Positions 1 to 41,017 of a stretch of 41,017 nt of DNA are shown in pieces. Source of the DNA: Verrucomicrobiota bacterium (GTDB lineage: Bacteria; Chlamydiota; Chlamydiia; Chlamydiales; Rhabdochlamydiaceae); contig JAFEGK010000012.1 of NCBI GenBank assembly GCA_018239985.1, forward strand, positions 2,870 to 43,886, in the 5' to 3' direction. The notes under the pieces are model-generated. The model searched no databases. It saw only the letters and a list, made by a program, of their open reading frames with translations, and had not been told where the DNA came from. A program made the position numbers and the translations under genes. The stretch's first letter is position 1; each line of letters starts with the position of its first letter.

Positions 1-47
1 CAAAATAATCCCGAAAATTGGCGAAACTTGGGTTTGTGGACAGTCTC
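1..47. repeat. Truncated copy of the GAGACTGTCC foldback element
   Basis: The first bases match, in reverse orientation, the left half of the full element at 10850-11019: the same run through GGCGAAACTTGGGTTTGTGG to the terminal CAGTCTC at 41-47. The other half lies outside the window. The three bases after the element are TTA (48-50), which on the minus strand is the TAA stop codon of the metal ATPase gene, so the element sits directly behind that stop codon. Confidence 0.85.
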
Positions 48-1958
48 TTAGCGCAGCAAACGCAAGCTATTGAGTCCCACAATCACGGTCCCTCCCTCAT
101 GTAGGATGACGGCGAGCCAGAGGGGGATATAGCCGAGGAGGGCAGGGGTGGTGGCGAAGCAGATCACAAACAGGGCCAGGATCAGGTTTTGTTTGACGAT
201 CCGGGTGGTGGCGTGTGACTTGGAGATGAGCCATTCGAGCAGAGACAGGTCATCTTTGAGGAAGACGATATCAGATGCATCGACGGCGGTTGCGCTGCCG
301 ATTTTGCCCATCGAGATACCGACGGTAGCGCGGGCAAGGGAAGGGGCGTCGTTGATCCCATCGCCGACCATGATGAGCCCTTTTTCGGCAGAGAGCTCGG
401 TCACTTTGTTCAATTTATCTTCGGGCCGGAGATTGGCAAAGACTGTGGAGATATTGAGTGTCCTAGCGACAATGTGGGCATTTTCAGTATGGTCGCCTGT
501 GAGCATCACGCAGGTGAGTTTTTTTGAGAGGGTGTTGATTGCACCTGCCGATTCTGGGCGTATATCATCTGTGAAGTGAAAGACGTAGAGGGCTTGGCCG
601 ATACGCAGAAACGTGTTCTGCGTTTTCCATTCTGTTTTGGGGATCGACTCTCCAATATAATCAGGATGGCCAATGTAGACCTCCTCTTGCCCCACTTTCC
701 CTTGCAGCCCGTACCCGGGGACGCTTTTAAAGTCGAGGATTTCGGCGGAGGTGATTTTCTTTTCGGTAGCAAGGCTCAAAATCGCTTCACTGATTGGGTG
801 ATTCGCATGTCTTTCAAGGCCGGCCGCGATTGCGAGGGCTTTTTCGATAGGGGGGCCATCGTTAAGAGGCTCGATTCCTGTGCAGGTCAATTTACCGGTA
901 GTGAGAGTTCCGGTTTTATCGAAAGCGACAATAGAGCAGCCAGTGAGGGCGTCTAGTAGGGTACCCCCTTTAAGTAGAATCCCTTTGCGAGCACAACTCG
1001 AAATTGCGCTGAGGTAGGCTGTTGGGGTCGCGATGATGAGGGCACAGGGCGAGGCGGCGATGAGGAAGGTGAGGGCCCGGTAGATAGAGCCTTCGTAGCC
1101 TAGATAGGGCATGGCGAAGAGGAGGGGGAGGGCGGTGGCAAAAAAGAGAGAAAGGAGGATGATCGTTGTCGAATACCATTTGCCAAAACGGTCGAAGAAT
1201 CTTTCTAAACGGGGTTTTGCCCCTTGAGCTTTGGTGATGAGGCTGATGATCCTGCCGAGGGTTGAATCGGCGCTGCTGCGGGTGACAGAGAGGGTCAAGG
1301 AGCCATCGAGATTGTAAGCGCCGGCTGGTACTTCATCGCCGATATGGCGTGCTTGGGCTTGCGTCTCACCGGTCAGATGGGCCAGATTGACAAAGGAGCT
1401 GCCAGCGATCACTTTTCCATCTAATGGAACCACTTCTCCGGCCTTGATCAGGATAGGGGTGCCGATGGCCACTTCGCGGATCGCTTTTTCGATGACCATC
1501 CCATCAGGCTCGATGACAAAAGCGGTTTTAGGGGAGAGTCTCTGCAGAGAGATGAGGGCGCTTTTCGTTTTTTCGGTCACCATATTTTCCATTGCGGCCG
1601 AAAATTCAAAAAGGACCAGCAGTAGCGCTCCTTCGAGTCCACTGCCGATAAGGATCGAGAGCAGGGCTGCGAGCGTCATTAAGACGTCGATATTGATTTC
1701 GAAATTACGTAAATCTTCGAGGGAATTTAACAGAGCGGGTGTGCCAACGAGAAAATAGACCGAGGCGAGGCAAAGATGAGAAGCGTGGGAGCTTATGAAG
1801 GAGAGGCCGAAAGCGATGGCCAAAAGAAACGCGGCAAACAACGCACTTTTGAGCGAGATATTTTTGCCCCAGCTTCGCGATTTTGGGGTGAGAAACGGAC
1901 TGATCGCCTCGTCACGGCCAGAAGCAAAGAATTCATCAAAAATATACGGATTGCTCAT
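48..1958 (-). CDS. zntA: P1B-4-type heavy-metal transporting P-type ATPase
   Basis: A 636-residue metal-exporting ATPase of the inner membrane. The phosphorylation motif DKTGTLT is near residue 347, the hinge GDGINDAPS is in the last quarter, and HPISEA marks the nucleotide-binding HP motif. The transmembrane metal motif is SPC (303-305) rather than CPC, and the last helix carries HEGGT (620-624). SPC plus HEGGT is the signature of subgroup P1B-4 (Co/Fe(II)/Zn exporters such as CtpD, CoaT, PfeT). No N-terminal CxxC metal-binding domain is seen. The start is set at MSNPYIF because its ATG overlaps the upstream stop as ATGA; a longer frame reads back into that gene. It is the last gene of the serS operon. 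The symbol follows the chlamydial name for this locus; substrate is inferred only. Confidence 0.92.
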   Translation of the reverse strand: MSNPYIFDEFFASGRDEAISPFLTPKSRSWGKNISLKSALFAAFLLAIAFGLSFISSHASHLCLASVYFLVGTPALLNSLEDLRNFEINIDVLMTLAALLSILIGSGLEGALLLVLFEFSAAMENMVTEKTKSALISLQRLSPKTAFVIEPDGMVIEKAIREVAIGTPILIKAGEVVPLDGKVIAGSSFVNLAHLTGETQAQARHIGDEVPAGAYNLDGSLTLSVTRSSADSTLGRIISLITKAQGAKPRLERFFDRFGKWYSTTIILLSLFFATALPLLFAMPYLGYEGSIYRALTFLIAASPCALIIATPTAYLSAISSCARKGILLKGGTLLDALTGCSIVAFDKTGTLTTGKLTCTGIEPLNDGPPIEKALAIAAGLERHANHPISEAILSLATEKKITSAEILDFKSVPGYGLQGKVGQEEVYIGHPDYIGESIPKTEWKTQNTFLRIGQALYVFHFTDDIRPESAGAINTLSKKLTCVMLTGDHTENAHIVARTLNISTVFANLRPEDKLNKVTELSAEKGLIMVGDGINDAPSLARATVGISMGKIGSATAVDASDIVFLKDDLSLLEWLISKSHATTRIVKQNLILALFVICFATTPALLGYIPLWLAVILHEGGTVIVGLNSLRLLR

Positions 1959-2686
1959 ACAATCAACCGGGTGAGGAAATAGGCTCCAGCACAAGCAAAG
2001 GCTGCCAAAGCAAGGTTCCAAACCACATGGGTAATCTGTTTTCGTTTTTCAAAGCGGGCAGTAAGATGGGAAGTGACGATCAAAATCAGAGCAGCGACAA
2101 CTGGAATGCCAAAAGTAGGGAAAAAATAGAACGCAAACGTCGCAGCCGCGGCACAGATAAACGTCCCCAGAAAGGCTCCAAAGGCCTGTTTTAGGGGATG
2201 CTCGATCACTTCAAGCGACAGACCGAGTTCTTCTTCAAGCATGACACGTAAGAGACGATTGTCGTCTGCCATCAGAACATCGACCACTTCATCAAGTAGC
2301 TTTCCTGAAAACCCCTTGACTTCGTACATCTCGCGCAACTCTTCACGCTCTTGCTCACGATGGTGCTCGATTTCATAACGCTCTTCTTCAATCAGCCGGT
2401 GGACACGCTCTAATCGAGAGTAACCAAGAAGCGCGCTGCGGCCTGTTTTCCAAATAAGCCAACCCAATCCAAATGCGATGAAGATTGGCATCTGCACGCC
2501 GATCGCCCACAAAATCAGAAAAGCCAAAGCGGTCTCATTTGCGCTATCTGCGCCTGCAAAAAGGTGGCCTGGGAGTTCAACCCCGTGCGTTTCTGCAGAG
2601 GCTAGAGCCCCTTTAGTTCGGGCATTCTTCAGATGTTCAAAGACCGATTGCCCTTGAAAATGCTCTGGAGGCGTGTGATGGGTCAT
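1955..2686 (-). CDS. VIT1/CCC1-like membrane protein (putative Fe/Mn transporter)
   Basis: A 243-residue protein. The soluble middle part is rich in Glu (EEERYEIEHHREQEREELRE, about residues 98-117), followed by an EELGL segment and at least three C-terminal hydrophobic helices, with one or two helices before the acidic part (about 50-80). This order of helix, acidic cytosolic module and helices matches the VIT1/CCC1 family of vacuolar iron/manganese transporters, where the Glu-rich module binds metal. The start MTHHTPP overlaps the aminopeptidase stop as ATGA and has AAGGGGGA upstream; the gene's own TGA overlaps the ATPase start. It is the positional counterpart of chlamydial CT728, as I recall that locus. 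Pairing with a P1B-4 ATPase supports a metal-handling role, but transport direction and substrate are inferred. Confidence 0.75.
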   Translation of the reverse strand: MTHHTPPEHFQGQSVFEHLKNARTKGALASAETHGVELPGHLFAGADSANETALAFLILWAIGVQMPIFIAFGLGWLIWKTGRSALLGYSRLERVHRLIEEERYEIEHHREQEREELREMYEVKGFSGKLLDEVVDVLMADDNRLLRVMLEEELGLSLEVIEHPLKQAFGAFLGTFICAAAATFAFYFFPTFGIPVVAALILIVTSHLTARFEKRKQITHVVWNLALAAFACAGAYFLTRLIV

Positions 2687-3957
2687 AATCCCCCTTGAAG
2701 GAAATAGCTGAGTAGGGTGCAAAGATCGATATGATCTTTGCAAGCGATGATTTCTCGGGCAGCGTGCATCGACAGCTCTGGAATACCGATATCAACCGTT
2801 TCAATTCCCAATTTCGTTGCAAAAATTGGCCCCACAGTCGATCCAGCCAAGTTGTCGGAACGATTGACAAATTTTTGACATTTTAATCCAAGGACCTGAC
2901 ACAGATGTAAAATGAAAGCTCCTGTTTTGCCGCTTGAGGTATAGCGCATATCGGCATTGTATTTGATAGTGATCCCTTCTCCAAGTAAAGGTGCGTGATG
3001 AGGATCGTATTTATTTTCGTAATTGGGATTAAGGGCATGCGAGACATCAACTGAAAGGCAAAGAGAATTGCACCTCAAAATGATCTCTTCCTCAACATTT
3101 AATTTGTAGAAGTCGCAAATCCTACTGTAGATGTCGTGGAAGAAGGTCGATTCGGCGCCAATTTGTGTCGATGAGCCGATCTCTTCGTGATCCCAGAAAA
3201 TTCCCATCGAAAGAGTGTCTAAAGATGGGGTTTTGAGATTGCCGAGTGCAACGATCCCTGCGTGTGTACTGCTGAGATTATCCAGTCGATAGCTAGCGAG
3301 CATCTCTCCATTTTTGCCGATGAAGCGGGGGCTTTCAATTGGCACCAGAAACAGATCGAAGTCCAAAAGGGCGTGAAAGGTATGCTGCTCTCGGATGAGA
3401 CTTTCGACATAATTTTTCTCAAATTTCAAGCTCGCTACTGGAGCCAGATGATCCTGTTTATTGAGCTCAAGACCCTTTTTAAAAGCTTCTCTATCCAGAT
3501 GCGGAGCGAGCACAGGGATCATCACGGGGGCATCATCGAGGAAGACAAGCAGTTCTTCAATTTCCCCATCTTCTCGCTCCACGACTACGCGTCCGGCAAT
3601 GGCCAAATCACGATTAGTCCAAGTAGCTAGAATCGGTGCCCCGTAAACTTCAACACCCAGTTGGACCATGTTCTTTTTTTCGATCTCAGCATGAGGCTTA
3701 AGCTTCAGAGCCGGACTGTCGGTGTGCGCTGCGATGATCGACATCCGATCGAGATTCTTCTCAGGTAGAGCGAAAGCGGCAATGGAGCCATCGTGAACGA
3801 CGAAGTACTTTTTCCCTTTTTCCAATTTCCACTTTTCTTCCGGATAGAGCGGAATAAAATCTAAAGAGGCTAGCCGATTGCTCATCTCAATTGCGGCATG
3901 CCACGAAGTGGGCGAATGGGCTAGAAAATCAGAAAAATCGTCTAATAAATGGGTCAC
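2683..3957 (-). CDS. apeB: M18 family aspartyl aminopeptidase
   Basis: A 424-residue cytosolic metallopeptidase that would remove N-terminal acidic residues from peptides. Visible M18 landmarks are AAHTDSPALKLKP (about 95-107, first metal His and Asp), DHEEIGS (about 256-262, catalytic Glu pair), DVSHALNPNY and the C-terminal ELSMHAAREI with the last metal-binding His. Length fits the family (about 420-430). The start is GTG at 3957, overlapping the serS TGA as GTGA, with AAGGAG about 11 bases upstream. Its own TGA overlaps the ATG of the next gene. In the operon it lies between serS and the metal-transport pair, so its link with them is probably co-expression rather than a shared pathway. 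Confidence 0.93.
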   Translation of the reverse strand: MTHLLDDFSDFLAHSPTSWHAAIEMSNRLASLDFIPLYPEEKWKLEKGKKYFVVHDGSIAAFALPEKNLDRMSIIAAHTDSPALKLKPHAEIEKKNMVQLGVEVYGAPILATWTNRDLAIAGRVVVEREDGEIEELLVFLDDAPVMIPVLAPHLDREAFKKGLELNKQDHLAPVASLKFEKNYVESLIREQHTFHALLDFDLFLVPIESPRFIGKNGEMLASYRLDNLSSTHAGIVALGNLKTPSLDTLSMGIFWDHEEIGSSTQIGAESTFFHDIYSRICDFYKLNVEEEIILRCNSLCLSVDVSHALNPNYENKYDPHHAPLLGEGITIKYNADMRYTSSGKTGAFILHLCQVLGLKCQKFVNRSDNLAGSTVGPIFATKLGIETVDIGIPELSMHAAREIIACKDHIDLCTLLSYFLQGGL

Positions 3958-5231
3958 GAGGGGTTAAGCTCCTTCATTCCGTTGAGATATTTATGTAGGA
4001 CCAGTGGGATTGCTACAGAACCATCTTCCCGTTGGTTATTCTCCAAAAGGGCAACCATCAAACGGGAGGTCGCCAGTCCTGATCCATTCAATGTATGGCA
4101 TAATTCCGGTTTTTCTTGTTTAATTTTATAGCGAGTCTGAGAGCGACGTGCTTGGAAATCGGTGCAGTGCGAAACAGAAGAAACCTCATAATACCGATTT
4201 TGTCCTGGAAGCCACACTTCTAAATCGATGGTTTTTGCTGCAGCAAAAGACATATCTCCCGTCACCAGTTCGGTCGTTCTAAAATGAAGCCCCAAACCTG
4301 CAATGAGCGCCTCAGCAGCAGATACCATTTCTTGGAAAAGAGGCTCACTTTGCTCATGCGTTGTAAAAGCAAACATTTCCACTTTGTTGAATTGGTGCAT
4401 CCGGATCAGCCCCCGCTCTTGTGCCCCCAATCCTCCGGCTTCTCTGCGGAAACAGGGAGTATAAGAGACATATTTCAGAGGTAGCTGCTCTCCATCGAGA
4501 ATTTCATTATGATGAAGACCCATTAGCGCCATCTCAGCTGTCGGAATCAAATACAATTGGTAGTCTTCGTCTGTTAATTTAAAGAGTTGGTTTTCAAATT
4601 TGGGAAGTTGTGCGGCCCCATAGGCGATCTCAGGCCTCACGAGCAAAGGGGGGAGCCAAAATTTAAACCCATTTTCCAAATGGTAATCTAGCATGTAATT
4701 GATCAGTGCCCATTCCAATTTCGCCCCATCGCCGCAGTAGGCAGGCCAACTACTGCCAGAAACTTTTGCAGCTCGTTTGAAGTCAAACAAATGGAGTCTT
4801 TCATTCAATTCGACATGGTTCTTTGCAGCAAATGCGAATTCAGGTTTTTGACCAGACACCCGAATCACGACATTATCTGCGACATTATGAGAGACCTTAA
4901 TTTCCGGGCTCGGTAAGTTAGGTAATCGAGCAACTAGATCGTCGAGTTTTTTCTCCTTCTCATCAAGCACTCTGTCCAATTCAGCAGCTTCATCTCCAAG
5001 ACCGGCAACTTCATCCATCTGAACTGAAGTATCAACGCCAGCCCGTTTCTTCTCGCCAATTTCTTTCGACAGCAGATTGCGTCTACTTTTGATCTCTTCG
5101 GCTTTTGTCTTTAGATGGCGGACCTCTTCATCGAGAGCCAGAATGTAAGTGAGGTCGATACTTGGATCTTTACTCTTGAGTTTTGTTTCAATTGCGACCG
5201 GTTCTTTGCGCAGCAGCTTCATATCTAGCAT
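3954..5231 (-). CDS. serS: Seryl-tRNA synthetase
   Basis: A 425-residue class II aminoacyl-tRNA synthetase charging tRNA-Ser. The N-terminal coiled-coil tRNA arm (about residues 30-105) is rich in Lys and Glu. Motif 2 is the FRREAGG region and motif 3 is GSGLATSRLMVALLENNQ near the end. The start is set at MLDMKLL: it aligns with the usual N-terminus and has AAGGA eight bases upstream, whereas the in-frame ATG nine bases earlier would have no spacing to that site. It is the first gene of a four-gene operon and the terminal GTGA overlap couples it to the aminopeptidase. A near-consensus promoter lies at 5261-5289. Confidence 0.97.
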   Translation of the reverse strand: MLDMKLLRKEPVAIETKLKSKDPSIDLTYILALDEEVRHLKTKAEEIKSRRNLLSKEIGEKKRAGVDTSVQMDEVAGLGDEAAELDRVLDEKEKKLDDLVARLPNLPSPEIKVSHNVADNVVIRVSGQKPEFAFAAKNHVELNERLHLFDFKRAAKVSGSSWPAYCGDGAKLEWALINYMLDYHLENGFKFWLPPLLVRPEIAYGAAQLPKFENQLFKLTDEDYQLYLIPTAEMALMGLHHNEILDGEQLPLKYVSYTPCFRREAGGLGAQERGLIRMHQFNKVEMFAFTTHEQSEPLFQEMVSAAEALIAGLGLHFRTTELVTGDMSFAAAKTIDLEVWLPGQNRYYEVSSVSHCTDFQARRSQTRYKIKQEKPELCHTLNGSGLATSRLMVALLENNQREDGSVAIPLVLHKYLNGMKELNPS

Positions 5232-5260
5232 AGGGGACATCCTTTGATAATACTCAAAAA

Positions 5261-5289
5261 ATTGTAATGGAAATTGGTGTGGATGTCAA
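5261..5289 (-). promoter_or_regulatory. Probable sigma70/sigma66-type promoter of the serS operon
   Basis: On the minus strand TTGACA (5289-5284), a 17-base spacer and TACAAT (5266-5261) form a near-perfect housekeeping promoter, 29 bases upstream of the serS ATG. The foldback element at 5315-5470 lies just upstream and leaves the promoter intact. Confidence 0.7.
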
Positions 5290-5314
5290 TGTGGATAGAG
5301 GTGAATAAATACTA

Positions 5315-5470
5315 ACCCAACTTGCCCCCTACCTTGCCCGAGAGCCGGGCGAAACACATGAGATACAAGATTCTCGACGAAGCCAAGGTGGTCACCTTGG
5401 CGAGGAGAGAAGCGCAGTAGATCATGGGTTGCAGCCAGCCTCTTCGGGCAAGGTAGGGGGCAAGTTGGGT
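5315..5470. repeat. Foldback (MITE-like) element with ACCCAACTTGCC ends
   Basis: A 156 bp inverted repeat whose outer arms pair without mismatch (29 bp including the flanking T-A pair at 5313/5472). The centre holds a second exact palindrome, GCCAAGGTG-GT-CACCTTGGC at 5382-5401, almost on the dyad of the whole element. The 5-mer TACTA stands immediately on both sides (5310-5314 and 5471-5475), the pattern expected for a target-site duplication. The ends resemble those of the element at 11953-12110. It lies upstream of the serS promoter. Confidence 0.8.
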
Positions 5471-5486
5471 TACTATTTTGGATGCC

Positions 5487-5503
5487 TTTGTGGACAGTCT
5501 CTA
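5487..5503. repeat. Solo end of a GAGACTGTCC-family element
   Basis: TTTGTGGACAGTCTC followed by TAA repeats the terminal sequence of the element at 10850-11019, with no second half nearby. It is probably the remnant of a deleted copy, only 12 bases from the end of the neighbouring foldback element's direct repeat. Confidence 0.6.
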
Positions 5504-5562
5504 AAACCTAATTTTTTAGTATAACGCCATCCTTTCTCTGGTGGTGAAGCAATAGACTTACC

Positions 5563-5595
5563 ATAGACATGTCGGGAGCCCCTCGACTTGTCTAT
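5563..5595 (-). terminator. Hairpin downstream of the 180-residue protein gene
   Basis: ATAGACA-T-GTCG pairs with CGAC-T-TGTCTAT across a 9-base loop: 11 pairs with one T/T mismatch. It lies 16-48 bases beyond the stop codon of the minus-strand gene at 5611-6153, in the place of a terminator. It lacks a U-run on the minus strand, so intrinsic termination is uncertain; mRNA 3' protection is equally possible. Confidence 0.4.
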
Positions 5596-5610
5596 TCAAC
5601 CCTCAAAAAG

Positions 5611-6153
5611 TTACCCAGAAACCTTCAAATTATATTTTGCCAAAGAATCTTTGTCTTTGCACAGGATCATTTGGAGCAGGATGTGGTCGGGTAGGTCTGC
5701 TAGGGGAACTTTGCTCTTTTCATCGGTAATGCCTAGCATCTGCAGATCGTGGATGATCTTTCGGCGGGTGCCCCATTTTAGAGAGATTTGAGCTCCATTG
5801 AACAGGCCGAGGCGGCCGCTCAAGAATTCAAGGCGATTGGAATCGGCAACTAAAAGTTTTAAATGTTCAATTTTTTTGTCGAATTGGTGCCGCTCTTGTT
5901 GTCGTATTAGCTCTTGGGATGCATAGACTAGCAGGGGGACACCTATGATGCTAACCATCAGGGCGAGGGCGACCAGTAGAGCACCGGTATGGACAAGTGT
6001 CCTTTGGATGATTCCTTCTGAATTACGGACCCAGTAGATGATGCGCCCCATCCAATTATATTCTTTCCAGGGGGTCTCCATTTTTTTGATTTCATCATGC
6101 ACCTCAATGGAAAAATCTTCTCTTTTGAGCGGAAGTGTAATTGTGGTTGTCAT
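5611..6153 (-). CDS. Hypothetical membrane protein
   Basis: A 180-residue protein I do not recognise. Residues about 55-80 form one long hydrophobic stretch (ALLVALALMVSIIGVPLLVY) that could be a single helix or a tight hairpin. The N-terminal 50 residues are polar and the C-terminal 95 are charged, starting with QELIRQQERHQFDKK, which may be helical. A short AGG lies upstream of the ATG and a perfect TATAAT box stands at 6183-6188. It is transcribed divergently from the UPF0158 gene. A soluble cytoplasmic domain anchored by one or two helices is the most that can be said. Confidence 0.7.
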   Translation of the reverse strand: MTTTITLPLKREDFSIEVHDEIKKMETPWKEYNWMGRIIYWVRNSEGIIQRTLVHTGALLVALALMVSIIGVPLLVYASQELIRQQERHQFDKKIEHLKLLVADSNRLEFLSGRLGLFNGAQISLKWGTRRKIIHDLQMLGITDEKSKVPLADLPDHILLQMILCKDKDSLAKYNLKVSG

Positions 6154-6182
6154 AACGTACCTAAAAAATTTTGTATAGAGCT

Positions 6183-6211
6183 ATTATAGCTGGAAAGAAA
6201 GTTTATTGCCA
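6183..6211 (-). promoter_or_regulatory. Candidate promoter for the hypothetical membrane protein
   Basis: On the minus strand TGGCAA (6211-6206), 17 bases, then a perfect TATAAT (6188-6183). The -35 box matches only half of the consensus. The start codon is at 6153, giving a leader of about 25 bases. Confidence 0.45.
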
Positions 6212-6229
6212 GAGGGAAGAAAAATATCC

Positions 6230-6258
6230 TTGAATGGGCGGGTAACCTATGATAAAAT
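6230..6258 (+). promoter_or_regulatory. Candidate promoter for the UPF0158 gene and E1 fusion
   Basis: TTGAAT (6230-6235), 17-base spacer, TAAAAT (6253-6258), 26 bases before the ATG at 6285. Both boxes match four or five of six consensus bases. A GAGG ribosome-binding site follows at 6272-6275. Confidence 0.45.
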
Positions 6259-6284
6259 TGGACTGTTTCATGAGGTAAAGCACT

Positions 6285-7403
6285 ATGACCACGTCTCGCT
6301 ATCCCGAGCCAAAAAATCCGTTAGTTTTGCGCTTCCATCGTTTAATGGATGCTTTTGCCAAATCCGATGATGAGCGGGATTTCTATCTTGACAAAGTTGA
6401 AGGATTTATTCTTTTCGTAGATCTCGATAAGGGACAGGATGAATTAGACGCTTTGGAAAAAGAGCTGCAAGACCATGCCGATCGTTACGTACTTTTGCCG
6501 AAAATGACCTTTTATGAATCTAAGAAATTCATGGAAGGGTTTGTCAATGAAAAAGTTTATGATATCGATACCAAAGAGAAGCTATTAGAAATTATACAGG
6601 CGAAAGAATCGCGCGAGAATTTCCTAGAATTCATTTACGACCATCTGACCGAACTAGAAAAGTGGCAACAATTTTATGTTGAGCGCTCACGTATTCGGAT
6701 TATCGAGTGGCTCCGCGGTCAGGGGATTCGGTTTGTATTCGAAGAGGATCTCGATCTGACCAAGAATCTGATTGAGAAAGTAAAAAAGCATTTATTTGAT
6801 GCTAAAGTCCCTCGCGACATCTCAACAGCTCGAGAAGCGCTCGAGGCCAAATCGAAAACATACTACTCCAATGAGGCGCTCAATCCAAGACCTAAACGGG
6901 GCCGTCCGCCTAAGCAAGTGGCGAAAGTCGAGATGGAGCCGCAGTTTACAATTGATATTTACACCACGGTGCCTGCAGTCGCTCGTCATTTTCTTTATGT
7001 GCCTGATATCACCAGCACTACGGGGATCACCTTTTCTTCCCGTTATGAAACTGAAGCTGATCTCTTGGCAAGCTTGCGTGGAAGTTCTCGCATTAAAGTG
7101 GATGAAAAACTGCAAGCTCTTTCTGAGCGACTGGAGTCTTTGCGCCACATCTCTTCACGACTTGCTGACCTCAAAGAGCTAGGGCCTGAAGGGGAGGAGA
7201 AATTGATCCGCGCGGCGATAACGGCCATCCCAGAAGAGGAAGCAGTCCCTGAGAAGAAAAAGGGAATTATGCATGTGGTCAAAGGATTCTTGCCCAAGAA
7301 AAAAGCAGCTACAAAGCCCGAAGAGGCAGAAGAAGCAGCAAAACAGGTGGTTCGTCCAGCAAAGACTGTTACGCCCATTAAGAAAAAAGGAGCGAAGAAA
7401 TAG
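6285..7403 (+). CDS. UPF0158 family protein (chlamydial CT429-type) with AT-hook-like motif
   Basis: A 372-residue protein closely resembling, as I remember it, the chlamydial UPF0158 protein CT429: an N-terminal NPLVLRFHRLMDAFAKSDD..FYLD segment, a central block DIDTKEKLLEI and WQQFYVERSRIRIIEWLR, then LNPRPKRGRPPKQ. The last holds RGRPP (205-209), the core of an AT-hook for the DNA minor groove. The C-terminus (about 330-372) is Lys/Ala/Glu-rich and probably disordered. Function is not established; a DNA-associated role is my inference from the AT-hook and basic tail. The gene has GAGG nine bases before its ATG, and its TAG overlaps the GTG of the next gene by one base (TAGTG), so the two are co-transcribed. 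Confidence 0.85.
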   Translation: MTTSRYPEPKNPLVLRFHRLMDAFAKSDDERDFYLDKVEGFILFVDLDKGQDELDALEKELQDHADRYVLLPKMTFYESKKFMEGFVNEKVYDIDTKEKLLEIIQAKESRENFLEFIYDHLTELEKWQQFYVERSRIRIIEWLRGQGIRFVFEEDLDLTKNLIEKVKKHLFDAKVPRDISTAREALEAKSKTYYSNEALNPRPKRGRPPKQVAKVEMEPQFTIDIYTTVPAVARHFLYVPDITSTTGITFSSRYETEADLLASLRGSSRIKVDEKLQALSERLESLRHISSRLADLKELGPEGEEKLIRAAITAIPEEEAVPEKKKGIMHVVKGFLPKKKAATKPEEAEEAAKQVVRPAKTVTPIKKKGAKK

Positions 7404-9406
7404 TGTCTTCACAAGTCACCTCATCCGTTGAGCTCAAAACTTTAGAAGCGATGTATCTTACTCGGTTTCTCGATGAGAAAATGACGAAACTCGCAAGGCA
7501 AAACAAAGGGGGAACTTTTCACCTCTCGAGTTTGGGCCATGAGATGATCGGTACTATGTGTGGCCTCGCCCTTAAAGCCGGTCACGATTGGGGACTTCCT
7601 TATTATCGGGATCGTCCGTTTGCTGTCGGGTTTGGAGTCGATCTCAAAGAGATGATTGCTGCCTTTCTAGCGCGCGAAATACCGACCCATTCTGGCGGCC
7701 GGATGATGCCTGAGCATTTCACCCATAAAACGATGCATATTCCCTGCCAATCGAGTGTAGTGGGATCGCAATATCTGCAAGCGGTAGGGGTTGCCAAAGG
7801 AGTTCAACTCGCTGGGCGCGATCAGATCGTTTACGTCTCAGGTGGCGACGGCTCAACATCGCAGGGCGATTTTCATGAAGCGCTGAATTTTGCCTCGATC
7901 CACCAGTTGAAAATCATTTTTGTCGTCCAAGACAATGGCTGGGCGATTTCAGTTCCAGTGCGGGAGCAGACAGCAGGCGGCACGATTGCCAAGATGGCTC
8001 GCGGCTACGAAGGACTCGATGTCCACGAGATCGACGGGTGCGATTTTGAGCAGATTTCCTCTGCACTGAGCAGCGCAGTCAAAAAGAGTGGCCCAAGCCT
8101 AATCGTCGCAAAAATCCCACGAATCGGGCCCCACAGTAGTAGCGATGATCCAAAGAAATATAAAAACGAGCAGATGCAATTAGAAGACAAAATGCTCGAT
8201 CCGATCCCCCGTTTTGAAGATTGGTTACAAGAGACGGGAATCGTTTCCAAAGAAGAGATGGAGACTTTGCGTGCTGAATGCTTCAACCGCGTTGAAGTGG
8301 CCGCTGAAGAGGCTGATCTAGAAGCCCATCCAGACAAAGAATCTCATGCGACAAAAGTCTTTCAAGAAGTTCCTAAAGTGGATTTCCCCGACAAAGAAGT
8401 TGCCGATACCTCTGAAGCGGTCGTAATGGTCGACGCTCTGAATGAAGCGCTACGAGAAGAAATGGAGCGCGATCCTGGGATCGTCGTCTTCGGCCAAGAC
8501 GTGGCCCGCGGCAAAGGAGGGGTCTTCGGAGTGACCCGCGAGCTAACCGCACTCTTTGGCGAAAAGCGGTGCTTCAATACTCCCCTTGCTGAATCGACGA
8601 TCATGGGCCTTTCACTGGGGATATCCCTCGTCGAGCCCCTTAAACCAGTCGCAGAAATTCAATTTGCCGATTACATCTGGACTGGCATTAATCAACTTTT
8701 CAATGAAATTGCCTCCTATTATTACCGCTCGAACGGCCAGTGGAATTGCCCGGTTGTGATCCGGATGCCCTATGGTGGGTACATTCAAGGGGGGCCATAC
8801 CACTCCCAAAGCATCGAGGCTTTCCTTGCCCATTGTCCAGGATTAAAAGTGGTCATCCCGAGCAATGCTGCCGATGCCAAACGACTTCTAAAAGCCTCGA
8901 TCCGCGACCCTAATCCAGTCATTTTCCTTGAGCATAAGGGGCTCTATCGACAGCGAGTGTTCTGCGCACGCCGCTCGCCAGGCAAAGATGAGATCATTCC
9001 TCTTGGAAAAGCTAACATCGTCCGTGAAGGGACCGATGTGACCCTCGTCGGCTATGGGATGATGATCTTCATGGCTTCCGAAGTAGCTGAAAAACTCTCT
9101 CGCGAAGGGATTAGCGTTGAAATCATCGATCTACGAACCGTCGTCCCTCTCGATGAAGAGGCGATTGCCAAATCGGTCCGTAAGACAGGCAAACTTGTCA
9201 TCGCACACGAAGCGCCAAGCAATTGCGGATTTGGTGCTGAGATTGCTGCCCGCATCTGTGAAAAGCATTTTGCCTATCTCGATGCTCCGATTGTCCGTGT
9301 GACAGGTGCCGACTGTCCAGTTCCGTATAGCAAGATTCTAGAGGATGAAGTGCTGCCGCAAACTCACGATTTAGAGCGGGCGCTGCGCGATTTAGCCCTC
9401 TTTTGA
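7403..9406 (+). CDS. pdhA_B: 2-oxo acid dehydrogenase E1, alpha and beta subunits fused
   Basis: A 667-residue cytosolic thiamine-diphosphate enzyme performing oxidative decarboxylation of pyruvate or branched-chain 2-oxo acids within a dehydrogenase complex. Residues about 1-320 are E1-alpha with the ThDP motif GDG (148-150) ending at N178; residues about 335-667 are E1-beta with FGQDVARGKGGVFGVTREL, TPLAES and the C-terminal transketolase-type domain. Separate alpha and beta subunits are usual in bacteria; the fusion is known in chlamydiae (CT340, as I recall). The start is GTG overlapping the previous stop, with AAGGAG (7387-7392) ten bases upstream. No E2 or E3 gene is in the window. Pyruvate versus 2-oxoisovalerate cannot be decided by eye. 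Confidence 0.9.
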   Translation: MSSQVTSSVELKTLEAMYLTRFLDEKMTKLARQNKGGTFHLSSLGHEMIGTMCGLALKAGHDWGLPYYRDRPFAVGFGVDLKEMIAAFLAREIPTHSGGRMMPEHFTHKTMHIPCQSSVVGSQYLQAVGVAKGVQLAGRDQIVYVSGGDGSTSQGDFHEALNFASIHQLKIIFVVQDNGWAISVPVREQTAGGTIAKMARGYEGLDVHEIDGCDFEQISSALSSAVKKSGPSLIVAKIPRIGPHSSSDDPKKYKNEQMQLEDKMLDPIPRFEDWLQETGIVSKEEMETLRAECFNRVEVAAEEADLEAHPDKESHATKVFQEVPKVDFPDKEVADTSEAVVMVDALNEALREEMERDPGIVVFGQDVARGKGGVFGVTRELTALFGEKRCFNTPLAESTIMGLSLGISLVEPLKPVAEIQFADYIWTGINQLFNEIASYYYRSNGQWNCPVVIRMPYGGYIQGGPYHSQSIEAFLAHCPGLKVVIPSNAADAKRLLKASIRDPNPVIFLEHKGLYRQRVFCARRSPGKDEIIPLGKANIVREGTDVTLVGYGMMIFMASEVAEKLSREGISVEIIDLRTVVPLDEEAIAKSVRKTGKLVIAHEAPSNCGFGAEIAARICEKHFAYLDAPIVRVTGADCPVPYSKILEDEVLPQTHDLERALRDLALF

Positions 9407-9666
9407 TTAGGTTGCGCACGTGCATATTCGACAACCTTTCTTTCTATTGCCTCTTTCTTAAGAGTTTCGAAAGCTTTTTTTCGATTGTCCATTTCAAGCA
9501 TTGCTTGACGATGCATGAGACGAGCTAGCAGACTCTCCTGTGTTTTTTCAAGAGCTTCTATCTCATTTGTAAAATGATGATTCATTTTTGCAGCCTTTAA
9601 TGCTTCTGAAATAGTAATCAGTTCATTCAACGTGACATCAATATCTGCCAATACTTCGTCTCTCAT
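9364..9666 (-). CDS. Small coiled-coil protein with basic tail
   Basis: A 100-residue protein, unrecognised. Its sequence is almost entirely predicted helix: heptad-like Leu/Ile from residues about 5-50 and a charged helix through KKAFETLKKEAIERKVVEYA, then an Arg/Lys/Ser-rich tail (KRAKSRSARSKS). The 3' end overlaps the convergent E1 fusion by 43 bases, and the gene is divergent from the yycJ-like gene. Codon-like composition in the non-overlapping part, an ATG start and plausible protein chemistry support a real gene, but no clear ribosome-binding site is visible. Confidence 0.6.
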   Translation of the reverse strand: MRDEVLADIDVTLNELITISEALKAAKMNHHFTNEIEALEKTQESLLARLMHRQAMLEMDNRKKAFETLKKEAIERKVVEYARAQPNQKRAKSRSARSKS

Positions 9667-9772
9667 AATTCAACTTATATGAAATTAATTTTCATCGTGT
9701 CAAATAAAAAATGTCTTGCACTCTTTTTAAAGAACTGTTACAAAGTTTGAATTATTAGTTTAGAGTGTATTC

Positions 9773-10546
9773 ATGAAAGGATTTTGTCCCCTAGCATCAG
9801 GCTCGAAAGGGAACGCAATTTTTGTTGGAACAGAACAAACAAAAGTAGTTATTGATGCTGGAATTTCTGCCCGTCAGTTAGAAAAAAGGCTGGCTGAAAT
9901 CAACGTTGACCTTTCCGATATCGATGCCATTGTTGTGACACATGAACACACCGACCACATCAACGGCCTTGCGACCCTGGGCTGCAAAATGGGCTTCCCG
10001 GTCTTTGCGAACAGTGACACCGCCCGTGCCATCTACGAAATCCTCGGCGACGCTCCCAAATTTAAGATCTTTTCTACTGGTGAGAAGTTTGAATTTGGCG
10101 ACCTCGAATTCGACCCATTTAGTATCCAGCATGACGCCGCCGACCCAGTCGGCTTTATTATCCGTATGGGAATGACAAAAATCGGAGTTTGTGCTGATTT
10201 GGGATTTGCATCTTCATTAGTAACAAGTAAATTACAAAATTGTGACTATCTTTATTTAGAGGCGAACCATCAAGTATCGATGGTTCATTCAAGTACCCGC
10301 CCTGCCGTTTACAAACAGCGGGTGCTTGGTCGCTTGGGCCATCTCTCGAATGATCAGTGTGCCGAGCTTCTGAAAGAAATCATGCATCCGAAGCTAAAAC
10401 ACCTTTACCTCGCCCACCTCTCGAGCGAGTGCAACACCCCTGAAGTCGCCAAAATGGTCATCTCATCGATGCTCGAAGAATTAGATGCCCATGTCGAGGT
10501 GTCGATCGCCCATCAAGATACTGTTAGCTACGCCTTAAAGCTTTAG
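9773..10546 (+). CDS. yycJ: MBL-fold metallohydrolase, YycJ/WalJ type
   Basis: A 257-residue cytosolic metallo-beta-lactamase-fold hydrolase. The metal motif VTHEHTDHINGL is at residues about 55-66 and the second metal site is within LYLEANHQ and LAHLSSECNTPE. The N-terminus FCPLASGSKGNAIFVGT is typical of the YycJ/WalJ family, linked in other bacteria to DNA repair and cell-wall coordination and possibly a 5'-3' exonuclease. In C. trachomatis a homologue stands beside ftsK (CT738/CT739, from memory); here repeats and a DUF378 gene separate them. Length is normal. Confidence 0.88.
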   Translation: MKGFCPLASGSKGNAIFVGTEQTKVVIDAGISARQLEKRLAEINVDLSDIDAIVVTHEHTDHINGLATLGCKMGFPVFANSDTARAIYEILGDAPKFKIFSTGEKFEFGDLEFDPFSIQHDAADPVGFIIRMGMTKIGVCADLGFASSLVTSKLQNCDYLYLEANHQVSMVHSSTRPAVYKQRVLGRLGHLSNDQCAELLKEIMHPKLKHLYLAHLSSECNTPEVAKMVISSMLEELDAHVEVSIAHQDTVSYALKL

Positions 10547-10557
10547 TGCGGTTCTTG

Positions 10558-10578
10558 CACAGTGAATCGAGCACTGTG
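10558..10578 (+). terminator. Short hairpin after the yycJ-like gene
   Basis: CACAGTG pairs exactly with CACTGTG over a 7-base loop, starting 12 bases after the stop codon. No U-run follows, so it is only a weak candidate terminator. Confidence 0.3.
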
Positions 10579-10601
10579 GGTAAGAAATGGTTTTGCTAGA
10601 G

Positions 10602-10772
10602 TATACCGAAACAACCTGAAGAATCGGTTTTTGGCTGCGACGGCATCCTAGATTTCGAATATGCCTGCATCGCTCAACCTATTCAGGTTGAGCTGCTTCG
10701 TCGCCGCTGCGCTGATTCAAACTCTAGGCGCCGGCTTTGCGAAAAACCGATTCTTCAGGTTGTTTCGGTATA
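10602..10772. repeat. Foldback element, CCGAAACAACC family, copy 1
   Basis: A 171 bp inverted repeat. The outer 31 bp pair without mismatch (TATACCGAAACAACCTGAAG... with the reverse complement ending at 10772). The inner arms pair imperfectly around a central CTCAACCT-ATTC-AGGTTGAG hairpin (10673-10692). A second copy of identical length lies at 11783-11953 with about eight differences, and a broken end lies at 23440-23471. TATA flanks both ends, consistent with a TA or TATA target duplication. No coding capacity. Confidence 0.9.
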
Positions 10773-11137
10773 AAAGTCTAGACACTTATTATGCTTAATA
10801 AATGCAACCAATTTAGTCATTTCTTTATGAAGATCATCCAATTGCCTAAGAGACTGTCCACAAACCCAGGTTTCGCCAATTTTCGGGATTATTTTGGCCG
10901 ATTTTCGATTCAAATTTTGGGGGTCATATTCGAAGAGTGATATTACCCCCAAAATTTGAATCGAAAATCGGCTCAAAAGAACCCGAAAATTCGCTGAAAC
11001 TGAGTTTGTGGACAGTCTCTAATGATTTGATAGTCTTTATATCCATAATAGAGCATTAAGCAACCTCCTACTCCTACTACTCCTCCTAGAAGTATTTTTT
11101 TAAGTCTGCCTTGATTTAGGGGTGAAAGTTGTCTCAT
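10755..11137 (-). pseudogene. Small membrane-protein gene interrupted by foldback elements
   Basis: Minus-strand reading from ATG at 11137 gives MRQLSPLNQGRLKKILLGG, a Gly-rich hydrophobic helix and LYYGYKDYQII up to 11023. The 170 bp element at 10850-11019 follows. Removing it with one copy of the flanking TAA restores the frame exactly: ...DYQII joins RQLDDLHKEMTKLVAFIKH, a charged helical tail, at 10849. The present stop codon (10755-10757) lies inside the next foldback element, so the original C-terminus is also displaced. The frame is open upstream of ATG (WAQYSSLAIGIIFTAG, hydrophobic) with no start codon, so the N-terminus may be lost too. I do not recognise the family. Confidence 0.65.
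10850..11019. repeat. Full-length GAGACTGTCC foldback element with TAA duplication
   Basis: A 170 bp near-perfect palindrome from GAGACTGTCCACAAAC to GTTTGTGGACAGTCTC. TAA stands directly on both sides (10847-10849 and 11020-11022). Its centre holds a GGGGGT...ACCCCC hairpin whose loop resembles that of the element at 11687-11757. Termini of this general kind and a 3-bp TNA-type duplication are reminiscent of IS5-group elements, so it may be a non-autonomous derivative; no transposase is in the window. Other copies or pieces are at 1-47, 5487-5503, 40777-40788 and 40872-40978. Confidence 0.9.
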
Positions 11138-11173
11138 GCCAGCGGTAAAAATGATCCCAATAGCGAGTGAACT

Positions 11174-11222
11174 ATACTGCGCCCACCTTACTTCCTCACG
11201 AATTGCAGGATCTGGGCAGTAT
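11174..11222. repeat. Short palindromic fragment shared with the 11953 element
   Basis: ATACTGCGCCCA pairs with TGGGCAGTAT (two-base bulge). The reverse complement (CCTGCAATTCGTGAGG and flanks) recurs with few changes inside the element at 11953-12110. It lies between the broken gene and the DUF378 promoter. Confidence 0.6.
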
Positions 11223-11248
11223 GAAGATAAAAAATTGAAAAACTATTT

Positions 11249-11277
11249 ATGACAAAAAATTAACTTTATTCTATACG
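11249..11277 (+). promoter_or_regulatory. Candidate promoter for the DUF378 gene
   Basis: ATGACA (11249-11254), 17 bases, TATACG (11272-11277); five and four of six consensus matches. The start codon is 66 bases downstream, preceded by a strong AGGAG site (11334-11338). Confidence 0.4.
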
Positions 11278-11343
11278 TAAGGTGATCGATCGAATGATAA
11301 GGAATCGATTAAGTTTGAGAAATTTTAGCATCTAGGAGAAAAG

Positions 11344-11547
11344 ATGAAAAGTTTAGATGTAATTGCTGCAGTTTTACTTGTTATTGGTGGCCTTAATTGG
11401 TTATTAGTCGGAGCTTTCAATTTTGATCTTGTAAAATTTATTTTTGGAATGGCCCCTGTTCTGGTAAGAGTAATTTATGTGGTTGTTGGGCTTGCTGCAA
11501 TCTACCAAATGGTCCAATGGAAAGCGATACGAAGCCGCTGGAAATAG
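11344..11547 (+). CDS. DUF378 family small membrane protein
   Basis: A 67-residue protein with two transmembrane helices (about 6-24 and 36-56) and the DUF378 hallmarks: LDVIAAVLLVIGGLNWLLVG, then FNFDLVKFIFG, then RVIYVVVGLAAIYQM. Members such as Bacillus YuzA are small membrane proteins of unknown function. AGGAG lies five bases before the ATG. It is the only apparently intact gene in the 1.5 kb repeat-rich stretch between 10547 and 12109 and is followed by a terminator-like hairpin. Confidence 0.85.
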   Translation: MKSLDVIAAVLLVIGGLNWLLVGAFNFDLVKFIFGMAPVLVRVIYVVVGLAAIYQMVQWKAIRSRWK

Positions 11548-11562
11548 TCCTAATCGAAGGCC

Positions 11563-11614
11563 GGCTTAATCTTGCTTGTACGAGCTGTCCTCTTTCAGAT
11601 TAAGAAGCCTTTTT
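11563..11614 (+). terminator. Probable intrinsic terminator after DUF378
   Basis: GGCTTAATCT pairs with AGATTAAG-AA-GCC (two-base bulge) across a 24-base loop and runs straight into TTTTT at 11610-11614. It begins 15 bases after the DUF378 stop codon. Confidence 0.5.
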
Positions 11615-11686
11615 ATCCTAAATAGCGTCGAAAAACATGGCCCTTTAGGGCGTGGTGTAAGGCGGTTTTTTTGAGGATTTTTTGGC

Positions 11687-11757
11687 AAATTTTCTCTTCC
11701 TTTGTTGGGGGTAATATACGTGGGTTGATATAACCCCCAACAAAGAAGAGAAAATTT
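11687..11757. repeat. Foldback element with CTCTTCCTTTGTTGGGGGT arms
   Basis: A 71 bp hairpin: AAATTTTCTCTTCCTTTG TTGGGGGT pairs with its complement at 11733-11757 with a single bulged base. The left flank (TTTTTTGAGGATTTTT) is also shared with a second, half-length copy at 40805-40871. No coding content. Confidence 0.8.
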
Positions 11758-11782
11758 TTTATATAACATTTTAAATACTATA

Positions 11783-11953
11783 TATACCGAAACAACCTGA
11801 AGAATCGGTTTTTGGCTGCGCCGGCATCCTGGATTTCGAATCCGCCTGCATCGCTCAACCTATTCAGGTTGAGCTGCTTCGTCGCCGCTGGGCTGATTCA
11901 AACTCCAGGCGCCAGCTTTGCCAAAAACCGATTCTTCAGGTTGTTTCGGTATA
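11783..11953. repeat. Foldback element, CCGAAACAACC family, copy 2
   Basis: 171 bp, the same length and orientation-free structure as 10602-10772 and about 95% identical by eye. An A-T pair in copy 1 (10650/10725) is a G-C pair here (11831/11906), and a G/G mismatch (10633/10741) is a G-C pair here (11814/11922), so pairing is preserved or improved. It directly abuts the next foldback element. Confidence 0.9.
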
Positions 11954-12110
11954 ACTCAAGTTGCCACCCTCTTTTTCTCTATGGAATAGCGAACTGCCCA
12001 GGTCCTGCAATTCGTGAGGTAGGAAGGTGGGCACACCTTCCTGACGAACGAAGTGCTGGAGGTGGGTAGTGCAGCTTTCATAGAGGAAATATGGGGTGGC
12101 AACTTGGGTT
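11953..12110. repeat. Foldback element with ACCCAAGTTGCC ends
   Basis: An imperfect 158 bp inverted repeat: AACTCAAGTTGCCACCC... pairs with ...GGGTGGCAACTTGGGTT, and the centre has AGGAAGGTG-GGCA-CACCTTCCT. The ends resemble those of the element at 5315-5470. The last T is shared with the TAA stop codon of the receiver-MBL gene (12110-12112). Its interior contains the sequence also found at 11174-11222. Confidence 0.75.
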
Positions 12111-13426
12111 TACAACATCAACTTCATGCCGTCGTAGGCCATTTGTGTATGGCAATGGAGCTGGCATTGCTGCAAAATGTCTCTTTGCAGCTGCAATTTT
12201 TCTAGAAGCATTTGATCAGTATGTTTGGGGTCGTGGTGGGTGACGATCCACTCGGTGATTTGGGCGTATTTACAGAGGATTGCGGCATTGGCGACCGATG
12301 AGTGGCCCCAACCGACTCTCTTTTCGTATTCTTCCTGAGTATATTGCGCTTCATGGATGAGCACATCGGTATTTTTGTAAAAGTCGATGAGGCTCTGCTG
12401 CGATTTGATGAGGGGATGGTCGGGGCCAAGATTATTGGGATTGCCATGGTAGCCTAGGAAGAGTTCATTGTCCGTCGCGTAGCCGTAGGTTTTGCCGGCG
12501 ATGTGGATTTTAAAGCAGAGGGTAGCGCCAGGGTGATAGGCATAGTGGCAATCGATTTTGATATTGCCGATCGAGACGCTATGGCCATCGCGCAGATCGT
12601 TAAATGACAACTTAGCTTTCATATCTTCGAGCCGAACGGGGAAGTAGTCGTAGGCTAGCATTTCAGTGAGGAGCTCTTTAGTCGATTTTTCAAAGCCAAC
12701 TGGGGTCCAGATCACGAGGTGGACATTGGGGTTATAGACTGGATCGAAAAAAGGGAAGCCGGTGATGTGATCCCAGTGGGTGTGGGATATGAAGAGATGG
12801 ATGGTTTTGTGCTTGGTCGTGTCGATGGCTTGTCCAAGGGGGAGGATGCCTGTTCCAGCGTCAAAAATGATTAGATCATCACCGTGGCGCACTTCTAGGC
12901 ACGAGGTGTTGCCTCCAAAGCGGTCGTAGTCGGCTCCGGAAACAGGATTTGAGCCCCGTGTGCCCCAAAAATGGAGGTATGAGTCGGGTTCGTGTGTTTT
13001 AGGATGATAGACTTCGTGTTCCGCAGTTGGGGGGGGCGAAGGAAGGGGATCGGGAAGTAGGTTTCCTTCAAAGAAGCGGTTGAAGAGTATATAGAGAAAG
13101 GGGATCTCGAAGGGTTTGACGAGGAAATAATCGGCTCCCGCTTGGAGAGCGGCATGGCAATTTTGGATCATCGAATTGGGTGAGGCGATGATCACACCGA
13201 TCCCTTCGGTTTTGGGATTACTCCGGATCCGTTTGAGAAGTTCGATTCCATGCATGTGGGGGATCATCAAATCGATCATGACTAGATCGGGTTGAAACGT
13301 GGCCAGTTTTTTAAGCAACTCTTCGCCCGTATGGGCCTCTTCAAAGGTATAGTGTTCGCTCCCAGGGGCATTCCTTATTCTGTTTAGAAGTGCCGTATCT
13401 GGGTCGCCTATCAGAATTTTTTGCAT
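12110..13426 (-). CDS. Response-regulator receiver domain fused to an MBL-fold hydrolase
   Basis: A 438-residue, probably cytosolic protein. Residues 1-120 form a receiver domain with acidic pocket D8/D10, phospho-acceptor D52 (VMIDLMIP), S82 and K104 (LVKPF). A Pro-rich linker (about 125-134) leads to an MBL domain: FDAGTG, HTHWDH (215-220), YATDNELF and late His residues in GHSSVANA and THHDPKHTD. All switch and metal residues needed for activity are visible. The likely reading is a hydrolase controlled by phosphorylation; the substrate is unknown, though cyclic-nucleotide phosphodiesterase-like MBL enzymes are similar in outline. The start is ATG at 13426, four bases after the ftsK stop and preceded by GAGG. 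No histidine kinase is in the window. Confidence 0.88.
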   Translation of the reverse strand: MQKILIGDPDTALLNRIRNAPGSEHYTFEEAHTGEELLKKLATFQPDLVMIDLMIPHMHGIELLKRIRSNPKTEGIGVIIASPNSMIQNCHAALQAGADYFLVKPFEIPFLYILFNRFFEGNLLPDPLPSPPPTAEHEVYHPKTHEPDSYLHFWGTRGSNPVSGADYDRFGGNTSCLEVRHGDDLIIFDAGTGILPLGQAIDTTKHKTIHLFISHTHWDHITGFPFFDPVYNPNVHLVIWTPVGFEKSTKELLTEMLAYDYFPVRLEDMKAKLSFNDLRDGHSVSIGNIKIDCHYAYHPGATLCFKIHIAGKTYGYATDNELFLGYHGNPNNLGPDHPLIKSQQSLIDFYKNTDVLIHEAQYTQEEYEKRVGWGHSSVANAAILCKYAQITEWIVTHHDPKHTDQMLLEKLQLQRDILQQCQLHCHTQMAYDGMKLML

Positions 13427-13427
13427 G

Positions 13428-15653
13428 TTATTCCTCATCTTTGGGGGCACCAATCAAGATGCGGCGCGGTTTGGCCCCTTCCTGCGGTCCGATGACTCCA
13501 TTTTGCTCGAGCTCATCCATTAAAGAGGCAGCGCGGGCATAGCCGATTTTGAGTTTTCTCTGTAGGAAGGTGGTTGACGCGGTGCCTGTTTCGATGACAA
13601 TCGAGCGGGCCTGGTCATAGAGGCTGTCTTTTCCTTCCTCAGAACCGAGCACTTCTTCTTTTGGCATCCGATCAAATGAGGGAATTAAGTACTTAGGAGG
13701 GGCCTGACTGCAGATGAATTCGTTGATTTGATTGATCTCTTCGTCGCTGATGTAGGTTCCTTGGGCGCGGATGAGGTGAGAGCTTCCCGGGGGCAAGAAG
13801 AGCATATCACCGTTGCCGAGCAGGCTCTCAGCGCCGCTATCGTCGAGGATGATTTGGGAGTTGACGCGGGAGGCCACTTTAAAGGCGATCCGTGTGGGGA
13901 AGTTGGCTTTGATGAGGCCGGTGATCACTTCGCGAGAAGGGCGCTGGGTCGCCAAAATCAGGTGGATGCCGACTGCGCGGGCCATCTGAGCTATACGAGC
14001 GATCGGGGTTTCGAGATCAGAATCAGCTGCCATCATCAGGTCGGCAAATTCGTCGATGATTGCAACTAGTTTTGGCATCGTTTCGGGGATCGGGATATCG
14101 AGCGATTCTTCAAATTGGATATCCCGCTTGCGCATGTTAAAGGCGGTGATATTGCGAAGTCCGAGTTGTTTCAGAATTTCGTAGCGCACTTGCATCTCTT
14201 TTACGAGCCAGTTGAGTGCGGCAAAAGCCCCATGTGCCTCGGTGATGACAGGGGCAATCATGTGGGGGAGGTTTGTATAGCCGGTGAGCTCCACTTTTTT
14301 CGGATCGACCATTAGGAGTTTGATTTCATCGGGCCTGGCATTCATCACAATCGACATCACGATGGTGTTGATACAGACCGATTTTCCAGATCCGGTGGCA
14401 CCTGCGATGATGCAGTGGGGCATTTTAGCCAAATCGCTCATCACGATTTCACCAGTAACGGTCTTTCCAAGGAGAATCGGAATCTGCGCTTTTTGTTTCC
14501 CATGTTGGTAATATTCTAGTAGTTCCCTAAATCCGACTTCCTGTGGAATTAGAGATGGGACCTCGACACCGACGACCGCTTTTCCGGGGATTGGTGCGAT
14601 AATGCGGATCGATTTGGCCTGAAGATTGAGTGCTATGTCGTTTTCCAGTGCTTTAATTTTTTGCACTTTGACGCCTACAGAGGGGTGCACTTCGAAAGAG
14701 GTAATCGTGGGGCCGCAGTGGATATCGCCCACTTTTGCTTCGATCCCAAAGCTTAGGAGGGTCTCTTCTAGGAGGGCTGCCTGCTTGCGCAGATCCTTCT
14801 TCAGAAGGGCAGGATCAACCTGTTTGGGGATCCGCAACATAGAAGCTGGAGGAAGAATATAGTCCCCAGAGTTGTTAAGGGCCGGTTTTCTTGGCGCTGC
14901 CTCCCGTTTTTTTGGAGCCGGAGCAGCAACGACTTTTACCTCTCGAGGAACTGGAGGTGGAGGGAGAACCATGTCTGTGGAAAAAACCGGAAGATCCTCC
15001 TCTTTTTTCGGCAGCTCGAAATCTTTGGCCGATTTGTAGGCCCAAAATCCTAACTTTTTTAATTTTTCCCATACTGTCACCGCTTGGATTTCTGTGAACA
15101 AGAGTGTCGCGACAATAGCGATGATCGAAAAAGTGATGCCGATCCCTACGTTGCTCAGCAGATGTTTCAAGTTGTAAGTGGGCAAGTCGGTGTAGAGATA
15201 ATAGAGGGGAACACCGCCCAAATTGTGCCGTATGTGCATATGGGGATAGGGCTGATTGATTACAATCGTCTCAACGCGCACCTTATGGAGTAAAATATCT
15301 GGAAAGGGGAGTTTGACTTCGGCGATCAAGTTGAGCAAAATACAAAAGGCAAAGAGAAAAGTGCCGAAATAAAAATTCTTTGCCTTGATGCTCTCAGAGG
15401 GATTTTTGCTCAAGGTGATGACTCCCACATAGCCCAAATAAAACATCAAGAGAAAACTGCCGAGTCCAAACACATAGGTGAAGCCAAACGCAATGGCATG
15501 GCCGACTAGCCCAAGCCAATTTTCCCTCGGAGCATCGTTATGAAAACTAAAAAGCGAGAGTTGCATGATGATGGAAAGAGCAATCAGAAGCAGCCCCTTA
15601 GCCTCAGGATGCCGTGCGAAGAACGATTTTTTTTCTTGTTTCTTTACGACCAT
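13428..15653 (-). CDS. ftsK: DNA translocase FtsK/SpoIIIE
   Basis: A 741-residue septal DNA pump for chromosome segregation. The N-terminal 200 residues contain about four transmembrane helices, followed by a short Pro/Lys-rich linker (about 215-270), the motor domain with Walker A GATGSGKS (418-425), the LVAIIDEFADLM Walker B region and a C-terminal winged-helix gamma domain (KIGYARAASLMDELEQNG) that in homologues reads KOPS sites. The linker is much shorter than in E. coli, as usual for SpoIIIE-type proteins. The start is taken as ATG at 15653, overlapping uppP by 10 bases; a TTG 36 bases upstream is the alternative, and neither has a strong ribosome-binding site. uppP, ftsK and the receiver-MBL gene look like one transcript. 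Confidence 0.95.
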   Translation of the reverse strand: MVVKKQEKKSFFARHPEAKGLLLIALSIIMQLSLFSFHNDAPRENWLGLVGHAIAFGFTYVFGLGSFLLMFYLGYVGVITLSKNPSESIKAKNFYFGTFLFAFCILLNLIAEVKLPFPDILLHKVRVETIVINQPYPHMHIRHNLGGVPLYYLYTDLPTYNLKHLLSNVGIGITFSIIAIVATLLFTEIQAVTVWEKLKKLGFWAYKSAKDFELPKKEEDLPVFSTDMVLPPPPVPREVKVVAAPAPKKREAAPRKPALNNSGDYILPPASMLRIPKQVDPALLKKDLRKQAALLEETLLSFGIEAKVGDIHCGPTITSFEVHPSVGVKVQKIKALENDIALNLQAKSIRIIAPIPGKAVVGVEVPSLIPQEVGFRELLEYYQHGKQKAQIPILLGKTVTGEIVMSDLAKMPHCIIAGATGSGKSVCINTIVMSIVMNARPDEIKLLMVDPKKVELTGYTNLPHMIAPVITEAHGAFAALNWLVKEMQVRYEILKQLGLRNITAFNMRKRDIQFEESLDIPIPETMPKLVAIIDEFADLMMAADSDLETPIARIAQMARAVGIHLILATQRPSREVITGLIKANFPTRIAFKVASRVNSQIILDDSGAESLLGNGDMLFLPPGSSHLIRAQGTYISDEEINQINEFICSQAPPKYLIPSFDRMPKEEVLGSEEGKDSLYDQARSIVIETGTASTTFLQRKLKIGYARAASLMDELEQNGVIGPQEGAKPRRILIGAPKDEE

Positions 15654-16399
15654 AGGAAGAAGCTCGCTATCATACCAAGTAGAATACAATACCAGGCAAA
15701 ATGTTTTAAATTCCCTTTTTCAAGCCACGCAATGGCAAAGCGGATCACAATGATCCCTGCAATAAATGCGGCTCCAAAACCGATGAGACAGTCGAGATTC
15801 AGCTGGATCGTCTCTTGATCTTTCCATAGGCGGAGCGTCTCAACCAAATTTCCACCCACAATTGTCGGGATCGCGAGTAAAAACGAAAATCGCACAGCAT
15901 CTTTTGGAGCCCATCCCAGAGCGCTAGCGCAAGAAATCGTTGATGCACTGCGTGAAATCCCCGGAATTAGCGCCGCCGACTGCATCGTTCCAATGAGCAA
16001 CGCATCGCGCACCGGTCTTCCCGGGCTCTTGACCCGTATTTTCTGTCCGAGTAGCAAAATCGCTCCGGTGATCATTAAGCAAAATCCTAGAAATTGTGGC
16101 TCAGAAGCTATTTTGCGCAAAGATCCAAGGAGAAAATAGCTCGGAACTAGAGGGATAAGGGCAAGAAACAAATAGAGCATCCCTTTTCGATCTTCGACAA
16201 TGAGTTTGACTATTTCCCGTTTGAAAAACCACACCAACGCCAAAAGGGAGCCCAAATGGCAAGCCAAATCAAAAATAACTGGCATTTCCTCCACACCAAA
16301 GAGCATCTTGGTCAATTTGAGATGAGCCGATGAGCTGATCGGGAAAAATTCGGTCATGCCTTGAACAACACCAAGTAATAATGCGAGCAAATGGGACAT
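15644..16399 (-). CDS. uppP: Undecaprenyl-diphosphate phosphatase (BacA type)
   Basis: A 251-residue integral membrane enzyme that dephosphorylates undecaprenyl pyrophosphate, recycling the carrier for lipid II synthesis. The two family boxes are clear: GVVQGMTEFFPISSSAHL (9-26) and PGISRSASTISCA (about 146-158), with about seven hydrophobic helices. Length is slightly below the usual 265-275. The gene starts the uppP-ftsK-receiver-MBL run. Together with murF, mraY and murD near the other end of the window, it shows that this organism has a working lipid II pathway. Confidence 0.95.
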   Translation of the reverse strand: MSHLLALLLGVVQGMTEFFPISSSAHLKLTKMLFGVEEMPVIFDLACHLGSLLALVWFFKREIVKLIVEDRKGMLYLFLALIPLVPSYFLLGSLRKIASEPQFLGFCLMITGAILLLGQKIRVKSPGRPVRDALLIGTMQSAALIPGISRSASTISCASALGWAPKDAVRFSFLLAIPTIVGGNLVETLRLWKDQETIQLNLDCLIGFGAAFIAGIIVIRFAIAWLEKGNLKHFAWYCILLGMIASFFLWS

Positions 16400-16465
16400 T
16401 CCTCATTGATAGCATAAGCTAGGAAAAGATGCAAAATTTTGTGCTAGTAAAATGGAAGATCTGCC

Positions 16466-16471
16466 TATAAT
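16466..16471 (+). promoter_or_regulatory. TATAAT box just before the MsrQ-like gene
   Basis: A perfect -10 hexamer ends five bases before the ATG at 16477, with no convincing -35 box at 16-18 bases. If used, the transcript would be leaderless or start inside the codon region. Confidence 0.25.
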
Positions 16472-16476
16472 GGTTC

Positions 16477-17064
16477 ATGCTCAATCTTTTTAAGAAGAAA
16501 TTGGTCATTTGGACACTTTGCGCTCTCCCATTCGCATACATCTTCGTTTTAGCTTGGAGCAATGGACTGGCGTCCACTGAGTTTTGGCATTGGAACATTA
16601 AGATCTGTGGCTATACAGCTGTAGCATTGCTTGCGATCTGTCTGGTGTCTGCTCCACTGCACAAAATGTTTTCCGCTTCCAAAATCTTGAGCGTGTTGCA
16701 CCGCCATCAAAGAGAGACTGGCTTGGCGTCCTTTTTCTATGCTCTAGTGCATGCCACATCCTATTTTATCGAAAAGCGTATCCGAATCGGTGAATATGAG
16801 TGGATCTATCTCCTCCACCCTGTCATTATTCCAGGATGGATTGCGCTGGCGATTCTGCTAGCGCTTGCTGTGACCAGCAATCAGTTTTCGATCAAAAAAT
16901 TGACCTACAAGAAGTGGAAAAATCTCCATAGGGCCGTCTACATTGCAGAAGGGGCTGTCTTTTTCCATATGGTCTTTCAAGGAGGGCAGATCCTTCTTTG
17001 GGGATGTCTCATCTTCATTCCTCTGTTCATTGCACAAAGCATCCGATGGAAAAAGAAGGCTTAG
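16477..17064 (+). CDS. msrQ: MsrQ/ferric-reductase-like heme membrane protein
   Basis: A 195-residue protein with about six transmembrane helices. Its pattern fits the MsrQ (YedZ) family: WNIKICGYTAVALLAICLVSAPLHKM, then HRHQRETGLASFFYALVHATSYFI with candidate heme His residues, and YKKWKNLHRAVYIAEGAVFFHMVFQ with another two. MsrQ carries b-type heme and passes electrons to MsrP, which repairs oxidised methionines in the periplasm; MsrP is not in the window, so the partner and even the electron acceptor are open. The gene is divergent from uppP. A generic ferric-reductase-like transmembrane protein is the alternative. Confidence 0.75.
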   Translation: MLNLFKKKLVIWTLCALPFAYIFVLAWSNGLASTEFWHWNIKICGYTAVALLAICLVSAPLHKMFSASKILSVLHRHQRETGLASFFYALVHATSYFIEKRIRIGEYEWIYLLHPVIIPGWIALAILLALAVTSNQFSIKKLTYKKWKNLHRAVYIAEGAVFFHMVFQGGQILLWGCLIFIPLFIAQSIRWKKKA

Positions 17065-17087
17065 AAACCAATTCCGTTAACACTCTC

Positions 17088-17180
17088 TTAGAATTTTAAA
17101 AGGTCTTCCAAGCTGATGACGTGATGGATTAATTCAGTGGACCAAGCATTCGGCTTAATTCCTGCTGCGGTGATTTCCAT
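17088..17180 (-). CDS. Possible 30-residue ORF or gene remnant
   Basis: An ATG-started frame (MEITAAGIKPNAWSTELIHH, ending EDLLKF and TAA) lies just downstream of ogt on the same strand. AAGGA, inside the end of ogt, is 13-17 bases before the ATG, too far for a good site. Composition is protein-like, but the length is too short to be sure. It could be a genuine small peptide gene or the tail of a decayed gene. Confidence 0.25.
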   Translation of the reverse strand: MEITAAGIKPNAWSTELIHHVISLEDLLKF

Positions 17181-17189
17181 AATATTTAA

Positions 17190-17657
17190 TTATTCCTTGC
17201 TTTCAAGGTTGAGTAGCCACTGCTTTTTATCTAATCCGCCGCCATAGCCGCCGATTGCACCGCTCTTGTTGATGACGCGGTGACAGGGGATGATGATTGC
17301 CAGTTGGTTGGCACCGTTAGCTTGTGCGACTGCTCGACAGCCAAGGGGGTTGTCTACTGCAATGGCTAAATCAGAATAGGAAATCGTTTCCCCGTAGGGG
17401 ATTTTTTGAAGTTGTTCCCAAACTTGCTTTTGGAAGGCAGTGCCTTGAGGAGCGATGGGAGTCCTGAATTCTTGCACTTTGCCTGCGAAATAGAGCTCAA
17501 GTTCTTGCGCAATTTGGTCGATGGGGGATGTCCGGCCACTAGGGGTGTTGTGGCTCCGTTTTCTGTGCTCAAATTCGAGGACGTAGAGAGCTTTCTCATC
17601 TGCGATGGCAAGCATGGGGCCTAATGGTGTGGGGATCCAATGAGATTTGAATTTCAT
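17190..17657 (-). CDS. ogt: Methylated-DNA--protein-cysteine methyltransferase
   Basis: A 155-residue suicide DNA-repair protein that moves the methyl group of O6-methylguanine to its active Cys in IIPCHRV, followed by GGYGGGLDKKQWLLNLE. The start is MKFKSHW at 17657; any longer reading runs into the tRNA-His gene and is spurious. The ATG lies only 11 bases past the tRNA 3' end, with no separate promoter visible, so the gene is probably expressed from the comEC-tRNA-His transcript. Length matches single-domain Ogt/MGMT proteins. Confidence 0.92.
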   Translation of the reverse strand: MKFKSHWIPTPLGPMLAIADEKALYVLEFEHRKRSHNTPSGRTSPIDQIAQELELYFAGKVQEFRTPIAPQGTAFQKQVWEQLQKIPYGETISYSDLAIAVDNPLGCRAVAQANGANQLAIIIPCHRVINKSGAIGGYGGGLDKKQWLLNLESKE

Positions 17658-17668
17658 ACGTAAAAGAG

Positions 17669-17743
17669 GGCGATCGACGGGGCTCGAACCCGCGACCTTC
17701 GGAATCACAATCCAACGCTCTAACCAACTGAGCTACGATCGCC
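17669..17743 (-). tRNA. tRNA-His (GUG)
   Basis: The minus strand folds into a full cloverleaf: acceptor GCGATCG/CGATCGC, D-stem GCTC/GAGC, anticodon stem TTGGA/TCCGA with loop TTGTGAT (anticodon GTG) and T-stem GCGGG/CCCGT with loop TTCGAGC. An extra G at the 5' end pairs with C73, the G-1:C73 pair diagnostic of tRNA-His. CCA is not encoded. Its first 11 bases overlap the 3' end of comEC. Confidence 0.97.
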
Positions 17744-19199
17744 AGGAAATGCTCCCGATTTTACTGGTTTGCTCCCTTTTGGTCAATCCGATTGCGCAGA
17801 TTAGCGAAGTCAGGGTGATGACCATGGGGAATGGGAGGGAGTTAACGAAAATTTTGAAATTAAGGATTTCGGGGGGATTGGCGATGATTTGCAAAAGCCA
17901 CTTCGTATAGAGGGCGTTGACTTTGCCAAGTGGTGGGATGAGGGCCCCGAGGGGAAGGAGCATGATCGCGATCCCAAGTAGGGGGGTGAGGAAAAGATTG
18001 AAGGGAATGCTAAGGAGGGGGAAGCAGTGAAAAATGTAAAACATGGCTGGTAGGGTGGTCAAATGGACGGCGAGGTTGAGTGCGAGGCCATTGCGGATGG
18101 CGCTGGCGAGAAGGTAGCCGTGCTTGTCGAGAAGAGAGAATTGTTTAAGTTCACCGAATTTTCTCTCCGGAAGTAGCCCTTGGAGCATGGTGTTGAAGGG
18201 GGTATGGAAAAGAAGAATGCCAATGGTGGCGAGAAAGCTGAGCTGAAATCCGACGTTGCTGATCGTGAGGGGATCTAGGATCAATTCGATGAGGAGGGCG
18301 GCGCCGAGGAGATTGAGTGGATCGCCAGGTCTCTTTAGTAGGATTCCTAAGACATAAAGGGTGATCATGGTGAATGCTCGCAAAACTGATGGGGTGATGC
18401 CTAAAAAGATGAAGTACAGAAGCAATAAGGCAAGGAGGATGATATAGGCTGGCCGTGGAGGGAGGGCGGCGCGCAGTAGGGTGCCGAGCAATGTGGCGAT
18501 GAGAGCGAAATGGAGTCCAGAGATCGCGAGGATATGGCCTAGGCCGACTTTGCGAAATTCCATGGCCAGCAGCCACTGGTCGATATCACCTGTGGCGATC
18601 GAAGCGAAAAAATGGGCAGTTTTTCGGTCGGAGATAGTGTGGTGGAAATAGCTGCGTACCGATTCTTTACACTTAAAGCGAAAGCGGACCAGAGAAGGGG
18701 TGGCTTTGAGCGGCTCCCAAGGGATATTTTTGTCGGGTTTGAAGAGAAGCCGCTCTTTATTTTCGAGAGTGCCGTGGATTTTCCATTTGGTTCCTAAAGG
18801 GGGAGGTTTATTTTGGATGAGCGTGCAGGGGATGTTGGAATAGGTTTTCCCATCTGCTTCGAAGGTTTTGAGAGTCCCTTTTAAAGCAATGGAGCGTTTA
18901 AAGGGCGATTGGGTCGGCTGAATCGATTCGAGGCTGAAGATTCCATGGCCTTGGAGTTTCGATTCAGCTGGCAAAGTATACTTAGAAAAGGCCATCACAA
19001 AACCGGCAATGCAGAAAAACCATCCGATCCATTTTCTCTTTGAAAAAAGTGTGAGCAATAGCAGGGGGAGGATGTAGATCCAATGACGATAAAGGGCGCT
19101 GGAGCAACCGATGAGGAAGTATAGTCCCCATAGGAGCAGTGGAGCCCTATCTTTGAGGGGGGAGCTCTTTTTCGATAGAACGGTAGATAAGACGGACAC
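17733..19199 (-). CDS. comEC: ComEC/Rec2-family DNA uptake channel protein
   Basis: A 488-residue polytopic membrane protein. After three to four N-terminal helices and an OB-like soluble part (about 90-165), the competence domain begins with GLGHILAISGLHFALIATLLG and continues with some seven helices. The C-terminal MBL-like nuclease domain of full ComEC is absent, so it corresponds to the shorter form. The start is GTG at 19199, inside the end of ndh (53-base overlap), without a clear ribosome-binding site. The last codons (W-R-S-stop) are encoded within tRNA-His. Chlamydiae have a homologue (CT339, as I recall); a role in DNA import is inferred from the family. Confidence 0.88.
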   Translation of the reverse strand: MSVLSTVLSKKSSPLKDRAPLLLWGLYFLIGCSSALYRHWIYILPLLLLTLFSKRKWIGWFFCIAGFVMAFSKYTLPAESKLQGHGIFSLESIQPTQSPFKRSIALKGTLKTFEADGKTYSNIPCTLIQNKPPPLGTKWKIHGTLENKERLLFKPDKNIPWEPLKATPSLVRFRFKCKESVRSYFHHTISDRKTAHFFASIATGDIDQWLLAMEFRKVGLGHILAISGLHFALIATLLGTLLRAALPPRPAYIILLALLLLYFIFLGITPSVLRAFTMITLYVLGILLKRPGDPLNLLGAALLIELILDPLTISNVGFQLSFLATIGILLFHTPFNTMLQGLLPERKFGELKQFSLLDKHGYLLASAIRNGLALNLAVHLTTLPAMFYIFHCFPLLSIPFNLFLTPLLGIAIMLLPLGALIPPLGKVNALYTKWLLQIIANPPEILNFKIFVNSLPFPMVITLTSLICAIGLTKREQTSKIGSISWRS

Positions 19200-20415
19200 C
19201 GCGTTGGCCTGTTATAAAATAGTAGAACCACTCCACTAGCACTCCAAAACGGTTGCGGAAGCCGATCAAGTAGACGATGTGAATAAAACACCAGGCGAGC
19301 CAGGCTAAAAATCCGGTCATTTTGAATTTGCCCATCAGAACAATCGCTTTCTTCGTTCCGATCGTTGCCATGCTTCCCTTGTCGAAATAATTGAAGGGAG
19401 AGCGATCCTCTTTGGGGGTCTGCTTTTTGATGATTTTTGCGACATATTTTCCTTGTTGAATCGCAGTTGGAGCGATTCCTGGAAGGGGTTTTCCGTCCTT
19501 TCCTTTGGCATGGGCTGCGTCGCCGATGATGAAGACTTCTGGATGGCCAGGGATGGTGAGATCTGGCTGAACAATCGCGCGGCCGGCGCGGTCGAGTGGA
19601 ATGTCGAGGGATTTTAGTAGGGGAGAAGCCTGGTTGCCTGCAGCCCAAACGACGTTGACGCTGGGGATGAATTCATCTTCGAGTTGTACCCCTTCTTCGG
19701 TGATATTAGTCACTTTCTTGCCAGTGATGACGCGGACGCCGAGTTCTTTCAGATCATTTTCAGCGTGTATCGCGAGACTTTCAGGGTACATGGGGAGGAT
19801 ATGAGGTAACGCCTCGACTAGGTAGATTTTTGACCTTTCAGGTTTGATGCGTCGAAAGTTCTTAAACAGGGTTTTATTCGCGATTTCTGCTATGGCCCCT
19901 GCCATTTCGACCCCTGTAGGCCCGCCGCCGATGACGACGAAATTCAGGTATTTTTCCGATTCAGAAATCCGATCCATCCGCTCAGCCTTTTCAAAAGAAA
20001 TCAACACTTGTTCGCGGATTTTTAAAGCGTCTTGTATCGTTTTGAGCCCCGGGGCAAAATGCTCCCACTGGTCATTGCCAAAATACGAATGGCGTGCGCC
20101 AGTGGCTAGAACCAGATAATCATAAGAGATGATATCTCCGTTTTGGAGGATCACCTTTCTCCCTTTTGTATCAACTTGAGCAACATCGCCCATGATCACG
20201 GAGATGTTTTCTTGATTACGAAAAATTTCACGGATCGGGGTGGCGATTTCACCTGGAGAGAGAGCAGCTGTAGCAACTTGATAGAGAAGGGGTTGGAAAA
20301 GGTGGTGGTTGGTTTTGTCGATGATGAGGATATCGAGATCGGCCTTCCTCAACGCCTTTGCAACATTGAGACCACCAAAACCTCCGCCAACGATAACCAC
20401 TTTAGTATTGGGCAT
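19147..20415 (-). CDS. ndh: Type II NADH dehydrogenase (NDH-2)
   Basis: A 422-residue single-subunit NADH:quinone oxidoreductase. Two Rossmann motifs are visible: VVIVGGGFGGLNVAKAL (FAD, residues 5-21) and FVVIGGGPTGVEMAGAIAEI (NADH, about 160-179), with FIIGDAAHA, the family's FAD-binding end. The C-terminal third has a hydrophobic segment (FLAWLAWCFIHIVYLIGF) for membrane attachment. It moves electrons from NADH to quinone without proton pumping. The start MPNTKVV at 20415 has a purine-rich GAGAGAAG upstream and is preferred over one 33 bases earlier. It overlaps comEC and is divergent from hprK. Confidence 0.93.
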   Translation of the reverse strand: MPNTKVVIVGGGFGGLNVAKALRKADLDILIIDKTNHHLFQPLLYQVATAALSPGEIATPIREIFRNQENISVIMGDVAQVDTKGRKVILQNGDIISYDYLVLATGARHSYFGNDQWEHFAPGLKTIQDALKIREQVLISFEKAERMDRISESEKYLNFVVIGGGPTGVEMAGAIAEIANKTLFKNFRRIKPERSKIYLVEALPHILPMYPESLAIHAENDLKELGVRVITGKKVTNITEEGVQLEDEFIPSVNVVWAAGNQASPLLKSLDIPLDRAGRAIVQPDLTIPGHPEVFIIGDAAHAKGKDGKPLPGIAPTAIQQGKYVAKIIKKQTPKEDRSPFNYFDKGSMATIGTKKAIVLMGKFKMTGFLAWLAWCFIHIVYLIGFRNRFGVLVEWFYYFITGQRGVRLIYRSIEKELPPQR

Positions 20416-20484
20416 ACTTCTCTCTTTTAAAAAACGGTATTCTCCCATAAACTTAACTTAAAGACAATTCATTGGCAAACAGAA

Positions 20485-21450
20485 ATGGTATACGTTGAGG
20501 ACCTGCTGCGTGAGCATGGTAAATCCTTAGGGCTCGATTTAATCGTTAGCAATGTAGAATTGAAACGGAAAATCCCCCGCCCAGAGATTCATCGCCCCGG
20601 ATTGAGCTTAGCCGGCTTCATGAAGAAGTTTGTCCCAAATCGGTTGCTGGTCTTTGGTAACAGCGAAGTGCTCTATCTCAAAGAATTGCCTACTGAGCTG
20701 CAAAAAGAGCGCCTAGAAGCGATTTTAACCGAAGAGACCCCTGCGGTGATTGTTGCAGGGAAGTACAGTGTCCCAAAGAAAATCGTTCATATTTGTCGAG
20801 AACAACAGATCCCCCTTTTTAAGACGACGTTGCCCACGACCGAGGTTCTTACAAAAGCAACATCCTTGCTCATTGACGAGTTTGCCCCGATGACAACTTG
20901 TCATGGCACATTTATCGAAGCGTTTGGCCTTGGCGTTCTGATCCAGGGAGATTCATCGATTGGAAAAAGTGAAGCGGCGCTTGGTCTGATGGAAAAGGGG
21001 CACCGCTTAATTTCTGACGATGTGGTCAAACTGCGCTTGCGCAAAGATTCAACAATCGAGGGGAGTGGCCCTGAGCTTAATAAGCACATGATGGAGATCC
21101 GTGGGATTGGAATTATCAATGTCGCCCATCTCTATGGGGCCGTCTGCGTCCGTGGATCTAAGAGCCTCGATCTGATTGTCAAGTTGGAAGAATGGGACGA
21201 TCAAGCCTTTTATGACAGGATCGGGCTCGATGAAAAATTCATAGAGATGCTTGGCGTAAATATTCCCTATCATATACTGCCTGTAAAACCTGGACGAGAC
21301 GTGGTTTTGCTCATTGAGACGATTGTGCTTAACCACCGATTGAAATTGATGGGCTATCACTCAGCTCGAGAATTTAATGTGAAATTGTTAGAGACGATTT
21401 CCCGCAAACAAAAAGAAAAAGACCGTGAAGCAACTACAAAAACGAGTTAA
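20485..21450 (+). CDS. hprK: HPr kinase/phosphorylase
   Basis: A 321-residue bifunctional enzyme that phosphorylates and dephosphorylates HPr on its regulatory Ser. The C-terminal catalytic domain has the P-loop GDSSIGKSE (about 154-162), LISDDVV and the HPrK signature MEIRGIGIINV (about 204-214). The N-terminal domain (1-130) is the usual HPrK N-domain. It precedes ptsH with a 26-base overlap, followed by ptsI, which confirms the assignment. The ATG has no clear Shine-Dalgarno sequence. The C-terminal tail is Lys/Glu-rich. With no sugar permease nearby, a purely regulatory PTS is likely. Confidence 0.95.
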   Translation: MVYVEDLLREHGKSLGLDLIVSNVELKRKIPRPEIHRPGLSLAGFMKKFVPNRLLVFGNSEVLYLKELPTELQKERLEAILTEETPAVIVAGKYSVPKKIVHICREQQIPLFKTTLPTTEVLTKATSLLIDEFAPMTTCHGTFIEAFGLGVLIQGDSSIGKSEAALGLMEKGHRLISDDVVKLRLRKDSTIEGSGPELNKHMMEIRGIGIINVAHLYGAVCVRGSKSLDLIVKLEEWDDQAFYDRIGLDEKFIEMLGVNIPYHILPVKPGRDVVLLIETIVLNHRLKLMGYHSAREFNVKLLETISRKQKEKDREATTKTS

Positions 21451-21709
21451 AGTTAAAAATCCTTTGGGTTTGCATGCCCGCCCCGCCAGCGTGATTGCTC
21501 GTTTGCTGCAAAAGAGCAAATCGAAGGTCCTTTTCACTTTTCATGAGGAAACTATCAACGCTCGTAGTATCATGTCTGTACTGATGCTTGCCGCGAATCA
21601 AAACGCGCAGATCTTGATTACCATTGAAGGGGACGATGCCCAAGAGACGATGGATAGCCTCGTCGAAGCCTTCAACAATCAGTTTGGGGAAACAACGAAT
21701 GAGTCCTGA
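21425..21709 (+). CDS. ptsH: Phosphocarrier protein HPr
   Basis: A 94-residue phosphocarrier. The active His is H17 in NPLGLHARPAS (equivalent to His15), and S48 in NARSIMSVL corresponds to the regulatory Ser46 targeted by HPr kinase. Both are intact, so both phosphorylation modes are possible. The start is GTG inside hprK, and the stop overlaps ptsI by 11 bases. It is slightly longer than E. coli HPr (85) because of a few residues at each end. Confidence 0.96.
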   Translation: MKQLQKRVKVKNPLGLHARPASVIARLLQKSKSKVLFTFHEETINARSIMSVLMLAANQNAQILITIEGDDAQETMDSLVEAFNNQFGETTNES

Positions 21710-23441
21710 AAAGGGAAAAGAGATCCGGATCCAAGGGGTGCCTGTTAGCGAAGGGATCGCTATTGGCAGCCCATTTTTTCTCAAAGCAATCGATGAAGAT
21801 GTTCCTGATTTTGAAATCACTTACACAGAAGTGGATTCTGAGGTGGCCCGCTACCGCAAGGCTCTGTTTTCTAGCAAAGAGGATCTGACGAAGTTGCGTC
21901 ATGATCTCGTTCTAGAAGGTTCTGATGAGGCAGTCAGCACCATTGAAACTCATATCCAGATGCTCGAAGATCCGATGATCACCACTGATATGGAGGGAAA
22001 AATTCGGCAGATGCTCCGGAACACCGAATCGGTATTCCATTCTGTCATCAGAGATTATTCGGACCGTTTTTCAGAGAGAACCGATTCCTTTTTTCAAGAG
22101 AGGCTGGTAGACGTACAGGACCTTTCCAAGAGGATTTTAGGCCATTTGCGCACCAAACAAAATGGTCAATTTAGTGATATTCCTTCGGGATCAATCGTTT
22201 TCACCGAAGAGGTCGCCCCTTCTTACACCGCATCTGCTCATGTGGCTCAGATCAGCGCCTTTGTGACTCAGTCTGGTGGTGGCAATTCACATGCTGCCCT
22301 TATTGCTAGGTCAAAAGGGATCCCCTATGTTGCCGATGTCAATGTTGCTGAAATCGAGCGATTGAATCCGCAAAGCATTATTGTCGACGCTTATGAGGGT
22401 CTGGTGATCCTCTCTCCAACGGCCGAAACAAGGGCGCAATACAAAGAAAAACAAAAGCAGCTCGCAACACGGTATCAAATCTTCCTCGATGAAGATCATC
22501 TTAAGGCAGAAACTATCGACGGAATTGGGGTCAAACTCTACATCAATGTTGGTAACCCTCAAGATCTCGATATTTTCCCCTACCGGCATGATGGAGTCGG
22601 GCTTTTCCGAACCGAATACCTCTTTTTGCAATCCAAAGAGTTTTACCCTTCGGAAAAGTATCAGCAAGAGGCCTACGCTAATTTGATAGCTAAAATGCAA
22701 GGGCGCCCAATTGTTGTCCGGGCCTTTGACTTAGGAGGAGATAAACATCCCGGCCTATTCCTCAATCGTCAGAAAGAGCCCAATCCGGTCTTAGGCAATC
22801 GGGGGATACGCTACCTACTTCGCAACCGTGAATTGTTTAAAATGCAGCTGCGAGCACTCTTTAGGGCTGCAATAGGTGGCGATGTCCGACTTTTATTGCC
22901 TTTGATTTCTGATATCAATGAATTGCGCATTTCCAAAGAGATTATTGAAGAAGTCAAAGAGGCTTTACGTCAAGAAATTCCCGAAATCCCCAATATTCTA
23001 GTCGGCTGTATGATAGAAGTCCCCTCAGCAGTGATGATCAGCGATGCCCTGGCAAAAAATTGCGATTTCCTTTCAGTCGGGACCAACGATCTGGTTCAAT
23101 ATACTCTCGGCGTAGACCGGAGCAATCCGCTGATGAGCGAACTCTATTACCCAAGCCACCCAAGTGTTTTGCGGATGATTAAAATGGTCGTTGCAGAAGC
23201 GGGCCGGCAGGGTATCCCACTCTCCATTTGTGGAGAAATTGCTTCAAGCACCTTGATCATTCCGCTACTATTAGGCCTTGGAGTGCGTGATTTTTCCGTC
23301 ACGCCTCGCTATCTACCTCACATTAAGCAAACCATTCGAAAGTGGACCGTCGTCGAGGCCTACAAGCTTGCCCAACACGCACTAACAATGGGCGACCCAA
23401 AGGAAATCTCCACTTTGCTACTAGCTGCCCAGAAGCGGTAA
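21699..23441 (+). CDS. ptsI: PTS enzyme I (phosphoenolpyruvate--protein phosphotransferase)
   Basis: A 580-residue cytosolic enzyme that takes phosphate from PEP onto a His (H198, in QSGGGNSHAALIARSKG) and passes it to HPr. The C-terminal PEP-binding barrel is complete: FRTEYLFL, GNRGIRYLL, SVGTNDLVQYTLGVDR and ICGEIAS with the active Cys. The start is ATG at 21699, preceded by GGGGA; upstream in-frame starts lie inside ptsH. The last gene of hprK-ptsH-ptsI. The stop codon TAA touches a broken CCGAAACAACC-family repeat end. Confidence 0.96.
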   Translation: MSPEKGKEIRIQGVPVSEGIAIGSPFFLKAIDEDVPDFEITYTEVDSEVARYRKALFSSKEDLTKLRHDLVLEGSDEAVSTIETHIQMLEDPMITTDMEGKIRQMLRNTESVFHSVIRDYSDRFSERTDSFFQERLVDVQDLSKRILGHLRTKQNGQFSDIPSGSIVFTEEVAPSYTASAHVAQISAFVTQSGGGNSHAALIARSKGIPYVADVNVAEIERLNPQSIIVDAYEGLVILSPTAETRAQYKEKQKQLATRYQIFLDEDHLKAETIDGIGVKLYINVGNPQDLDIFPYRHDGVGLFRTEYLFLQSKEFYPSEKYQQEAYANLIAKMQGRPIVVRAFDLGGDKHPGLFLNRQKEPNPVLGNRGIRYLLRNRELFKMQLRALFRAAIGGDVRLLLPLISDINELRISKEIIEEVKEALRQEIPEIPNILVGCMIEVPSAVMISDALAKNCDFLSVGTNDLVQYTLGVDRSNPLMSELYYPSHPSVLRMIKMVVAEAGRQGIPLSICGEIASSTLIIPLLLGLGVRDFSVTPRYLPHIKQTIRKWTVVEAYKLAQHALTMGDPKEISTLLLAAQKR

Positions 23442-23471
23442 ACCGAAAGAACCTGAAGAATCGGTTTTTGG
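23440..23471. repeat. Broken end of a CCGAAACAACC-family element
   Basis: ACCGAAAGAACCTGAAGAATCGGTTTTTGG matches the first 30 or so bases of the elements at 10602 and 11783 with one or two changes, then stops. It starts within the ptsI stop codon. No complementary arm follows. Confidence 0.7.
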
Positions 23472-23525
23472 AAAACTGGGTTTATTTTATGTACAAAAAA
23501 ATAGGGAACTTGTTAAGAGGTTCTT

Positions 23526-24149
23526 ATGAAGCCTGTCCATGTAAATGCTATCCCTGAGCCTTGGTCGTATAATCCCTCCAAATGGTCTCAACGCCTCCGG
23601 ATCGCTTTCATTGCAGCCATTCCAACGATAATCGCGATTTATATGGGACTTTATCAATGGAGGCTGATTGATTCGGTATGGGATCCCGTTTTTGGAAACC
23701 AATCAATGAAAGTCCTCGACTCCAATGTCTCTCATTGGATCACCTCTTTGGTTCGCCTTCCAGATTCTATATTGGGATCTTTAGCCTACTTGGGGGATAT
23801 CATTTTCGCACTAGCAGGTTCCACTAGACGGTGGTTTGACCGCCCTTGGCTTGTAGTGGTGTTTGGCCTCGATGTCATTCCTCTGGGGATAGTGAGTGCA
23901 ACATTGATCTTTATGCAAGGGGCCGTAGTCGGGTCTTGGTGTTTTTTGTGTCTTGTGACTGCGGTCTTCTCGTTAATCCTGGTCGTCCTTGCCTATGATG
24001 AGGTTTGGTCGAGTTGCATCTTTCTCTATCGTGTTCACAAGAGAAGCAAAAGTTTTTCAGTTTTTTGGAATACTTTTTGGGGCAGGCCCTCATTAATTGC
24101 TCATGAAATCGCAGCTGAAATGTCGCAAAAAATTGATTCAGAGGGATAA
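23526..24149 (+). CDS. VKOR-like thiol oxidoreductase membrane protein
   Basis: A 207-residue protein with about four transmembrane helices (24-42, 82-97, 108-130, 138-157). SWCFLC (138-143) puts a CxxC at the start of a helix, in the same setting as the active-site CxxC of vitamin K epoxide reductases, and [20 protein letters not shown] followed by LGSLAYL resembles the segment before that family's helices. The second, loop Cys pair of typical bacterial VKOR is absent, so electron shuttling to DsbA-like partners would differ. AAGAGG stands before the ATG. It is followed five bases later by a second membrane protein. The family call is moderate. Confidence 0.6.
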
Positions 24150-24154
24150 GACTC

Positions 24155-24508
24155 ATGTGGGCTCGAGTGGTAGAATTTATGTTAGCGTGCTGGCTAGCCA
24201 TTTCCCCCTTCATTTTTGCCTATCCAGGCGACGCTACTTTCTTTTGGGTAAATGACTTTATCACATGCACAGTGATCGCATTTTTTTCATTGATCAGTTT
24301 TTATAAACCACTGAAGAAAATGCACCTTTGCAATTTGGTGGTTGGCTTGTATCTGATAGCTCTGGCCTACGTTTTGAAAGGGGATCCGATGGAGAGCACC
24401 CTACAGAACTATATGGCTTTGGGAATTCTTTTCTTCATGATCGGAATTATCCCAACAGATGCGACATCCCCTCCGCAACCTTGGCGTGATTTTTACGAGC
24501 AAAATTAA
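24155..24508 (+). CDS. SPW-repeat-like small membrane protein
   Basis: A 117-residue protein with four hydrophobic helices arranged as two similar pairs. The first has EFMLACWLAISPFIFAYPGD and the second IALAYVLKGD with MALGILFFMIGIIP, reminiscent of SPW-repeat membrane proteins, which in other bacteria are found beside or fused to VKOR domains. That neighbourhood fits the preceding gene. No catalytic residues are evident. Its TAA stop codon is one copy of the direct repeat flanking the next foldback element. Confidence 0.6.
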   Translation: MWARVVEFMLACWLAISPFIFAYPGDATFFWVNDFITCTVIAFFSLISFYKPLKKMHLCNLVVGLYLIALAYVLKGDPMESTLQNYMALGILFFMIGIIPTDATSPPQPWRDFYEQN

Positions 24509-24674
24509 ACTCGACTTAGCAACTTTTTTGGTCCACCAGTTTCGGGATATTTGTTCTCCGGGGAGGGGTTAGAAACCCCTCCCCGGTTTAAATAATCTCC
24601 CAGTTTGACATTAGGTCAAACGTCCGAGGACAAATAGGCAAGGCTGGTGGACCAAAAAAGTTGCAAATTCGAGT
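24509..24674. repeat. Foldback element with ACTCGA...TCGAGT ends and TAA duplication
   Basis: A 166 bp inverted repeat between two convergent genes. The arms share GCAACTTTTTTGGTCCACCAG and its complement; an internal CCGGGGAGGGGTT-AGA-AACCCCTCCCCGG hairpin (24558-24586) is exact, and a smaller GTTTGAC/GTCAAAC hairpin follows. TAA stands on both sides (24506-24508 and 24675-24677). Removing the element and one TAA leaves both neighbouring genes with the same stop codons, so insertion was silent for both. Confidence 0.85.
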
Positions 24675-24979
24675 TAAAGAGAAAATGGCATCGAGCCCAT
24701 GAGGCTGCCGATGTCTTCTTTGCCGTCGGAAAGTTGGGCTGAAGCATTCTCATAAGCAGCTTTGATTAAATCCTGCAATCCTTCGACATCTGCTGGATCG
24801 ACACACTCTGGCTTGATCTTGATTTCGACCATCGATCCTTCGCCATCTAAGACGATTGTCACAAGGCCGTTGCCGCTTATGCCTGTGATCCGTTTAGTTT
24901 GCATATCCTCGCGCATTTTAGAATACTGTTCTTGCATTGCGCGGGCCTGTTTTTTCATTTTGGAAAATCCACTTCCCAT
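24674..24979 (-). CDS. ybaB: YbaB/EbfC family nucleoid-associated protein
   Basis: A 101-residue small DNA-binding protein. The family pattern is clear: an N-terminal helix FSKMKKQARAMQEQYSKM, then GNGLVTIVLDGEGSMVEIKI and a final helix with SLMGSMPFSL. In homologues it forms a tweezer-like dimer that coats DNA. The start is ATG at 24979 with AGGAGT upstream; earlier in-frame codons lie within dnaX. The dnaX-ybaB order is the classic bacterial arrangement (usually followed by recR, absent here). Confidence 0.94.
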   Translation of the reverse strand: MGSGFSKMKKQARAMQEQYSKMREDMQTKRITGISGNGLVTIVLDGEGSMVEIKIKPECVDPADVEGLQDLIKAAYENASAQLSDGKEDIGSLMGSMPFSL

Positions 24980-24989
24980 GATGTTACTC

Positions 24990-26348
24990 CTATTTGACCG
25001 ACCCGTCCAATTCAACAGCAGCAAACCGGATTAAGGTGTCATATTTGCTGGGATGTTGCTTCGGGGGTTGGGGTTGTTTTTTAATTGGTTCATCCTTCTT
25101 CGAAGGAGGCTCGGGGATTGAGGTCTGGGTTTCGCTCCCTTTTTCCTCAGGGGCTTTTTCTATGACTACCGCGATAGGTTCGGGGATCTCAGGGGCTTTT
25201 TCGATCACCGCTGTTTCCACAGGCGCCTCCGTTTTAAGTCGAGCTTCAAGCTCAATAAGTCGGGTCACCAGCGATTCCAAAGAGATTTTGCGTAAAGAGC
25301 GGGTGAGATCAAGAAGAAGCATTTCGAGGTGGATCTGCTTGAAGGGAGTCTTTTGCATTGACTGCTGCCATAGAATCATTTTGTCGAGCATCACTAGGCA
25401 CTGCTCGGAGGTGTAGGCCCCTTTTTTGTAGATGCCCCGTGCCGGCTGGCCGAGTTGAATGAGAAGATAGGTCCGAAAATGCTCGAGGAGGCTATCGAGG
25501 GCGGCGCCGATGTCCTTGCCTGATTCGTAGAATTCTCTGGCAAGGGCAACTGCCCCATCGAGATTGTGCGTTAAAATCACCTCGTCGAGTTTAGCTAAAA
25601 GATCGTGTGTCAAGAGTCCAAAAATTGTCCGAACGACATCGAGCGAGATAGTAGTTTGCCCAGCACAGATCAGTTGGTCAAGCATCGACTCCGCGTCGCG
25701 CAACGATCCTTCGGAAAGATGGCTGATTTGGATCAGAGCCTCTTCTTCGGCAGTGACATTGAGATTTGTGCAAATCCATCGCAGTTTTTCGACCAAATCT
25801 CTTTCTGGAATCCGGACTAGGTTAAAACGTTGGCAGCGACTGATGATCGTGGGGGGGAGCTTATGTGGTTCTGTGGTAGCGAAGAAAAATTTGACATGCT
25901 TAGGGGGCTCTTCGAGGGTTTTTAGCAGAGCATTGAAGGCCTCTTTCGTGAGCATGTGCACTTCGTCTATGATGTAAATTTTGTAATGGCCACGGCTTGG
26001 CGCATAACCGACAGTTTCGTTGATTTGACGGATATCGTCGATTCCTCGGTTGGAGGCTCCGTCGATCTCGATCACATCGAGGCTCCTCCCTTCAGCAATT
26101 TCGACGCAACTGATGCAAGAGCAGCAGGGCTCATAGCCCTCGACAAGCTGTGTGCAATTAAGACTTTTGGCAAATAGGCGAGCTAGGGTAGTTTTACCGC
26201 AGCCCCGGGAGCCGCAAAAGAGATAGGCTTGCCCGATGCGTCCTTGAGAGAGGGCATTTTTTAATGTGGTGACCGTTGCGTCCTGTCCGAATACATCGCA
26301 GAAGCGCTTTGGCCGGAATTTTCTAGGAATGATTTGATATTTTTCCAT
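24990..26348 (-). CDS. dnaX: DNA polymerase III subunit gamma/tau
   Basis: A 452-residue clamp-loader ATPase. Walker A is GSRGCGKTT (about 46-54), the zinc-binding Cys cluster follows (C65, then CCSCISC to about 81), IYIIDEVHML is Walker B and the sensor region is FFATTEPHKLPPTIISRCQRF. The tail (about 370-452) is Pro/Glu/Lys-rich and low complexity, shorter than the tau domain of E. coli. The start is MEKYQII at 26348; the 30 residues in frame before it look non-coding. A TATAAT lies only eight bases before the ATG, with a poor -35 box. Confidence 0.95.
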   Translation of the reverse strand: MEKYQIIPRKFRPKRFCDVFGQDATVTTLKNALSQGRIGQAYLFCGSRGCGKTTLARLFAKSLNCTQLVEGYEPCCSCISCVEIAEGRSLDVIEIDGASNRGIDDIRQINETVGYAPSRGHYKIYIIDEVHMLTKEAFNALLKTLEEPPKHVKFFFATTEPHKLPPTIISRCQRFNLVRIPERDLVEKLRWICTNLNVTAEEEALIQISHLSEGSLRDAESMLDQLICAGQTTISLDVVRTIFGLLTHDLLAKLDEVILTHNLDGAVALAREFYESGKDIGAALDSLLEHFRTYLLIQLGQPARGIYKKGAYTSEQCLVMLDKMILWQQSMQKTPFKQIHLEMLLLDLTRSLRKISLESLVTRLIELEARLKTEAPVETAVIEKAPEIPEPIAVVIEKAPEEKGSETQTSIPEPPSKKDEPIKKQPQPPKQHPSKYDTLIRFAAVELDGSVK

Positions 26349-26467
26349 GCTAAGTTTAATTATAAAGGAATGGAACTTTTTTCCACAGATGTGTATATTA
26401 CTCGCTCGGTAAAGCAATATTTTAAGCGCCCTATACATACCCCTGTGCCCGAAAAAAATAAAAAATT

Positions 26468-28588
26468 ATGAACGTCGGCGAAGACAAAAAAAAGCTACAT
26501 TGGAAGGACTGGCTAGGACATGGCCACTTTGGAAGAAGGCTGACTGTTGCCTTATTCTTTTTTTTAGCTTTGGCCCTCTTTTTGCATTTTAGAGAGGTCC
26601 GGATGGAGGTCCTAGAACAGGGGACGATCGCCGATAAATACATTATTGCCCAAGTCGATTTCGAATTTGCTGATGAAGATACGACGCTTGTGATCAAACA
26701 GCAGTCGGTCCGTGATGTTGGATCGATTTATCGGATCAACGACAAACAGCTGAGACAAATACGCTCTGATTTCGAGAGCTATTTGCTTACACGGCAGGAT
26801 TGGCGCGAAAAATTAAAACAGACCACATTTGATGAACTCTACCGCGGTGCCGATGCCCTCCAAGATGCTTTAGCCGATGCCAGGTTCACCAACCAGAGGA
26901 CGATCCAAAAAATGAAGGATTACGGCCTCTTAACAGATAATTACTACCTCTTCACGCCTGAAAATATTCAAGAACCAGCGATGCTGCCGAGCACCTTTTG
27001 GCGGCAAATTCGGGCCAAAGTGTTTGGATCGAAAAATGTCAATCCCGAGACCGCCGACTTTATTTTGGAGTCTTTTGAAAATCAAACCTGGAATTTGCAA
27101 CTCGATGGGGTTGCCGAAAGAAACCTTAGGCAGTTGATCCAAGAAAAAGTACCTGTACAATTTACCCAGGTCAATGCTGGAGAACACATCATTGATCCCG
27201 GTGAAAAAGTCACTGCCCGTCATCTGGAGATGATACAGGCAATGAAGAATTCGATTGCCAAGCAGCACAATCTATTCAGTATCAGAACAATTGTCGGCAG
27301 CTTACTCATGTCCTTGCTGTTTACCACATTGAGCGTCATCTATTTTAGGATCAATCACCCTGCGATTCTCAACTCTGTGCGTAAAATGACTCTTCTGGTC
27401 ACCGTGATCATTTTAACCCTCATCTTTGCCAAATGCGCTGAATATTTCCTTGTCAACCGGGGCACCTATTTAATCGAGTTCTTCCGTTATCCGATCATCG
27501 TTCCCCTTGCTTCGATCTTGATTTTTGTTTTAGTGAGCGCCGAGGTAGCGCTGTTTGCCTCTGCATTTTTGGCGATTGTCATAGGAGTGACCTTGGCGAT
27601 CGATCACGATCGATTTTTGATCATCAATTTAATTGCCTCTTGGGTGACGATCCTGTTTGCCCGGAATATGCACAAGCGGAAAGAGGTCTTCACGGTTCTA
27701 GCCAAGGTTTGGCTCACCTGCCTGCCTGTTATTATTGCGTTTAATTTAGCCCAAAACGTTTTCGCTGTTGCACATCTGCTCGAAGATGTGGTCAGCTCTC
27801 TCATTTTCATCACCGTGATCGCTGTCTTAGTCATCGGACTTTTGCCCCTATTAGAGTCGCTCTTCCATGTCATGACCGATATGACTTTGATGGAGTATAT
27901 GGATCCCAATAACGAATTGCTCCGGAGGCTCAGCGTCGAAGCTCCTGGCACCTATCAACACTGCCTCGTCGTCGGCAATTTGGCCGAAAGTGCGGCGAGG
28001 GCAATTGGGGCCAATGGGTTGTTTTGTCGCGTGGCGACTCTCTACCACGACATTGGGAAACTCTTTAATCCTCACTACTTCACAGAAAACCAGTTGGGGG
28101 GATTCAATATTCACCAATTGCTCACTCCTCTCGAATCGACCCAGGTGATCATCGCTCACGTCCCAGAGGGGGAGGCGCTTGCGCGCAAATATCGGCTTCC
28201 CCAAAGCTTCATCGACATCATCCGGGAACACCACGGCACAACACTGGTCTATTATTTCTATCACAAACAGCTCCAACAGGTAGGGGGAGATGAATCGAAA
28301 GTCGATGAAAAACTGTTCCGTTACCCTGGCCCTAAACCTCACACAAAAGAATCGGTGATCATCATGCTCGCCGATACTGTCGAGGCAACCTCTCGCTCTC
28401 TAGATGAGATTAGCGAAGAGGCGCTCAATGCGATGGTAGAGAAATTGGTTAAAGAAAAGACCGACGATGGCCAACTCGACGACTGCCAGCTTACGTTTGA
28501 AGAGCTGGGAATTGTGAAAAAGACCCTAGTCAAAACACTGGCCATTTCAGGCCATCTACGGGTCAAATATCCCGAGAAGAAAAAATAG
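26468..28588 (+). CDS. pgpH: 7TMR-HDED/HD-domain phosphohydrolase, PgpH-like (probable c-di-AMP phosphodiesterase)
   Basis: A 706-residue membrane protein. One N-terminal helix (about 20-40) is followed by an extracytoplasmic 7TMR-HDED-like domain (about 45-270), then six to seven helices (about 275-460) and a cytosolic HD domain with H498 (YQHCLVVGNLAE) and H527/D528 (YHDIGK), HVPEGEALA and an IREHHGT motif, all expected for a di-metal HD enzyme. This is the architecture of PgpH, which hydrolyses c-di-AMP in Firmicutes; chlamydiae make c-di-AMP, so the same role is a reasonable inference. It is divergent from dnaX. The TAG stop takes its last base from the next foldback element. Confidence 0.85.
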   Translation: MNVGEDKKKLHWKDWLGHGHFGRRLTVALFFFLALALFLHFREVRMEVLEQGTIADKYIIAQVDFEFADEDTTLVIKQQSVRDVGSIYRINDKQLRQIRSDFESYLLTRQDWREKLKQTTFDELYRGADALQDALADARFTNQRTIQKMKDYGLLTDNYYLFTPENIQEPAMLPSTFWRQIRAKVFGSKNVNPETADFILESFENQTWNLQLDGVAERNLRQLIQEKVPVQFTQVNAGEHIIDPGEKVTARHLEMIQAMKNSIAKQHNLFSIRTIVGSLLMSLLFTTLSVIYFRINHPAILNSVRKMTLLVTVIILTLIFAKCAEYFLVNRGTYLIEFFRYPIIVPLASILIFVLVSAEVALFASAFLAIVIGVTLAIDHDRFLIINLIASWVTILFARNMHKRKEVFTVLAKVWLTCLPVIIAFNLAQNVFAVAHLLEDVVSSLIFITVIAVLVIGLLPLLESLFHVMTDMTLMEYMDPNNELLRRLSVEAPGTYQHCLVVGNLAESAARAIGANGLFCRVATLYHDIGKLFNPHYFTENQLGGFNIHQLLTPLESTQVIIAHVPEGEALARKYRLPQSFIDIIREHHGTTLVYYFYHKQLQQVGGDESKVDEKLFRYPGPKPHTKESVIIMLADTVEATSRSLDEISEEALNAMVEKLVKEKTDDGQLDDCQLTFEELGIVKKTLVKTLAISGHLRVKYPEKKK

Positions 28589-28749
28589 AGGCAATTGCAA
28601 AACTCAGACCCCCAGCAAAATCGCCCTTTTGAGCCATTTCGCCACCCTGCCCCCGAGCACATACTCGAGATGAGTAGGGCTCGGGGGCAGGGTGGCGAAA
28701 TGGCTCAAAAGGGCGATTTTTCCAGGCATCCTAGTTTTGCAATTGCCTC
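28588..28749. repeat. Foldback element with GAGGCAATTGC ends and AATA duplication
   Basis: A 162 bp hairpin between convergent genes. The outer 17 bp (GAGGCAATTGCAAAACT) and an inner 39 bp stretch (ATCGCCCTTTTGAGCC... to ...CCCCCGAGC) pair without mismatch around a loop of about 18 bases. AATA stands on both sides (28584-28587 and 28750-28753). Deleting the element and one AATA recreates a TAG stop at the same codon of the pgpH-like gene. Confidence 0.85.
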
Positions 28750-28754
28750 AATAG

Positions 28755-29474
28755 TCAATGTGAAATGCGTGAACCTATTTCTGCTTTCTGGGTTTTTTCT
28801 ACGATAAAGTCTGGCAAAATTTTCGTGAGTCCAATGAGAAATTTATAGAACCAATTGAAAAGCGAGATCCTTTTTCCACTCTCGATCTGATGCCAAACCT
28901 GTTTCGCAGCATATTGAAGGGACATAGACTTTAAGTCGACCTTTCGGTAAAGACCTTTTGAAGCTCTTTCTTGGAAATGGGATTTAAATTGGCCGGGGCA
29001 TGAGCAGAGGACACGAATTCCTTGCTCGCGTAATTCTGCATCCATGCCCAACGAAAAAGATTTAACAAAAGCTTTTGTGGAGTGATAGACGTTGGCCATT
29101 GGAGAATGAACATAGGCAGCAGCCGAAGAAACATTGAGAACTGTCCCTGTCTTGCCAGCTTTTAGCAATGTTTTAGCTGTGTGGATTGAAATTTCAACCA
29201 GCGCTTTCACATTCACTTCTATCATATCGAGCTGTTCTTGAATTCCCAGATCCACCGTATTCCCATAGAGGCCAAAGCCTGCATTGTTGATGACTAGATC
29301 GGGCTTTTTCTCTGTGATAATCTCCAACAATTTTTGCCGACTACCAGTCAGTTCGATCCTCTCTGTGTGGATCACCTCGATCCCTTTTTCCTGCAAAAGA
29401 TCAACTAAAGCTTTTCCCAGTCCCTTGTTGGATCCTGTAACCAGTGCCCGTTTAAAAGAGTGCTTCGACTTCAT
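28755..29474 (-). CDS. Short-chain dehydrogenase/reductase
   Basis: A 239-residue NAD(P)-dependent oxidoreductase of the classical SDR group. The cofactor motif TGSNKGLGKA (about 13-22), NNAG (about 61-64), catalytic Ser in VSSAAAY, YHSTK with the Tyr-Lys pair and CPG are all present. A C-terminal hydrophobic stretch (ISLFNWFYKFLIGLTKIL) could bind a lipid substrate or the membrane. Substrate is unknown. The start overlaps the phosphohexomutase gene by 23 bases and has AAGGA six bases upstream. It is the last gene of the long minus-strand run. Confidence 0.85.
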   Translation of the reverse strand: MKSKHSFKRALVTGSNKGLGKALVDLLQEKGIEVIHTERIELTGSRQKLLEIITEKKPDLVINNAGFGLYGNTVDLGIQEQLDMIEVNVKALVEISIHTAKTLLKAGKTGTVLNVSSAAAYVHSPMANVYHSTKAFVKSFSLGMDAELREQGIRVLCSCPGQFKSHFQERASKGLYRKVDLKSMSLQYAAKQVWHQIESGKRISLFNWFYKFLIGLTKILPDFIVEKTQKAEIGSRISH

Positions 29475-31065
29475 CTAATATCCTTTTTGTTCTTTCCTCT
29501 CCGACATCCATAGTGGTGAATTGGGGTTCATAAATCCCTACATAAATCTTAAGCTTCGGCTCCGTCCCAGAAGGGCGAATGACAATTTTGCTCCGATTTT
29601 CAAGTGCGAAATAGAGAAGATTTGCGGGATAGGTAATAAACTTTCCCTCAAATTTCTTAGGAAGCTCATTTTCCAGCTTTTTCATGATCTGCTTGATTTC
29701 GTCTTGCTTCATTTCGATAACGCGTTGCCCTTCCCAATAGAGGCCGTACTTTTGGTAGATCTCTCTTAGATAATCTAAGAGGGTTTTTCCCACAATCTTC
29801 AGCTCTAAGGCAATGTGACAAACCAGACAGCTTGCAATGAGCGCATCCTTGTCGTGGCAGTAGGTGCCATAGAGAAAGCCATAAGACTCTTCAGCTCCAA
29901 AAAGAAAGTGGTGCCTTTTATCCTTTTCCCATTGGTACATCAGCTCTCCGATATATTTGAAACCGGTCAGCACCCTAAAGCATTCAATCTTATACTGACC
30001 ACAAATGGCAGAAAGCAGATCGGAGGAGACGATTGTGGTTACTGCAGCACTTTTTGGGGGAGGGGCTAAACTGCACAAATATTCCAGACAAATCGCACCG
30101 ATTTGATTCCCGCTCAAAACTACTGGCTGCCCCTGATGCATGACTGCAACGGCGACCCTGTCAGCATCGGGATCGGTCGCAATTAAGAGGTCAGATGCGG
30201 TGTTTTGGAGTTGCTCAAGACCCATTTTGAGAGTCTGACGATTTTCTGGGTTAGGAGTTGTCACAGTAGGAAAATCGGCATCTGGCAACAGTTGATGGTC
30301 GACAGGATTGATGTTGGAAAAGCCCCAGCGCAAAAGAGCTTTGGGGAGTAATTTAAAAGCGACTCCATGAAGGGGAGTATAGGTGATTTTAAGCTGATCG
30401 CCGACCTGCTGTTTCCCTATTCGAAGAGCGCCTATTGCATCGAGATATTCTTCATCGAACTCACGATCGACGATTTGGATGAGCGGCTCACCTTCTGGAG
30501 AGAGTTTAATTTGCTCAAAATCGATCACCTTTTCCATTTCTGCGCTTAAAGCCTTCTCCAGGGATCCTGTCACCTGCCCACCATCACTGCCGTAGATTTT
30601 ATATCCATTATCGGTCTTGGGATTGTGCGAGGCAGTGATCATGACGCCTAAGGTGCATCTCTTTTCCCTAACACCAAAAGAGACATAAGGGGTAGGCCGA
30701 AACTCCACCGTCAGATAAACCCCAATTCCATTTGAGGCAAGGACCCTTGCAGCTTCGATTGCAAACTGTGCAGAGTGATGACGTGTATCGTAACTGATGA
30801 AAACCCAGTGGCGCTCAAGAAGAGGAGGTTGGCTGAGCAAATAATTGGCAACTCCTTGAGTAGCAAGTTGCACTGTATATCGGTTAAGACGATTTGTGCC
30901 GACACCCATCGGAGCGCGAAGCCCACCGGTGCCAAAAGAGAGGGATCGACAGAAGGCATCTTCTAGCGCTTCTGTGGACAAGTTGAGAATGCTCCCTTTG
31001 CTCACTGGATCGATGGGGCCATTAAGCCACTTCTGAACACGCCTCTGAGTATCATTGGACAGCAT
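29452..31065 (-). CDS. Phosphoglucomutase/phosphomannomutase family protein
   Basis: A 537-residue alpha-D-phosphohexomutase. The active-site loop TASHNPK holds the phosphorylated Ser (about 144-150), the metal loop is DPDADR, the sugar loop GAEESYGF and the phosphate-binding loop RPSGTEPK near the C-terminus. Length and order are those of the PgcA-like branch, longer than GlmM (about 450), so glucose-1-/glucose-6-phosphate interconversion for glycogen metabolism is more likely than glucosamine. It is downstream of the YkgJ-like gene by 26 bases. Substrate is inferred from family only. Confidence 0.9.
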   Translation of the reverse strand: MLSNDTQRRVQKWLNGPIDPVSKGSILNLSTEALEDAFCRSLSFGTGGLRAPMGVGTNRLNRYTVQLATQGVANYLLSQPPLLERHWVFISYDTRHHSAQFAIEAARVLASNGIGVYLTVEFRPTPYVSFGVREKRCTLGVMITASHNPKTDNGYKIYGSDGGQVTGSLEKALSAEMEKVIDFEQIKLSPEGEPLIQIVDREFDEEYLDAIGALRIGKQQVGDQLKITYTPLHGVAFKLLPKALLRWGFSNINPVDHQLLPDADFPTVTTPNPENRQTLKMGLEQLQNTASDLLIATDPDADRVAVAVMHQGQPVVLSGNQIGAICLEYLCSLAPPPKSAAVTTIVSSDLLSAICGQYKIECFRVLTGFKYIGELMYQWEKDKRHHFLFGAEESYGFLYGTYCHDKDALIASCLVCHIALELKIVGKTLLDYLREIYQKYGLYWEGQRVIEMKQDEIKQIMKKLENELPKKFEGKFITYPANLLYFALENRSKIVIRPSGTEPKLKIYVGIYEPQFTTMDVGEERTKRILDEVEALF

Positions 31066-31091
31066 TCTTCTGACAATAGCATAAAAATTGA

Positions 31092-31493
31092 TTATTCTAA
31101 ATTTTTCAGAATAGAGCTTAAGGGGATAATTGGTGCATCGTCATTGATCCCTTCACACCGCTGGGCGGTCTCTTCCCAATCTTCTTTTGTCCTGAGATTT
31201 TCCCGCCAGAAAGGAAAAGTACGGCACTGTTTTGGACGGGCCTTGTAGACGAGGCATTTTTTATCTTTAAGAAAAACACAGTCGAAATTCTCAGGGTCTT
31301 CCTTTAGCGAAATTTCCCCTTCGACTAGGCGACAGTATCGCTTGGCAAAATCGAGCACAGGGATATCGAGGGCCTTGGCCATCTCAACGATCTCCTCTTC
31401 TGACACCCAGACAAAGCCGGGTGAGCCAGTACAGCACATTCCACAGCCTGTGCATTTGAAAGGAAGGCCATCTTTATACCAGGGTTCGGTCAT
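31092..31493 (-). CDS. YkgJ-like Cys-cluster protein (UPF0153/CxxCxxCC)
   Basis: A 133-residue protein starting with FKCTGCGMCCTGSPGFVWV (about 12-30), where three closely spaced Cys form the CxxCxxCC signature, followed by further Cys in FDCVFLKDKKCLVYKARPKQ and QCRTFPFW. The family is thought to hold an iron-sulfur cluster or zinc. Function is not known. The ATG overlaps the metallophosphoesterase stop as ATGA, so the two are translationally coupled. Confidence 0.85.
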   Translation of the reverse strand: MTEPWYKDGLPFKCTGCGMCCTGSPGFVWVSEEEIVEMAKALDIPVLDFAKRYCRLVEGEISLKEDPENFDCVFLKDKKCLVYKARPKQCRTFPFWRENLRTKEDWEETAQRCEGINDDAPIIPLSSILKNLE

Positions 31494-32347
31494 AGAGCAA
31501 AATCGTGGGTTTCATCGGGTTTCCAATGCTCATCATAGCGATAGACACAGAGTTTTAATCTTCTCTCTCGAGCATCGAAGAGATGACAGGCCCCATTGTT
31601 AATATAAGGGGTCGAGCCAGAATCGGAGAGAATGGGAAGTCGATTTGGTCGCAAATCTGCAACTGTTTGCCTGTGGGAATGGCCATGTAGATAGAGGAGA
31701 ATATTCGGGTATTTGGTCAATAATTTTTTCAGTTCAGCCCCTCGGAGCAGTTGCTTTTTTTCGACATCATTGAGAACAAATGGAAAGTGATTGAGTAAAA
31801 TGACCGGCTCCTTAGGAGGAATCGCTTCTAAGGCCCGCTTGAGATTGTCCTCTGTCTCCGGGGAGAAGTAACCTTGCGAGGAGGAAAATGGGGTGGCGAC
31901 GGCTGTATCAATAGCGACGAGCCAAAACTGGCCCCATTTCATATAGGTCACACGGTGGTCTTTCAGATTAAGAGGACAGCTCTGGTCAAACTGAGAATCA
32001 AAAAAAGTGTAAAAAATCCGTTTACGACCACTTTGCTTGGTGTACTGATCGTGATTTCCCGGGATGGTAAAAACTGCAAATCCTTCTCTTTTCAGCCGAT
32101 CGATGAATTGTTTGGCTTTTTTGAACTCGATCTTTCTCGAGGTGACCGTTAGATCTCCGGTAATGATCACATGTGTAACGTGCTCAGCTTTAAAGAGATC
32201 GATCAATTCATCGAGGCGAGAATGGTCAAAACCTTTTCTTCGATTAAAAAGAAAATTGAAATTGCCAAGCCACCGCTTAGAAAAAAATTGAAGGGGGCTT
32301 AAACAAACCGACCCAAAATGCAAATCTGAAATATGGGCAAAGCGCAT
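31490..32347 (-). CDS. Calcineurin-like metallophosphoesterase
   Basis: A 285-residue phosphohydrolase with all five metal-binding boxes: ISDLHFG (6-12), ITGDLTV (about 59-65), PGNHDQY (about 96-102), LLNHFPF and HGHSHRQ. The substrate cannot be told; relatives act on UDP-diacylglucosamine, cyclic nucleotides or phosphoproteins. In C. trachomatis a phosphohydrolase stands next to a groEL paralogue (CT754/CT755, from memory), matching the layout here apart from the Lys-rich gene in between. A 24-base gap separates it from that gene. Confidence 0.88.
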   Translation of the reverse strand: MRFAHISDLHFGSVCLSPLQFFSKRWLGNFNFLFNRRKGFDHSRLDELIDLFKAEHVTHVIITGDLTVTSRKIEFKKAKQFIDRLKREGFAVFTIPGNHDQYTKQSGRKRIFYTFFDSQFDQSCPLNLKDHRVTYMKWGQFWLVAIDTAVATPFSSSQGYFSPETEDNLKRALEAIPPKEPVILLNHFPFVLNDVEKKQLLRGAELKKLLTKYPNILLYLHGHSHRQTVADLRPNRLPILSDSGSTPYINNGACHLFDARERRLKLCVYRYDEHWKPDETHDFAL

Positions 32348-32371
32348 GGCTACCCATTATAGCACTATAGG

Positions 32372-32785
32372 CTATTTTTTTCTCTTTGCAGTTGTCGTTT
32401 TTGAGGCTCTTTTGACGATCTTTGCAGTCAAAGCCTTCCCTTTCCCAACATTTTGTTTGACAATCGTTTTTTCCCAACGCTCCCCTTCTCGGTGCGCATA
32501 GGCGCGAGGAGACTCATGAAGATCGAGCTCAGAGGGAGTTGTCCTTTTAGAAACAGAAGCCTTGCGCTTTTTCTTTTTTATCGCCATCTCTTTAACCACT
32601 TCTTCTACCAAAGGTTTTAGCGATTTTTTCGTTTTAACAGGATATTTCTTTAACGATTCGGCAGTTTTGAGTTTATCAGTGCGCGGTGCTTCTTCAGCTT
32701 CGGCATAAGCGGCTTGAGCTTTTTTTATTTCTTTAGCCTGTTTTTTTCTTACATTCTTATCTACAGATTTGCGGGTCTTATTCAT
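32372..32785 (-). CDS. Lys-rich basic protein, hypothetical
   Basis: A 137-residue, very basic protein: 33 Lys (24%) plus about 11 Arg. The termini are Lys/Ala/Thr-rich and low complexity (ending TTTAKRKK), as in histone H1-like chlamydial proteins, while the middle (SELDLHESPRAYAHREGERW) is not repetitive and may be a short structured motif. It is not HctA or HctB by sequence that I recognise. The second of two adjacent ATGs is chosen because AGGAGG lies five bases before it and only two before the first. It lies 18 bases downstream of the groEL paralogue. Nucleic-acid binding is inferred from charge. Confidence 0.75.
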   Translation of the reverse strand: MNKTRKSVDKNVRKKQAKEIKKAQAAYAEAEEAPRTDKLKTAESLKKYPVKTKKSLKPLVEEVVKEMAIKKKKRKASVSKRTTPSELDLHESPRAYAHREGERWEKTIVKQNVGKGKALTAKIVKRASKTTTAKRKK

Positions 32786-32803
32786 CATTTCCTCCTAATT
32801 TCT

Positions 32804-34399
32804 TTAAATTTTTTCCTCTGCTGCGTCCCCGATTAAACATTCAGAGAGGAGAATAACCCCTGCGGCAGAGATGGCAGATTTAAGGCCATTTTTCACCATT
32901 TTTAGCGGATCGAAAATGCCCGCTTTGAAGAGGTTTTCTACTTGTCCTGTAGCCACATTAAAGCCGACATGCTCTTTTTCACCTAGAATTTCTTCAAGAA
33001 AGAGCGAGCTATCGAAACCGCTGTTGGCTACAAGCTTCTTAAACGGAATCGAGCAAGACTCAAATGTGATCCGGGCGCCTACTTCTTCTTCTTTGGAGAG
33101 TTTAAGCTCTTTTTCTATAGCCTTGCTGGCTCTAAGTAGAGCGATGCCTCCGCCGACAACAATTCCCTCTTCGATGGCCGATCGTGTCGAATTGAGGCTA
33201 TCTTCAAATAGTTGCTTCTTCTGCTTAAGCTCAGCCTCCGTGGTTGCTCCGACTTTGATCACAGCGACACCGCCAGATAGCTTTGCTTTTCGCTCTTCCA
33301 ATTTGTTCCTGTCATAGGAATTCGTTGCCTTTTCTGCCTCTGCAACGATCTGTTTGACCCTTTTTTGAATCAACTCAGGGTTGCCAGCGCCGCTTATGAT
33401 GGTTGTGTGTTCTTTGGTGATGACAATTTTTTCGGCTGAACCAATCATACTGCTATCTGCATCTTTTAAAGCCGTTCCTGTCTCTTCGGAAACAAGGACT
33501 GCGCCGGTGAGAATCGCCAAATCCTCGAGGCACGCTTTTCTTCGATCCCCAAAACCGGGGGCTTTCACCGCACACACTTTTAATTTACCTCGGAGCTGGT
33601 TAATCACCAGTGTCGAAAGGGCATCCCCTTCAATATCATCTGCAATAATCAATAGCTCCTGCCCGGTTGCAGCAACTGCTTGCAAGACTGGGAGGATGTC
33701 TTGGACAGAGCCGATTTTTGCATCTGTGATCAAAATACGAGGATTGTTTAATTCGCAGATCATCTTCTCAGTATTCGTAGAGAAATAGGCGCTTAAGTAG
33801 CCTCTATCAAATTGCATCCCCTCGACCATTTCGATTGTGGTCTCGACCCCTTTAGCCTCTTCAATTGAAATGACCCCAGTCTTCCCCACTTTTTTAAATG
33901 CTTGTGCAATCAACTTGCCTACCTCACGCGCGCCAGAGGCTGAGGATGTGGCGATTTCTTCTATTTCTGAGTCGTTGTTGACCTCTTTCGCCCGTTTTGT
34001 CAACTCAGCAACAATCGCTTCACATGCTTTTTCCATCCCCCGTTTTACCAGGATCGGGCTAGTGCCAGAGGCGATATTTTTTATCCCATTATCGACAAGC
34101 GCCCCTAAAAGCAAAATGCTAGTTGTTGTCCCATCTCCGCAGGTCTCTTTCATTTTGGTCGCCATCTCTTTTCCGATCGAAGCACCCATATTGGCGTATT
34201 GGTTTTTGAGCACTATGTCTTTGACGATGCTGTTGCCATCATTTGTGATTTGAGGAGCCCCCCATCCGGTATCAAGGCCTACGTATCTTCCTTTGGGTCC
34301 AAGCGTAACGCCAACCACATCAGTCAGCTCTTTGATTCCTTGCCGTAAGAATTCTCGTGCGTCTTCATCGAAAATGAGCTCTTTAGCTTTGTCAGACAT
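32804..34399 (-). CDS. groEL3: GroEL paralogue (chaperonin 60, chlamydial GroEL3-type)
   Basis: A 531-residue chaperonin. ATP-site residues are retained: VTLGPKGR, TNDG (D54), GDGTTT (D89), the EDSLNSTRSAIEEGIVVGGG segment (equivalent to D398) and GFGDRRKACLEDLAILTG in the apical domain. It differs from the housekeeping GroEL in having no groES upstream, no GGM-repeat tail (it ends AAEEKI) and a divergent surface. Chlamydiae have three GroELs; the place near murF and a phosphohydrolase matches GroEL3 (CT755, from memory). The ATG abuts the coaX stop (TAAATG) with AAGGAG nine bases upstream. No CIRCE element is seen, so heat-shock control by HrcA is unlikely. Confidence 0.88.
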   Translation of the reverse strand: MSDKAKELIFDEDAREFLRQGIKELTDVVGVTLGPKGRYVGLDTGWGAPQITNDGNSIVKDIVLKNQYANMGASIGKEMATKMKETCGDGTTTSILLLGALVDNGIKNIASGTSPILVKRGMEKACEAIVAELTKRAKEVNNDSEIEEIATSSASGAREVGKLIAQAFKKVGKTGVISIEEAKGVETTIEMVEGMQFDRGYLSAYFSTNTEKMICELNNPRILITDAKIGSVQDILPVLQAVAATGQELLIIADDIEGDALSTLVINQLRGKLKVCAVKAPGFGDRRKACLEDLAILTGAVLVSEETGTALKDADSSMIGSAEKIVITKEHTTIISGAGNPELIQKRVKQIVAEAEKATNSYDRNKLEERKAKLSGGVAVIKVGATTEAELKQKKQLFEDSLNSTRSAIEEGIVVGGGIALLRASKAIEKELKLSKEEEVGARITFESCSIPFKKLVANSGFDSSLFLEEILGEKEHVGFNVATGQVENLFKAGIFDPLKMVKNGLKSAISAAGVILLSECLIGDAAEEKI

Positions 34400-35140
34400 T
34401 TATTTCTTCTCCTTCATAATTTCATGTAAACCGATTAGGGTGAGAGCAGGGTCGATTAAATCGACGATATCACTTAAGTCTTGTGCAAATTCCTCAATCC
34501 TTTCTAAGAAACCCCCAGTGGCAATCACCTTCACATCACTTGGTGAGGGGGAAAGGCTTCGCATTTCAAAGGTGATCCGTTCCACAGCGCCTAGTAACCC
34601 CCAATAGAGGCCACCTTGGATATGGGTTTCTGTGGTTTTGGCAATCGAGGATGCCGGTTTTGCGATTTTAACCTCTGGCAGCAGGCTCGTATATTGGGCT
34701 AGAGCCTTTGCGCTAATATCAACGCCAGGATAAATTGCTCCGCCCAAATAATGACCATTGCAAGCCGCATAATCAAAAGTGACAGCAGTGCCGATATCGA
34801 CCACAACGCAGTCATTTTGTGGAAAATGAAAGAGTGCTCCATAGACATTGGCGATCCGATCGTGACCGACTTGCTCGGGCTCGTCGACATCTAGAACAAC
34901 ATTAACTTTAGAAAAATCGAGTAAATTGAAGGGGAGGCCAAGCTCATTGAAAACCCCTTTGACTTTCTCTTCTCCAGAACGATTGACAGAAGAGATCAAG
35001 GTCGCATCACATTTGACAGATGAGAGAATCCCCTTTAGCTGCTCCATCTCATAAGGAATGCGAAATTTCGAAACGAGACGATCGCCTTCAAAAAAGGCAC
35101 CTTTCACTCTGAAATTTCCTATATCTAAAACTAAATCCAT
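34400..35140 (-). CDS. coaX: Type III pantothenate kinase
   Basis: A 246-residue ASKHA-fold enzyme that phosphorylates pantothenate, the first step of CoA synthesis. Motifs: DIGNFRVKGAFFEGD (N-terminal phosphate site), the EPEQVGHDRIANVYGA segment, VVDIGTAVTFDYA and ATGGFLERI. Length fits the family (about 255). The ATG at 35140 is preferred over a TTG nine bases earlier; neither has a strong Shine-Dalgarno site, and the gene begins 10 bases after the rsmI stop. Type III kinase rather than CoaA is usual in many bacteria that lack type I. Confidence 0.92.
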   Translation of the reverse strand: MDLVLDIGNFRVKGAFFEGDRLVSKFRIPYEMEQLKGILSSVKCDATLISSVNRSGEEKVKGVFNELGLPFNLLDFSKVNVVLDVDEPEQVGHDRIANVYGALFHFPQNDCVVVDIGTAVTFDYAACNGHYLGGAIYPGVDISAKALAQYTSLLPEVKIAKPASSIAKTTETHIQGGLYWGLLGAVERITFEMRSLSPSPSDVKVIATGGFLERIEEFAQDLSDIVDLIDPALTLIGLHEIMKEKK

Positions 35141-35150
35141 CGGAGCCAAA

Positions 35151-35957
35151 TTATAATTTTTCTTCAGATATCAAGCAAGAATAGAGCTCTTTCTTTGGCA
35201 CACCGCGCAACTCTGCGGCCAATTTGATCGCCTCTTGTTTGCTTAGGTCGAATTGCTCTTGGAGCTCACGCACATGTTCTGCAGGGGATTGGGTGTAGTG
35301 GATTTTAGCATGCCCTTCGATCAGTAGGACCACTTCACCGCGGATCTGTGCATTGAGAAGCTCTATTGCTTTGCCTTTGAGACACTCCTCGTAAATCTTT
35401 GTCATCTCCCGTACGACAGCCACCTGGTGATCGGGGCCAAGTTGAGCGATTTCTTCTAAAGTTTTATGAACTCGTTCGGGACTTTCGAAGAAGATGCTGA
35501 CTCCTGGATAGAAAAGTGCATCGATCAAAGCAGTTTTTCTCTCTGATGCTTTCTTGGATAGAAAGCCTGAAAATTGAAACCGATCCATTTTAAATCCCGA
35601 AAGGGAAAGGGCTACGATCGGTGCGGAAGGGCCTGGAAGGGAGGTAAAAGGGAGTTTTTGTTCAATACACCGCTCAATCAACCGTTGTCCAGGGTCAGAA
35701 ATTCCTGGGGTGCCTGCATCTGAAATCAGTGCGATTTGTTTCCCCTCCCCCAGATCTGAAAGAACCCACTCCTCCAGTTTTTTTTCGCTGAATTTATGGA
35801 AGCTCTTAAGCGGTTTTTCGATCCCATATTGCTTGAGCAAAATGCCACTTTTTCGAGTGTCTTCACAGAGAATGTAGTCAACACTTTTTAGGGTCTCGAC
35901 TGCACGATAGGTGATATCTGAAAGATTGCCAATTGGAGTTGCGACTAAAAATAACAT
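35151..35957 (-). CDS. rsmI: 16S rRNA (cytidine-2'-O)-methyltransferase RsmI
   Basis: A 268-residue SAM-dependent enzyme methylating C1402 of 16S rRNA. The N-terminal FLVATPIGNLSDITYRAVE, CEDTRKSGILL, LISDAGTPGISDPG and FFESPERVH are all typical of RsmI (tetrapyrrole-methylase fold). The start is MLFLVATP at 35957; its ATG begins one base after the tRNA-Cys gene, so after tRNA maturation the mRNA would have almost no leader. A longer frame runs through the tRNA and is spurious. coaX and groEL follow. Confidence 0.95.
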   Translation of the reverse strand: MLFLVATPIGNLSDITYRAVETLKSVDYILCEDTRKSGILLKQYGIEKPLKSFHKFSEKKLEEWVLSDLGEGKQIALISDAGTPGISDPGQRLIERCIEQKLPFTSLPGPSAPIVALSLSGFKMDRFQFSGFLSKKASERKTALIDALFYPGVSIFFESPERVHKTLEEIAQLGPDHQVAVVREMTKIYEECLKGKAIELLNAQIRGEVVLLIEGHAKIHYTQSPAEHVRELQEQFDLSKQEAIKLAAELRGVPKKELYSCLISEEKL

Positions 35958-35958
35958 A

Positions 35959-36030
35959 AGGTGGCACCCAGATTCGAACTGGGGAATGGGAGCTTTGCAG
36001 GCTCCTGCCTTACCACTTGGCCATGCCACC
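35959..36030 (-). tRNA. tRNA-Cys (GCA)
   Basis: The minus strand gives acceptor GGTGGCA/TGCCACC, a D-arm, anticodon stem GGAGC/GCTCC with loop CTGCAAA (anticodon GCA), T-arm CCCAG-TTCGAAT-CTGGG and U73, the discriminator of tRNA-Cys. CCA is not encoded. It stands right behind a promoter-like sequence and right before rsmI. Confidence 0.96.
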
Positions 36031-36044
36031 CTAAAGATAGACAA

Positions 36045-36073
36045 AGTATGCGAAAAGTTTGCAAAGAGGTCAA
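36045..36073 (-). promoter_or_regulatory. Probable promoter of tRNA-Cys and the rsmI-coaX-groEL run
   Basis: On the minus strand TTGACC (36073-36068), 17 bases, CATACT (36050-36045): five and four of six consensus matches. The expected start site is about eight bases before the mature tRNA 5' end at 36030. Confidence 0.5.
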
Positions 36074-36123
36074 GCTTTCCTGTAAATTAAAAGAAAATAT
36101 ACCCGTTCCATTCCGGAGGCTAA

Positions 36124-36462
36124 ATGGACCCTAAGAGAGAAGAAATTGAGCGAAAGAGAACAAAAATAATCGCTTGGGTAGCAACCGTCGCTCATATTTT
36201 GGCTAGCCCCTTTTTCCTACTTTTGAGTTATCTAACAATTTTTTTTGGAGACGATCCAAGTATTCCCTCGGGAATTCTTCTTTTGGTTACATTGCTCTAT
36301 TTTTGCATCCCTTTGTCTGTGCCGATAACCCTATACCTCATCTGGTCACGTTACAAAAGAAAAAAATTTAAAGCTGCTAGGTGGCATTGCTTTGATACCC
36401 TTTGGGTATTCATTTTTTGCATCGGTGTATCGGAACTCATCCTGATTTTAGTAGAAAATTAA
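36124..36462 (+). CDS. Hypothetical small membrane protein
   Basis: A 112-residue protein I do not recognise. A charged N-terminus (DPKREEIERKRTK) is followed by three hydrophobic helices (about 15-39, 48-72 and 89-110), and the loop between the second and third is very basic (RYKRKKFKAAR). GGAGG lies five bases before the ATG. It is divergent from tRNA-Cys and lies 27 bases upstream of murF, so it may be the first gene of the murF-mraY-murD operon. TTGCAA-18-TAAATT (36059-36088) is a weak candidate promoter. Confidence 0.7.
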   Translation: MDPKREEIERKRTKIIAWVATVAHILASPFFLLLSYLTIFFGDDPSIPSGILLLVTLLYFCIPLSVPITLYLIWSRYKRKKFKAARWHCFDTLWVFIFCIGVSELILILVEN

Positions 36463-36489
36463 GAACAAAAGTGTCAACTTTTGGATCGC

Positions 36490-37812
36490 ATGAAAAATAA
36501 ACCACTCAAAGAAATTGCCCACATTCTCAACATACGGATAGAGCAGAGTAAACCGGCGCTTCAGTTTGCTATTGATAGCAGAAAGATTGAGCGGCAAGGG
36601 GTTTTCTTTGCCCTGCCGGGAGCCAAAGCCGATGGTCACTTCTTTTTAAAGGAAGTTGCGGAAAAAGGGGCTCTGGGGGCTATAGTCTCCAAACATTATT
36701 CTGGCCCGAGTTTTGGATTAGAATTAATCAAAGTTCCCGATGTTTTTCAGGCGCTGCATACTCTCGCAAAGACCGCTTTCAATGAGCGCAAAGAAAAAGT
36801 CATTGGAGTTACCGGTTCCATGGGGAAGACCACTTCGAAGGAGTTTGTGGCGACTTTGCTCGCAGCAAAATATCGAGTAGCCAAATCCCCAGACAGCTAT
36901 AATTCACAACTTACTCTCCCCTTGACTCTTCTTAATTTAGAAGGGGAATATGATGTTCTTGTCCTCGAGATGGCGATGAGTAACCCAGGCGAGATCAAAA
37001 CGCTCGTTTCGATTGCTCCTCCCGATTTAGCCTTGCTGACCCGAATAGCGCCTGCTGGAATGACCGATTTTCGAGGGGGACTTGAGGCGATTGCCCATGC
37101 AAAAGCAGAAATTTTTTCCCATCCACGGACCCGATTTGGGGTCATCAGCTGCCAAGCTGCAAAGTTTAAGCAAGTGCTCTATGGCGGGGGAGTACCCAAA
37201 TGGATTTACGGATGGAAAAAAGATTTTGAGGATCCGAAGATGGGCGATTTCATCATGGAAGAGAGCGGGGAGGATGTGGTCATTAATGACAGCCCTCCGA
37301 TTGCCCTTGGATTTGAAGCACGCCATCTTCGAGAGAATTTTTTGGCAGCCGCAACAGTGGCAAAAGCAATGGGGCTGACCTGGAGCGAAATTAGACAGCA
37401 AGCGCCTCTGCTCAAGCCGTTCAAACATCGCTTTGAAAAAATTGAAAGAGATGGTATCACTTTTATCCAAGATTGTTATAACGCTAATCCTGAGTCGATT
37501 CTAGCAGCCTTGAAAAACCTCCCCAAGGCGAAAGGAAAAACGATTGGAGTATTGGGGGCAATGCCAGATTTGGGAGATCAGTCCGCCCACTTCCACCTGC
37601 AAGTGGGCAATGTGGCCAGCGAATATCTCGATCGGTTGCTCTGCATAGGAGAAGATGCTAAAAATTATGCGGCATCATTTGCTAAAGATGCCAAACATTT
37701 TAGCCAGTTGGCCGAAATCAAAAAAGAGCTTTTTGCTCTGGCTGAGCCTGGGGATGTGGTCTTGATTAAAGGGGGGAATGGTTTTAAATTATGGCAGCTT
37801 TTGGAAGAATAA
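36490..37812 (+). CDS. murF: UDP-N-acetylmuramoyl-tripeptide--D-alanyl-D-alanine ligase
   Basis: A 440-residue cytosolic Mur ligase adding D-Ala-D-Ala to the UDP-MurNAc-tripeptide. The N-terminal substrate domain includes AIDSRKIERQGVFFALPGAKADGH; the ATP loop is GVTGSMGKTTSKEF (Met where Asn is common); NSQLTLPLTLL, the Mg/ATP central block and QDCYNANPESILAAL complete the pattern. Start: ATG at 36490 (a TTG nine bases upstream is the alternative; neither has a clear ribosome-binding site). It is followed by mraY four bases after its stop. Confidence 0.95.
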   Translation: MKNKPLKEIAHILNIRIEQSKPALQFAIDSRKIERQGVFFALPGAKADGHFFLKEVAEKGALGAIVSKHYSGPSFGLELIKVPDVFQALHTLAKTAFNERKEKVIGVTGSMGKTTSKEFVATLLAAKYRVAKSPDSYNSQLTLPLTLLNLEGEYDVLVLEMAMSNPGEIKTLVSIAPPDLALLTRIAPAGMTDFRGGLEAIAHAKAEIFSHPRTRFGVISCQAAKFKQVLYGGGVPKWIYGWKKDFEDPKMGDFIMEESGEDVVINDSPPIALGFEARHLRENFLAAATVAKAMGLTWSEIRQQAPLLKPFKHRFEKIERDGITFIQDCYNANPESILAALKNLPKAKGKTIGVLGAMPDLGDQSAHFHLQVGNVASEYLDRLLCIGEDAKNYAASFAKDAKHFSQLAEIKKELFALAEPGDVVLIKGGNGFKLWQLLEE

Positions 37813-37816
37813 ATTT

Positions 37817-38965
37817 GTGTTACTGCTTTTAATCCGCTTTTTGCAAAGTTATTTTGGGATTCATGTCCCAGCAGCTTTTTCCTACTCTTCAACCAGGATG
37901 CTCCTTGCTGCGATCACCACCCTGCTGATCACCATTTTTGTAGGGCCTTACTGCATTCGCAGACTCTATGAATTGAAAACAGGCCAATCGATTAGGGTCG
38001 AAGATTGCCCCCTGCTTGTCGAACTCCATAAGAAAAAGAAAGATACCCCCACGATGGGAGGAATCCTCATCCTTTTTTCGATGTTGGTCGCGCTAGTCTT
38101 ATGGATGGATCTCAGAAGTATCTACACACTTATTTTCTTTATCAGCACCATTTTTTTAGGCCTCGTTGGTGGATTTGATGACTATCTGAAGATGAAGCAC
38201 AAAAATTCCAAAGGACTATCTTCTAAGAAAAAATTTGGCCTTCAATTGCTCCTTGCTTCCCTGATCGGCATCTATCTCATTTGGACCCCTGGACTTTTAG
38301 AATTTGGAGAGTGGTTTAGGGCCCCCAAAGAGTATTTCGGAACCTATTTTCTCCCTTTCATGAAAGGGCCCTTTTTTACTTTGGGTGGACCCCTGCTCAT
38401 TTTGGGCTTGTTGATCACTATTTTTGTCATTACCGGATCTTCCAATGCAGTCAACCTTACGGATGGTTTAGATGGACTGGCCGCTGGAACGATCACGATG
38501 GTTGCAGGTGTACTCGCTCTCTTTTCTTTTCTATCAAATAATCTGGAAGTAGCCCGTTACCTCAACATCCTCTATATTGAGGGGAGCGGAGAGATCGGCA
38601 TCTATCTGGCTGGAATGCTCGGCGCTTGCCTTGGATTTTTGTGGTATAACGGCTATCCAGCCCAAGTGTTCATGGGTGATACAGGCTCGCTCGCCCTTGG
38701 GGGCATCCTCGGAATCGCAGCCGTATTATTAAGAAGAGAAGTGCTTCTCGCTATCGTGGGAGGGGTATTTGTGATGGAAGCTCTTTCGGTCATTTTACAG
38801 GTCCTCAGTTATCGGTATAGGAATAAAAAAAGGATCTTTTTGTGCGCCCCCCTTCATCATCATTTTGAATTTAAAGGCTGGCCAGAGACGAAAGTTGTCA
38901 TACGGTTTTGGATCATCGCACTCATTTTAGGATTAATTGGGGTCATTTCGATCAAGATACAATGA
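37817..38965 (+). CDS. mraY: Phospho-N-acetylmuramoyl-pentapeptide-transferase
   Basis: A 382-residue polytopic enzyme that transfers phospho-MurNAc-pentapeptide onto undecaprenyl phosphate to make lipid I. Motifs: HKKKKDTPTMGG, GGFDDYLK, NAVNLTDGLDGLAAG, NGYPAQVFMGDTGSLALGG and the HHHFE box, with about ten helices. The start is taken as GTG at 37817, where the protein aligns with the usual N-terminus and GGAAG lies ten bases upstream; upstream in-frame codons lie within murF. The stop TGA overlaps the murD ATG. Confidence 0.94.
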   Translation: MLLLLIRFLQSYFGIHVPAAFSYSSTRMLLAAITTLLITIFVGPYCIRRLYELKTGQSIRVEDCPLLVELHKKKKDTPTMGGILILFSMLVALVLWMDLRSIYTLIFFISTIFLGLVGGFDDYLKMKHKNSKGLSSKKKFGLQLLLASLIGIYLIWTPGLLEFGEWFRAPKEYFGTYFLPFMKGPFFTLGGPLLILGLLITIFVITGSSNAVNLTDGLDGLAAGTITMVAGVLALFSFLSNNLEVARYLNILYIEGSGEIGIYLAGMLGACLGFLWYNGYPAQVFMGDTGSLALGGILGIAAVLLRREVLLAIVGGVFVMEALSVILQVLSYRYRNKKRIFLCAPLHHHFEFKGWPETKVVIRFWIIALILGLIGVISIKIQ

Positions 38966-40089
38966 AAGCACTCGTCTTAGGCCTTGGAATTAGTGGAAAA
39001 AGCGTCGTCAAATTTCTCGAGAAGCGAGGGTATACCGTCATCGGTGTTGATGACAAAGTTGCACCGCAAAATTTTGAAACCTTAAAAGACTTTGACCTTT
39101 TTGTTCCCTCTCCTGGAATTCCCAGAACACATCGCCTCTACAAAATGGCAGTTGAAGAAAAAATACCGATAGCAGGCGATGTCCAGCTGGCCCTTGGCGA
39201 GTGCAAGCAGAGCTGCATCGGGGTCACGGGATCTAATGGCAAAACAACCACCGTCAAAATGATCGAGCATTGCCTCAATGCGTGCGGCAAGAAAGCCCGT
39301 GCTGTTGGTAACGTCGGTGATCCGATAGCTGATTTTCTTGGTGGGGATGAAATTCTTGTCGTTGAATTGAGTTCCTATCAACTCGAGACACTGACTGCGA
39401 AGGTTTTTGATGTGGGAATCATCCTAAATATTTTCGAAAATCATTTAGACCGTTATGACAGTTTTGGGGAGTACGCAAGGGCGAAAGTGCGCCTTGAGCA
39501 CTGCATCAAATCAGAAGGGAAATTCTATGTTCACCGCTCGGTAGATCCGAAACTATTTGCGAGCCGAATCATCGAATATTCTGGTGAAAACGATGAGGCT
39601 GCTTATCTTGCATGCGCCTACTTTGGTATCGATCGAAAGTCATTCGATGCAGCGCTTTCTTCTTTTGTAAAACCACCTCATCGGATAGAATTTGTCGCTA
39701 AAATCGACGGAGTTTCTTACTATAACGACAGCAAGGGAACTAATACCGCAGCCATCATCAAAGCTCTCGAAGTGCTAAATCGAGAAGTGGTGTTGATCGC
39801 AGGCGGGCAGGATAAAGGACTCAATTTTGATCCCCTTTGTGCTTACAAAGATCAGTTGTCTTCAGTTGTTGTATACGGAGAGGCTCGCGAAAAAATTGCC
39901 ACTGCTTTAAAACAGATGATAGATGTCCATGTCGTCATTACGCTGCAAGAGGCAGTAGAATGTGCACGGAGACTTGTGAAAAAAGAGGGAACCATCCTTT
40001 TTTCACCTGGATGTGCGAGTTTTGATGCGTTTAAAAATTATGCCGAACGTGGAGAGGCATTTAGACAGTATGTAAGGAGTGAGAGATGA
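38962..40089 (+). CDS. murD: UDP-N-acetylmuramoylalanine--D-glutamate ligase
   Basis: A 375-residue Mur ligase adding D-Glu. N-terminal ALVLGLGISGKSVVKFL, ATP loop GVTGSNGKTTTVKM (about 93-106), ELSSYQLET, NIFENHLDRY, the PHRIEFV region and YNDSKGTNTAA are typical. It is clearly shorter than E. coli MurD (438), mostly by reduced loops in the middle and C-terminal domains. It overlaps mraY and the LysM gene by ATGA at both ends, which implies coupled translation. Confidence 0.95.
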   Translation: MKALVLGLGISGKSVVKFLEKRGYTVIGVDDKVAPQNFETLKDFDLFVPSPGIPRTHRLYKMAVEEKIPIAGDVQLALGECKQSCIGVTGSNGKTTTVKMIEHCLNACGKKARAVGNVGDPIADFLGGDEILVVELSSYQLETLTAKVFDVGIILNIFENHLDRYDSFGEYARAKVRLEHCIKSEGKFYVHRSVDPKLFASRIIEYSGENDEAAYLACAYFGIDRKSFDAALSSFVKPPHRIEFVAKIDGVSYYNDSKGTNTAAIIKALEVLNREVVLIAGGQDKGLNFDPLCAYKDQLSSVVVYGEAREKIATALKQMIDVHVVITLQEAVECARRLVKKEGTILFSPGCASFDAFKNYAERGEAFRQYVRSER

Positions 40090-40766
40090 CCCGCAAAGAC
40101 ACAATTATTATAGCCGTTCTTGTCAACGCTGCGCTTTTAATTGCATTATTCGTCACAGCCATTAAGCGTGAAGATACTCCACACCAAGAAGAAAAGATCG
40201 CAGCCAATACTCAGTTAATCGCCATTCCAGAAACTGACAAAAATGAAATTAAAGCGGCTCAAGGGGATGAAATTGATCTTGTTCTGAAGGAATTTTCCGA
40301 GAAGAAAACAGAAGTTACCGCGGTAGAAGACACCGCCAAAATTGATTTTGTAAAAGAGTTAGAAGCGATCACTAAGAGTGTCAGTGAGATGCCTCAAGAA
40401 GCGGCTAGCACCGAGTCAGCAGATTTTATAAAAGTGACTGTGAAAAAAGGGGATGTGCTTGAGAAAATTGCTCGCGCTAACCAGAGTACTGTCGATGAAA
40501 TCATCCGCGTGAATCAGCTGAAAAGCTCGATGCTACAAATAGGCCAAACCCTCAAAATTCCTCGCAAGGGACAAACAGCATCAATCGCAAAAGCATCTAT
40601 AGAGAGCAGCGGACCCGAATACTACGTGGTGAAACAAGGAGACAATCCTTGGGCGATAGCTGTGAAAAATCATCTTAAAGTCGATGAATTGCTCAAGCTT
40701 AACAACCTGACAGAAGAGAAAGCTCGACACCTGAAACCTGGCGACAAACTCCGTATCCGTAAATAG
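40086..40766 (+). CDS. LysM-domain membrane-anchored protein (NlpD-like position)
   Basis: A 226-residue protein with an N-terminal signal anchor (about 8-24), an acidic low-complexity region (25-110) and two LysM domains, FIKVTVKKGDVLEKIARANQ (from about 113) and EYYVVKQGDNPWAIAVKNHL (from about 177), each ending in LKIP/LRIRK. LysM domains bind peptidoglycan or chitin. No M23 peptidase domain follows, unlike classical NlpD, so it probably binds septal peptidoglycan without cutting it. The place right after murD matches chlamydial nlpD (CT759, from memory). Next in C. trachomatis would be ftsW; here only repeats follow to the window end. Confidence 0.85.
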   Translation: MTRKDTIIIAVLVNAALLIALFVTAIKREDTPHQEEKIAANTQLIAIPETDKNEIKAAQGDEIDLVLKEFSEKKTEVTAVEDTAKIDFVKELEAITKSVSEMPQEAASTESADFIKVTVKKGDVLEKIARANQSTVDEIIRVNQLKSSMLQIGQTLKIPRKGQTASIAKASIESSGPEYYVVKQGDNPWAIAVKNHLKVDELLKLNNLTEEKARHLKPGDKLRIRK

Positions 40767-40776
40767 AGTTGACTAA

Positions 40777-40788
40777 GAGACTGTTAAC
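40777..40788. repeat. Solo terminal fragment of GAGACTGTCC family
   Basis: TAA followed by GAGACTGTTAAC matches the first bases of the element at 10850 (GAGACTGTCCAC) with two changes. It lies 10 bases after the LysM gene stop codon and has no partner. Confidence 0.4.
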
Positions 40789-40804
40789 TGATTTCGTTTC
40801 GTCG

Positions 40805-40871
40805 CTTTTTTGAGGATTTTTGGCAAATTTTCTCTTCCTTTGTTGGGGGTAATATTCGTTGGTTGATATAA
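40805..40871. repeat. Left half of the CTCTTCCTTTGTTGGGGGT foldback element, disrupted
   Basis: Nearly identical to 11668-11732 (TTTTTTGAGGATTTTT, GGCAAATTTTCTCTTCC, TTGTTGGGGGTAATATnCG). It stops exactly at GATATAA, where the intact copy continues with the right arm; here GAGACTG of the next element follows. This shows one element inserted in another at a TAA. Confidence 0.75.
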
Positions 40872-40978
40872 GAGACTGTACACAAACCCAGGTTTCGCCA
40901 ATTTTCGGGCTTATTTTGGCCGCTTTTCGATTCAAAAGAACCCGCAAATTGGCTGAAACTTAGTTTGTGGACAGCCTC
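40872..40978. repeat. Short GAGACTGTCC-family element lacking the central hairpin
   Basis: A 107 bp version of 10850-11019: GAGACTGTACACAAACCCAGG to AGTTTGTGGACAGCCTC. The central GGGGGT...ACCCCC hairpin (about 63 bp) is absent. Left flank is TAA, right flank TCA, so no clean duplication remains; the right half of the interrupted target is missing as well, which suggests a deletion at that side. Confidence 0.8.
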
Positions 40979-41017
40979 TCAAAGGGCAGCAATATACTGA
41001 ACTAGACTTTTTGCAGG

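Follow-up and report, generated by a model that had tools for sequence, protein, structure and literature searches.

The window, by which we mean the whole analysed stretch of 41,017 nucleotides, contains an intergenic region between a yycJ-like gene and a DUF378 gene. This region is a repeat graveyard, and the element E1 lies within it. As the earlier note had described, a palindrome of 170 bp is located at 10850-11019 with TAA on either flank. The arms of E1 are 81 nt long and 86% complementary, and the loop between them comprises 10 nt. The features of the region are as follows.

10602-10772, plus strand: E2, a second foldback element unrelated to E1, with a TA duplication
10755-10849, minus strand: C-terminal open half (RQLDDLHKEM...), with its stop codon inside E2
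10847-10849, plus strand: TAA target duplication, left of E1
10850-11019, plus strand: E1, a 170-bp foldback MITE, recognised by its copies in the own genome, terminal repeats and duplications
10850-10869, plus strand: left terminal inverted repeat of E1, GAGACTGTCCACAAACCCAG, the exchangeable part
10875-10994, plus strand: palindromic core of E1, recurring across the order (model R1, 132 bits)
11000-11019, minus strand: right terminal inverted repeat of E1, GAGACTGTCCACAAACTCAG
11020-11022, plus strand: TAA target duplication, right of E1
11020-11137, minus strand: open half with the N-terminus of the frame that rejoining would give (MRQLSPL...DYQII), without homologue
11178-11220, minus strand: remnant (43 bp) of a third repeat family, E3, whose ends are CCCAAGTTGCC
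11664-11779, plus strand: diverged relative of the E1 core, a palindrome with different stems (62 bits)

In the genome to which the window belongs (the own genome), E2 is represented by nine full-length copies of at least 94% identity, and the E3 scrap at 11178-11220 is 91-95% identical to copies elsewhere. A second copy of E2 occupies 11783-11953 of the window, and a full E3 copy with the same CCCAAGTTGCC ends follows directly, at about 11955-12112. An 8-bp duplication is suggested by the E3 copies L041 and L046, as judged by eye. Further traces of E1 itself were observed in the window, namely a short variant at 40872-40978 in which much of the core is missing, the truncated end of one more copy at 1-47, where the window begins, and a lone E1 end at 5487-5535. 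The latter adjoins a match to the start of the IS5-type element L190 (TAAAACCTAATTTTTTAGTAT), which is perhaps the result of an insertion into an IS remnant.

E1 is a mobile element

E1 is short (170 bp), non-coding and multicopy (about 20 full copies) and carries terminal inverted repeats, as is characteristic of a MITE. The own genome is available as a draft assembly of 1.8 Mb in 25 contigs, which breaks at repeats. Among the full-length copies in it, four are identical over 170 bp, and many partial copies were found besides. The 15-bp end of E1 occurs 48 times in this genome, and the reversed control does not occur at all. A perfect 3-bp TNA duplication was observed around every own-genome copy examined with both ends (18/18). 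Such a duplication is of the fixed length expected for a MITE, and it agrees with the 3-bp TNA of the IS1031-like group of the IS5 family, of which the TNA target duplication is presumably a trait. When the element and one 3-bp repeat are subtracted from copy L007, the remaining sequence (CCCGTTCCGTTTCAAAGGCACCCAAA) is present uninterrupted at the loci L002 and L035. Thus, 3 bp are duplicated at L007 relative to related empty sites elsewhere in the own genome. No empty site was found for the window locus itself, and the L007 evidence comes from another copy. The insertion is proven because of the TNA duplications and the related empty site, and not because of the reading frame considered below. 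The earlier note was therefore right that the palindrome is a mobile unit whose insertion duplicated 3 bp, and E1 is a genuine mobile element of an environmental chlamydia, a MITE. No match to E1 was found on plasmids or phages, or to the exact core pattern in viral contigs.

A common core with dissimilar ends

Some partial matches to E1 in the own genome begin at about base 21 and break off at varying points from about base 128 to base 165, so elements with other ends were suspected. By comparing 60 stretches from six genomes besides the own genome, one palindromic core of ~120 bp (GTCGATTTTCGGGATTATTTTGGCCGATTTTCG...CGAAAATCGGCTCAAAAGAACCCGAAAATCGAC) was identified, flanked by dissimilar ends of ~20 bp. 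The ends of the core elements in the own genome are GAGACTGTCCACAAAC, GAGGGTGTCTTCAAATTC, GAACCTATCTCAATAAAA, GGAGGGTGCCTCCGAACT and others, and the core was found in elements of about ten end classes overall. Between pairs from different genomes and end classes, the mean identity is 77% for the core versus 47% for the ends, and random ends give 37%. Varied ends were seen again in twenty further core examples, of which ten belong to other families of the order. When the core was searched for with a covariance model, it was detected in 60 of the order's 234 genomes; these represent 43 of its 147 genera and several families, but five genomes of the same genus gave no match. A crude boundary test of 61 other core elements showed a perfect TNA duplication in only 14. 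Of 65 elements, 58 show a fixed difference between the left and right arms (ATTATTTTGGCC versus TTCTTTTGAGCC), and a few elements carry one arm type twice, as if it had been copied onto the opposite arm.

It could be argued that the ends drifted gradually together with their transposases, with the core unchanged and without any swapping. The loose GAG/GAA..CTGT pattern shared by the end types is consistent with such a course, as is their similarity above the random expectation. However, several dissimilar end types coexist within single genomes, where the cores are up to 99% identical, and two elements (L202 and L199) have hybrid structure with two different ends, so we regard gradual drift as doubtful. 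The hybrid-ended element L199 (G031:C36) is itself located within an IS5-type transposase ORF.

Two terminal types of the core family match IS5-family elements that do not contain the core. In genome G031 (L190), an IS5-type transposase ORF begins just inside the end GAAGCTGTACTAAAACCT, and the core elements L242, L244, L246, and L249 are bounded by these same 18 bp. The sequence departs after this shared end, and no core is present between the end and the ORF. In genome G020 (L191), an ORF of the same transposase families lies between GAACCTGTTCAAAATCTC ends, and GAACCTGTTCAAAATCTC is also the end of the core element L274 from G152. The ORFs in both genomes match PF13340 above the cut-off and NF033580 partially, below its cut-off. 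Candidate autonomous partners with matching ends were thus identified for two further end types in the family and none for that of E1; no transposase with E1's own ends (GAGACTGTCCACAAA, GAGACTGTCC) was detected by PF01609 in the own genome or by PF13340 in eleven genomes. The own genome, whose assembly breaks at repeats, contains no match to PF01609 or PF13340.

MITEs are normally read as crippled deletion derivatives of one insertion sequence. E1 resembles the IS5-related bacterial MITEs in being short, palindromic, multicopy and non-coding, with terminal inverted repeats and TNA duplications, and genomes related to its own hold IS5-type transposases with the ends of sibling elements. On the other hand, the core is absent from the IS elements with the same ends, and therefore the interior, unlike that of a usual MITE, does not look IS-derived; it is common to elements with many dissimilar ends. 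TIMEs, miniature elements derived from Tn3, are reported to build mosaic non-autonomous transposons (PMC4133298). On that description the E1 family is similar in combining non-autonomous ends and interiors as mosaics, but TIMEs depend on another transposase family, whereas in the E1 family one small palindromic core recurs. In the accessible sections of a Rhabdochlamydia study, an IS expansion was reported and an ancient chlamydial transposase pool was proposed (PMC9723776). The point in common with E1 is the expansion of IS elements in chlamydiae, although these sections describe transposase genes and the term MITE is absent from them. In the titles and abstract openings of the papers listed for MITEs in Chlamydiae and in Parachlamydia/Protochlamydia, no such elements are described.

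Stop codons and the supposed broken gene

Seven of the 18 own E1 copies (L001, L006, L008, L029, L039, L016, and L025) are inserted exactly on a stop codon, where 1.3 would be expected (P about 5e-5, for crudely called ORFs of at least 90 aa and with nearby TNA sites outside ORFs as the null). At these insertions the target duplication preserves the stop. A similar excess was obtained with other end types, among whose 14 core elements with a perfect TNA duplication 5 lie on stop codons (0.74 expected, P about 5e-5); the nulls of the two tests are slightly different, and the ORF calls are crude. The window copy is not among the stop-codon insertions. With so many siblings on stop codons, it does not follow that the palindrome is "not a terminator or regulatory site", as had been stated, and a hairpin on a stop codon could affect mRNA 3' ends. 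In the REP/BIME and RAYT systems and the Rickettsia palindromic elements, palindromes are dispersed close to genes and frequently follow them directly. The E1 family resembles REP/BIME and the Rickettsia elements in this placement just downstream of genes, but E1 has IS-type ends with TNA duplications.

The core might accordingly be seen as a functional RNA hairpin (terminator-like or an mRNA 3'-end stabiliser) under host selection, to which the mobile ends are incidental. Changes on both sides in 25 of the 47 core pairs, the conserved internal asymmetry and the excess at stop codons would all agree with this. However, the core pairs show about as many G-U as A-C mispairs (28 versus 27, with one nearly invariant G-U pair left out), which gives no sign that either strand is under selection as RNA, and selection on RNA structure was rejected as the main reading on this ground. 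Arm copying, a cause at the DNA level, would fit the paired changes better. The presence of the core is also patchy, down to its lack of a match in the five same-genus genomes. A search of Rfam gave nothing above the gathering score; the sub-threshold matches, mostly miRNA precursors, were taken as chance products of a long hairpin. A host-selected RNA is thus an unlikely explanation of the core.

The earlier note had drawn its proof of insertion from the reading frame. Excision of E1 with one TAA does join MRQLSPLNQGRLKKILLGGVVGVGGCLMLYYGYKDYQII to RQLDDLHKEMTKLVAFIKHNKCLDFYTETT in frame (...DYQII + RQLDDLHKEM...), and the rejoined frame of 69 aa, which begins with the ATG at 11137, has its stop within E2 (10602-10772), that is, in a second, different element, just as had been reported. 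Its product would have a plausible membrane helix and a charged tail. When both E1 and E2 are removed, the frame stays open for another ~21 codons, up to where the yycJ-like gene ends, which is unremarkable by chance. One could therefore imagine that a real gene for a small membrane protein was interrupted by E1 and afterwards by E2, leaving a pseudogene, and it is possible that one ancestral gene was hit by both. However, whatever is excised, a frame of some kind is restored. In 2000 dinucleotide shuffles, a junction-crossing ORF of at least 69 codons appeared at a rate of 12% when any start was allowed and of 6% when ATG was required, and 29 open codons past the junction were seen in 21% of 4000 shuffled flanks. 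Because similar frames arise by chance at these rates of 6-21%, frame restoration proves nothing about the insertion. A search of the order's 234 genomes for the joined protein, which the earlier note had proposed to look for in relatives, gave no homologue, and within this range the absence counts against the claim by the note's own reckoning. The Pfam matches of the joined protein are all below the cut-off, and NCBIfam gave none. The N-terminal half has no homologue in 77 relatives, the sole matches being repeat DNA or marginal, and no match to the frame was found in the syntenic gaps of relatives (next to the yycJ-like MBL protein, the response-regulator/MBL genes and the FtsK neighbours). 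An ancestral gene for the small protein is consequently unsupported. In addition, the in-frame stretch upstream of the ATG is partly the 43-bp scrap of E3 (11178-11220). Conserved upstream residues (YCPDPAIREEVRWAQYSS) were considered as homology and rejected, since they derive from the repeat family. Taken together, a broken gene at this locus is very unlikely. The chance that faulty assembly produced the insertion or its flanks is practically negligible, for although the assembly is a draft with N runs in several copies and contigs ending at copies, the window copy is without N, and identical duplications on both sides of 18/18 copies would not be expected from random misjoins.

Proposed explanation

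We hypothesize, with good confidence, that E1 is a non-autonomous IS5-type MITE with a shared core and differing ends, which is mobilised in trans and tolerated after genes. A transposase acting in trans on the ~20-bp terminal repeats would make a cut staggered by 3 bp in a TNA target, and E1 would have been inserted in this way at TAA. With different terminal repeats, the same ~120-bp core would become movable by different IS5-like transposases. New end types probably arise via recombination within the shared core, which would yield the two-ended hybrids, and after this stage one arm may be replaced by a copy of its partner. Where an element is inserted on a stop codon, the gene would remain intact, and such insertions may thus be tolerated or even favoured. 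E1 in the window would have landed in an intergenic repeat graveyard, so no real gene need have been broken.

More tentatively, the core could be an independent selfish module, specific to no single end type and belonging to this order of chlamydiae, that repeatedly gains terminal repeats and transposases and spreads via harmless or helpful landings on stop codons. Its new ends would come from recombination and arm copying, and a core placed on a stop codon may even help to end transcripts. If it is true that the core is common to 43 genera while its ends change, the passenger rather than the IS would be what persists, and it would be able to change drivers. The placement on stop codons would explain how dozens of copies are tolerated in a gene-dense, reduced genome.
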